Positions 1 to 43,141 of a DNA stretch of 43,141 nt are shown in pieces. Each line of letters starts with the position of its first letter. Position 1 is the stretch's first letter. A model generated the notes under the pieces. That model was not told the origin of the DNA. It searched no databases and worked only from the letters and a program-made list of their open reading frames with translations. The DNA comes from a virus, in the IMG/VR virus record IMGVR_UViG_3300040759_000021, positions 1-43,141 of that record, one strand, 5' to 3'. The position numbers and the translations under genes are program-made.

Positions 1-127
1 GTTCATCTGGTCCTTTTTTCTGGTACAACTGCTCAAGCGCATCGGGATCGGCGTAGACATTCTCGAGCGGGCCATTTTTAGTGAATGCCGAAACGATCTC
101 TTGGAATTTTGGCGGCAGAGTCGATTT
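1..127. repeat. Terminal direct repeat, left copy
   Basis: These 127 bases are identical to the last 127 bases of the window (43015-43141). The giant virion gene reads through the join in frame, so the two ends represent the same place on a circular map. A length of exactly 127 is also a common k-mer overlap left by short-read assemblers on circular or circularly permuted genomes. It is therefore more likely an assembly overlap than a biological terminal repeat, and it does not mark the physical phage ends. Confidence 0.95.
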
Positions 128-1543
128 GACCTGAGATGCTTCAGCAGTGTTGCCGAGTGCCGTATAAAAATCCTTTTGGAGCTGGGCTTGTCGAATATCA
201 TGAACGGTCGAATGCGCCGACAAAAGAGCCGATGGCGAAACCATGAGCGCACCTGTCGCGCCTCCGATGATTCCACTCTCGAGCGCTCGTCCAAAAGTCC
301 CCTCGAGCGCATTTGGATTCACGCCAGTCGCATAATCAGTCAGATCATTTGCCACACTCATCGCGGCCATGGAACTCGCGTCCCGAGTGAATGAATAGGT
401 GAGCGCATTGATAAACGATTTTACGACCGCTGTCGCCGTGGCTTTTCCATAAGACGCGGCTAACGCCTCACCCCATTTTGCAAGTGACCCAAATGTTCCG
501 ACTTCACCTGCGCCGGCAGCAACCGCACCCTGTCCCAAGGCATCGAGCGTTCCCATTACCGGGCCGGCAGCGACGTTTTCCGGGCGATTTGCCGACTCTG
601 CGGATTGCTGAGCACCCATGAGCAAAAGCTTTAATGCGTGCTTCTGAGCGCCCCCCACCATCATCTCAGCGAGCTGTGGAGCACTTTGGACGAGTTTTGC
701 GAAAGCCACGCGGCCCGCACGCGCATAATTGCCCTTCGTGATCTCGCTCGTTACTGAATCATTTAAGTCGGAATTTTCATCCGTGAAAGCCTTCGCCTGG
801 TTTTCAAAAAACTGAGCGACCTTGTTTTGGATCGGAAGTCCGGCAGTGCTCGTCTCGAGATTTCCGAATTCCTCGGGATATTTCGTTGCGAGATAGTTTT
901 GAGGCCATGCCGCCATGTCATAAAGAAGGCCAGGAATCCTCGCCGTATTCGCGAAGAGTTGATTCGTTCCACTCCCTAGCGCATCGTAAGCGTCTTTCAA
1001 AAGCCCATACTCTTGAATCTGATCGCTCATATTTTTGAGATTCGGCAAATCGCCCTTAATGAGCGAATAATGCATCGGGTTTTGAGCGACCCACTGAGCG
1101 AGCTGTGGATTTGATTTAACGAACTGCTCGGGCGAGAAATTCGCCTGGTTCATTTCTTTTTCGAAACCATCTGGATCCTGCTGAATGAATTCCGCTGGAA
1201 TCCCGGTTTTCATCTCGAGCTCGAGCGATTTTGCGGCAGCACTCGGAGGCGTATTTTGATTCGCACTGACTGCGACTTTTGCGACCGTATCAAACTGAGT
1301 CGGGTCATCAAGCACCGTCGTCGGATATGGATTCACTTCGGCAGCCGGATTCTTTGGAGCCACGTATAGCGGACGAGTCGGTTGAGGCGTCGGAGCTGGA
1401 GCCGGAACGGGAGCCGCTGCCGGAATCGCTTGAGATGCATCAGGAGATGGCGCCGCATTTGCGGGAGCACTCGCTGAAGTATCCGGACCTGGCAAGGAAT
1501 TAACTTGTGGTAAAGGTGTACCTGGAACCGTCAAGTCAGCCAT
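1..1543 (-). CDS. Giant virion protein, N-terminal part (continues at 43014)
   Basis: The ATG at 1543 overlaps the stop of the upstream internal virion gene (TAATG). The frame is open to base 1 and continues without a break at 43014 down to 38123, giving 6435 nt and 2144 residues over the circular join. This part holds residues 1-514: a Pro/Ala-rich start (about residues 20-60), then helical sequence, then an Ala/Gly-rich hydrophobic stretch (about 310-420) that could enter a membrane during DNA ejection. Its place directly after two internal virion proteins is the place of the large internal core/ejection protein in T7-like phages. The role is inferred from size, place and the domains in the C-terminal part. 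Confidence 0.9.
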   Translation of the reverse strand, partial: MADLTVPGTPLPQVNSLPGPDTSASAPANAAPSPDASQAIPAAAPVPAPAPTPQPTRPLYVAPKNPAAEVNPYPTTVLDDPTQFDTVAKVAVSANQNTPPSAAAKSLELEMKTGIPAEFIQQDPDGFEKEMNQANFSPEQFVKSNPQLAQWVAQNPMHYSLIKGDLPNLKNMSDQIQEYGLLKDAYDALGSGTNQLFANTARIPGLLYDMAAWPQNYLATKYPEEFGNLETSTAGLPIQNKVAQFFENQAKAFTDENSDLNDSVTSEITKGNYARAGRVAFAKLVQSAPQLAEMMVGGAQKHALKLLLMGAQQSAESANRPENVAAGPVMGTLDALGQGAVAAGAGEVGTFGSLAKWGEALAASYGKATATAVVKSFINALTYSFTRDASSMAAMSVANDLTDYATGVNPNALEGTFGRALESGIIGGATGALMVSPSALLSAHSTVHDIRQAQLQKDFYTALGNTAEASQVKSTLPPKFQEIVSAFTKNGPLENVYADPDALEQLYQKKGPDE

Positions 1544-3375
1544 TACTGACCTCCCATGATCGCGCGAACTCTATTGGCATCAGCGCCAGAAATCGCAGCA
1601 CCATAGGCCTTTTCAAAATTCGATTTATATTTCGAGACCGCAACCGGATAAGGCGTCCCAAGGGGAATTCCCCCGCTCTGAAGTCCTGCGCGATAGAGCG
1701 CTTGCATCTGAGAATCAGGGATATTTTGAACTCTCACATTCACACTTTGCCGCTGATCCGCTGGTACCTGAAACAAGAGTTTATCTTGCTCGTGATTTCC
1801 GAAAGTTCCAGGAGTTGAAGTAAACACTCGCTGAGTCGCAATTTTATTTGAAATTTGTTGAATCTCTTGAGGCTTCAGCGCACGGCCCTGGAGCTGCTGC
1901 TGGGTATCGACTTCATTTTGAACGGCAGATTTATAGTCGTCATACGCTTGTCTTACAGGAGCCTGAAAGTCAGAATATTTTTGACCGGCCTGAGCACCGG
2001 CAATTCTCGCATCGGTGAAAGATTTAAGTGCGATGCCATCGATCCCAAAAAGTTGGTTCGCTTTCGCGAGCGCTTGCTGATTACCGCCAATCCCCTCTCG
2101 AGACTGAATCCATTGCTGCTCAACTTGCTTCCAGTGGTAATCATCCAAATTCGGACGAACCTTGAGCGCCATATCCGACTGAGAAACTTGACCGAGTTCT
2201 GCCGGTGCCATGCTCGAGTATTGCTGAAAAACCTTATCGTTGTTTTGAATCGGTTGAGCACCGCTTGCGTTATTTGCGAGTTTTTGAATTGCCGTTTTTG
2301 TCGCAGGATCGAGTTGCTGCTGAACCGCGAGCGGAACCTGATCAAAACTTCCGGTTTTTGTCGCGATATCTACCGCTTGCATAGCCGTCTGGTCTCGCTG
2401 CGTTTGAGTCTGTTTATCTTTGATCGCCATTAGCGTACGCACGCGCTGACGAGTTTCATCTTGAAGTTTTTGGTCCTTGATATTCTCGATCTCAGCCTCG
2501 GCAGAATTCATGTCTGAATGATTCGCAACGATTTGTTGCGCGTTTTGCTGAGACTGCTGCTGCAATTGTCCTTCCTCAACGAGTTTCGCTAATTTAACCC
2601 CAGTCGCAGAATCGGTGATTTGATCCTTCACTTGGTCGTAATAATCAGCGCCTTGTTGAGCCTGTCCATTTGCAAAGTACTTTTCGACTACGCCAGCGTA
2701 CATTTTACTGATCGCATTTCCTTGCGCGGCTGCGATTTCTGCATCGCTTTGACCGTGAGTGAAGCCGTATTGCTGGGCTGTATTTATGATTTCTTCCTTG
2801 TACTTGTCGACAGCATCAGAGTCGCCGTATTGCTGCACTCCTGAATTGATCGAGTTTTCAAGTGACGCATTGTAAGTCGCTTCTTCGAAATTTTTCTGAT
2901 TTGCGGCCAAATGCGTCTGACCGATTTTGTTCATTGCATCCCATTCGTCGGATGCGGCATTTGCAAAATATTGTTTTTGCTGTGGCGTCGGTAGATTCGC
3001 CATCTTGTCATTCACGTAACTTTGATAGGCTTGCTGATACTGATCCCAAATGGCATGACCATTTTGGCCGGAGTTTTGAATCTGCTCGAGCACTCCTGGA
3101 ACGTGTTGGCCCGTGTTCGGGTCGGCATATCCATACAGACCATTTGACCTGTAGGTGACGAGTTCGTTTTTATTTTGCATGTTCGCGGCATTTGTCGCGG
3201 CCATGAAAGACTGTTTCGCCAAATCATCAAGCGTGTTTCCAGCATTCGCAAGCGCGGCAGCGGGACCAGATTGATCGGTACCACCACCAAAGGCCTCAAG
3301 CGGCTGCTGGGTGTTTACGTTTGGAGTTGGGAAATTCTGCTGCTGAAGGCTTGTATTAAATTGTTGACTAGCCAC
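1543..3375 (-). CDS. Internal virion protein, Gln-rich helical (T7 gp15-like position)
   Basis: A 610-residue protein. The start chosen is GTG at 3375, because a strong GGAGGGG ribosome site lies 8 nt upstream and the overlap with the previous gene is then only 8 nt. An ATG at 3429 would overlap by 62 nt and has no such site. The protein is rich in Gln, Asn and Ala with long predicted helices and no membrane segment. It sits between a gp14-like gene and the giant protein, the usual place of the middle internal core protein of T7-like virions. The assignment rests on position and composition. Confidence 0.8.
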   Translation of the reverse strand: MASQQFNTSLQQQNFPTPNVNTQQPLEAFGGGTDQSGPAAALANAGNTLDDLAKQSFMAATNAANMQNKNELVTYRSNGLYGYADPNTGQHVPGVLEQIQNSGQNGHAIWDQYQQAYQSYVNDKMANLPTPQQKQYFANAASDEWDAMNKIGQTHLAANQKNFEEATYNASLENSINSGVQQYGDSDAVDKYKEEIINTAQQYGFTHGQSDAEIAAAQGNAISKMYAGVVEKYFANGQAQQGADYYDQVKDQITDSATGVKLAKLVEEGQLQQQSQQNAQQIVANHSDMNSAEAEIENIKDQKLQDETRQRVRTLMAIKDKQTQTQRDQTAMQAVDIATKTGSFDQVPLAVQQQLDPATKTAIQKLANNASGAQPIQNNDKVFQQYSSMAPAELGQVSQSDMALKVRPNLDDYHWKQVEQQWIQSREGIGGNQQALAKANQLFGIDGIALKSFTDARIAGAQAGQKYSDFQAPVRQAYDDYKSAVQNEVDTQQQLQGRALKPQEIQQISNKIATQRVFTSTPGTFGNHEQDKLLFQVPADQRQSVNVRVQNIPDSQMQALYRAGLQSGGIPLGTPYPVAVSKYKSNFEKAYGAAISGADANRVRAIMGGQ

Positions 3376-4006
3376 CGAAAGCCCCTCCCGATGCGTAATA
3401 TCCGCCTTTTGCGCCATACGAGAACGCATTTAGGCCGCCAGTGAGCAAGGTCGCATTTGATTCACCTTGAGCTGTGATCTCGCCCATTTGCGCTTGGCCC
3501 TCTTCTTGGGTCGCTTCAACTTGATAGCCCCACGCTTGTCTTGCGGCATTGTTTCGAGCCGTCAGAGCATCAAGCCCCGTCATCGCCTGAGTCGATTGCT
3601 GAGTCGCCATGGCAGATCCGGAATTCACATTTACGCCGCTTGCGCCCTCGTTTGCCCGTTCCGAGCCGACTTGCTGCTGACCACCGCGCTCGATTTGTTC
3701 AGCTTGATTTTCGCCTTCACTGAGCGCTGCCTGAGCCTGAATGTTTGCTATTTGAGATCTGAAATTTAATTGCTGAGCCTGGTACTTGGCTTGCATCTGG
3801 ATCGCATTCGACTGAAAAATCGATGAAGCAATCGAGCTGAACGCGTTGATGATATTCCCAGCTCCCATCAGAGTTCCGGGAGTGGTACTTCCAAATAAAC
3901 TGCTTCCGGCACCTGGAACATTTATGATCGGCGTCGAGAGTGACCCATCTACTGCGGTGAAAGGATTCGTACCTATTCCAAGCGGGTCCATTGTGAAGTC
4001 ATTCAT
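3368..4006 (-). CDS. Internal virion protein (T7 gp14-like position)
   Basis: A 212-residue protein whose ATG overlaps the stop of the tail-tube B gene (ATGA). The N-terminus is Gly/Ser/Pro-rich. The middle (about residues 45-130) is a Gln/Ala-rich amphipathic helix, and the C-terminus ends in Gly/Tyr-rich sequence. Size, order and this Ala/Gln helix pattern fit the small internal/ejection protein that inserts into the outer membrane in T7-like phages. No enzymatic motif is visible. Confidence 0.75.
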   Translation of the reverse strand: MNDFTMDPLGIGTNPFTAVDGSLSTPIINVPGAGSSLFGSTTPGTLMGAGNIINAFSSIASSIFQSNAIQMQAKYQAQQLNFRSQIANIQAQAALSEGENQAEQIERGGQQQVGSERANEGASGVNVNSGSAMATQQSTQAMTGLDALTARNNAARQAWGYQVEATQEEGQAQMGEITAQGESNATLLTGGLNAFSYGAKGGYYASGGAFGG

Positions 4007-6915
4007 TTTTTGCCTCCTCCTTGGCCACCGAGTGGAATATCACCGGATGGAATGATCGATAAAATTGAAGTCGGAATCGGATCAACCCCACGGATGAAAA
4101 CGCGCCCATTTTGATTATTCGTAGTTGTAATGTTAACCTTGACGACTTCGTCATGCAAGGAAACTGGTTCTTCGTAATTCTCGAAATTCCTGACTTTATA
4201 CTCGTTCAAATTGCATAGCGGATCGCCTGTGAAAGTCACAGGATTCTTATTGTCTGCAATCGCTGGATCATCACGCGTCGCAAGTTCACCAATCCCTGCG
4301 AAAAATCCGCGCGACTGATTCAAATTAACGGCAACCTGATTGATGCGTTTCGTGTAAAGCCTGATCGGAGCATCTGACGATGAATCGATATCAAGCGTCT
4401 CAATATCGTAGATGTAAGGCAGTCCGCACTGAATAATCCCATAAGGTCTCGGGAGCGTAATATATCCATTCGTGACCGTGAGCTGCGTCTCATACTGATC
4501 GTTATTCGGACTTGCAATGACGTACCCATCTCCAAAAACTGAAACCGTTTGGCCCTCGAGATGCCAGAGCCCTTGCAAAATACTGATCGAAGTAGCCCAC
4601 TGCCAAAGCGGCGTATCCTGCATGTCAGTAGGATAATTCGGTCCAGATGGAAATCCCTGCACCACGGTCGAACTCACATAGGATGTAATGTTAAACTGAT
4701 AGACTTCGCCCGTACCAGGATCCTGAAACTGTAGGCCTTGCCCGACCATTCCTTCATTGAAAATGTCGATGGAAGCCGTGGCATCTAGCAAATCCTCAGA
4801 TGTCCAACCGCCGGTAGTGGTTGTAAGCGTAATCGTAGCGCCGCCGATTTCAGGAGGCGTCGTGTTCCATCCATTGTAACTGATGTTCGAATCAACACCC
4901 ACGAAATCCTCAATTTGAGTCAGCGTGCGGGTCGTAAGTTTTTCAACGTACCTTTTGGTCACTCCATTTATCACGCGGCGGATAACCACGTAGACTGCAT
5001 CCTCGTTGATGAATGGATCAGGAATTGAGACCGCGTTTTCAACGAAACCAGACTGGTACTCATTTTGAAAGTCATGCCGATGCCATCCCCATATCTGCTG
5101 CTCTTTGATGTAGGTGAGTCCGAGCAAAATGCCGTCATTTCGAACAGCCCAAATAACTGAGTTTGGAATTTGCTGGTAGCACCAGTCCACGATGGTGTAG
5201 TTTTCAAACAGATGACTCGAAAAAATCGTAAGATCGTTGCCAATATATCCCTGGGTCTGCCACATGAAGGCGAGATCACGGACCACGTTACCGCGAGCCT
5301 GGACGTAAATCGCCGTCTGTCCAATCACGATTGGCTTGAGATCCGTGCAGCCATAAGCCGTTTGCTGCTGGAGATAGATGTTAGAAGGCGTGATGGCCCC
5401 CTGACCTTGGTTATTGACGGCCCATTCACCCTTCTCGGTAAGGATGATCATTCCACCGATGTCCAAAATGTGCTTTATCGGATTAATTTGGGATCCTACC
5501 ATGTCGAACTCCACTCCATCTGATTGGACTGAAGGAATCGACACATTGAAATTCAAATATTTTCCAGTCTGACTCATCTCAACTCGCTCGGGGAAATTCA
5601 CAAGATTTCCGTAAGTGAGCCGCTGCTGAATATAAGCCACGCAGCCAGGATTTCCGCCGATTGAAGTCTCAAACGGATCGCGAGCAGTCTGCGGCGGTTC
5701 AGTTAAATCAGGATCGGCGCCGATATCGATGAATGAAATGACGGGCTTATTTGAAGTAAACGCCATCGTCGTAGGTCCGGTACCGCTGACTTTTGTAAGC
5801 GTTCCAGACGTTCCGGGTTGAACCGTTCCGGACATCCAAATCGTGGTACTTGATGTCACGGTCTGGACTGCAGTGTAATCATTTCCGCCATAAGAATAAA
5901 CGGCTCCTGCGGTTACACTCTGGGCACTTGAAAGTGTGAACACGAATCCGACTGCCGTTGGATTTGATGACCCAATGAACCCGTAAGAATTACTTCCTGC
6001 ACTATCATTTATTTTATAAATATTGTATAAAATATCAGTGGAAGCGCCTTGAAAATAAATTGTATTCGGACTCGTTCCAGTCGCAACACCCGGAGCGGTG
6101 AGTGATGCAGATGGGAGCGATTCCTCGTATGTCGTTTGATCAATCGCACTCACTACATAAGCATTTGCAGGAGATCCTGACGGACCGCTGATTTCAAGAA
6201 TTGAAGGCGACGCAGTTTGAACACCGATAATGGTGTTTCCCATCGTCCAATCGGTATTGCTGATGAAACTTAATTGCTGCGCTAAATAATCATTGTGTGC
6301 AAATTCCATCACGTCGACGGATTGAGCGTATTTTACTAGCGGTAGGTCCGTGTAGGCATAAGGCGTTCCGATTTCATAAATCTCAAGTGCCTGACCGCCG
6401 CTCGTGTAAGCATTGAAGGTACTCGAATTGACGTCATTGCCCTGAAGATCTTTGATTTTAAAACTTGTGCCAGTTTCATCATAAGTTTGAAATGTCCGGT
6501 TATTTAACTGCCACATTCCGCCGATACCAGTCAAGTATACTTGTTCGTCCATGAGAACGTTCGAAGTCACCGTGATGATCGTCTCGCCACCAACTGACTG
6601 AATATTCGTGATCGTTTCGCTGAGATCGGTGACGTACTGGTCCTGATAAATCACGCGAAAATACTGCTGACCGGCCTCAAGAACGTAATTTATCGTCTCA
6701 GAAATCTCAAACGGAAACAAACGAACCGTGTCGGCTGAGTTCATCACTTCACCGATATAGTTCGTCCCGGGACGGCTCGCAGCGCCACCTGATTTCATGA
6801 TCAGGAAGTTTCTGAGCGTGCGGAGACCGTCTTGATATTTTACTTCATCGCAGCGGGCATAAAGCTTGGGTGAAAGTTCGCCGCCTACGAATGATCTCTG
6901 AGCAACTGATGTCAC
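4003..6915 (-). CDS. Tail tubular protein B / nozzle (T7 gp12-like)
   Basis: A 970-residue protein whose ATG overlaps the stop of tail tubular protein A. The N-terminus (AQRSFVGGELSPKLYARCD, then YQDGLRTLRNFLIMKSGGA) is the hallmark start of the podovirus tail-nozzle family, which forms the distal tail tube and carries the fibres. The rest is beta-rich with many Thr/Ser/Gly runs. Just before the stop it ends in a Gly-rich, basic tail (GGQGGGKK). The pairing with tail tubular A is typical. Confidence 0.88.
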   Translation of the reverse strand: MTSVAQRSFVGGELSPKLYARCDEVKYQDGLRTLRNFLIMKSGGAASRPGTNYIGEVMNSADTVRLFPFEISETINYVLEAGQQYFRVIYQDQYVTDLSETITNIQSVGGETIITVTSNVLMDEQVYLTGIGGMWQLNNRTFQTYDETGTSFKIKDLQGNDVNSSTFNAYTSGGQALEIYEIGTPYAYTDLPLVKYAQSVDVMEFAHNDYLAQQLSFISNTDWTMGNTIIGVQTASPSILEISGPSGSPANAYVVSAIDQTTYEESLPSASLTAPGVATGTSPNTIYFQGASTDILYNIYKINDSAGSNSYGFIGSSNPTAVGFVFTLSSAQSVTAGAVYSYGGNDYTAVQTVTSSTTIWMSGTVQPGTSGTLTKVSGTGPTTMAFTSNKPVISFIDIGADPDLTEPPQTARDPFETSIGGNPGCVAYIQQRLTYGNLVNFPERVEMSQTGKYLNFNVSIPSVQSDGVEFDMVGSQINPIKHILDIGGMIILTEKGEWAVNNQGQGAITPSNIYLQQQTAYGCTDLKPIVIGQTAIYVQARGNVVRDLAFMWQTQGYIGNDLTIFSSHLFENYTIVDWCYQQIPNSVIWAVRNDGILLGLTYIKEQQIWGWHRHDFQNEYQSGFVENAVSIPDPFINEDAVYVVIRRVINGVTKRYVEKLTTRTLTQIEDFVGVDSNISYNGWNTTPPEIGGATITLTTTTGGWTSEDLLDATASIDIFNEGMVGQGLQFQDPGTGEVYQFNITSYVSSTVVQGFPSGPNYPTDMQDTPLWQWATSISILQGLWHLEGQTVSVFGDGYVIASPNNDQYETQLTVTNGYITLPRPYGIIQCGLPYIYDIETLDIDSSSDAPIRLYTKRINQVAVNLNQSRGFFAGIGELATRDDPAIADNKNPVTFTGDPLCNLNEYKVRNFENYEEPVSLHDEVVKVNITTTNNQNGRVFIRGVDPIPTSILSIIPSGDIPLGGQGGGKK

Positions 6916-7685
6916 CAGTCACCATCCCATCCACCCCATCCGTCACCACGTCCCCAGCGTCCCGTTCCCATTCGATCCCTGATCCATTCGGCTTCAGGTT
7001 CACGGTCTACTTGTTCTTCTTGTGCGGAATTGTCTTGGGCTTTTGCGAGTTCAGACTGATAAAGCGCCATACATTTGTTCACGATTTGGAATGGGTCCCC
7101 GGCAGTAATCAGTGGTCCAATATTCGCCGCCAAACGGAGCGCGGCCGACATGATGAAATCAACCGTGTACGCGCTCGAGTTAGGATTCTGAAACGTGTAT
7201 TCGATCTCAGCCGCGAACCATGGCCCCGGTCCCTGAAATGGACTTGGGCTCGGACATGGTCCGGATCCAAACCATTCGCCGCACTGGATTCCCCAATCCG
7301 TGTAAATCAAATTGCTCGAAGTGTCGTTTGGATTTGAGACAACCTTAAACGGCACCCGCGACTGCCTTGTGTCCGTTCTTCTGTGGCTCAGGATACGACG
7401 CACTTTAAGGCAGTCGGCGGGATACCCGTACGCGAACCGCCATTCCCGAGTAGGATGCCTCTGGACGAGCGGCAGCGTAGCGAATTTGGTCGCGAACGTC
7501 CACCAGTAGTCCTCAAGGACTTGGGTGATCGTAATCGCGTAAAACTGACGACACACGTTTGCCTCGACCGAACGCTCGCACTGTAGATTTGCGATCAGTT
7601 TCGTAATCCCAAGTCTTGCAAGTGCAAGATTGCAGATGTTCGTCGCGGTGTCGTCGAAATTCAGAATCGTATTAGGATTCTGCAT
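6912..7685 (-). CDS. Tail tubular protein A / adaptor (T7 gp11-like)
   Basis: A 257-residue protein. Its ATG overlaps the stop of the upstream gene (TAATG). The opening ATNICNLALARLGITKLI and the segment ANVCRQFYAITITQVLEDYWWTFATK match the pattern of T7 gp11-type adaptors, which link the portal ring to the tail nozzle. The C-terminus is unusual: a Gly/Trp/Asp-rich tail (RWGRGDGWGGWDGDW). It overlaps tail tubular B by 4 nt, consistent with coupled translation. Confidence 0.88.
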   Translation of the reverse strand: MQNPNTILNFDDTATNICNLALARLGITKLIANLQCERSVEANVCRQFYAITITQVLEDYWWTFATKFATLPLVQRHPTREWRFAYGYPADCLKVRRILSHRRTDTRQSRVPFKVVSNPNDTSSNLIYTDWGIQCGEWFGSGPCPSPSPFQGPGPWFAAEIEYTFQNPNSSAYTVDFIMSAALRLAANIGPLITAGDPFQIVNKCMALYQSELAKAQDNSAQEEQVDREPEAEWIRDRMGTGRWGRGDGWGGWDGDW

Positions 7686-8011
7686 TAGGTGAATGCCCCA
7701 ACTGCGAGCACTGAAACGTTAGCTCCCGTGTTCACTGCCCATGGCCCGACTCGAGACCTGATGCCTAAAACGATCTCAAACGGTTTCAAATCCGATACTG
7801 CTCCACCAACGAAAACAGTGATCGGCGTTCCACTCGGACCGTCCTGGATCTGAACCGCTCCCGGCGTAGTCGTTGCGGGAATGATTGTTAAACTTTGAAT
7901 GATGTCGCCCTGAAGTCCTGCGCCGTTTGGACTCTCAAGAACTTGCCAACTGGAAGACGCGGGAACCAGTTGAAAACATACCGAGTACGCGCCTAATAAA
8001 CCGTTTCCCAT
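7685..8011 (-). CDS. Small structural-block protein, unknown
   Basis: A 108-residue protein. The start chosen is ATG 8011, with a perfect AAGGAGG site 7 nt upstream; a longer reading from 8065 lacks one and would run into a hairpin. It is Gly/Ala/Val-rich and beta-like, with no Lys after the first few residues. Its position between the cement and tail-adaptor genes suggests a head-surface or head-tail joining protein, but I do not recognise the family. Confidence 0.8.
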   Translation of the reverse strand: MGNGLLGAYSVCFQLVPASSSWQVLESPNGAGLQGDIIQSLTIIPATTTPGAVQIQDGPSGTPITVFVGGAVSDLKPFEIVLGIRSRVGPWAVNTGANVSVLAVGAFT

Positions 8012-8030
8012 AAAATCCTCCTTGGTTAGA

Positions 8031-8063
8031 GTGCGGCCCGAGGTCATAACTCCCGAGCCGCAC
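8031..8063 (-). other. Intergenic hairpin in structural operon
   Basis: GTGCGGC (8031-8037) pairs with GCCGCAC (8057-8063), with a shorter inner GAG/CTC stem. It fills the gap between two structural genes and is not followed by a U-run on the coding strand, so it looks more like an RNA stability or processing element than a terminator. Confidence 0.5.
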
Positions 8064-8075
8064 ACTGTAGGTCAT

Positions 8076-8423
8076 TTAGATAACAGCATCCGAGTCGTGA
8101 CCTTCGCTCGGCTCTGCATCCTCAAGCGGTGCCTCATCGTCTTCGGCGGGCGCTTCAGGCTCGACGTCCTCGTGTGGAGGTGGTTCGAGATTCTTTACTG
8201 TCGGCAACACTTTCACTTTCGACTTAGCGCCACCAGCAAGGTTTTCCTTGTGACGTGCCCACAATTTCGGGTCGGCTTTAATCGCCTCGTCGAGTTTAGT
8301 GTCGAGCGACTTCATCCAAACCGAAGAAAACTCCTTTGGTTTTTTGATGAAAAACACTTTTTCCGCCCGGCAAATTTTGTTGTCGTAGTATCCCTGAGAT
8401 AAGGCCTTCACTTTGTATGCCAT
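8076..8423 (-). CDS. Structural-block protein with acidic tail, unknown
   Basis: A 115-residue protein with a good site (GGAGG) before ATG 8423. Residues 1-30 (MAYKVKALSQGYYDNKICRAEKVFFI) form a compact beta segment seen in many phage head-module proteins of unknown role. Residues 75-115 are almost all Asp, Glu, Pro and Ala. The acidic tail and place between cement and adaptor genes suggest an assembly or head-surface factor; this is inference. Confidence 0.78.
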   Translation of the reverse strand: MAYKVKALSQGYYDNKICRAEKVFFIKKPKEFSSVWMKSLDTKLDEAIKADPKLWARHKENLAGGAKSKVKVLPTVKNLEPPPHEDVEPEAPAEDDEAPLEDAEPSEGHDSDAVI

Positions 8424-8435
8424 TTTTCCTCCTGA

Positions 8436-8870
8436 TTAGTGTCCAGCGATCACGAATCCGGACGGGTAGTCCGTGTACGCGTCGAATCCATCCTGAGGCT
8501 GTAAGTATGAGCTCAGGGTGATCGTCGGAGTCGTTCCACCCAGGATGTAGTACATGCGCAAAAATTCTGCGGTCAGTACCAATCCTTCTGGAAGCGGAAT
8601 GAAAATATTCGTGCCAGCTACCAGTGTTGCCGCCGGGATCGTGACATCGAACAAGTTCACGGTGCTTCCGAATCCGCTCGAGCTAGACGACTGAAGTTGG
8701 AACTCGTAAGTTCCACCAGAAGCCGCCGTCACTGCGACGTTGATCATCACACCGAGCTGCTCACCTTGTTGGATCTGACGTGCTTGACTCAGATCGATAT
8801 AGTTAGTTGACGCCGCCGTCGCGCTGAGTGCGACGCTGGAATCAAATTGGTTTTGTGCATCTAAAATCAT
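8436..8870 (-). CDS. Capsid cement protein (Bbp16-like)
   Basis: A 144-residue protein. The start is ATG 8870, because AAAGGAG sits just upstream; a longer reading to 8909 would enter the hairpin that follows the capsid gene. The opening (MILDAQNQFDSSVALSATAASTNYIDLS) and the beta-rich body with an FLRMYYILGGTTP segment match the Bbp16-type cement protein of BPP-1. That protein sits on the capsid outside and stabilises the shell. Its position next to the major capsid gene agrees. Confidence 0.82.
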   Translation of the reverse strand: MILDAQNQFDSSVALSATAASTNYIDLSQARQIQQGEQLGVMINVAVTAASGGTYEFQLQSSSSSGFGSTVNLFDVTIPAATLVAGTNIFIPLPEGLVLTAEFLRMYYILGGTTPTITLSSYLQPQDGFDAYTDYPSGFVIAGH

Positions 8871-8898
8871 TTTTATCTCCTTTGATAAAAGTTTTTCG

Positions 8899-8947
8899 AC
8901 CAGGTTCAAGAGTGGATCCGGAGCAAAACTCCGAACCCACTCCTGGT
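8899..8947 (-). terminator. Large hairpin between capsid and cement genes
   Basis: GAGTGGATCCGGAG (8910-8923) faces CTCCGAACCCACTC (8929-8942) around a 5-nt loop, with an outer ACCAGG/CCTGGT stem. The coding (minus) strand has no U-run after it, so it may be an attenuator or a 3' stabiliser that sets the capsid:cement ratio. On the plus strand a short T-run follows, so it could also stop antisense transcription. Confidence 0.55.
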
Positions 8948-8953
8948 TTTAAA

Positions 8954-9976
8954 TTAGGTCACTTCTGCTTCGGCGTTCGTCAAAGCATCGCAAATGCGGA
9001 TCGGGATCCCGCGAAACGTTGGGATGTTTTTACCATCCACCGTTTCGTAGGTGATACCGCCACCGCCCGCTGTCCCAGATGGTCCACCACCCAGGTACTC
9101 GAAGCGTTGAATATCTAGCATTTGGAACACGGTACGGTTCATGTAGAACACGGGCTTGCCCATTTTCATGAACGGAATACGGTGAACCATTTTGATCATA
9201 CCTTTGATCAGGTTCGCTGCCGATGACTCGGTCACGAGGTTCGTGGTATCGATGTTCGCGAAACGGACGACGTATCGCCAGTCACGAAGTGCGAGACCAT
9301 TTTTCCACTGGAAGTGTTCCCGGTAGGCTTGCATCCTTGAACCGGCAACGCCAGCGGTGACCTCGATCGTTACTTCCCCATGATCGGTCTGCCGAATTCC
9401 GGCCATCGATCCTTTAGGGAAAATCCCGAAACAAGTTTGTTCACCCCAGCACACGAGCCAGATGGACGTGTTGTCGGTACTCGTTCCACCACCTTGGATG
9501 ATGTTCTGACCGTTAAGCGCCTCGAGAGACGAATAACGAACCGAGAACCCGTTGAACTCTTGCGGATTCGCCGAAACGTTTCCGTAGAATAAAACAGAGG
9601 CCATCGATTGGTTCATTGCTTCCAAGAACGCAACGGATTCAGAGTGACGGAATGCCGCCACGTCACCGTTAAGTTCCGCGAGATCCTTGTCGACCTCGGA
9701 GTAGGCTTCCAACATTCCACAGTTCTCGTCCACTTGCGCGGTCGTACTTTTGGAAGGCGGAATACCCATGTTCAATAAACGCCAGTAAACCGTTGGCAAG
9801 CCGGTACGAATCGTCGTGCGATGTCCGGTTTCAAGGTTACCTTCTTTGAACAACATGTCTAAAAGAATGTCGTTCGCCTGGTTAAGAATCTCGACGACGT
9901 GGGCGACTTTTCCATCCGGATCTTTCCGTTTTGCCCAGTCCGCGAGAGTAAGACAGTTTGAGCCAATTGCACCCAT
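8954..9976 (-). CDS. Major capsid protein (Bbp17-like)
   Basis: A 340-residue protein with a clear GGGG site before ATG 9976. It follows the scaffold gene and precedes the cement gene, the usual order. The text NGFSVRYSSLEALNGQNIIQGGG, the WLVCWGEQTCFGIFPKGS segment and the C-terminal FRGIPIRICDALTNAEA match the BPP-1-type capsid family, which has the HK97 fold. It forms the icosahedral shell. The hairpin just after its stop sets it apart from the next gene. Confidence 0.9.
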   Translation of the reverse strand: MGAIGSNCLTLADWAKRKDPDGKVAHVVEILNQANDILLDMLFKEGNLETGHRTTIRTGLPTVYWRLLNMGIPPSKSTTAQVDENCGMLEAYSEVDKDLAELNGDVAAFRHSESVAFLEAMNQSMASVLFYGNVSANPQEFNGFSVRYSSLEALNGQNIIQGGGTSTDNTSIWLVCWGEQTCFGIFPKGSMAGIRQTDHGEVTIEVTAGVAGSRMQAYREHFQWKNGLALRDWRYVVRFANIDTTNLVTESSAANLIKGMIKMVHRIPFMKMGKPVFYMNRTVFQMLDIQRFEYLGGGPSGTAGGGGITYETVDGKNIPTFRGIPIRICDALTNAEAEVT

Positions 9977-9991
9977 TTTTTACCCCTTTGG

Positions 9992-10750
9992 TTATTTTGT
10001 TTTGTCGTACATCACTTTAAGAACATCCGGCTGAGCCGCGCTTACCGGATTACCGGCATGAACGGCTTTATCGTCTTCAAAAAGCGCTCCGACTTTTGCA
10101 AATGCCCTGACCAACTCCGGATCGTTTCCGAGTCCTGATTTGTTCAAGCGATCGATCAATTTCGCGTTCCCGACTTTCGCGACTCCGAGCTGCGCACGCT
10201 GAACGGTGCGCGTATAGTTCTCGCCGCCGATTTCGGGATCAGATTTCACTTCATTGATCCACCTATCCACTTGCTGCTTCATTGCTTCGTTCACACCCTC
10301 CTGCAACCGTTTCACGGAGTCGTTTTCCCGGATTAACTCGCGCTGGGCTTCGTCCTGAGTGAGTTTGTTCGCTTTTGCGTATTCCTCAACTCGCTTGATA
10401 GCTTCAGGGGTTAACGGCGACTTCTCCGGCGCTTTCAGCTCGTATTTTTCAGGTACGATTCGCTGAGGGACAGCCGGATCCGTTTTCGGTGGCTCAGGGT
10501 TCTGAGCGGCCACAGGTTTATCTCCCCCGGTCGCGGTAGATGCTGGCTGTGCCGTAGTCGCTGCCGGTGTTGCGGGAGTGGGATTCGGTTGAGCCGTGCC
10601 CGGATCAATCAGAGATCCCCCTGCCGCCGGTTGAGCGGGTGGGGTCACAGCAGCAGGAGCCGCCGTTGGTTGAGACTGTACTGCGGGTTGCGCAGGAGCA
10701 CCTTGATTTTGATTTTGGGGTGTACCTGTCGTTGTTACTGCTTCAGACAT
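9992..10750 (-). CDS. Scaffold-like protein
   Basis: A 252-residue protein that lies just upstream of the capsid gene, the standard scaffold position. Residues 1-95 are Pro/Ala/Gln/Thr-rich and disordered; residues 100-210 are charged helices with coiled-coil character; the end is short and basic. This layout is typical of internal scaffold proteins that guide shell assembly and then leave. It overlaps the upstream Bbp19-like gene by 8 nt and has an AGAGG site. Confidence 0.8.
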   Translation of the reverse strand: MSEAVTTTGTPQNQNQGAPAQPAVQSQPTAAPAAVTPPAQPAAGGSLIDPGTAQPNPTPATPAATTAQPASTATGGDKPVAAQNPEPPKTDPAVPQRIVPEKYELKAPEKSPLTPEAIKRVEEYAKANKLTQDEAQRELIRENDSVKRLQEGVNEAMKQQVDRWINEVKSDPEIGGENYTRTVQRAQLGVAKVGNAKLIDRLNKSGLGNDPELVRAFAKVGALFEDDKAVHAGNPVSAAQPDVLKVMYDKTK

Positions 10751-11045
10751 TTTTTGCCTCTTCTTTCAGTTTAAAGAGCGCTGCCGGATCCGCATCACTT
10801 ATTTTCGCGATGAGGTTTCGGCCGACGTCTCCGCGCCCGATGTTGTTGGCCATCATGATTGCATTCGTATGCAGCGGAGATTCGAAAGGAGCGCAATACT
10901 CGAGCAAATTCCAAATCACTCTTTTAAATTGTGGGAGTTTAAGAAGGTAACGGAAGTCTTCAAGTTCATTGCGAGCGTGTTTTTTTTCATCGCTCGCCAT
11001 CTTTTTCACTGCGTCTTCATCTGCTGCATTTTTTACATTATCCAT
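10743..11045 (-). CDS. Bbp19-like phage protein
   Basis: A 100-residue helical protein. The core FRYLLKLPQFKRVIWNLLEYCAPFESPLHTNAIMMANNIGRGDVGRNLIAKI matches the Bbp19-type domain, a small protein between portal and scaffold in BPP-1-like and related phages. Its exact role is not established. ATG 11045 follows the portal stop by 2 nt. Confidence 0.8.
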   Translation of the reverse strand: MDNVKNAADEDAVKKMASDEKKHARNELEDFRYLLKLPQFKRVIWNLLEYCAPFESPLHTNAIMMANNIGRGDVGRNLIAKISDADPAALFKLKEEAKNV

Positions 11046-11047
11046 AT

Positions 11048-12913
11048 TTACTGATTCGGTACCGGATTACCGGCTTGCGCCTGGTTTTGAAGTTCAGTTA
11101 ACGCATTAGGTCCATCTGTAGGACTCTGCGCCAAATGCTTCGTTGCGAGCGACTGCTGGAGCTGTTGCTGACTTTGGAGCTGCTGCATTTGGATTTTTTG
11201 TTTGAACTGCCTGATTTGAGCCGTTGCTTTCGGATCCCGCACAATCTTAGGCGCGATCGAACACTTGTCGCCGTAGTCATAGATCGCTTCATCAATATCG
11301 ATCGCGTCCACCGCTTGCGGGAATATCTGCACGACGCCTTCAACAAACTGGAAGAATCTCTCAGTGCTAGAGAGACCAAGTAACTTCTGAGCCTCGGCCA
11401 TGATCGAGGTGTATTCGACTTTCAGCGGAATTCCATGGAGCGCAATCGGAGGTTCCGGAAGTTTACCCTGTTTCAGCATGAGCGCGAACGTTCCAACGAT
11501 CATCGGATCGAGCACGTCCTGATTTAACTGCTCGAGCACGGGCCCGACTGCTAACATCTGCTCCTGTTTTTTCTCGTTGATCTCAGTCGCCGTCGCGGGT
11601 TGCGTGCGATCGTCGTTGATCATCATCATGAACAGATCAACAAAAAACGCTTTCTCGATTCGCTGCTGATGAGCCTCAATATCCTGAAGTAGAGCCGCGA
11701 TATCGAATTTCACCTCATGCACTGGACGAAATCCGAGTTGCCCCTCGCGCACGTCCTGATAAGTGATGTCTCCCGGCAGTAGCGAAGTCTTGGTATTTCG
11801 TAAACTCGCTGGCCCCGTCATCGGCGGATTGACCATTTTTTCAATCGCCTGAGCCTTACGCTTCTGCATCACCTGGAGCGCTTTGATATCTCCAATCGCA
11901 GTAATCCCAGGACAATCCGTGCCATAAGCGTCTTCCGCTACCGTCTCCCACCTAGGAGCCAGAATAGGAAATCGATCGTAGCCAGAGTAACGCAAAAACC
12001 GATTAGCATCGGGACCGTTATACATTTGAGAATCAACGGAAGTCGCGCCCTGTTCATAGTATGCCGATATGTACCGCTTCCCCATGTGCCCAGGAGCGCC
12101 GATTTTAAAGTGATCATTTGGCACGATCATATGGACTACATAAATTTTCGTGTTCCACTGGTTCGTCTTGATCTGCGTCTGAACGATGACCGAGAAATTT
12201 TCCCAATTGAAATTTTCCCAATCTAGTTCTTTCGTGATCGGATCTTTTTTCCCGAACTTATCGACGAGCTGAGATACCGTCATCTCAAGTTCACGCATCC
12301 AAGTATTCACGCGTCCTTTTTCATCAGTCGCTATGCAATAACTACCTAATGGGTATGTATAAAATCTGACGACCTCATCCTCGTCTTCCTCCATCAGCAT
12401 CGCCGCCGTCGCGAACAACCCGAGATCGCCGTACAAGATCGGGAGCTGGTTATACAGATTCGATTTAAGAAATACCGTGAGCATTCGCTCGGTCACTTCA
12501 TATAGCCATTCCTTGACCGCTGCGTTTTCAGCGAGCGTCGGATCCGGCGTGTCCAAGCGAAACCACGGACGCGCGGGCGATGTAATTCCGCCCATCATTC
12601 CTGATTTCATCGTGCGAAGACTCAAGGTCGGCGTCGAATCAATGATGTGGTGATTCCGCAAGTAACCTTTATTCGTATCCTGAACAAAAAACCTGCGGCG
12701 TCTTGGTTGAACGTTCCGAGCCAAATCGTCCCATGTGGGCCAAAATGTCGAGCGCTCATTTTTCATCTGCTGCCTGAGCATCTCGAATCTCTGACGTGGA
12801 GTCAGATAGTTGATCATGAACTCGTTTGGTTTCGGCTTATCCTTGGGCGGTTTCTGCTTGTTTCCCTGGATATCTGATAAGGCGCTTGTTTCGAAGTCGT
12901 CTACATTCGACAT
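11048..12913 (-). CDS. Portal / head-tail connector protein
   Basis: A 621-residue protein in the portal position after the packaging genes. The N-terminal half holds NYLTPRQRFEMLRQQMKNERSTFWPTWDD and SGMMGGITSPARPWFRL, both typical of the podovirus head-to-tail connecting protein family (PF12236 type). The C-terminus is a Gln-rich helix (about residues 565-600) as in other portals, followed by a disordered tail. It forms the dodecameric ring at one capsid vertex through which DNA enters and leaves. Confidence 0.92.
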   Translation of the reverse strand: MSNVDDFETSALSDIQGNKQKPPKDKPKPNEFMINYLTPRQRFEMLRQQMKNERSTFWPTWDDLARNVQPRRRRFFVQDTNKGYLRNHHIIDSTPTLSLRTMKSGMMGGITSPARPWFRLDTPDPTLAENAAVKEWLYEVTERMLTVFLKSNLYNQLPILYGDLGLFATAAMLMEEDEDEVVRFYTYPLGSYCIATDEKGRVNTWMRELEMTVSQLVDKFGKKDPITKELDWENFNWENFSVIVQTQIKTNQWNTKIYVVHMIVPNDHFKIGAPGHMGKRYISAYYEQGATSVDSQMYNGPDANRFLRYSGYDRFPILAPRWETVAEDAYGTDCPGITAIGDIKALQVMQKRKAQAIEKMVNPPMTGPASLRNTKTSLLPGDITYQDVREGQLGFRPVHEVKFDIAALLQDIEAHQQRIEKAFFVDLFMMMINDDRTQPATATEINEKKQEQMLAVGPVLEQLNQDVLDPMIVGTFALMLKQGKLPEPPIALHGIPLKVEYTSIMAEAQKLLGLSSTERFFQFVEGVVQIFPQAVDAIDIDEAIYDYGDKCSIAPKIVRDPKATAQIRQFKQKIQMQQLQSQQQLQQSLATKHLAQSPTDGPNALTELQNQAQAGNPVPNQ

Positions 12914-12950
12914 CTATTGCCCCTTCCCGATATCAGCACGTTTAAACATT

Positions 12951-13283
12951 TCATTGCCCCAATATCGTTTTCCCGCCGGTCGTTCCAGCGTTTGCACTAT
13001 TCGTCGGCACCCCAAGCGGACTCGTCAAAATCGTTCCCGCCCATCCCTGCTTTCCAAGACCCATCGACGCGAGAACTGATTCTTGCTGTTTTTCCTGCTG
13101 GTCTGCATCGTTCTCGGCGGTCGTATTGGTTTCATTTTGTTGGGCTTGAGTGATCTGCTGCTGCTCGGTTGCGTTCTGCTGGTTTATGGCCGTGTTCTCG
13201 GCATTCGCGGTTTGAATGCCGTTATAAACTGAATACCCAAGTCCGACTGCGCCGACCGTCACGCCGATTGCGATAAACGACAT
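12951..13283 (-). CDS. Small membrane-anchored virion-type protein
   Basis: A 110-residue protein. ATG 13283 is chosen because GGAGGG lies just upstream. It has one N-terminal membrane segment (MSFIAIGVTVGAVGLGYSVY), a Gln/Asn/Glu-rich middle and a C-terminus (GTILTSPLGV...GKTILGQ) that recurs in small podovirus proteins near the portal, compared in position with T7 gp6.7/gp7.3 virion proteins. Its start overlaps the end of the cupin-like gene by 25 nt. The role, perhaps tail assembly or ejection, is inferred. Confidence 0.75.
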   Translation of the reverse strand: MSFIAIGVTVGAVGLGYSVYNGIQTANAENTAINQQNATEQQQITQAQQNETNTTAENDADQQEKQQESVLASMGLGKQGWAGTILTSPLGVPTNSANAGTTGGKTILGQ

Positions 13284-13780
13284 GCGCCCTCCACTTCGCT
13301 CAGCCAACGCATGAACTCCCGACGATTCTCGCACGTGAGCGCGTCCATCATTTTCTTTGGATCATCATCGCCTCGGCTTCCATCTGCTGCTCGCGTAGCA
13401 TCGTGTATGGTAACGAATAGTGTGTCCTCATGCCCAAATACGAGCCGCTGAGATCCGGCCTTGGATTCGAGGATCGCACCGGCCTGGAGTCTGACCCATC
13501 CATCTGCTCCGATAACAGAAACGTCACCCTTCGCGACAACCGCAATGTGATCGAACTTATGCACGCGTCCCAAGCACAGCGCGCCTTTTGCCAAAAAGAA
13601 TTCCCGCGCATACAGATTCCCCGAGAAGTAATGCCGAGCCGTATTCGGATATTCGGCGTCCGGTTTATCCTGAACGATCGCTCTTAAATTGGATTCAACC
13701 GTTTCGAGCTGCTGAATCCGATCGGCAGGGGCGAGCGCATTGAACTCGTCGATCATTCGCTGGATCGGCATCGAAGTCAT
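13259..13780 (-). CDS. Cupin-like protein of the packaging/head block
   Basis: A 173-residue protein whose ATG overlaps the stop of the XRE gene (ATGA). Residues 1-45 are helical. Residues 55-130 form a jelly-roll-like run of beta strands (HKFDHIAVVAKGDVSVIGADGWVRL, then AGAILESKAGSQRLVFGHEDTLFVTIHD) that looks like a single cupin domain, though a clear metal-binding His set is not complete. Similar genes occur near terL in other podoviruses, with no proven role. Confidence 0.72.
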   Translation of the reverse strand: MTSMPIQRMIDEFNALAPADRIQQLETVESNLRAIVQDKPDAEYPNTARHYFSGNLYAREFFLAKGALCLGRVHKFDHIAVVAKGDVSVIGADGWVRLQAGAILESKAGSQRLVFGHEDTLFVTIHDATRAADGSRGDDDPKKMMDALTCENRREFMRWLSEVEGACRLSQSA

Positions 13781-14031
13781 ACCCGCACCCCAAGCGCGTC
13801 TTTCACCGCAACGTCAACGTCGGCAACGTACGCGGTAGCTAATTCCTTGGGATCGAGTTTTAAAATTTCGCAGATCTGTTTCGCGCGAGTCAGTGGAAGC
13901 CTGACGATTCCAGATTCAATGTGGTAGATGAATTGCGGCGTGACCGGCGGAGTGAACCTCTTGCCGATTTCAGTTTGGGTGATCGAAAGCAGTTGTCTTT
14001 GACGCTCTATGAGGCGTCCGACTTCACGCAT
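13777..14031 (-). CDS. XRE-family helix-turn-helix regulator
   Basis: An 84-residue protein. Residues 8-60 form an XRE/HTH_3 domain: RLIERQRQLLSITQTEIGKR, then VTPQFIYHIESG for the recognition helix and LTRAKQICEILKLDP after it. It sits inside the late block between terL and the cupin-like gene, an unusual place. The 68 bp in front of it carry inverted repeats that look like its own operators. It may be a repressor that times late or early genes; no integrase or other sign of lysogeny is seen. Confidence 0.82.
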   Translation of the reverse strand: MREVGRLIERQRQLLSITQTEIGKRFTPPVTPQFIYHIESGIVRLPLTRAKQICEILKLDPKELATAYVADVDVAVKDALGVRV

Positions 14032-14040
14032 TGTGAAATC

Positions 14041-14097
14041 AGTATTAAACCGATTTAATTAGATGACCATGAATTTAATACTAATCCAGTTTAAATC
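14041..14097. promoter_or_regulatory. Candidate operator region of the XRE gene
   Basis: Between terL and the XRE gene lie a perfect 9-bp inverted repeat (AGTATTAAA at 14041-14049, TTTAATACT at 14074-14082) and a nested ATTAAA-ccga-TTTAAT site (14044-14059). On the minus strand there is also ATTTAAACTGGATT (14083-14096). Twelve bases of the last motif recur exactly in front of the early gene at 23499. This fits binding by the XRE protein, but no binding is shown. Confidence 0.55.
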
Positions 14098-14099
14098 TA

Positions 14100-15566
14100 T
14101 CAGTCTTGCGCCGTCGATTCGTACGGATCCCACTCAGTCTCGGCATGATTCGGCTTGTCACGGTTCATCGTTCCCTCAAGCGACAACCTGGAAACCGCTT
14201 CCTCCTGCGCAAACGTCAGCGCGAGTGCATCCCCTCGGTCCGGCGACCTCCCGAGTTCTGCCTTGATAAGTTCTTTCGGCACCAGAATTATTTTCCCGTT
14301 CTTAGACGTGTACTTCGTCGCGCATAACTCTTCGAGTAGCCTTGGATCATTCGGCAATTGAGCACCACGCTTGAACCATGCCCGCATCCTGAAGTACATC
14401 TCGGCTCGCTTGTTGTAATACCTCGGATCCGTGGCCTTACTCGAAAAATTAACCGGGATCGGTGAGTATCCGCGCGAGAACATCGAGTCGATCACCGACC
14501 CGCCGAAACCGCCGGTGTCATCGATGAATTCGAGTTCAGACTGCCATTTTTCCTTGGAAGTAATCAAGCGATCCGCGACTTCCGTACCATCTGCACCTGA
14601 CATCTCGACAAAGTTGAATGCCCGAAGTCCCTGCCGTGGAAACAAACAAGTCATGTCATCGCCCATGCGTGCAACGTCGCATCCGATTCGTTTCTGCGAG
14701 TTCTTGTAGCCGTCGTAGTGAACCATGCGCTTCATTGCGGCCTCGATCTCGGTTGAACTCAAGATCGCATTGATCGAAGTCTCAGGGAATTCCCCAAGCA
14801 CGTTCACGAGTACCCACGGCGAATCTCGACCGTAGCGCTTGATTTGATCGCGAGCCCATTCGATGTTCTGCCGGGCTGACCGGAGCGGATTATCTGGATC
14901 GCCCGTGATTTTGATCACGTACCAGAGATCGCGCTCATGGAAACACGCGCGGTAGAGCGGACCTTCGCGCTTTGTTGGGTTTCCGGCTTGCAGGAGTTTT
15001 TGGAAGCGGCCGGCTTCAGTCCCGGTCAATCCCGCGTCGGCCGCGGCGAAGACCGAGTCTGGAACGTCGCCCGATTCATCGACGACGAACAGAAGATATT
15101 TCGAGTGAAGACCGGCAAGCGTGTTGGCTTGTGCGTTCTTATCGCCTGACTTGGGCCACGTCCGCAGTGAGAAAAACCATGTCTCGGGATGGTCGACCGA
15201 GAAAAAACGGGTCTTGGTCCATGTGTACGCTCGCTTAAGATATTCTGAACGACCCTGCCATTTGGATATCTCAGGCCACAAGTTGTTTGAAATGTTGTCT
15301 TCAGTGATCGAAGTCGCGCCGCCTTTGGGATGCTCGCCACGTTCGCCTTGAGACGCCATGAAGTTTAGAATGCATATCGCAAGCGCCGCTGACTTGCCTA
15401 CGCCTTTACAGGCGGCCATTGCGATGCGTTTCTTTTGCGGATCGTTTGACGAGAACGCCTGGAAGAGCTCGACCTGCCACGGGTCAGGCTGGAAGTTCAA
15501 TTCGTCAGTCGCGAAGTAGAGGCAGTCTTCGCGCCATCGTTTAAGTTTGGCTTCGCTTGGATCCAT
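14100..15566 (-). CDS. terL: Terminase large subunit
   Basis: A 488-residue packaging motor. ATG 15566 overlaps the terS stop by 1 nt (TGATG); a GTG one codon earlier is possible. Walker A is CKGVGKS (residues 53-59) and Walker B LLFVVDES (about 158-165), giving the ATPase. The C-terminal nuclease starts at RIGCDVARMGDD (Asp297), with LEFIDDTGGFG further on as the second acidic cluster. It cuts concatemers and pumps DNA through the portal. It follows terS and precedes the XRE gene. Confidence 0.95.
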   Translation of the reverse strand: MDPSEAKLKRWREDCLYFATDELNFQPDPWQVELFQAFSSNDPQKKRIAMAACKGVGKSAALAICILNFMASQGERGEHPKGGATSITEDNISNNLWPEISKWQGRSEYLKRAYTWTKTRFFSVDHPETWFFSLRTWPKSGDKNAQANTLAGLHSKYLLFVVDESGDVPDSVFAAADAGLTGTEAGRFQKLLQAGNPTKREGPLYRACFHERDLWYVIKITGDPDNPLRSARQNIEWARDQIKRYGRDSPWVLVNVLGEFPETSINAILSSTEIEAAMKRMVHYDGYKNSQKRIGCDVARMGDDMTCLFPRQGLRAFNFVEMSGADGTEVADRLITSKEKWQSELEFIDDTGGFGGSVIDSMFSRGYSPIPVNFSSKATDPRYYNKRAEMYFRMRAWFKRGAQLPNDPRLLEELCATKYTSKNGKIILVPKELIKAELGRSPDRGDALALTFAQEEAVSRLSLEGTMNRDKPNHAETEWDPYESTAQD

Positions 15567-16087
15567 CACTTATCCGTAGCACGAGAACCTGAGAGAAGCT
15601 CTTCGAGCGTGCGACCGTCACCTGACTTGACATCGGGCATAAACATTTGGAGCTGCTTGCCATAGAGTTCGATCGCTCGAAGCTTGGCATGGAATTCGAC
15701 GGTCTTGAGTTCTCCTTCTTTATTGCCCTTGTCGTCAAAGATTTCCTTAACAATTATTTTCTTGAGGTTCTGTTTAGCGTCTTCAGGCCATGTATCGGTA
15801 GGTTTTAAGCATCCGTTATCGTCAAGTATTTGAGTCATGTCCACGCATGCTATGTTTCGAAGTTCGCCCAATAGCCGCTCTATTGCCCATTCCTTGCGGT
15901 CCTCAAGCGCTTGCGTGTAAAGCTTGTTCCGACATGGATCCGAACGCAGGAACCGAATCAGGACGCGATACGGGACATCCCACAGGTGAGACAGCTCAAT
16001 GACCGAGCCGCCGGTCGTGACGTGGTCAACGATCTTCATCATGACGTCAGTATCTTGCAATGCGGCATGAATACCGGGAATCTCCAC
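15566..16087 (-). CDS. terS: Terminase small subunit
   Basis: A 173-residue protein directly upstream of terL. The N-terminal region (VTTGGSVIELSHLWDVPYRVLIRFLRSDP) reads as a helix-turn-helix that would bind DNA at the packaging start, followed by helices for ring formation. The start is GTG 16087, with no strong ribosome site; an internal ATG at residue 16 is possible. It is the first gene of the late block and faces the AT-rich region. Confidence 0.82.
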   Translation of the reverse strand: MEIPGIHAALQDTDVMMKIVDHVTTGGSVIELSHLWDVPYRVLIRFLRSDPCRNKLYTQALEDRKEWAIERLLGELRNIACVDMTQILDDNGCLKPTDTWPEDAKQNLKKIIVKEIFDDKGNKEGELKTVEFHAKLRAIELYGKQLQMFMPDVKSGDGRTLEELLSGSRATDK

Positions 16088-16526
16088 AGGTATAAATTTG
16101 AATCGTTTAAGTCAGAATTGCAAGTCTTGCGTTTTTTAATAGTTGACGATTGAAGAATTTATTAAGAAAAATCTTGTAACGCATGTAACGTCTGTTTCGC
16201 AATTTTTCCTCTAACCCCCTATAATCCTATATACCCTATAATACTACACTATAATAGTACACTATATATTATATAAACTCTTATCTTAAAAAGGTATATT
16301 ATAGAGATACATAGAGATACATATTATGTAATCATTGACAAATTTTCAAAAAAATATTGTGCAACATAAAGCAACGTATCACATCATATTGTGAAACAAA
16401 TTTATGAATTGAAAAACCATGTAAATATTACAAGACTTAAATTATTTAGTTGCGTATCGCTCGTTTTTTAGACGCAACCGCTTTGGACGCATTGCTTTAT
16501 TTTAGTTTTTGTTGTAATTATTAGCC
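16088..16526. promoter_or_regulatory. AT-rich divergent regulatory / possible origin region
   Basis: These 439 bp hold no convincing gene and part the leftward late block from the rightward early block. Visible are TGTAACG repeated with a 9-nt period (16175-16190), three TATAAT boxes (16220-16225, 16237-16242, 16250-16255), a 10-nt tandem repeat ATAGAGATAC (16301-16320), a TTGACA (16335-16340) and an inverted repeat GTTGCGT/ACGCAAC (16449-16455, 16472-16478). This is the most likely place for divergent promoters and perhaps a replication origin; the exact sites are unproven. Confidence 0.65.
16301..16322. repeat. Tandem 10-mer repeat in AT-rich region
   Basis: ATAGAGATAC occurs twice head to tail, followed by AT, next to runs of TATA sequence. 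It may be an iteron-like or regulatory element. Confidence 0.7.
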
Positions 16527-16730
16527 GTGTCAGAATTAATTGACGAGCGCCTAAAATTGAAAAAAATACTCGCTAGGATTGATGAGTACAAACTTGAAAC
16601 CGATATGGATGATGAAATTCACCCTTTCGTTTTTATATGCAAGGAAGAGATAGAGACCGTTCTGGAGCGCACCCGAAAAAAAGTTACGCAGCGAATAAAT
16701 GAGATTGACAAGTTAGTCTTGATGCGTTAA
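16527..16730 (+). CDS. Small coiled-coil early protein, unknown
   Basis: A 67-residue, highly charged helical protein (Lys, Glu, Arg, Ile) that starts at GTG with no clear ribosome site. It would be the first gene of the early block. No family recognised. The weak start lowers confidence, but the frame is open and the codon pattern is gene-like. Confidence 0.55.
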   Translation: MSELIDERLKLKKILARIDEYKLETDMDDEIHPFVFICKEEIETVLERTRKKVTQRINEIDKLVLMR

Positions 16731-16769
16731 TATTATATCGTCGACCGAAATCGACGGAAAGAAGTAATC

Positions 16770-17204
16770 ATGAAATTCAGTAATCGATCGAAATTATATT
16801 CAGCGTCAAACGTCACCTTTAATCCCGAAACTTGTCAGGCCAATTCTTACGGATGGTGGACATTCGTCAAAGTGATTCACGGGAAGGTGATTTTTAACTC
16901 ATACCGTTATTCTAACACGACGAGTAAACATCAATACAGGGTGCGCTCGCTGTTATCAAAACTTGGAATAAAAATCGACCGGGAAGTGAAAGTACGCGGC
17001 GGTCTCCAAAATATTTCGACCTTGAAGGAATTGAACGCCGCAGAAAATGAAACACTCGCCGTGCTGGAGATCACCGAAACCACGAAACGAAAAGCTCGCA
17101 ATGAACGCGCACGGGCGCGTCGATTTAAACTGAAGCTAGAAAAATTACACGCCGAGCGTGACGAATCCGCACGGGTTAAACTCCTTCCGGGAGGTGCTGC
17201 ATGA
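16770..17204 (+). CDS. Early protein with basic C-terminal helix, unknown
   Basis: A 144-residue protein with a good AAAGAAG site before ATG. The N-terminal half (NSYGWWTFVKVIHGKVIFNSYRYS) looks like a small beta domain common in phage proteins of unknown role. Residues 100-140 are a strongly basic helix (RKARNERARARRFKLKLEKL) that may bind nucleic acid. Its TGA overlaps the next ATG. Confidence 0.8.
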   Translation: MKFSNRSKLYSASNVTFNPETCQANSYGWWTFVKVIHGKVIFNSYRYSNTTSKHQYRVRSLLSKLGIKIDREVKVRGGLQNISTLKELNAAENETLAVLEITETTKRKARNERARARRFKLKLEKLHAERDESARVKLLPGGAA

Positions 17205-17350
17205 GCCGCACCGCGACGTTAGTTAGCCTCTCCATATGGGCCTGTAGTTTGATTCTAGGCGTGCGTTCGCTCGTGGTGTTGTCGAGTGTACCCGTGACCG
17301 CGCCGCACGCGCAGGGGCCTGTCCTCGCGAGCGTGGGAGGTGCAGAATGA
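17201..17350 (+). CDS. Small membrane protein, 49 residues
   Basis: The start overlaps the previous stop and the stop overlaps the next start, both as ATGA. The sequence MSRTATLVSLSIWACSLILGVRSLVVL gives one N-terminal membrane helix or signal-type segment. No family recognised. The support is the double overlap and the preceding GGGAGG site. Confidence 0.65.
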   Translation: MSRTATLVSLSIWACSLILGVRSLVVLSSVPVTAPHAQGPVLASVGGAE

Positions 17351-17517
17351 TACGCCTCGATTTGAGTATTATACGTCTAGATTTGACCATGGAGGAAATG
17401 ATCATGATCCGCGACGCGCTGGAGTGTTTAAATCCGGATAACGGGACGGCCGAGATCGCCCGCGATATCCTGGTCGCGCGGATCGAGCGCCGCATGAAGG
17501 AGGTGACCCGTGTATAG
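17347..17517 (+). CDS. Small early protein, 56 residues, unknown
   Basis: ATG 17347 overlaps the previous stop; the gene ends at TAG 17515-17517, inside the next gene's first codons. The sequence MIRLDLSIIRLDLTMEEMIMIRDALECLNPD is helical and amphipathic with a short internal repeat (IRLDL twice). Its ECLN peptide recurs in the next gene from an identical 12-nt DNA string 100 nt away. Confidence 0.65.
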   Translation: MIRLDLSIIRLDLTMEEMIMIRDALECLNPDNGTAEIARDILVARIERRMKEVTRV

Positions 17518-17839
17518 CGCTGAGTGTTTAAATGTCCTGGAACAGATCCACCGCGCGAAATTGAGCGCGGCCGAACACCACGAGCTCGAAATCCAACTCG
17601 AACTGATCGACGATCGAATTGGACGCGGCGAGGCTACGCCTGATGATTTCGCGAACCTCGCCGAGATCGAAAATGACCTTAAGAAAAAAGTCTATAAATC
17701 GGTCCTTGCAGTTTGCGGGAAATGTGGCGCGGAACTGAGAGCACACTGGTTAATTGCCGGAGTGTGCAACGGTTGCCGGAATCCGGAATCGGTAGTAACC
17801 GCCGTAGTCGACGACGACCAGATGGGATGGGTTTTATGA
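17510..17839 (+). CDS. Zinc-ribbon early protein
   Basis: A 109-residue protein from GTG 17510, preceded by a perfect AAGGAGGTG site. Residues 1-65 are helical (ECLNVLEQIHRAKLSAAEHHELEIQLELID). The C-terminal half holds CGKCGAEL...CNGCR, a four-Cys zinc ribbon. It probably binds nucleic acid or a host protein; the family is not recognised. Confidence 0.78.
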   Translation: MYSAECLNVLEQIHRAKLSAAEHHELEIQLELIDDRIGRGEATPDDFANLAEIENDLKKKVYKSVLAVCGKCGAELRAHWLIAGVCNGCRNPESVVTAVVDDDQMGWVL

Positions 17840-18012
17840 GCGAACCGAATATAGATCCTCCCGAAATCAAAATGTATTTCGCCCACTGTTACTACTGCGA
17901 TGAGTGGGACGGCGAACACCAGGAAAACATCGATAACGTCGAAAAGCCTGACGAATGTCCAAAATGCGGGTGGACAGATCTGATTATTTCCAGCGATTAT
18001 TTTGCGAGGTAA
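17836..18012 (+). CDS. Small zinc-ribbon protein, 58 residues
   Basis: The start is ATG 17836 by ATGA overlap with the previous stop. It has two Cys pairs, HCYYCDEW and CPKCGW, forming a zinc ribbon with an acidic linker. Small proteins of this kind are common in phage early blocks; no specific role is known. Confidence 0.75.
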   Translation: MSEPNIDPPEIKMYFAHCYYCDEWDGEHQENIDNVEKPDECPKCGWTDLIISSDYFAR

Positions 18013-18014
18013 AA

Positions 18015-18449
18015 ATGGGAAAAAATATTATAAAAGATGAACATATTCAAATCATCATTGAAAAATATGTAAAAGAAAACATGGTCGCGCGTGACGTTGC
18101 GCGATGGGTGATTAAAAACCTTTATCCAGAATATAAAGGTGGACGCTATCTAATGGCTCAAGCGATTAGGAGGATTTTGAAAAAAAACGGTATACCCCTT
18201 AAAACCAGATCAGAAGCATCAAAAATCACGCACGCAAGGGATTCAACATCTTATCAGATTTGGAAAGATGGTAGAAAAATAAAATCTTGCAGGACTCGCT
18301 ACATGGCAGAATGCATCATTGGGTATCAACAAGATGAGCCTGAATCATATGAGATAAGAAAAGTAGACCGCAAAAAAATTGTAAAACAAAAATCGCGAAT
18401 TTGCACCGATTGTGGGCGCCCAACGATGAGACCCCTGATGCAAAAATAA
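18015..18449 (+). CDS. HTH-like early protein with C-terminal CxxC
   Basis: A 144-residue protein. ATG 18015 is chosen for the GAGGT site in front. Residues 10-60 (IIIEKYVKENMVARDVARWVIKNLYPEYKGGRYLMAQAIRRILKKNGI) look like a helix-turn-helix of the kind used by intron-homing and regulator proteins. The end has CTDCGRPT, half a zinc ribbon. It could be a DNA-binding regulator; this is inference. Confidence 0.72.
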   Translation: MGKNIIKDEHIQIIIEKYVKENMVARDVARWVIKNLYPEYKGGRYLMAQAIRRILKKNGIPLKTRSEASKITHARDSTSYQIWKDGRKIKSCRTRYMAECIIGYQQDEPESYEIRKVDRKKIVKQKSRICTDCGRPTMRPLMQK

Positions 18450-18499
18450 TTTAACTGGACATATTGACGTGCTTACGCCGCGCTGGTAGATGTGTTCAC

Positions 18500-18817
18500 A
18501 TGGAAAAAAATAAAAGGTACCAAAAAAAGCACATAGCCGCAATCACATCAGTAATCAAAAACTACGGGCACATTACGCACGCGTTAATTGCCGACGAACT
18601 CAATTCGAAAGGCATTTTAAACGCCCAGGGTGAGCCGTTCACTACAGCGAACGTTCAATCGTTCATATATACGCATATGCGGAGAACCAGAAAAACCGTA
18701 AATAAGGGCGAAACTGCAATCGGCCGCCACGACGTCGACATGATTTTAAACATCATCGCCGATAAGTCGATGACTCCAGAAAAAATGATCAAAATGATTC
18801 GGGCGTACGTCGAATGA
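18500..18817 (+). CDS. Recombinase-type HTH protein
   Basis: A 105-residue protein from ATG 18500. The segment HALIADELNSKGILNAQGEPFTTANVQSFIY resembles the DNA-binding domain that follows the catalytic part in large serine recombinases (ELNxxGI...G..wt...V..il). There is no catalytic serine domain, so it is a stand-alone DNA-binding protein and probably a regulator. An AACTGGA string (18453-18459) in the gap before it resembles the XRE operator motif. Confidence 0.72.
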   Translation: MEKNKRYQKKHIAAITSVIKNYGHITHALIADELNSKGILNAQGEPFTTANVQSFIYTHMRRTRKTVNKGETAIGRHDVDMILNIIADKSMTPEKMIKMIRAYVE

Positions 18818-18990
18818 AAGAATACATCGAAAAAATGCTGGCACATCCTGACGTTAACCGCGCGTGGCAAGCGTATATCCGCGTGCAACCGAGAGACATG
18901 CTTACGCCCGACATTTTTAATTTGCGGTGCGAATTGTGGGAACGGTATTGCACGCTCCGCGATCGGTTTTTGAAAGGGGAAATTGAATAA
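18814..18990 (+). CDS. Small early protein, 58 residues
   Basis: ATG 18814 overlaps the previous stop (ATGA). It is helical with two Cys and several Trp/Tyr (AWQAYIRVQPRDM, LRCELWERYCTLRDRF). No family recognised. Support comes from the overlap at both ends (TAATG with the next gene). Confidence 0.68.
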   Translation: MKEYIEKMLAHPDVNRAWQAYIRVQPRDMLTPDIFNLRCELWERYCTLRDRFLKGEIE

Positions 18991-19160
18991 TGGAAGCGCT
19001 AGAGATAACTCCTGTATCGAATGGATTTTTAGTTAAAGCGAGACCGCCTCAAGGTGTGAACGGATTAGATTTTTCGACAACCACATTCGTTGCTGAAAGT
19101 GTCGAATCACTCGTCGAGAACATCAAAAAGTTCTATCAAAAAGAAGTAAGGATAAAATGA
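18990..19160 (+). CDS. Small early protein, 56 residues
   Basis: The start is coupled to the previous stop (TAATG) and the stop overlaps the next ATG. MEALEITPVSNGFLVKARPPQG...FVAESVESLVENIKKFY has the beta-hairpin plus helix outline of many small phage proteins of unknown role. Confidence 0.68.
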   Translation: MEALEITPVSNGFLVKARPPQGVNGLDFSTTTFVAESVESLVENIKKFYQKEVRIK

Positions 19161-19309
19161 AGTTTATTTTTTTATTTTTGATTCTTGCGGGATGCACAGA
19201 TGAGCCCTCTCACGAGCAGCAGTATAAAAACATGATTTACAACTGCATGTCATCCTGCGCGAAGGGCATGCAGTCTTTTGACGAATATAAAGGATGTGTG
19301 TGCAAATGA
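19157..19309 (+). CDS. Small lipoprotein, 50 residues
   Basis: ATG 19157 overlaps the previous stop. MKFIFLFLILAGC is a short signal peptide with a lipobox (LAGC), so Cys13 would be lipidated. The mature part is about 38 residues and has four more Cys (NCMSSC...CVC), probably two disulfides. A small early lipoprotein of this kind would sit in the bacterial envelope; known phage examples block receptors or superinfecting DNA. That role is inferred here. Confidence 0.75.
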   Translation: MKFIFLFLILAGCTDEPSHEQQYKNMIYNCMSSCAKGMQSFDEYKGCVCK

Positions 19310-19515
19310 TCGCCTACCAAGTTCCGTATGCCATTCACCAAGATTAAATCCACGTCATCGGCGAATCGCACGCTGCAACCGGAGATCTAATTTATAGCAA
19401 CAAGCCCACTCCCAGATTTGAAACAGCCAAACCCGGGCAAGTCATGGTGTGGGATTTCAAGAATAACACTGGCAAATGGATGGATTTGAAAGACGTATGC
19501 AAGGATAAAAAATGA
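19306..19515 (+). pseudogene. Small gene broken by one in-frame TAA
   Basis: ATG 19306 overlaps the previous stop, and the frame ends at TGA 19513-19515, which overlaps the ATG of the next gene. The frame would give 69 residues, but a TAA stands at codon 14 (19345-19347). The part after it (IHVIGESHAATGDLIYSNKP...WDFKNNTGKWMDLKDVCKD) reads as normal protein. It is either a recent nonsense mutation, a sequencing error or a read-through site. No good restart codon follows the TAA. Confidence 0.65.
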
Positions 19516-20156
19516 GAACGATTGACCCACAAGAACTGAAAAATATCCTAGAGAAGCACCGCAAATGGGCGATGAACGAGTCTGATGGCGAACGTGCGAA
19601 CCTGAGCTATGCGGACCTGAGCGGTGCGAACCTGAGCTATGCGGACCTGAGCTATGCGGACCTGAGCGGTGCGAACCTGAGCGGTGCGAACCTGAGCTAT
19701 GCGAACCTGAGCGGTGCGAACCTGAGCGGTGCGAACCTGCGCGGTGCGAACCTGAGCGGTGCGAACCTGAGCTATGCGGACCTGCGCGGTGCGAACCTGA
19801 GCGGTGCGAACCTGAAAGACATCATCGAAGATTTTTATAAAGTGCTGGACGCCGCGAAATCCGAAGTGCCTGAACTTTATAAATTTATCTGGGATGGGAA
19901 GATCAGCGGGACTGTTTACAAAGGCGAATGCGCTTGCCTTGTTGGATCGATCGCTAATATTCGCAAACAGGACTATGAGCACCTCACTGGAATAAAACCT
20001 GATTCTGATAGGCTAGCAGAAAAATGGTTCCTAGGTATTTCTGAAGGCGACATGCCCCACAACTCAGAGGTTTCAAAACTCACTGCTGAATGGATGGAGA
20101 AGTACATGGAAACGAACGGGATCGTAATTCCGAAACGAACGGTGGTTTGGTCATGA
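19512..20156 (+). CDS. Pentapeptide-repeat protein
   Basis: A 214-residue protein whose ATG overlaps the end of the broken gene. Residues 29-103 are 15 units of A(N/D)Lxx, which fold as a right-handed quadrilateral beta helix. Some pentapeptide proteins mimic DNA and act on gyrase. The C-terminal domain ([25 protein letters not shown]...[15 protein letters not shown]) recurs in other phage proteins that carry such repeats. The repeat DNA is nearly identical from unit to unit. The role is unknown. Confidence 0.85.
19596..19820 (+). repeat. 15-bp tandem repeat array in the pentapeptide gene
   Basis: Fifteen head-to-tail 15-bp units, mostly GCGAACCTGAGCGGT with a few fixed variants (GAC for AAC, TAT for GGT, CGC for AGC). 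Such low divergence shows recent expansion or gene-conversion-like exchange. Confidence 0.9.
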
Positions 20157-20455
20157 GCCTCCATCAAAAACTCGATGAGCTGGAAAAATTGGCGAAGGCG
20201 GCGCGAGAAAACGAAAATAAAAAGGTATGCGTCGAATGCGAATTTAATTTCATAGACTTTCGACATGCTTATGGATGCTCTAAACCTGAGATTGAATTTA
20301 AATTAAGGACAAATCCCGAAACCACGCTCGAATTGATTTCAGCGCTGCGGAAGGCTATTGGCACCCTTGAAAATGTTTTGCATTCGTCTCTCATTCGAGA
20401 ACGAGAATATATTAACAACGATATCCGCTCCACGCTCAAGGAAATAAATTCGTAA
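20153..20455 (+). CDS. Early protein, 100 residues, unknown
   Basis: ATG 20153 overlaps the pentapeptide gene stop (ATGA). It has an N-terminal helix ([21 protein letters not shown]), a CVEC pair and a C-terminal helix ([20 protein letters not shown]). This outline is common among phage early proteins of unknown role. Confidence 0.75.
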
Positions 20456-20475
20456 ATAAAAAGAAGGAAAATAAA

Positions 20476-20805
20476 ATGGAAATCGATAACCTGACAGTAA
20501 AAGAAATCAAGCACATTCAATCGCTTTTAAAAGGAAGTGGAGAAACACACCCGTATCAAGTTGGCAAAAATTACTTTATTCGAACAGTGACTCATCACTA
20601 TACAGGCAGACTCGTAAAAGTCACTTCCAAAGAACTCATTCTCGAAGACGCCGCATGGATTGCCGATGATGGCCGTTTCATGAACGCTTTAAAAGAAGGC
20701 AAGCTTAACGAAGTTGAACCGTTTCAAGACGATGTAGTGATCGGACGTGGTGCGATCATCGATGCCACAATTTGGCGTCATGAACTCCCAAGGACTCAAA
20801 AATGA
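20476..20805 (+). CDS. Conserved phage protein, 109 residues
   Basis: It has a good AGAAGGA site. The pattern HPYQVGKNYFIRTVTHHYTGRLV...ELILEDAAWIADDGRFMNAL...GRGAIIDATIWRHELPR is one I recognise as recurring in many phages without a known role. Its stop overlaps the ATG of the repeat gene that follows. Confidence 0.82.
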   Translation: MEIDNLTVKEIKHIQSLLKGSGETHPYQVGKNYFIRTVTHHYTGRLVKVTSKELILEDAAWIADDGRFMNALKEGKLNEVEPFQDDVVIGRGAIIDATIWRHELPRTQK

Positions 20806-21023
20806 ATCAAGCGGTGATGCGAGAAGGTTTTAACTGGTCGTGGTCGAGATCGGGGTCGGGGTCGAGGTCGGGATCGGGGTCGAGATCGGGATCGGGGTCG
20901 AGATCGGGGTCGAGATCGGGGTCGGGGTCGTGGTCGGGGTCGTGGTCGAGGTCGTGGTCGAGATCGGGGTCGGGGTCGTGGTCGAGATCGGGGTCGGGAT
21001 CGGGGTCGGGATCGGGGTCGTGA
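20802..21023 (+). CDS. Ser-Gly/Ser-Arg repeat protein
   Basis: A 73-residue frame that starts with ATGA overlap to the gene before it, which argues that it is translated. After 11 residues (MNQAVMREGFN) come 31 units of X-Ser, where X is Gly, Arg or Trp and Ser is always TCG. The product would be fully disordered. Small Gly/Ser/Tyr repeat genes are, from memory, found next to this neighbour in other phages. The same DNA is open in other frames and on the other strand, so the product is not certain. Confidence 0.6.
   Translation: MNQAVMREGFNWSWSRSGSGSRSGSGSRSGSGSRSGSRSGSGSWSGSWSRSWSRSGSGSWSRSGSGSGSGSGS
20835..21020. repeat. 31-unit hexanucleotide array, G-quadruplex-prone
   Basis: Thirty-one 6-bp units of the form NGRTCG or NGGTCG. 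The plus strand is G-rich; at 20990-21017 five G-runs are parted by 2-3 nt loops, a classic quadruplex pattern. The varying bases are the first (G/A/T) and third (G/A) of the non-serine codon. Confidence 0.9.
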
Positions 21024-21050
21024 CACGCTTAAGAAAATCGGGGTGAGAGA

Positions 21051-21311
21051 ATGAAATACAGAAAAAAGCCAGTAGTGATTGAAGCATATTGTTATCAAGC
21101 TAATCTTGGAAATAATCGATTACTGAACTGGTTAGCCCAGCAAGAAGCGAATATAAAAGAGTGGGTATTCCACGATGGAGAAATCACCATTCCAACTCTC
21201 GAGGGGAAAATGAAAGCAGTCGATGGGGACTGGATTATTCGCGGAGTTAAAGGCGAATTTTATCCGTGCAAGCCCGATATTTTTGAAGCTACTTACGAGG
21301 AAGTAAAATGA
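21051..21311 (+). CDS. Conserved phage protein (MKYRKKPVVIEA type), 86 residues
   Basis: The start MKYRKKPVVIEAYCYQ and the end TLEGKMKAVDGDWIIRGVKGEFYPCKPDIFEATYEEV define a very common small phage protein of unknown role, with a likely single beta domain. Its stop overlaps the methyltransferase ATG. Confidence 0.88.
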   Translation: MKYRKKPVVIEAYCYQANLGNNRLLNWLAQQEANIKEWVFHDGEITIPTLEGKMKAVDGDWIIRGVKGEFYPCKPDIFEATYEEVK

Positions 21312-21781
21312 AAACGATATTGGATGCTTATTGTAGCTCACGCATGTTTTGGTTTAATAAAAACCACCCTAGCGTTGTATTCATGGATATCAGGAAAACA
21401 GAAAAAATTAAAGCGTGTGACGGAAGAACGATTCATGTTAATCCAGACATCGTTGCCGACTTCAGAAACATTCCATTTCCTGCTCAAACATTCTATCACG
21501 TCATTTTTGATCCTCCGCACTTGCGCGGTGCTGGCAAGAATGGATGGATGGCTCAGAAGTACGGCGCACTCGGATCCGATTGGAGAGAAGTCATATCCGA
21601 AGGCTTTCATGAATGTATGCGCGTTTTGAAGCCTTACGGAACGCTCATTTTTAAATGGAACGAGCACTCAATAAAGGTCTCAGAGGTGATCAAGGTAATC
21701 GGCGTTGAGCCCTTGTATGGGCACCGCACGCTTCAGTCTTCAAAAACTATCTGGATGGCGTTTTTAAAGGAACCAAAATGA
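21308..21781 (+). CDS. SAM-dependent methyltransferase (DPPH type)
   Basis: A 157-residue protein. LDAYCSSRMFWF is the degenerate SAM-binding loop, VFMDIR the acidic residue after strand 2, and FDPPHL (DPPH at residues 68-71) the catalytic motif, followed by VLKPYGTLIFKWNE. The family is common in phages and short for a DNA methyltransferase, with no target-recognition domain. The substrate could be DNA, RNA or protein; no restriction partner lies nearby. It overlaps both neighbours by 4 nt. Confidence 0.85.
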   Translation: MKTILDAYCSSRMFWFNKNHPSVVFMDIRKTEKIKACDGRTIHVNPDIVADFRNIPFPAQTFYHVIFDPPHLRGAGKNGWMAQKYGALGSDWREVISEGFHECMRVLKPYGTLIFKWNEHSIKVSEVIKVIGVEPLYGHRTLQSSKTIWMAFLKEPK

Positions 21782-22044
21782 CCGCGAATAAAAAGCCGAG
21801 AGAAGGATACGTGACTTGGATGCAGATACATCCAAATATTGAAGAAGCCGAATCGTGGGTACCAAAATCTGAACATGAAGATTTATTATTTGTACGCGAA
21901 GTCCTCCCCGGCGAAATCACGGATACGATAAGACTGGATTGGGTTTTGCGACACGGCCCGAAAGTTATTCTCGGTGAGTGGGAATATCTATTCGACGAGC
22001 GCGACGATATCGACTCCGCAATGAAAGAAGGTTCGGATGAGTGA
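21778..22044 (+). CDS. Early protein, 88 residues, unknown
   Basis: ATG overlaps the methyltransferase stop. It is acidic and rich in Trp and Glu, with VREVLPGEITDTIRLDWVL in the middle. It overlaps the next gene by 8 nt. No family recognised. Confidence 0.75.
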   Translation: MTANKKPREGYVTWMQIHPNIEEAESWVPKSEHEDLLFVREVLPGEITDTIRLDWVLRHGPKVILGEWEYLFDERDDIDSAMKEGSDE

Positions 22045-22300
22045 GCCACGGGAGTTTTGGATTAAACAGGGATATCGCGGAGAACGTAGCGGCACCGCAT
22101 ATCCTGCCGATATTCGAGAGACTGAAACTTACGGTTTTATTCACGTACGAGAGATATCTCCCGCGCCGACCGACGCCGAGATTGAGCATCTAATTTTAGA
22201 GGCGTGCGGATCTCACGACAAATCTTGGACATATGAAACATTCAGAGACGGCGCCCGCTTCGGCATCGAACTGATGAGGAAACACTATGAAGGAAAATAA
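22037..22300 (+). CDS. Early protein, 87 residues, unknown
   Basis: This overlaps both neighbours. YGFIHVREISPAPTDAEIEHLILEACG is followed by a C-terminal helix, FRDGARFGIELMRKHY, of a kind often seen in short phage proteins that carry several small modules. No function known. Confidence 0.75.
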   Translation: MSEPREFWIKQGYRGERSGTAYPADIRETETYGFIHVREISPAPTDAEIEHLILEACGSHDKSWTYETFRDGARFGIELMRKHYEGK

Positions 22301-22607
22301 GAAAAAGATTAAAAAAGCGGCGGTACAGCACGCGAATATTGTTTCTGATCCAGAATGGGAAGATTTCCACGGGCGAGAATTATCTTATAGGCTTGGCGCT
22401 TATTATGGTTTCTCCCTCGCCGCCGAACGCGAAGAGCAAATCAGGGCGGAGGCGTGGAATTCCGTTATCGATTTTTTAATGCATAATGCCGGTAATTATT
22501 GCACATGCGGACCAAACGACGATGGGTTGTGGTGCGATAAACACGCTCAAACTTTTGCGGCGGTTATTTTAAAAGATGAAGCCGAGCGCAGAGGAATAAA
22601 TTTATGA
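22287..22607 (+). CDS. Early protein with Cys/His cluster, 106 residues
   Basis: It starts inside the previous gene (14-nt overlap). After a basic N-terminus it has a helical middle (LAAEREEQIRAEAWNSVIDFLMHN) and a possible metal site CTCGPNDDGLWCDKH. No family recognised. Confidence 0.73.
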   Translation: MKENKKKIKKAAVQHANIVSDPEWEDFHGRELSYRLGAYYGFSLAAEREEQIRAEAWNSVIDFLMHNAGNYCTCGPNDDGLWCDKHAQTFAAVILKDEAERRGINL

Positions 22608-22744
22608 CCCTCCTTCAACTCATCGAATTCGGCTCAATTTTTTTCGTCTCCTGTTCACTATTGATAAACTTCATCATAGTGATATGGTGGGGTCATGCAC
22701 ACGCCTCGGGGGACTCTGAACAGGGATCAAGAAGCATTCGGTAA
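22604..22744 (+). CDS. Small membrane protein, 46 residues
   Basis: ATG overlaps the previous stop (ATGA). Residues 9-29 (FGSIFFVSCSLLINFIIVIWW) are one clear membrane helix with a short polar tail. It could act on the host envelope or be a holin-like peptide, but it lies in the early block, so that is open. Confidence 0.65.
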   Translation: MTLLQLIEFGSIFFVSCSLLINFIIVIWWGHAHASGDSEQGSRSIR

Positions 22745-22748
22745 TATC

Positions 22749-22904
22749 ATGGGATCTCAGGAAAAACGAAAACGCAAAATCGCTCACTGTACGTCCCTAA
22801 AGTGCGCTGGCGCATACGCCAAGAAAGTAATCAAACGCGTTCCGCAAACCCATAAAGGCGATTGCCCTGACTGCGGAGCTGCGCTATTCTGGAAAACGGA
22901 ATGA
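22749..22904 (+). CDS. Small zinc-ribbon protein, 51 residues
   Basis: ATG 22749 is chosen as the start closest to the previous stop; a frame from 22695 would overlap the membrane peptide by 50 nt. A basic N-terminus (SQEKRKRKIAH) is followed by CTSLKC and CPDCGAALFW, a zinc ribbon. Confidence 0.72.
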   Translation: MGSQEKRKRKIAHCTSLKCAGAYAKKVIKRVPQTHKGDCPDCGAALFWKTE

Positions 22905-23125
22905 GTCTACCTCCGAATCCTACTTCATGCTGGGTCACCGTAAATTATGCCGAGCTAACGGTCGTCCCGCAATATTGGAACATTGATTTCAGATTCTACC
23001 CAACGCCCGAACAATACGAATCAGTGCGCGGAAACGAAGGCTATTGGCTATGCCAAATCGATCCCGAATGTCCGCAAAACATAAAGTTTATTGAAAAACA
23101 ATCTGACCAGGATTGGGCAGGATAA
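22901..23125 (+). CDS. Early protein, 74 residues, unknown
   Basis: ATGA overlap with the previous stop. It is Pro/Trp/Tyr-rich (CWVTVNYAELTVVPQYWNIDFRFYPTPEQY) with three Cys. No family recognised. Confidence 0.72.
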   Translation: MSLPPNPTSCWVTVNYAELTVVPQYWNIDFRFYPTPEQYESVRGNEGYWLCQIDPECPQNIKFIEKQSDQDWAG

Positions 23126-23129
23126 AACC

Positions 23130-23342
23130 ATGGATAAATCAGATGCCCGCGATTATATTTTTCCGATTTCTCAACTCATTGCGGGATGCCAAAAAAATCC
23201 TGCGGCGCTTATCGCGTTACCTGCGCACCAGCTCAAAGAAATGATCGAAAGTGCGCAGTGGTTAATCAAATGTTCGAGCCGGGAATCACCTTCCGTTACG
23301 CGAGCGAAAATGGCATTCCACGACATCAAAAAGGCGGAATAA
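23130..23342 (+). CDS. Early protein, 70 residues, unknown
   Basis: ATG 23130 lies 4 nt after the previous stop; an earlier ATG at 23091 would overlap by 35 nt. It is helical (SQLIAGCQKNPAALIALPAHQLKEMIESAQWLIKC). No family recognised. Confidence 0.7.
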   Translation: MDKSDARDYIFPISQLIAGCQKNPAALIALPAHQLKEMIESAQWLIKCSSRESPSVTRAKMAFHDIKKAE

Positions 23343-23347
23343 CACCC

Positions 23348-23482
23348 ATGGTCGATTTTGTCGCAATTGAACTAGAACGCCGAAGATTCCGCCAAAAATG
23401 GCTCAATATTGGCTGGGCGCTCGTGATGTTCGTATTCGTTTCAATGCTCATTTATGGAGTTTTCTTGATTTTGAGCGAGTAG
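23348..23482 (+). CDS. Small membrane protein, 44 residues
   Basis: It starts 5 nt after the previous stop. A short charged head (ELERRRFRQKW) is followed by a strong membrane helix (IGWALVMFVFVSMLIYGVFLIL). The topology is probably N-terminus in the cytoplasm. Role unknown. Confidence 0.68.
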   Translation: MVDFVAIELERRRFRQKWLNIGWALVMFVFVSMLIYGVFLILSE

Positions 23483-23483
23483 A

Positions 23484-23497
23484 AATTAAACTGGATT
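23484..23497 (+). promoter_or_regulatory. Operator-like motif before the gene at 23499
   Basis: AATTAAACTGGATT matches 13 of 14 bases of the minus-strand motif at 14083-14096 in front of the XRE gene. It takes the place of the ribosome site of the next gene, so a bound protein could block transcription or initiation. Confidence 0.45.
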
Positions 23498-23498
23498 C

Positions 23499-23693
23499 AT
23501 GGCTAAGTCTATGAAATTAGGTCACGGTGGTCGTTTTGCAGCTCTTAAACACGAACTCAGCGGGAAAGTCCATAATCCTGGAGCGGTGGCCGCTGCAGCG
23601 GGTTTTAAAAAGTACGGAAAAGAAAAAATGGAAAAATGGGCGGCAGAAGGCAAACATCGCGCAGCCGTGAAACGCCATAAACGAGTCGGCTAA
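23499..23693 (+). CDS. Small basic protein, 64 residues
   Basis: MAKSMKLGHGGRFAALKHEL...GAVAAAAGFKKYGKEKMEKWAAEGKHRA is a short, strongly basic protein type found in many phages; charge suggests nucleic-acid binding. No usual ribosome site is visible; an operator-like motif occupies that place. Confidence 0.78.
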   Translation: MAKSMKLGHGGRFAALKHELSGKVHNPGAVAAAAGFKKYGKEKMEKWAAEGKHRAAVKRHKRVG

Positions 23694-23906
23694 ATGACCG
23701 AACCCCAAATTAAATCCGCCGTCGAATTCACCGCCGAATCAGGCAGTCGAACTCATGCCATGGCGATCCTTAAAATCAACGATAAGGGTGAAGTCGAAAC
23801 CCACTTCACAGGCTCGCTCCCGGCGTTTTGCTACATGAAAGATATTTTCGAGAACTACATTCAGCGCCACTTGACGGATAACTTCAAACCGCCAAAAGAT
23901 CTTTGA
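23694..23906 (+). CDS. Last gene of the early block, 70 residues, unknown
   Basis: ATG directly follows the previous TAA. It is a beta-rich half (THAMAILKINDKGEVETHFTGSLPAFCY) plus a C-terminal helix. No family recognised. It ends the rightward block; a convergent gap follows. Confidence 0.74.
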   Translation: MTEPQIKSAVEFTAESGSRTHAMAILKINDKGEVETHFTGSLPAFCYMKDIFENYIQRHLTDNFKPPKDL

Positions 23907-23975
23907 TTTTTAAACTAATATAAGATATAATATAAAAGCCTCTCGTCCAGCGATTATACTTCGTCCAGGGCGATG

Positions 23976-24012
23976 CTCATGGAATTTCGGCCCGAATATC
24001 TGGGTCCATGAG
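23976..24012. terminator. Stem-loop between convergent blocks
   Basis: CTCATGGA (23976-23983) pairs with TCCATGAG (24005-24012), and the loop holds a second small stem TTCGG/CCGAA. It lies exactly where rightward and leftward transcription meet. No T-run follows on either strand, so it is not a standard intrinsic terminator. Confidence 0.45.
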
Positions 24013-24014
24013 GT

Positions 24015-26351
24015 TCAGGTCTTGCTAGTGTAAGAGTATTCCTTGCACCAGCGTCTTTCTGGTTTATCGATCGCGTTCATTCGTACTGTTTTATTTTCAA
24101 AACCATGACTGCGCAGGATTTTAGTAATCCGATTTGAGGTGGCACGACTTCGATCTGAAACGTCTATTTCTAATAGTTCATAAATCAATTCCGATCTAAA
24201 TCTATCTTGTAATCCGCCAGCTCCATTCAGCCATTCAGTGATCGTATCCTCCCACGGATCGATGACTCGTTTTGTTTCTTGAATTTTTTTGGTGTCTTCC
24301 TCTGGAACTTCCCACCACGTTTCTTTGAGTTGACGAAAACGATAAACCGCTTCAGCAAAGAGTTGTTCTCGATTCTGCCGGATATAATCAAGATCGATAT
24401 CGTTCACATTAATAGGCCAATATCTGCGAGCACCTGTTTCGTCTTCCAGGTAATGCGAATCATTTGTGGTACCAGCGAAAACACATGTTCTTAGATATTT
24501 TTTAGGATGCGAATCGTATGGTGCTCTGAAATGATCATCAGGGTCCGAAAGTGCGGCCTTGATTTCCTGCTGGTTATAGGATTTTAGAAGCGAAGACAGC
24601 TCTGGAATTTCAACCAGAATATGTCCATGAAGAATTTGTCCGAAATCCTTTGAACCAAAACGTTCATTGCACTCAGTGAACCATTTGCCGCCAATTTCCC
24701 TTAGGCAACTAGATTTTTTTGCGCCTTGAATGCCTTCCAAAATTACCATCGTATCGACCTTGCAGCCCGGTTCATAAACCCTGGCGGCCATCGAAATCCA
24801 AAAGTTTTTTCCAACGGCCCTCGTATATGCCGAATCTTCAGCCCCGCACGCTTTGATAAAAAAATCAGCAAGCCGATCCTGCTTATCCCACACGAGCGTA
24901 TCCATCCAGTCGCGCGGTTCGTTTTTGCGATTATTGTGGGCGTAAACTCGGACGGCTTCCTTTACGGTTTGAACCGTTACCTTGTGAAGTTGTAGGTACC
25001 GCTGAAGCGCAACCAGAATGTCGAGATAATCCTCGTCAGCAACGATCACCGGATCCTTGGTTTTCCAATTGGTGAAAATCCGCAAATGGAATTCATCAAA
25101 CCAAATTTTGTCTTTAAAAATTCTGTGATTCGCAAGTAAGGCGGTAATATTTGCGGTGTGCGTAAAAAACCATCCGTTGAAATCTCGGATTAAACCGCAC
25201 GCGGCGAGTTCTCCGCTGACCGATCCGCTGACCCATTCCGTATCTGCCTCATTTTCGTATTCTCGGGGAATTTTGACCGGCTCGGGTTGATAAATTTTTA
25301 CAAGTGGCCCACAGGTTTCGGTAAAGATGCGGTGTGTCCATGCCATCTCATAAGCATCAGCGGCGTCAAAACCGTCGACCTCACCGATTGCCGGGTTTTC
25401 ATGCAGCGAGAAATACTTCACCTCGCAATATGGCGCGAGAATTGCAGCTATGCCCATCATGGCCGCAAACCCAGGTTGTTCGTTCAATGGCAGCGCTTCC
25501 CCGATCGAGAGTCCCATTTTAGCCGCTTGGATTTCCGTTTTAACGGTCTTTCGATCGTTATCTGGCCAAAGACATACCTTGCGCCCCCGAAGCGGCGTCC
25601 AGTCGGTTTTATCGAATGCCCTGGCCCCTCCAGACCATGAAACGACGGTGTACAGTTTTGGATTTATGAAACGCCTGGCGGCTTCACAAGCCTTTTCACC
25701 CTCGACCACCATGACCGCAGTGTCGGGATTGGCGGCGAGCTGCTCGAGGCCGTACAGCGGGCGAGGCTCGCTCCATGCCTTCGAAACGATCCTCCCCCGA
25801 TTGGCGCACCATGAGAACGGAATAAATTGCTTGTTGCCGTCCTTGGACTTATACCGCGCAATCCAAAAAAGCCGTCCGCCCTCAGAATCACGGTAACACC
25901 AATGGCCAACGGACTCACCATATTGCGCATGGAAAAAAATAGGTTCTTGGACCTCGGGAGGGATCGGGACGAGATTAAAAGGAATTTCATCGGGGACCGT
26001 CGTCACTTGCGGGGTGTGCGGCGTCGGAGCAACGCTTGGCTTATACTTTCCTTGTTTAAACTTGTACCCAAGCTTTTCTCCGAGCGCTTTCATGGCCTCG
26101 AGCTGGGTGCAGCGATGATGAGCGGCCCACAGAGAAATCAGGTCGCCTCCCTTATCTCCAGTCGCGAAATCAGCCCATTTCCCGGTGTCGAGGTTCAAGC
26201 TACAGCTCGAGCCCTGACCGCCCGTCACGGATGCGGCAACCCATTCACGGCCTTGCATTTTTCCGCCTGGCATAAGATCAGCGGCCAAGGAGCGAATATG
26301 GACTAACGAAAGACCCGCGACTTCTTCGAAATCATTTCTTTTGAAACTCAT
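24015..26351 (-). CDS. Primase-helicase with TOPRIM and VirE (VapE) domains
   Basis: A 778-residue protein from ATG 26351 (ATG 26372 is possible). The N-terminus (LDTGKWADFATGDKGGDLISLWAAHH) is the primase zinc-finger fold without its cysteines. A TOPRIM domain follows with VVEGEK (about 215-220) and WPDND (about 262-266). The C-terminal half is the virulence-associated-E type ATPase: EGIQGAKKSS as Walker A (about 538-547), VEIPEL as Walker B, then FAGTTND and RRYWPI. It would open and prime DNA at the phage origin. It is the last gene of the replication block. Confidence 0.9.
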   Translation of the reverse strand: MSFKRNDFEEVAGLSLVHIRSLAADLMPGGKMQGREWVAASVTGGQGSSCSLNLDTGKWADFATGDKGGDLISLWAAHHRCTQLEAMKALGEKLGYKFKQGKYKPSVAPTPHTPQVTTVPDEIPFNLVPIPPEVQEPIFFHAQYGESVGHWCYRDSEGGRLFWIARYKSKDGNKQFIPFSWCANRGRIVSKAWSEPRPLYGLEQLAANPDTAVMVVEGEKACEAARRFINPKLYTVVSWSGGARAFDKTDWTPLRGRKVCLWPDNDRKTVKTEIQAAKMGLSIGEALPLNEQPGFAAMMGIAAILAPYCEVKYFSLHENPAIGEVDGFDAADAYEMAWTHRIFTETCGPLVKIYQPEPVKIPREYENEADTEWVSGSVSGELAACGLIRDFNGWFFTHTANITALLANHRIFKDKIWFDEFHLRIFTNWKTKDPVIVADEDYLDILVALQRYLQLHKVTVQTVKEAVRVYAHNNRKNEPRDWMDTLVWDKQDRLADFFIKACGAEDSAYTRAVGKNFWISMAARVYEPGCKVDTMVILEGIQGAKKSSCLREIGGKWFTECNERFGSKDFGQILHGHILVEIPELSSLLKSYNQQEIKAALSDPDDHFRAPYDSHPKKYLRTCVFAGTTNDSHYLEDETGARRYWPINVNDIDLDYIRQNREQLFAEAVYRFRQLKETWWEVPEEDTKKIQETKRVIDPWEDTITEWLNGAGGLQDRFRSELIYELLEIDVSDRSRATSNRITKILRSHGFENKTVRMNAIDKPERRWCKEYSYTSKT

Positions 26352-26727
26352 TGATGTAAAATTCAAATTCATCCATCGATTTTACGATGCATGAACTCCC
26401 CCCAGATTCAGTTACTACGCGATGAAAGTTTTTTTGGTCAGCACTCACCCTACCTCGGCCACTTGGAGATTTACACTCACAATTTGTGAACACTGCAAAT
26501 ATTTTTCCGATATGCGACTCTGTAATTTTTACAGGGGTCCATCCGATCAAGTCTCCGCTGCCGTTCGCGAGACCCGAATGTAGTGGTCTCGGATTTTTGA
26601 TCACTATACCTTGTGGAGTCCGGATAGTTTTTCCGACCCATCCGATTCCAATATTATTTCGAAATAAACGCAGTCCCATTTCGGATGCACGGAGTTGAAT
26701 CCGTCGCATCAATTCTGCTTCGTCCAT
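26332..26727 (-). CDS. VRR-NUC domain nuclease
   Basis: A 131-residue stand-alone nuclease whose ATG directly follows the helicase stop (TAAATG). The catalytic set of the family is visible: GSGDLIG (Asp59), ECK (84-86) in the strand IFAVFTNCECKSPSG and Gln98 in RVSADQ. Such small VRR-NUC proteins can cut branched DNA and sit next to SF2 helicases and VirE primases in phages. The insert TNC before ECK is unusual. Confidence 0.87.
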   Translation of the reverse strand: MDEAELMRRIQLRASEMGLRLFRNNIGIGWVGKTIRTPQGIVIKNPRPLHSGLANGSGDLIGWTPVKITESHIGKIFAVFTNCECKSPSGRGRVSADQKNFHRVVTESGGSSCIVKSMDEFEFYINEFQKK

Positions 26728-28176
26728 TTATGCCCCCAGTTTTTTAGATCTCGCATTTGCCCTAGCGATCATCATATGGCGAGCCCAGGCTTCTGGACGC
26801 TTATATCCCCGCTGACGTCCAAGCGCGATCAGCGCTTCCTCGCTCCTTGCGGATCCCTGCTCCCGAAGTCTCGCGCGGCGTAATTCATCGACATCTACTT
26901 TAACGAGATCCCCATCGACTTTTTCAATCGCTCGGCCTTCGGTTCTAAATTGAAATCCGCACTGCTTGCAAAATACTGCCGCCGCATGATTTACGGCATA
27001 GCACTGACCGCATGTTTTGATCGGCGCACTTTGTTTTTTTGCATCTCGGCCCTTCCTGCCTTCGAGATCCCAGTCCCTAAATTCATCGGGTAGTCCATGC
27101 CGAAGTACATTCCCCGCCTGATCAAGATAAACCGCAAAAGGTTTCGGTCCAGCGGCAATCGCCGCGAATCTCTGTTCGCGAGTCTCGAGAGGCATTCCTG
27201 GCGCGTACATCGGGCGCAAGCAACGGCCAAAGCGCTGAAGATAAGCCGAAAGAGACATTGTCGGAGACGAATCAATCACTGAATCGAGTGCCGGAACGTC
27301 AAATCCTTCGCCGAATAAACCAACATTAGATAAAATTTTAAGTTCGTCTTCTTTGAATGACCGAATGGCGCCATCCCGAAGTTCTTCTTCGGATTCACCA
27401 TCTACATGTCTTGCGCGAACTCCATCGGCATTAAACGCCAAAATCAAATTTTCAGAATATTCAATCGATGGCGAAAACACGATCGCGCGTTTCCCGTCGA
27501 TATGTTTCCGATAAAGCTTCACCGAATCGCCAAGAATTTGCGGAGTAAGATATGCTTCATTGACTTCTTTTTTCGAGAAGTCACCCATGCGTATTTTCAC
27601 ATTTTCCATGGACGGTCCAGGAGGTGCGTAAATCACGTATTTGCAGAGATAGCCTTCATCAATGAGCCATTCAACTTCAGGCCCACGAATCATGTGCTCG
27701 AAGTATTTACCGAGCCCCTTCCCATCAAGTCTCTCGGGTGTTGCCGTAAGGCCCACATGGAAAGCATCTGGGAAAGCATGAAATATTTTTGTCCATGAAT
27801 TTGACGCGATGTGGTGACACTCATCCCATATGATAAGTGTCGGTTTTTTAATCTTGTGAATACGATTGCCGACAGTTCCGATTGAACCAATCTGTACGTG
27901 TGGCACGTAATCAGGCCTAAATCCCGCTGAAATGATTCCATGTCTAACGTTCACTGCTCCAAAAGTATTTGATGACTGTTTAATTAATTCTCGGCGATGG
28001 ACAAGAAATAATGAGTCCATTCCCTTTGATGCCGCAGTTTTAAGCATGTGAGCGGTCAAACAAGTTTTGCCACTGCCGGTCGGACTCGTTATGAGGAATC
28101 GTTTACAGCCTTCACGCATTTTCTGGCGTGCTTTTTCGATGATCTCGAGTTGATAATCACGGAGTTGAAAACTCAT
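26728..28176 (-). CDS. SF2 DEAD/DEAH-box helicase
   Basis: A 482-residue protein from ATG 28176; a GTG at 28185 overlapping the previous stop is also possible. It opens LRDYQL (Q-motif-like), then Walker A SPTGSGKT (31-38), DECH (118-121), LTATP, and motif VI QRFGRCLRP (314-322). After the two RecA folds comes a zinc ribbon CGQC (389-392)/CKQC (403-406) and a basic helical tail. It is a DNA helicase/translocase, probably for replication or repair with the VRR-NUC partner. Confidence 0.92.
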   Translation of the reverse strand: MSFQLRDYQLEIIEKARQKMREGCKRFLITSPTGSGKTCLTAHMLKTAASKGMDSLFLVHRRELIKQSSNTFGAVNVRHGIISAGFRPDYVPHVQIGSIGTVGNRIHKIKKPTLIIWDECHHIASNSWTKIFHAFPDAFHVGLTATPERLDGKGLGKYFEHMIRGPEVEWLIDEGYLCKYVIYAPPGPSMENVKIRMGDFSKKEVNEAYLTPQILGDSVKLYRKHIDGKRAIVFSPSIEYSENLILAFNADGVRARHVDGESEEELRDGAIRSFKEDELKILSNVGLFGEGFDVPALDSVIDSSPTMSLSAYLQRFGRCLRPMYAPGMPLETREQRFAAIAAGPKPFAVYLDQAGNVLRHGLPDEFRDWDLEGRKGRDAKKQSAPIKTCGQCYAVNHAAAVFCKQCGFQFRTEGRAIEKVDGDLVKVDVDELRRARLREQGSARSEEALIALGRQRGYKRPEAWARHMMIARANARSKKLGA

Positions 28177-28181
28177 TCTGT

Positions 28182-28388
28182 TCACATAAATCGATTCACT
28201 TCATACGTCAAGCCGTTTCGTTTTAGACCCTTCATCACGTCTGGTAGAGATCTGACTGGAATTCTTTCGTTCACACGCCAACGATGAATTGCGGATGGCG
28301 CTCGTTTGCATGCCCTCGCAGTCGCGCGAAGTCCTCCAAATTCTTCAATAATCGATTCCACTGGATTTTTTTTCTTTTTCGTTTGCAT
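28182..28388 (-). CDS. Cro/YdaS-like helix-turn-helix regulator
   Basis: A 68-residue protein. ATG 28388 is chosen because AGAGGT lies in front; GTG 28415 would run almost into the divergent gene. IIEEFGGLRATARACKRAPSAIHRWRVNERIP is a Cro-type HTH, followed by LPDVMKGLKRNGL. It sits at the hinge between the leftward replication and rightward recombination blocks, so it probably controls both. Confidence 0.85.
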   Translation of the reverse strand: MQTKKKKNPVESIIEEFGGLRATARACKRAPSAIHRWRVNERIPVRSLPDVMKGLKRNGLTYEVNRFM

Positions 28389-28423
28389 TTTAACCTCTGC
28401 TCGTTTAGTGTTCACTTTATAGC
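28389..28423. promoter_or_regulatory. 35-bp divergent control region
   Basis: The gap between the Cro-like gene and the exonuclease gene holds the palindrome AGTG-TT-CACT (28407-28416). It suits a Cro-like dimer. The gap is so short that promoters must lie partly in the coding ends. The exonuclease gene has no visible ribosome site. Confidence 0.5.
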
Positions 28424-29374
28424 ATGGAAACCGAAATTCTTACACCGAAAAATGAAACAGAATGGCTCGCCTTACGCGCTGAAAATCTGAACAGCACCGA
28501 GATCCCGGCCTTATTCGACCTCTCCCCCTATATGACGAAATTTGAACTTTGGCATAGGCATAAAGAAAATATCGTTGTCGAATTTGAAGAAAATGCCAGG
28601 ACTCTTTGGGGCAAACGGCTCCAGAATTCCATCGCGCAAGGCATAGCAGATGATCAAGGCTGGGAAGTTTCGGAAATGAAAGAATACATTCGGTGTAGGC
28701 AACTCCGAATCGGTTCCAGCTTTGATTTTTCCATTAATAAATGGGATCGTTCGCCATATTCCGACTGGCCACGACTCACGCAAGAAGGAATTCTCGAGAT
28801 CAAAAACGTAGACTTTCTTCAATTCCGAGACAAGTGGACGAAAAACGATGACGGCACCTTCGAAGCCCCCGCTCATATCGAGCTGCAAGTCCAGCATCAG
28901 CTCATGTTATCCGGGAGATCTTACGCGTATATCGGTGCGCTCATTGCGGGGAATGACATCAAGCTTATTCGCCGCGAAGCCGATCCGGAAATTCATGCCG
29001 CGATTCAAGACCGTGCGGCTTCATTTTGGCATTCGATCGATACAAATAAACCACCAGAGCCGGATTTCTCGAAAGACGCAGACATCATTTCCAAGTTATA
29101 TGGCTACGCGGAACCAGGCAAAACGCTTACGACCGATTCTGATGATTTACTCAGTCTTGTGAGTCAATACCGCGAGGCCGGAAGACAGGCGACGGAATAT
29201 GAGAACCACAAGAAAGCGATCAAAGCCCAAATCCTCAGCATCATCGGTGATGTTGAGCGAGTTGAGCACCCACTTTTTACTATATCAGCAAAGACAAGCC
29301 CTCCGACTTTTGTTAATGCATTTGAGCGGGCAGCGTTTCGTAATTTCAGGGTCACAGAAAGGAAAACCAAATGA
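28424..29374 (+). CDS. YqaJ-type viral recombinase exonuclease
   Basis: A 316-residue protein. The family pattern is complete: LRAENLNSTEIPALFDLSPYMT at the start, SSFDF (Asp101), EIK (125-127) and HIELQVQHQL. It belongs to the PD-(D/E)XK fold and resects double-strand ends 5' to 3'. The RecT-type annealing protein three genes on is its usual partner. ATG 28424 lacks a ribosome site, so the mRNA may be nearly leaderless. Confidence 0.9.
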   Translation: METEILTPKNETEWLALRAENLNSTEIPALFDLSPYMTKFELWHRHKENIVVEFEENARTLWGKRLQNSIAQGIADDQGWEVSEMKEYIRCRQLRIGSSFDFSINKWDRSPYSDWPRLTQEGILEIKNVDFLQFRDKWTKNDDGTFEAPAHIELQVQHQLMLSGRSYAYIGALIAGNDIKLIRREADPEIHAAIQDRAASFWHSIDTNKPPEPDFSKDADIISKLYGYAEPGKTLTTDSDDLLSLVSQYREAGRQATEYENHKKAIKAQILSIIGDVERVEHPLFTISAKTSPPTFVNAFERAAFRNFRVTERKTK

Positions 29375-29697
29375 GGGGCGATCCAGTAAAACCAAAATCA
29401 ATCGAAGAACGGCAAGCGGACAGTCTGATTCAGACGCTCGAGAATACAAAAATCATGATGGAAGCCGTCGCAAAAAAAATGCAGCGGTCAATCAGCAAGT
29501 CAAACGAACTCGAAAATGACATTGTCGTTTTGATGGATCGGCAGAATTTAGTCGAATCGCGGATTTCAAAAATCGAAACGGCATTCAACAAGGCCGGTGT
29601 TCCAGGCTTCAGGACGCCATTTTGGAAACGCATTTTTCGAGTAAAAGACCATCTGTCTCACCTGGAGGGTCCACGTGCAGACTCAAGCAATCTCTAA
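29371..29697 (+). CDS. Coiled-coil protein in recombination block, 108 residues
   Basis: ATGA overlap with the exonuclease stop. Residues 10-72 are one long coiled coil (LIQTLENTKIMMEAVAKKMQ, then SKSNELENDIVVLMDRQNLV). Its place suggests an accessory to the recombinase pair; the family is not recognised. Its end overlaps the next gene by 23 nt. Confidence 0.75.
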   Translation: MRGDPVKPKSIEERQADSLIQTLENTKIMMEAVAKKMQRSISKSNELENDIVVLMDRQNLVESRISKIETAFNKAGVPGFRTPFWKRIFRVKDHLSHLEGPRADSSNL

Positions 29698-30106
29698 AAG
29701 TGTGCCGCCAAATGGCTCGGCGGCCCTTCCTAAGCCTAGCGGCGCGGCGACCAAGACCGATGCCGCTAGGTCAGTTTTTATTTTCAACACCCCCCCAAGC
29801 GAACAGACCATTGCGAACGGATTGAAATTCAAAAAACAATTCGGAATGCGCAAGTGCCGGTTCAATCTGCCGGAACATCCACAAGCTTTCAGTTTCGTTT
29901 ATCTTTTAACCGAGGCGCAACCTGCGAATTTCCCGCATCCACGCGTCTATAATTTCAGTGAGGTGCCAAATGAGTCAGCCCCAACAACCAAACCAAGCCC
30001 AGCCCGTAAGCCAGCCGCCCCAAGGCGTATCCTCTCCCCAGCCGCGCCAGGTAAGCCCGCAGGAAGCGTTCAACAACTCCCTAAAGGCTCAGGAAAACCA
30101 ACTTAA
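29675..30106 (+). CDS. Recombination-block protein with Pro-rich tail, 143 residues
   Basis: It starts at GTG 29675 with GGAGG 7 nt upstream. Residues 32-93 form a compact domain (SVFIFNTPPSEQTIANGLKFKKQFGMRKC...FSFVYLLTEAQPANFPHPRVYNF). The C-terminal 45 residues are Pro/Ala/Lys-rich and are coded by the same DNA as the first 45 residues of RecT, in another frame (29970-30106). No family recognised. Confidence 0.72.
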   Translation: MQTQAISKSVPPNGSAALPKPSGAATKTDAARSVFIFNTPPSEQTIANGLKFKKQFGMRKCRFNLPEHPQAFSFVYLLTEAQPANFPHPRVYNFSEVPNESAPTTKPSPARKPAAPRRILSPAAPGKPAGSVQQLPKGSGKPT

Positions 30107-30893
30107 ACAAATCCTTCCGCCACATGTCCCGATTGAAAAATTCATTCGGATCGTGATGACAGCAGTGATTAAATCGCCAAAACTTCTCGAAGCGAATCGC
30201 ACGAGTCTTTTTTCAGCGTGCCATGATGCCGCGAAAGACGGCCTTCTGCCGGACGGCAAGGAATCCGCGCTCGTTCCGTTCTTCGATAAGAACAGCGGCC
30301 AAGCGATCGTAACTTACATTCCGATGATCGGCGGTATTCTTAAAAAAATCCGCAATAGCGGCGAACTTGGAGCGATCAACTCCCACGAAATCCATGCAAA
30401 CGATCAATTCAAGTATTTCATCGACGAAAAAGGTCCGCACCTCATGCATGAACCGAACTTCATGGGAGGGCGCGGCGACTTCATTGGTGCTTACGCCCTT
30501 GCGATCATGAAGGATGGCGGCATCTATCTCGAGGTCATGACCAAAGAGCAAATTGAGTCCATCCGCAAGCGTTCGCGCGGCGGTGAATCGGGACCATGGA
30601 AAACCGATTACGTGGAGATGGCCAAGAAAACGGTAACGCGCAGACTCGCGAAACGCCTTCCAAGTTCGACCGATATCGAGTCATATTTCCATGACGAAAA
30701 CGAATTTGAATCGATCACTGAAAAAACTCCGGCAGTCGCGCTTGCGGCACCCGTTCAAGAATTGCCAGCGCCAATTCCGGCTGCTGAAGTTGGACCGACA
30801 AAACTTAAGGCTGCAATCAAGGCAAAATCAACGCCAGTAATTGCGCCTAAAGATGAGCCGCCGCCAATAAATTTTGATGACGTTCCGATTTGA
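29970..30893 (+). CDS. recT: RecT-family single-strand annealing protein
   Basis: A 307-residue protein. ATG 29970 is chosen for the GAGGT site; ATG 29958 is also in frame. Residues 1-35 are a Pro/Gln-rich tail, then the RecT core: LSACHDAAKDGLLPDGKESALVPF-type text (here FSACHDAAKDGLLPDG), YIPMIGGILKKIRNSGEL, GGRGDFIGAYALA and KKTVTRRLAKRLP. The C-terminus is Ala/Pro-rich. It anneals the single strands made by the exonuclease. Confidence 0.92.
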   Translation: MSQPQQPNQAQPVSQPPQGVSSPQPRQVSPQEAFNNSLKAQENQLKQILPPHVPIEKFIRIVMTAVIKSPKLLEANRTSLFSACHDAAKDGLLPDGKESALVPFFDKNSGQAIVTYIPMIGGILKKIRNSGELGAINSHEIHANDQFKYFIDEKGPHLMHEPNFMGGRGDFIGAYALAIMKDGGIYLEVMTKEQIESIRKRSRGGESGPWKTDYVEMAKKTVTRRLAKRLPSSTDIESYFHDENEFESITEKTPAVALAAPVQELPAPIPAAEVGPTKLKAAIKAKSTPVIAPKDEPPPINFDDVPI

Positions 30894-30921
30894 TCATTAT
30901 TTAAAACCGAAAGGAAACACC

Positions 30922-31134
30922 ATGTTCACAACACACATGCTAAACACTGAAGGAAAAAAACAGATGGCAGCATTTAAAACAGCCGCGAAAAATTTCGTTG
31001 TCGAGGCGATCCAGTCCATGGAAGACTCCAAAGAGAAGGACATTTTCCTTCAAAAAATTGACGAGGCAGTTTTCTTCGGCGCGAAGGCAATCGCGCAGAT
31101 GGAAGATAACCACGAGTCAAAAACCGACTATTAA
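30922..31134 (+). CDS. Probable Acb2/Tad1-hairpin-type anti-defence protein
   Basis: A 70-residue helical protein from ATG 30922 with an AAAGGA site. The pattern LNTEGKKQMAAFKTAAKNF...KEKDIFLQKIDEAVFFGAKAIAQ matches the outline of small phage proteins classed with the Acb2/Tad1 hairpin domain (LNxxG..., then REKxLxxTKLxEAxFWAxKAIA). Members of that family form hexamers that sequester cyclic nucleotides used by CBASS or Thoeris defence. The match is from pattern memory, so the ligand and even the membership need a profile search. Confidence 0.65.
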   Translation: MFTTHMLNTEGKKQMAAFKTAAKNFVVEAIQSMEDSKEKDIFLQKIDEAVFFGAKAIAQMEDNHESKTDY

Positions 31135-31334
31135 AATTTCGCCCTGAAGCGGAACCTAGAACCAGGATTCAGGCGGAAAAATTCGGCGAGCGCTCGCTGA
31201 ACGAACGTTGCACGGTAGTCGTTAACATGACCGTGTCGGACTGGGGCGGACTTGCCGTAATGTGTGTGCCGCAATTTTTAATACTAGCAATGGAATAATC
31301 CATATCGTAAAATTAAATAAAGAAAGAAGGTACT
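31135..31334 (+). other. Structured 200-bp non-coding stretch
   Basis: No convincing gene lies here; one 23-codon frame (31227-31298) is the longest seen. Three structures follow each other: TTCGCCCTGAA (31138-31148) with TTCAGGCGGAA (31168-31178); the 12-bp palindrome GCGAGCGCTCGC (31186-31197) inside a wider TTC/GAA stem; and CACGGT (31211-31216) with ACCGTG (31230-31235). This density suggests a small structured RNA or a protein-binding region. Confidence 0.45.
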
Positions 31335-31520
31335 ATGACACTATCTCAATTACTCGCATGGCTGGCAGGAAGTGAATTTCAATCGACCGATACCGTTTTC
31401 ATTAAAACATCCGATGGCGTCGCACACGCACTCGTTGGCGTGAGCCGTACAGGAGATACGCAAAACACTCTTCCTCCTGGTCCAGATACGCCTCCATTCA
31501 TCACCCTTCAATTGGGTTAA
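31335..31520 (+). CDS. Small protein, 61 residues, unknown
   Basis: It has an AAGAAGG site before ATG. MTLSQLLAWLAGSEFQSTDTVFIKTSDGVAHALVGVSR reads as helix plus beta hairpin, ending in a Pro-rich loop. No family recognised. Confidence 0.68.
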   Translation: MTLSQLLAWLAGSEFQSTDTVFIKTSDGVAHALVGVSRTGDTQNTLPPGPDTPPFITLQLG

Positions 31521-31599
31521 GTTGTACACGCAGTCCAAATTAAAGCAGCAACACTGCGTAACCGTTTTGAAGTTTGGATAATAAACGGACATTTTATTT

Positions 31600-31800
31600 A
31601 TGAGCGTACTCGTTCCAAAAAAAGGCTATACCGAAAATCCAATGCTCGAGTTTCCGCGCAATGACAGATGTCCGTGCGACTCGGGCAAAAAATTCAAGAA
31701 GTGCTGCTATCTTAAACAACAATTATTTATCGATCAAGAAGTCGCAAAAGGCATTTCAGTAGCCGTTAAAACCTACAAGGAAAAACACGGCAAAAAATGA
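31600..31800 (+). CDS. SEC-C motif zinc protein, 66 residues
   Basis: FPRNDRCPCDSGKKFKKCC is a complete SEC-C zinc-binding motif as in the C-terminus of SecA, here as a stand-alone small protein. The C-terminal half is a basic helix. The motif binds zinc and can contact SecB or the ribosome in its best-known host, but the phage role is unknown. Confidence 0.82.
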   Translation: MSVLVPKKGYTENPMLEFPRNDRCPCDSGKKFKKCCYLKQQLFIDQEVAKGISVAVKTYKEKHGKK

Positions 31801-31895
31801 CAGCCTTAATTGGCATTCTCATTTTCGTGATATTGTTTACGCACAAGCGACCTAGAAAACTCGCACGTTTTAAGGACCTTCCCAAGAATCGCTAG
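31797..31895 (+). CDS. Possible 32-residue membrane peptide
   Basis: ATG overlaps the SEC-C stop (ATGA), as is the rule in this genome. MTALIGILIFVILFTHKRPRKLARFKDLPKNR is a membrane helix with a basic tail. It runs 90 nt into the end of the lipoprotein gene on the other strand, so it could also be chance. Confidence 0.38.
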   Translation: MTALIGILIFVILFTHKRPRKLARFKDLPKNR

Positions 31896-32246
31896 CGCCG
31901 CTTTTTCTTGATACGAACATTTCGTCCTTGAGCACAGGTCTTCGATTTCTTTTTTCAGATTCGCAACCGCCGATTGTGAAATCACAACCGCAGCCTCACC
32001 CGATGAATTCATCGCCGCAATTTGCGCAAGCAGTCCCGGCCCATCAAGAATCTGCTGATTTGCAGTTAAAAAATTATCAACGGTAGCCCCACGCAAAACC
32101 GTACAAGCGGGAGCAGGACTTGGCACCACACTGTTTTCGATCACGCATGTATCGCCTGGTATTGGCGGAATCAGGGTATAATAGGTCACGTCCGCGATCG
32201 GAGTCGAGCATCCGGCAAGTAATAAAATAAATCCAAGATATTTCAT
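31806..32246 (-). CDS. Lipoprotein of the lysis-end block (possible outer spanin)
   Basis: A 146-residue protein. ATG 32246 is chosen because AGGAG precedes it and because MKYLGFILLLAGC then gives a signal peptide with lipobox (LAGC). A longer frame from 32312 would hide it. The mature part has a Pro/Thr-rich start and a helical C-terminal half with several Cys (DLCSRTKCSYQ, LKTCEF). As the last late gene it may be an outer-membrane spanin subunit; it is longer than typical Rz1 proteins, so this is only one reading. Confidence 0.75.
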   Translation of the reverse strand: MKYLGFILLLAGCSTPIADVTYYTLIPPIPGDTCVIENSVVPSPAPACTVLRGATVDNFLTANQQILDGPGLLAQIAAMNSSGEAAVVISQSAVANLKKEIEDLCSRTKCSYQEKAALAILGKVLKTCEFSRSLVRKQYHENENAN

Positions 32247-32253
32247 AAATCTC

Positions 32254-32682
32254 CTATGTGGACGGCGTGGCCGATCCATTATCGTGATCAAGCGCCGAAT
32301 TCGCATTTGCAAATGCCTGAATCGCAGCCGTAATCGTCGCCTGATTTCCGGTTTTATAGGCCGCTAGTAGATTCGCGAGCGCCGTCGATGCCGCCTTACT
32401 TTCAGCAGTGACTTGCGTATCGATGATTACGAAAGTGCCAACTTGCTGAAGCGCGATCGATGCCTTATTCCCCAAATACTGCACGAGTTCGTTTATCGTA
32501 AACTCTTCGATTTGCTTGATCACTGGAACCGCAAAAATTGGAGCCGCAGTTTCGATTTCCGTCTCGACACTCGTCTCAACGACTTTTTCAACTCCCTCCA
32601 TTACCGTATTGATTACGGTGTTGGCTTCGGTGGCAGCGGCGTTTGTTGTCGTTGGAGGCGGCGGAATCTCAGTATTCGCCAT
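32254..32682 (-). CDS. Late protein, 142 residues, unknown
   Basis: A Pro/Thr-rich start is followed by helices rich in Ala, Thr and Val (NTVINTVMEGVEKVVETSVE, then KASIALQQVGTFVIIDTQVTAESKAASTALANLLAAY). There is no clear membrane helix and no Cys. Its place is between the fibres and the lipoprotein. Function unknown. Confidence 0.72.
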   Translation of the reverse strand: MANTEIPPPPTTTNAAATEANTVINTVMEGVEKVVETSVETEIETAAPIFAVPVIKQIEEFTINELVQYLGNKASIALQQVGTFVIIDTQVTAESKAASTALANLLAAYKTGNQATITAAIQAFANANSALDHDNGSATPST

Positions 32683-32694
32683 AATAGATGATGC

Positions 32695-32752
32695 GCGAAC
32701 CCGAGTCCATGACCCAGTAAATAATAAATCACCGGATGGTACTCAGGTTCGC
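32695..32752 (-). other. Long intergenic hairpin before the 142-residue gene
   Basis: GCGAACCCGAGT (32695-32706) pairs with ACTCAGGTTCGC (32741-32752) with one mismatch, and CCAT/ATGG extends the stem inwards. It fills the 80-bp gap between two late genes and lacks a U-run, like the hairpins near 8.0 and 8.9 kb. Confidence 0.55.
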
Positions 32753-32762
32753 AGCCTTTCAT

Positions 32763-33035
32763 TTAGATTTTTGCAAGTTCGGCATCCACGAGCGCTTGGA
32801 GTGCCTTAATTTCGCCAGCAAGAGCCGGAAATTTTTCAGCCGCTACAGCGAGTCCTGCATCAACCAAAACTTGATCCTTCACTGCGATTGTGGTTTGATT
32901 CGAAAGCGAAAGAAATCCAGCGACGGGACCACCGCCAGCCGAAAAAGAAGCATTCGCGCTGAGCGATGCTGTTCCACCCGATGCTTGCAAAGTTACTGTT
33001 ACCGGACCTTCTTGCCATTGTTTTGAAACTGCCAT
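32763..33035 (-). CDS. Late protein, 90 residues, unknown
   Basis: It has a perfect AAGGAG site before ATG 33035. It is Ala/Ser/Gly-rich with a beta start (GPVTVTLQASGGTASLSANASF) and a helical end (LVDAGLAVAAEKFPALAGEIKALQALVDAEL). No family recognised; it lies in the lysis-like cassette. Confidence 0.72.
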   Translation of the reverse strand: MAVSKQWQEGPVTVTLQASGGTASLSANASFSAGGGPVAGFLSLSNQTTIAVKDQVLVDAGLAVAAEKFPALAGEIKALQALVDAELAKI

Positions 33036-33052
33036 TTTATTTTCTCCTTATT

Positions 33053-33451
33053 TCAACTAAAATTATTAATTTTAACTTCGATCTCGTCAACGTCTTTCAT
33101 GAGATCCATGAATTTTTGAAAAGTCTCATCGCTGTGAATAAGCATTCTAACTGTCGGTGTATCTTGTACGACGCCACTCCCAATGGCAATACAGCCATCT
33201 AGCTGCGTCTGCCAGTTCGCTGGATGGATCTCAATGAAGTCATGACCTGGCACCCCAATCAGCATGAATAACTCGCGTTTAAAATGAGGCGAGAAACGCC
33301 TCACGGCCGTATACGTTCCGGCTGTAATTTTTGGTGCTCCATTGAAAACTCGCTCGAGAGTACAGCATGAGAAATCAACCGTCACCAGATGGCCAAAATC
33401 GCCGTCTGAAGCGGGTTTGTCACGATTGATCGTTACAGATGGTCTTTCGAT
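33053..33451 (-). CDS. DUF5675-like protein, apparent ATC start
   Basis: The motif FIEIHPANWQTQLDGCIAIG and the run TLERVFNG...ITAGTYTAVRRFSP mark the DUF5675 type, found near phage lysis genes; its H...N...GCI set recalls L,D-transpeptidase active sites, so cell-wall action is plausible. The usual ATG-like start is missing: the first GTG (33385) would cut off VTINRDKPASDGDFGHL, which belongs to the family pattern. The frame opens at 33460, and ATC 33451 stands 5 nt after GAGGGG, so I extend to it (132 residues; 110 from GTG). Confidence 0.7.
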   Translation of the reverse strand: MERPSVTINRDKPASDGDFGHLVTVDFSCCTLERVFNGAPKITAGTYTAVRRFSPHFKRELFMLIGVPGHDFIEIHPANWQTQLDGCIAIGSGVVQDTPTVRMLIHSDETFQKFMDLMKDVDEIEVKINNFS

Positions 33452-33642
33452 AAAAACCCCTCAATCCGCGCCAGCGTGCGTTCTACATTGGATAAACGCT
33501 CGTTAATCTGCGTCTCCAATGAGTTTATTTTTTTCCACAAGAGATCGACTTGATTCGTTTTGAATTCAAGGCGAGCGAACCAGAAAATCAGTCCCGTAAT
33601 TAAACCGCTCAGTTCAACTAAACCGATATGAATTTCTGGCAT
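33433..33642 (-). CDS. Membrane coiled-coil protein of the lysis cassette
   Basis: A 69-residue protein with a perfect AAGGAGG site. One N-terminal membrane helix (LVELSGLITGLIFWFA) is followed by a coiled coil (LLWKKINSLETQINERLSNVERTLARIEGFL). This is the outline of an inner-membrane spanin or of a small holin-type accessory protein. It overlaps the start region of the DUF5675-like gene by 19 nt. Confidence 0.75.
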   Translation of the reverse strand: MPEIHIGLVELSGLITGLIFWFARLEFKTNQVDLLWKKINSLETQINERLSNVERTLARIEGFLSKDHL

Positions 33643-33653
33643 TACGTTCCTCC

Positions 33654-36600
33654 TTAAAACTCTAAATCAACCGATAAAGCCTGTAAGTTTGCTGCCGAAT
33701 TTGAAAATGTGCCAGTTCCAGAGTTAACACTTTCCATGGCTTGAATATAATTAAATCCAAGCTGCGGATAAAATGATTCGTTAGACACGGGCATTCCGGC
33801 ATTGCCGCTTGTGGCCGACTGAAGTGCTGCGGCGACACCTGGAGCACCCGTTGTTGCATTTAAGTTAACACCGATAAAAATAACATCCGTTGAGGTCCCG
33901 TCCTGGACTTCCTGCTGAAGCGTGGCCTTGACGGGCGTAGATTGTAATCCATCCAGCCACGAAACCCTATTGCTTGCGCTGTTATCCATTTCTCGCCATG
34001 TTGCAGAAGCATATGTGTATCCGGTGGAGGAATCTCTGCTTATTGCCGTCGCCCGAATTCTATTGTACGCATTATAAACCCCGATGATATTTGCGCCTCC
34101 GCCAGACGCTGCCGATGGTTTTAGCATGACTCCGGTTTGCCCGTTCGCAGTCATATAAATCGAACCGACGTACGTTGCCTCGTTAGCGGTGATGCTGCTA
34201 TAAGATGTAGATCCGTTTTTAAGCGTGATCGAAACAGCATTCGTCCAGATGCCGTTTTGCATTGCGAGCTGAGTTGTACCCGCTCCGGTACCGCGAGAGG
34301 TTGTACTAGACCATGCTGGGCCAGCCCCAATCGTTGGGGTTCCAGAATTCAAAAAAACGAAGAGGTCATAGACGTTTCCGCTCGTTTGGTTTGACGTATT
34401 CAAAGTCATCGTAAGCCCGGATCCAATGCTCTGATTTGATAATGCCGTCCCATCATAAATCGGAACAATTTGACCGGCATAAGGCAAATAATAAACTGAT
34501 GTTGCTGCCGTCGTGTCGGAAGTGATTACCGGAAGCGTGCTCGAAAGGGTGAGCCGTCCTTGTGGATGAACTTCGGCAGAATTACCCCAAAATGGCGCCG
34601 CAGTTCCGCCTCCTGAGTTTAAGACTTGAGCATAAGATCCGTTTGCAAGTCTTGTTGGGGTACCGGACGAACCGCCGTAAATGGTATCCCCGCCAGTAGT
34701 CATTGGGTTAGTGAGGCCTGGCGCAGGGCTTGGTGTCCAAACAGGAGCGCCGCCCACTACTGTTAAAACTTCACCGCTTGAGCCAATTGGAAGACGTGTA
34801 GCAGCACCAGCAGATTGATATATCATATCTCCATTGACTCCCATTGGGGAAAGATCGGTGAAGAGTTGATTATCGGTAGATGCCGCGATTCCAGTACCGC
34901 CGTTCGTTAAGGCAACGATTCCAGATAACTGAGATCCTGCCGCCAAAGTGCCAGAAATATCAGTAAATGCTGGCTGCGCGAATGAAAACGCGCCGCTTGA
35001 ATTAATCCCAGTAAGCCACTCATGCGGAGTTGGGGTTGCGACAATAACAGCCCCCACATCTGCCGCAGTAAGCGTGACTGCTCCCGTTCGAGTGTTAAAA
35101 CTATTTACGCCCCCAACGACGCTAGGAGATACCCATGACCAGCTCGTGCCGTTGTACTCGAGAAGTGAGTTAGCGGAAGGAGTTGGAGTCGGAAGAACAG
35201 ACAACAAATCAGCTCCAGTGAAAGTCACGGCCCCCGTTCGCGTATTGAAACTGCTGACAACACTGCTCGCGACAAGACACGATGCGCCCGCATCGACATA
35301 ATTTCCATGAGAATCAATTTGAACGCAGTCTCCATTTGTAAGAGTCCCGCTTGAGGTAGCGAGTTTCGTTGTATTTCCAGAAAGAGTCCCGGTTGTTATT
35401 GGCGATGTACCGGCCCCAAAAAGCGGCAATCCGCTTCCAAGAGTAGAGGCCCCCGTGCCTCCATATGGAACACCAATAACTGAACCTTCCCAATTTCCAT
35501 TCGTGACATTTCCAGAATGATCCACGGAAAATAAAACGGTTGAGTAATCGCTCGCAAAACCTGTAATCAAATTTCCCGGATTGGTCGCGTTATTCGCAAC
35601 GGTGAGAGATTTTTTATTGGCGAGACCATAGACCTCAAGTGACCCAATATCTTGCACGAGATTCCCAGTTGAAACCGCGCCAGTATTATCAAATCCCATG
35701 GTGTAACTGAACAAACCACCATTTTTTAGAGCCATTGAACTCGCACCGGCAATCCAATCCCATTGCTGATACCCCGTGCTTCCCGGACCAATCCAAGATT
35801 GATTTATATTACTCGATGTGTCGGAATATGTCGTAAGCGTGTCAGTCAGGACATTGCTCCACGTCCCGTCACCACGCCAAAACGTAGCGCTCGAAGCATT
35901 CGTACCTGAGTTCAGATTTCCGACTGGCAAACTATTCGTAACATCGGCAGTCAGATCAACTGGCGAAAAACTCCACGTTCCAGAGGATACGTGCGCGATC
36001 CCAGTACTGCTCGAGCTATCGACCCCCGTACCCCCACTTGAGTCTGGAAGCGCAGATCCCGAAAGAGACACGGCCAAAGTTCCCGAACTTGTGATCGGCG
36101 AACCACTGACGCTAAGAAATGCCGGAACCGTCATACCGACCGAAGTCACCGTTCCAAGACCACCACCATTCGCGAAAAGGGGAACCCCAAGCGATGAAAT
36201 ACCAACCATGAATTCACCTGGCGTAGGCGTGGCCGATAAAACCCCTCCAAGGCTCGTAGACGTAGGGTTAGGAAGATCGGCCCCAACAATGGCCCTAGGA
36301 CTTAACGCTCCACTCGCGCCATTCGGGGAAGCCAGAAACTTATTCTCAGTCTCAGTCGCCGAACTGATCGTAATCGTACCGCTCGAGGTGACGGGAGATC
36401 CCGCGACGCTGAGCCACGATGGAACCGCGAGCCCGACCGAAGTCACCCCGGTACTTCCAGAGTTACACGCCGCCCCAGCGTCGACCAGGTTTCCATTCGA
36501 ATCGATCGAGACGCAATGACCCGAGGTGAGCGATCCGTTTACGGTCGCGACATCCGTGGTATTTCCCGCGAAAGTCCCATTCGTGATCGGCGAAGTTCCA

Positions 36601-37163
36601 TTCCCGATCAGGGGTTTTCCGCTGGCAAGAGTCGTATCCCCCGTGCCACCATTTGGCACTCCGAGTGGAGTCCCAGAAAGCGTCACGGCAAGCGTCCCGC
36701 TTGATGTCACCGGAGACCCGCTCACCGACATGAAGGATGGCACACTCATCCCAACCGACGTCACGGTGCCAATCCCGGTCACGGTCCCAAAAATCGGCGC
36801 ACCAGTTCCAGCGATCCCGACCATGTATTCACCAGGAGTCGGTGTTGCCGCCAAAACACCGCCAAGAGTCGTTTGCGTTGGCGTCGGCAGAGGATTCACG
36901 GTCCCGATTTGATTGAAAGTCGTCCCGTTGTTCGAATACTCGAGCACGTCGGTTGAGCTGTTATACCGGATTTTTGGGTTCGTCGAAGCACCGGGAGCCG
37001 TCAGGTTAAACTCGAGAACCTTATTCGTGTTTCCAGTCAGCCCGATTGCAACGTCATTATTTGGAATGACTGCCGGTGATTGAGCCGCAATCGCGATCCC
37101 AGCGAGTCCAGAAGCACCCAGTATTGACAAGATGATTTTTTTTAATTTTTGATTCAGTTTCAT
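33654..37163 (-). CDS. Long repetitive fibre-like protein with signal peptide
   Basis: A 1169-residue protein. Many copies of a unit like VTSVGMSVPSFMSVSGSPVTSSGTLAVTLSG alternate with TPTPGEYMVGI and GGTGxxTLxSGxPLxGxGTSPITxGT units, a style typical of phage tail fibres. The C-terminal 250 residues are not repetitive (receptor or trimer region). Oddly, the first 26 residues (KLKKIILSILGASGLAGIAIAA, then QSP) look like a cleavable signal peptide, not a virion anchor. It directly follows the spike gene, so it may be a distal fibre part. Confidence 0.82.
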   Translation of the reverse strand: MKLNQKLKKIILSILGASGLAGIAIAAQSPAVIPNNDVAIGLTGNTNKVLEFNLTAPGASTNPKIRYNSSTDVLEYSNNGTTFNQIGTVNPLPTPTQTTLGGVLAATPTPGEYMVGIAGTGAPIFGTVTGIGTVTSVGMSVPSFMSVSGSPVTSSGTLAVTLSGTPLGVPNGGTGDTTLASGKPLIGNGTSPITNGTFAGNTTDVATVNGSLTSGHCVSIDSNGNLVDAGAACNSGSTGVTSVGLAVPSWLSVAGSPVTSSGTITISSATETENKFLASPNGASGALSPRAIVGADLPNPTSTSLGGVLSATPTPGEFMVGISSLGVPLFANGGGLGTVTSVGMTVPAFLSVSGSPITSSGTLAVSLSGSALPDSSGGTGVDSSSSTGIAHVSSGTWSFSPVDLTADVTNSLPVGNLNSGTNASSATFWRGDGTWSNVLTDTLTTYSDTSSNINQSWIGPGSTGYQQWDWIAGASSMALKNGGLFSYTMGFDNTGAVSTGNLVQDIGSLEVYGLANKKSLTVANNATNPGNLITGFASDYSTVLFSVDHSGNVTNGNWEGSVIGVPYGGTGASTLGSGLPLFGAGTSPITTGTLSGNTTKLATSSGTLTNGDCVQIDSHGNYVDAGASCLVASSVVSSFNTRTGAVTFTGADLLSVLPTPTPSANSLLEYNGTSWSWVSPSVVGGVNSFNTRTGAVTLTAADVGAVIVATPTPHEWLTGINSSGAFSFAQPAFTDISGTLAAGSQLSGIVALTNGGTGIAASTDNQLFTDLSPMGVNGDMIYQSAGAATRLPIGSSGEVLTVVGGAPVWTPSPAPGLTNPMTTGGDTIYGGSSGTPTRLANGSYAQVLNSGGGTAAPFWGNSAEVHPQGRLTLSSTLPVITSDTTAATSVYYLPYAGQIVPIYDGTALSNQSIGSGLTMTLNTSNQTSGNVYDLFVFLNSGTPTIGAGPAWSSTTSRGTGAGTTQLAMQNGIWTNAVSITLKNGSTSYSSITANEATYVGSIYMTANGQTGVMLKPSAASGGGANIIGVYNAYNRIRATAISRDSSTGYTYASATWREMDNSASNRVSWLDGLQSTPVKATLQQEVQDGTSTDVIFIGVNLNATTGAPGVAAALQSATSGNAGMPVSNESFYPQLGFNYIQAMESVNSGTGTFSNSAANLQALSVDLEF

Positions 37164-37164
37164 T

Positions 37165-38118
37165 TTAAGACTCCGTAATGTTGTCGCTATAAACGTTGTT
37201 AGGTGCCGTGTTCAAATCGCTGATTTGGGTGGTACATGCCGCAAATCTGCACTCGGTAATAAAATTGAAGTTGTAAGAATTGTTGATCTGAAATGCCGTC
37301 GTAAATCCACTGAAGCGACCACCCTTGATCCTGACTCCTGAAGCCTGAATCGTAAACGCTGGTCCAGTAAGGCCTCCCTGCGAGTACGTCACGTTTGGGG
37401 CGAACTCGATCAGAATGCCACCGACTGTGATCGTAAAGCCAGATCCGCTGTTCATGGTGAGAGAGTCCTTCACCAAAATTCTCCAATTCGGTTGAGCTAC
37501 TGCGAGTGCCGCCGCAAGAGTCGTGTAATTGCATCCCGTCTCAGACCCAACGATTGCGTCATAAATCAGCGTCGCCGATGTCGTTCCAATGACCGGACCC
37601 CAAATAAACCCGTTACCAGAAGGATTCGCGATGACTGCCTGACCCGGTGTTGGCGGTACTGCTGGGAAAACCGGATTAAAAACTCCGGATGTGATAAACC
37701 ACGGGAAAATTGCAGCTCGCTGGATTTGATCATTCAATTCCTGGATCTGCATCACTAGATAGTCGAATTCGTTTTCGTGAAGTTCCGGGAAGTACGCACC
37801 CTGATTTTTAATGTCAGTGAGCTGCACGAGCGACGGCCACCGAATGAGAAGAATTTGCCAGCCAGTGTTTAAATCACCGCTTCCGTTCAGCCACGCTTGA
37901 TCGGCATTGATGAGACTGATCGATCCGCCATTTCTGAATCCAACCCCTGTAATCGAGTAGTCAGTATTTAAAACAAGTGGTCCGTAAAGATTTTCATCAG
38001 TGTCTTGAACCAGGACCAGCAGATCACCCGGCTGGAAAAGTTTGAACGTGTAGTCGTAGACCGAAACGGATCCGTTCCCAACGTAACTATTTCGGCATGT
38101 CGTTGAAGAAATGGACAT
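37165..38118 (-). CDS. Tail fibre/spike with T7-type N-terminal anchor
   Basis: A 317-residue protein with an AGGAAGA site. Residues 1-140 (STTCRNSYVGNGSVSVYDYTFKLFQPGDLLVLVQD, then LNTDYSITGVGF) match the T7 gp17-type domain that binds the tail. Residues 195-317 (WRILVKDSLTMNSGSGFTITVGGILIEFAPN...GVRIKGGRFSGF) look like a right-handed beta helix. It is short for a full spike and may connect to the next gene's product. Confidence 0.87.
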   Translation of the reverse strand: MSISSTTCRNSYVGNGSVSVYDYTFKLFQPGDLLVLVQDTDENLYGPLVLNTDYSITGVGFRNGGSISLINADQAWLNGSGDLNTGWQILLIRWPSLVQLTDIKNQGAYFPELHENEFDYLVMQIQELNDQIQRAAIFPWFITSGVFNPVFPAVPPTPGQAVIANPSGNGFIWGPVIGTTSATLIYDAIVGSETGCNYTTLAAALAVAQPNWRILVKDSLTMNSGSGFTITVGGILIEFAPNVTYSQGGLTGPAFTIQASGVRIKGGRFSGFTTAFQINNSYNFNFITECRFAACTTQISDLNTAPNNVYSDNITES

Positions 38119-38122
38119 GGTT

Positions 38123-41100
38123 TTATCTTCCTTTCTGACCCGTTATAAGTCCACGGGTAAAATCAATTGCACCTGTCGGATGAGCCTTTCCTGAACTAAC
38201 GGCATTTAAATATCCGATCGGTTTCGATAGGACACCGGCAGGTGTTCCGGTGATAAGCCCAAGAGTCGTGAGCGCGTCTTTCGTCAGGTGTTTATCCATT
38301 TTGTCTTTTTTGATCGAGAGATACGCCTCTGCAGGAAGTGCTGCCGCTTGCCCAAGCGCCTCAAATGCCGGTGAAGTCGCCACACGATCGTCGTATGATT
38401 TTTGTGAAGTAAATTTATTTAAAGCAGCGTTTGCAAATTGACCAGCAATCGGGACCATTCCTGTCGCTTCGTGTAATTGTGTTAAACCAACTTGAGATAA
38501 AAAATCATCCCAATCGTCTTGGTCGCCGTTGCGGTAGAAGTTTCCGGACAATCCCTTACTCATTGCCACCATTATGATCGACGGAAGCATGGCCGCTGCA
38601 CCATACACGTAAAGCCCGCGTGTAAGCCCTTGCTTGAGTCCCATTTGTTTCGTGATTTTATAAAATTCGCTTCCAAGTAAATTCGCCTTCATATTGAAGT
38701 ACGAATAAAACATTGTGAACATACGCATGAATGGATCTTGATGTTCTATCGACGAAATAGACTCTGGAGCGAAATTGTGCTGAGTCTGAGAGATTGCTCC
38801 ATCAGCGATATTCACAGCATCAGATTCATTGTGCCCTTGAGAAATTGCGCCATCATAAGCGCCCTTCCACACGGCAATATTAACCATGTTTTGAGCTGCG
38901 GTCTGTAAGAAGTAAGTATTTTTACGCAAGAAATCGCCGACCTTTTGAGCAGGATTTTGATTCAACGTAATATCCCGGAGCGTTTTCTCCATTTCGATCC
39001 CATGCTCTGAAAGTTTATTCCGCATGAAAGTCGATTTTTCAGCGATCATGTCCGCCGTGGCCTTTGGCGCAAATGCGTAATCCTTGATCCCTTGAGCGAT
39101 GTCAGATGGCGCGACTTTAACGGCAGCAACCGAAAGCCCATGCACCTGCTGGAGCACGTTTTTCACGTTCAAAAACATGATCTGCATTCCTGAGTTATTT
39201 CTTAAATATTTAAAAATTCCATCGAGCGTTTTCGATCGTCCAGGAGACGAAACTGATTGCTGAACCGATCTGTCAAGCCATGGCACGAGCGCTTCATGGA
39301 CGATTGCCGAATCGTGAGTAGTAAGTTTTCGGCTGAATTCCTTATCGAGAACGATTCTTGCGACGTCGTGAACCGCTGGAGAAATATGCGCGAATTTCAA
39401 AACCTGATCGATATGACTTGTGATCAAATTCAAATTTAACGAAAGCGGAGCTGAGTATCCCTCAACGCGGTTTTTAGTGAATCCGTTCAGGGCGCGCGGG
39501 AATAAACTCGACTGAGAATCGCCATCAAGAAGCGCTTTTGCCTCCCTATTCTTTGGATCCAAACTTACGTTTCGGTCAACGACTGCCGGATAATATCCGC
39601 CCTTATATTCACCAAATGGCGTATCGAATTTCTCGGCGGTGATTTCGCTAAAGTACCGACCATATCGCTGCTTGTGCGCTCGCTGCGCATCTGGCTTAGT
39701 TTCCTCCATGAGATCCCAAACGCCTTGAACAAAGTCATAATCGTGCTTTGTCAAAACGCCTTCAGACGTCATGCGAGCGATGAATTCATCCCACTTCGAT
39801 CGATCAAGATTTCCATTATCATCAAGATGACCCCAGCCATATCCGAGAAGCAGTTTTCTGAGATTGCTTTCGTTACCAGAATGAAGAACCGCACCGAGTA
39901 AAAATGTTTTATCTTTGAACGCAGACCCTTGCTCGAGTTCGTCTGATGGAATCGCCTCATAGGACATGTCCTTCAAATGTTCTTGAACAAGCGCGTTTAT
40001 TTTTTTCTCCATCGCACTTGATTCATCACGGAATTTATTAGCGCCTTCAAAAACTGGATTCCAAATATATTTTCGATATGATCCATCCGGATTTCCACCG
40101 TCCATAGCATCGCACCAGTGCTCGATTCGGCGTAACTGCGCACGAACGCCGAGAAGCCCTGTTTTGAAGTTATCCATTTTGCTCTGTTCGCCGTAGTATC
40201 TCGATTTCGCTGTTTTATCGGCATCGAGTTCGTCGATTCTGGTAGATAGAGCGCCAATGACTTCCGCGCGATCCATTTGCTGGCCTTGGATCTCGATTTG
40301 ACGATTCAGTTTCGCCAGATCCCAAATCGCATTAATTGAATCCTTGACCGCCTGAAACTGACCATATGGCATATCGCCATAGTGGTTAAGTGTTCCGAGC
40401 GATTGAATTTGAGTCATGGTTTCATTGTACTGATCAGGATCTCCGTATGACTTCAGTTTCTTAAGGTAGTCCTCGGCTTCTTTCCCGCGCTCGACCGATC
40501 CGATTCCGATTTTGTCGAGAATCACACGACCCGCGTTGATTAGATTCATGTCTCGCGATTTCGAAAGTACTTCGTCTTTTTTATTGAAGTCTTTGAAATC
40601 ATCGACCGATTTTTGGACGTCTTCTTGAGCCTCTGAAACGGCCTTATAAAGTTCGTGGTTTAGGAATTCTTGGTATTTGGATTCAAAGGCTTTATCCCAT
40701 GCTCCCTTGAGCGCGTAATCCATGGCATCGTTTGCGGCCTTGGTCTCGGCACGCTGATACAGGTAAGGCTTCAGGTCACGAGTCGAAAGCGTCGCCGTTA
40801 TCGTATCGGCCTGTTTTTTAAACTCAGCAGCGGTAAGCACGCGTTTGCCGACCTTACGCATGAGATCCTTATACTGGCCGAGTTTGTTATCCATGATCCA
40901 TTTCAGTTCAAATGCGAGACGAGCGGATTCTTTGGCATTGTGAACCGCTTTCATGGCTTCTTCTTGCATCTGACCGTTGACGGCAGGATCCTCATACGCG
41001 TAACGAGCACGCATTTCGTTATCGACCTCTTGGCGGATAACGTCTTCTTTAGGGAGGGTATTCGCCAGAGTCATCACGAGTTCATGGCCCGAATCCATAC

Positions 41101-43141
41101 CCATCAAATCAGCGAGCTGTTCGTAATGGAGTCCGCCGTCTTCAAAAATACCTCTAGGCATTTCTCGAACGATTTCTTTTCCAAAATCTCGAACAAGCGA
41201 TTTCCGATCAAGCTTGAGATCGGCTTTCGTACCATCCGGAAGTTCACTCGATTTAATCGCGCCAAGCAATTTATATTCTGGGCGGCCGTTGACTTCAGCG
41301 GTGATTTGATCCTCGACCGATTTGCGTTCAATTTTGTATTGCTTGGAGCGTTCGCGTTCCACGGCCTTCATGTTTTTAGCCGTCAGATCATCATTGGCAG
41401 CGGCTCTGGCTTCTTGAATTGTTTTCGTGTATTTTGCTGCATCATCTGGGTTCATTATCTTGTGAGGATCTGAAAACAAAGGATGAAGTCCGACTGCATT
41501 TCTCGCGTCTGCGAGTTCTTCGTCAGTCGCAAGCATTCGGTCAAATGCATTTCTAACCTCGGGAGTCAGCGTAACATCGGGATGCGCCATGAGCGTTTTG
41601 TACGCGTGTATCATCCAAGCTTTGAATGACGCAAACGCCTCTCTCAGTTTTGAAGTAGGTGCCTTACCCTCCATCAAGTATTTCTCAAAGCCCTCAGCGA
41701 TTTTTTCGTGCTGCTCGCGAGTAAAATCGGAAGCTGGTTTTTTCTGAAGATCTTCTAGTTCTTGCCGTGATGCCCTTAAATGAAGATTATTCTCAAAGTT
41801 TCTATCTTCGTAAAAAAGTTCTTTTTTGTTGTTTTCTCTTTCAATTTCCTTTTCTATCCGTTTTATTTTATCTCTTATCGGCGCAGATTCATCGGCACCT
41901 GCAAATTCACGCAGCGCTTGATATATCTCTTTCGTGCGCTCAGAAGCGTCCGGTCGAGCCGCTATGTCTCCAAGTACTTTCGTAAATAAGTGCCCTGTTT
42001 CATGTAAGAATGTCGAAAGGTCTGCATCCTTCAAAAGCGAAATAGTGGTTTTATCTGGGTGGAAGGTGATGCCACCAAGAGTTTTATCACCACCGTTTTG
42101 AGCGAAATCAAAAAAATCTTTAGGTGCGGTCGCACGAGCCTGATTCGTTTCGAGCGCTTTCTTGATCGTTTCATTATCGGTACCTTGAATGTCGATACCA
42201 TGATTCCGCAAATATTTATCCATTTCGATAAGCGATTCGCGCTGATCGGCTTTTTCAGGATGGCGATTTCCTTCCGCGTATTGCTTCTGCCCACGGGCTT
42301 CGGCATCGACACGCTGGAGTAGTTCTGGAATCGAGTGTTCTTTCAGGTATCCAGCTTCATGCGCGCTTTCGGCTGCGCGATCGAGTTCCATCCCCATGCG
42401 TTTCGTGAGACCTGGAATATCCATCGCCTGAACGTCTGAACCCGGACCTTTTGTGTTCACTCCGCCTTTTGACTTAAGAAAATCGATGAGTGACTGACCA
42501 TAGGCTTCGCGTTCGCTTGGAATTTGACCATTTCTGAGACGATTCAAAATCGGGTCAAACTCGTCTATGTTTTTTGCTTGGAGTTGATCGGGCAATTCCC
42601 GGTTAATGTCGAGGTTATATCGCTGGAATAGTTCTTCTGGAGTCGTGTTTTCGGATTGAGCGAGCACGTTGAAAAAATTGTATAGGCTTGCGTTTTTGTC
42701 GGCAGTCGCCTTATCCATGCCGGTCGCCTGAAGTTTTTGGCTTACCTGTTCGATAACTCCGCGTCCGAGATCCTGATACTGACCTCCTGATTCAGCGACA
42801 CGGGCTTCATTCGTCATCGCAAGTTCACTCGCCCTTGCCGCTTCAGCAACGGTCGGTTGACCCGGATCAAGCGTCACATGGTCTGCCATCGCCAAATAAT
42901 CTTGCGGTTCAATTTTCGTAGACCAGTCAGCGAGCGGAATTTTTACCATTCCGCCGGAGTCTTTCGCCTGATCGAATTCCTTTTGAACGCCCAGGTCCGA
43001 TAAAACTTTCGGGAGTTCATCTGGTCCTTTTTTCTGGTACAACTGCTCAAGCGCATCGGGATCGGCGTAGACATTCTCGAGCGGGCCATTTTTAGTGAAT
43101 GCCGAAACGATCTCTTGGAATTTTGGCGGCAGAGTCGATTT
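38123..43141 (-). CDS. Giant virion protein, C-terminal part, with HExxH metallopeptidase motif
   Basis: This is the rest of the 2144-residue protein that starts at 1543 on the other side of the join. An HETGH zinc-peptidase motif lies at residues 852-856 in the context DLSTFLHETGHLF, a form seen in large polyvalent phage proteins that are thought to be injected with the DNA. Long charged helical segments follow. Near residue 2000 there is a hydrophobic segment (GAAAMLPSIIMVAM), and the sequence around FMRMFTMFYSYFNMKANLL resembles the LPD38-type C-terminal domain of such proteins. The likely role is an internal core/ejection protein that processes cell-envelope or virion proteins. An apparent start at 43042 is an internal TTG (Leu506), not the real start. 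Stop TAA is at 38123-38125. Confidence 0.88.
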   Translation of the reverse strand, partial: KSTLPPKFQEIVSAFTKNGPLENVYADPDALEQLYQKKGPDELPKVLSDLGVQKEFDQAKDSGGMVKIPLADWSTKIEPQDYLAMADHVTLDPGQPTVAEAARASELAMTNEARVAESGGQYQDLGRGVIEQVSQKLQATGMDKATADKNASLYNFFNVLAQSENTTPEELFQRYNLDINRELPDQLQAKNIDEFDPILNRLRNGQIPSEREAYGQSLIDFLKSKGGVNTKGPGSDVQAMDIPGLTKRMGMELDRAAESAHEAGYLKEHSIPELLQRVDAEARGQKQYAEGNRHPEKADQRESLIEMDKYLRNHGIDIQGTDNETIKKALETNQARATAPKDFFDFAQNGGDKTLGGITFHPDKTTISLLKDADLSTFLHETGHLFTKVLGDIAARPDASERTKEIYQALREFAGADESAPIRDKIKRIEKEIERENNKKELFYEDRNFENNLHLRASRQELEDLQKKPASDFTREQHEKIAEGFEKYLMEGKAPTSKLREAFASFKAWMIHAYKTLMAHPDVTLTPEVRNAFDRMLATDEELADARNAVGLHPLFSDPHKIMNPDDAAKYTKTIQEARAAANDDLTAKNMKAVERERSKQYKIERKSVEDQITAEVNGRPEYKLLGAIKSSELPDGTKADLKLDRKSLVRDFGKEIVREMPRGIFEDGGLHYEQLADLMGMDSGHELVMTLANTLPKEDVIRQEVDNEMRARYAYEDPAVNGQMQEEAMKAVHNAKESARLAFELKWIMDNKLGQYKDLMRKVGKRVLTAAEFKKQADTITATLSTRDLKPYLYQRAETKAANDAMDYALKGAWDKAFESKYQEFLNHELYKAVSEAQEDVQKSVDDFKDFNKKDEVLSKSRDMNLINAGRVILDKIGIGSVERGKEAEDYLKKLKSYGDPDQYNETMTQIQSLGTLNHYGDMPYGQFQAVKDSINAIWDLAKLNRQIEIQGQQMDRAEVIGALSTRIDELDADKTAKSRYYGEQSKMDNFKTGLLGVRAQLRRIEHWCDAMDGGNPDGSYRKYIWNPVFEGANKFRDESSAMEKKINALVQEHLKDMSYEAIPSDELEQGSAFKDKTFLLGAVLHSGNESNLRKLLLGYGWGHLDDNGNLDRSKWDEFIARMTSEGVLTKHDYDFVQGVWDLMEETKPDAQRAHKQRYGRYFSEITAEKFDTPFGEYKGGYYPAVVDRNVSLDPKNREAKALLDGDSQSSLFPRALNGFTKNRVEGYSAPLSLNLNLITSHIDQVLKFAHISPAVHDVARIVLDKEFSRKLTTHDSAIVHEALVPWLDRSVQQSVSSPGRSKTLDGIFKYLRNNSGMQIMFLNVKNVLQQVHGLSVAAVKVAPSDIAQGIKDYAFAPKATADMIAEKSTFMRNKLSEHGIEMEKTLRDITLNQNPAQKVGDFLRKNTYFLQTAAQNMVNIAVWKGAYDGAISQGHNESDAVNIADGAISQTQHNFAPESISSIEHQDPFMRMFTMFYSYFNMKANLLGSEFYKITKQMGLKQGLTRGLYVYGAAAMLPSIIMVAMSKGLSGNFYRNGDQDDWDDFLSQVGLTQLHEATGMVPIAGQFANAALNKFTSQKSYDDRVATSPAFEALGQAAALPAEAYLSIKKDKMDKHLTKDALTTLGLITGTPAGVLSKPIGYLNAVSSGKAHPTGAIDFTRGLITGQKGR
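43015..43141. repeat. Terminal direct repeat, right copy
   Basis: This is the second copy of the 127-base end repeat; it duplicates positions 1-127 exactly and should be counted once. Removing it gives a unique length of 43,014 bp. Confidence 0.95.

What the first reader, a model, noticed from the sequence alone, without database searches (positions are those of the whole stretch)
30922..31134. Probable Acb2/Tad1-type cyclic-nucleotide sponge next to recT
The 70-residue helical protein shows the LNxxG...KEKxxxLQKIDEAVFFGAKAIA outline that I associate with the Acb2/Tad1 hairpin family. Family members sequester CBASS or Thoeris signals. The helix ending in EAVFFGAKAIA would be the packing helix of the hairpin. 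If right, this phage carries an anti-signalling protein.
Basis: partly seen in the sequence, partly recalled or inferred. Interest (0 to 1): 0.68.

Follow-up and report, generated by a model that had tools for sequence, protein, structure and literature searches.

The report
Phage sponge for bacterial alarm signals
A phage carries, just after its recT gene, a 70-residue protein of the known Acb2 "sponge" family, which probably soaks up small nucleotide alarm molecules that bacteria make to trigger antiviral defence; it is a new member of a known kind, not a new kind.

Summary
The ORF at 30922-31134 (+) is a real 70-aa gene with a ribosome-binding site, 28 bases after recT, conserved in position and under purifying selection in a sister phage. 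It matches Pfam Acb2_Tad1_hairpin over its whole core (E 7.7e-6, 0.5 bit under the curated cut-off). By sequence (E 5.1e-8; 2.4e-32 with a profile of relatives) and by predicted fold (pLDDT 95; TM 0.94, rmsd 0.8 A) its nearest solved structure is PDB 9PTQ, "Acb2 homolog 43 in complex with 3'cADPR". A profile built only from relatives at most 51% identical picks it alone from 836 window frames, at 86 bits; 20,000 shuffles reach at most 17.6. Most likely it forms a hexamer that sequesters a cyclic nucleotide signal. Because 9PTQ holds 3'cADPR, a Thoeris-type signal is as good a guess as CBASS nucleotides. Ligand, hexamer state and anti-defence activity were not tested. The window protein departs from near-invariant family residues at two positions (Lys37, Gln44). 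New member of a known kind. In passing: the 140 bases downstream of the gene include the best-conserved DNA in the compared region, apparently non-coding and unexplained.

The parts
30922..31134 (+). acb2-type sponge gene, 70 aa (predicted: strand 3-7, helix 9-31, helix 37-58, strand 64-69)
30911..30917 (+). Shine-Dalgarno-like AAGGAAA upstream of the ATG at 30922 (approximate position)
   Evidence: read in sequence
29958..30893 (+). recT (RecT-like ssDNA annealing protein), immediately upstream on the same strand
   Evidence: PHROG 148 E 1.7e-61; Pfam RecT E 2.5e-39
28424..29374 (+). YqaJ/RecE-like recombination exonuclease, head of the same gene run
   Evidence: PHROG 434 E 5.8e-53; Pfam YqaJ E 1e-14
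29371..29697 (+). 108-aa conserved ORF between exonuclease and recT, no family
31335..31520 (+). 61-aa ORF downstream, no family; conserved in the sister phage (47% aa)
31600..31800 (+). 66-aa ORF with SEC-C zinc-binding motif, conserved in the sister phage (67% aa)
   Evidence: Pfam SEC-C E 8.4e-9

Best explanation
The gene encodes a phage Acb2-family sponge. After infection the 70-residue hairpin is made along with the RecE/RecT-type recombination genes, assembles (by analogy a hexamer) and binds a cyclic nucleotide signal made by a host defence such as Thoeris or CBASS. This keeps the signal from its effector without cutting it. Shown here: the gene is real, belongs to the Acb2/Tad1 hairpin family, and has the predicted fold of Acb2 homolog 43. 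Inferred from relatives: the hexamer, binding without cleavage, and the anti-defence role. Ligand: unresolved; 3'cADPR is the best single lead because it is bound in the nearest solved structure, with cyclic di- and trinucleotides next.
For: Pfam Acb2_Tad1_hairpin E 7.7e-6, full-length alignment; all 11 members of alignment A3 match the same family, best 7.5e-20. PDB 9PTQ chain, phmmer E 5.1e-8, profile E 2.4e-32; that entry has six chains of this one sequence, which fits a hexamer. AlphaFold2 model pLDDT 95.3; Foldseek hits 9ptq chains A, C and E, TM 0.92-0.94, rmsd 0.8-1.1 A, title 'Acb2 homolog 43 in complex with 3'cADPR'. Relatives in Mycobacterium phages carry annotations 'cyclic nucleotide sequestering protein' or 'cyclic nucleotide inhibitor'. 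Position after recT conserved in the sister phage. T4 Acb2 (Vs.4) matches the same Pfam family and is a proven sponge (PMC12657218, PMC11722364).
Against: The window protein scores 0.5 bit under Pfam's cut-off on its own. It has Lys37 and Gln44 where nearly all relatives, including the 81% identical sister, have Arg and Thr; a changed or weakened site cannot be excluded. T4 Acb2's base-stacking Phe82 (PMC12657218) aligns with Ala58 here, so T4's ligand range should not be carried over. Identity to 9PTQ is only about 30%. The host and its defences are unknown.
Confidence: 0.88

Rival explanations
1. Same fold and family, but its target is mainly CBASS cyclic di- or trinucleotides and not cADPR isomers (a rival only for the ligand, not for the sponge function).
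For: The best-known Acb2 proteins bind cyclic di- and trinucleotides (PMC12043709). The N-terminal aromatic whose loss (Tyr8 in T4) abolishes cyclic dinucleotide binding (PMC12657218) has an aromatic counterpart here, Phe2.
Against: T4's second stacking residue Phe82 is Ala58 here. The much closer relative 9PTQ was solved with 3'cADPR. Window and 9PTQ share the conserved C-terminal N63...Y70 tail, which T4 lacks.
Confidence: 0.4
2. A sponge that has lost or changed its binding site: a decayed family member or one with a new ligand.
For: Near-invariant Arg37 and Thr44 are Lys and Gln in the window protein only.
Against: Purifying selection (24 synonymous against 13 non-synonymous codon changes). 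Other conserved positions (F2, T4, H5, L7, N8, G11, K19, K39, F42, K45, E48, F51, F52, G53, K55, A56, I57, A58, N63, Y70) are kept. The gene is better conserved with the sister than recT is (81% against 55% aa).
Confidence: 0.1
3. Not a sponge: a small helical accessory protein of the RecE/RecT recombination module that resembles Acb2 by chance.
For: It sits directly after recT and ahead of other small phage genes in both phages.
Against: The match covers the whole protein and is far beyond chance. The fold match includes both terminal strands. Relatives lie in unrelated contexts, e.g. beside terminase genes or a ClpP-like protease, so the gene is not tied to recT.
Confidence: 0.03

Closest known systems
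Acb2 homolog 43 (PDB 9PTQ, with 3'cADPR)
   Same: Same length class (70 against 76 residues), full-length alignment including the F-x-T-H start and N...Y tail; TM 0.94, rmsd 0.8 A.
   Different: About 30% identity. The window protein has KEK...LQKIDEA where 9PTQ has REK...KTKLEEA. The paper on 9PTQ was not in the library, so its source phage and affinities were not checked.
T4 Acb2 (Vs.4, PDB 7UQ2)
   Same: Same Pfam family; helix motif AKTKLKEASMWACRAV aligns with FLQKIDEAVFFGAKAI; N-terminal aromatic followed three residues later by His.
   Different: 88 aa, longer inter-helix region, no conserved N...Y tail; Phe82 replaced by Ala58; no significant pairwise BLAST match; TM only 0.58.
Tad1 (PDB 7UAV, 8KBE)
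   Same: Shared hairpin motif RExxxxLTHxEEA in the second helix (weak profile match E about 0.35).
   Different: Tad1 has an N-terminal four-strand beta-sheet (PMC12043709) and chains of 123-138 residues; the window protein is only the hairpin with two short strands.
Mycobacterium phage StellaBean gp101, 'cyclic nucleotide sequestering protein'
   Same: Same REKxxxxTKLEEAMFWANAAIAR helix; same Pfam family.
   Different: About 20% identity; longer N-terminus, no N...Y tail; different neighbourhood (ClpP-like protease).

Membership tests
Acb2 (Acb2/Tad1 hairpin family) | Profile match to the Acb2/Tad1 hairpin domain (PF24729) | tested here: met
   Full-length match, E 7.7e-6, 26.5 bits against a cut-off of 27; relatives reach E 7.5e-20
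Acb2 (Acb2/Tad1 hairpin family) | Two long antiparallel helices without the Tad1 beta-sheet domain | tested here: met
   Model helices 9-31 and 37-58, pLDDT 95; TM 0.94 to an Acb2 homolog
Acb2 (Acb2/Tad1 hairpin family) | Hexameric assembly | not testable with these tools
   No multimer prediction on hand; the nearest entry 9PTQ has six chains of one sequence
Acb2 (Acb2/Tad1 hairpin family) | Ligand pocket residues | tested here: inconclusive
   N-terminal aromatic Phe2 (aligned with T4 Tyr8) kept; T4 Phe82 position is Ala58, as in its own branch; Arg37 and Thr44 replaced
Acb2 (Acb2/Tad1 hairpin family) | Binds but does not degrade cyclic nucleotides; blocks CBASS or Thoeris | not testable with these tools
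   Needs purified protein and phage assays
Tad1 | N-terminal antiparallel beta-sheet domain in front of the hairpin | tested here: not met
   70 aa, hairpin plus two short strands only; Tad1 anatomy from PMC12043709

The most novel reading that the evidence does not exclude
The short MFxTHxLN branch (window protein, 9PTQ and about a dozen viral relatives) is an Acb2 lineage that has turned from cyclic di- and trinucleotides to Thoeris-type cADPR isomers, using its extra N...Y tail strand; the window protein's K37/Q44 changes would tune which signal is bound.
Probability: 0.25. Interest if true: 0.45.

Novelty: new member of a known kind. Interest (0 to 1): 0.3.

Why it matters
It adds an uncharacterised member to a family of immune-evasion sponges, in a phage known only from a sequence contig, with a solved 3'cADPR complex as a direct template. 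The branch lacks one of the residues T4 Acb2 uses to stack on cyclic dinucleotides and has an extra conserved tail, so it is a good test set for how sponges change their ligand.

Tried and rejected
A single-sequence scan of bacterial genomes found no relative; with the alignment three MAG contigs were found. tblastn of the protein alone against phages gave only chance-level hits; the PDB 9PTQ sequence had to serve as a bridge. No plasmid match. NCBIfam and PADLOC have no model that matches it. The 9PTQ paper and its binding data are not in the library. Structure prediction did not take the alignment with phage-record and PDB rows, so only window and viral-contig rows were used. The weak DUF1189 match (E 0.09) was rejected as chance. 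The longer 86-aa TTG start was rejected: relatives of the same branch start at the same ATG. A structured-RNA reading of the conserved downstream stretch found no support from folding energy or Rfam.

Full report
What is there. The stretch 30922-31134 on the + strand is an open frame of 70 codons, ATG to TAA, with AAGGAAA a few bases before the start. It begins 28 bases after the stop of recT (29958-30893; PHROG 148, Pfam RecT), which itself follows a YqaJ/RecE-like exonuclease (28424-29374). Two small ORFs follow on the same strand, one with a SEC-C zinc motif. The record is a 43,141-base virus contig with no host given; terminase, head-tail connector, protease, major head, tail and endolysin genes occupy its first 16 kb, so it is a tailed phage.

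Is the gene real? A sister phage (L003/L004, 81% identical protein) keeps the same order: exonuclease, 108-aa ORF, recT, this gene, 61-aa ORF, SEC-C ORF. The gene differs by 24 synonymous and 13 non-synonymous codons, and 35 of 52 base changes are at third positions. It is better conserved (81% aa) than recT (55%). So it is a coding gene under purifying selection.

What is it? Pfam's only credible match is Acb2_Tad1_hairpin, residues 7-59 against positions 5-58 of 58, E 7.7e-6, half a bit under the curated cut-off. In the PDB the only significant sequence is 9PTQ, Acb2 homolog 43 (E 5.1e-8; 2.4e-32 with an 11-member profile). Searches of viral contigs gave, besides the sister phage and an identical contig, relatives at 30-51% identity; all those tested fall in the same Pfam family. 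The 9PTQ sequence led on to Mycobacterium and Gordonia phages, in some of which the protein is annotated as a cyclic nucleotide sequestering protein or inhibitor. As a control, a profile made only of relatives at most 51% identical picked this frame alone out of 836 in the window (86 bits; next 4.7), and the best of 20,000 shuffles reached 17.6 bits.

Fold. AlphaFold2 with 17 sequences gives pLDDT 95.3: strand 3-7, helix 9-31, helix 37-58, strand 64-69. Foldseek against the PDB returns three chains of 9PTQ at TM 0.92-0.94 (query-normalised), rmsd 0.8-1.1 A, and nothing else at E below 1; T4 Acb2 (7UQ2) appears lower down at TM 0.58. The entry title is 'Structure of Acb2 homolog 43 in complex with 3'cADPR', and it holds six chains of the one sequence, as expected for a hexamer.

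How it probably works. Acb2 proteins bind cyclic oligonucleotides and hold them without cutting them; Tad1 and Tad2 also take gcADPR (PMC12043709, PMC11722364, PMC12657218). The most likely mechanism is the same here: a hexamer that sequesters the host signal. Which signal is open. In T4 Acb2 Tyr8 is needed for cyclic dinucleotide binding and Phe82 stacks on the bound base (PMC12657218); here an aromatic (Phe2) is kept at the first position but the second is Ala58. The branch instead shares a conserved N63...Y70 tail with 9PTQ, which was solved with a Thoeris-type cADPR isomer. I therefore put a cADPR isomer first and cyclic di- or trinucleotides close behind. The window protein itself has Lys37 and Gln44 where relatives have Arg and Thr, a caution.

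Context in relatives. In L028 the gene directly upstream is a small terminase and in L043 the gene directly downstream a large terminase; in Arthrobacter phage Jasmine the gene also lies near the large terminase, and in StellaBean next to a ClpP-like protease. The gene thus occurs in several contexts, as anti-defence genes often do, and is not tied to the recombination module.

Verdict. A member of the Acb2 family by sequence and predicted fold: new member of a known kind. What remains unshown is the ligand, the assembly and the activity against a defence.

Noticed in passing
window 31135-31275 (+), between acb2 and the 61-aa ORF: Apparently non-coding stretch conserved better than any gene compared: 70 of 73 columns at about 31201-31273 are identical to the sister phage, the best 73-base stretch of the alignable region (next 66), while the recT region is about 67% identical. 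It is preceded by a 20-base palindrome TTCGGCGAGC/GCTCGCTGAA (31182-31201) that is TTCGATGAGC/GCTCATCGAA in L003, i.e. with paired changes, and by a hairpin at 31137-31179. No Rfam match, no unusual folding energy, no relative outside this phage group. Could be an operator, origin or small RNA; a tiny ORF (MTVSDWGGLAVMCVPQ...) is not excluded.
   Followed up: partly
L003:3554-3766 (also L004:5001-5213): The sister phage's acb2 has ATT in place of ATG as its first codon, shortly after a perfect AGGAGG, suggesting a rare ATT start; the next in-frame ATG would drop the conserved F-T-T-H strand.
   Followed up: no
window 31600-31800 (+): 66-aa protein that is little more than a SEC-C zinc-binding motif; its best PADLOC match is the C-terminal end of E2-type proteins (E 6.5e-6), probably the SEC-C motif alone.
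   Followed up: no
L003:3450-3520: A GGCTACGGCGACGGC-type repeat lies between recT and acb2 in the sister phage and is absent from the window.
   Followed up: no
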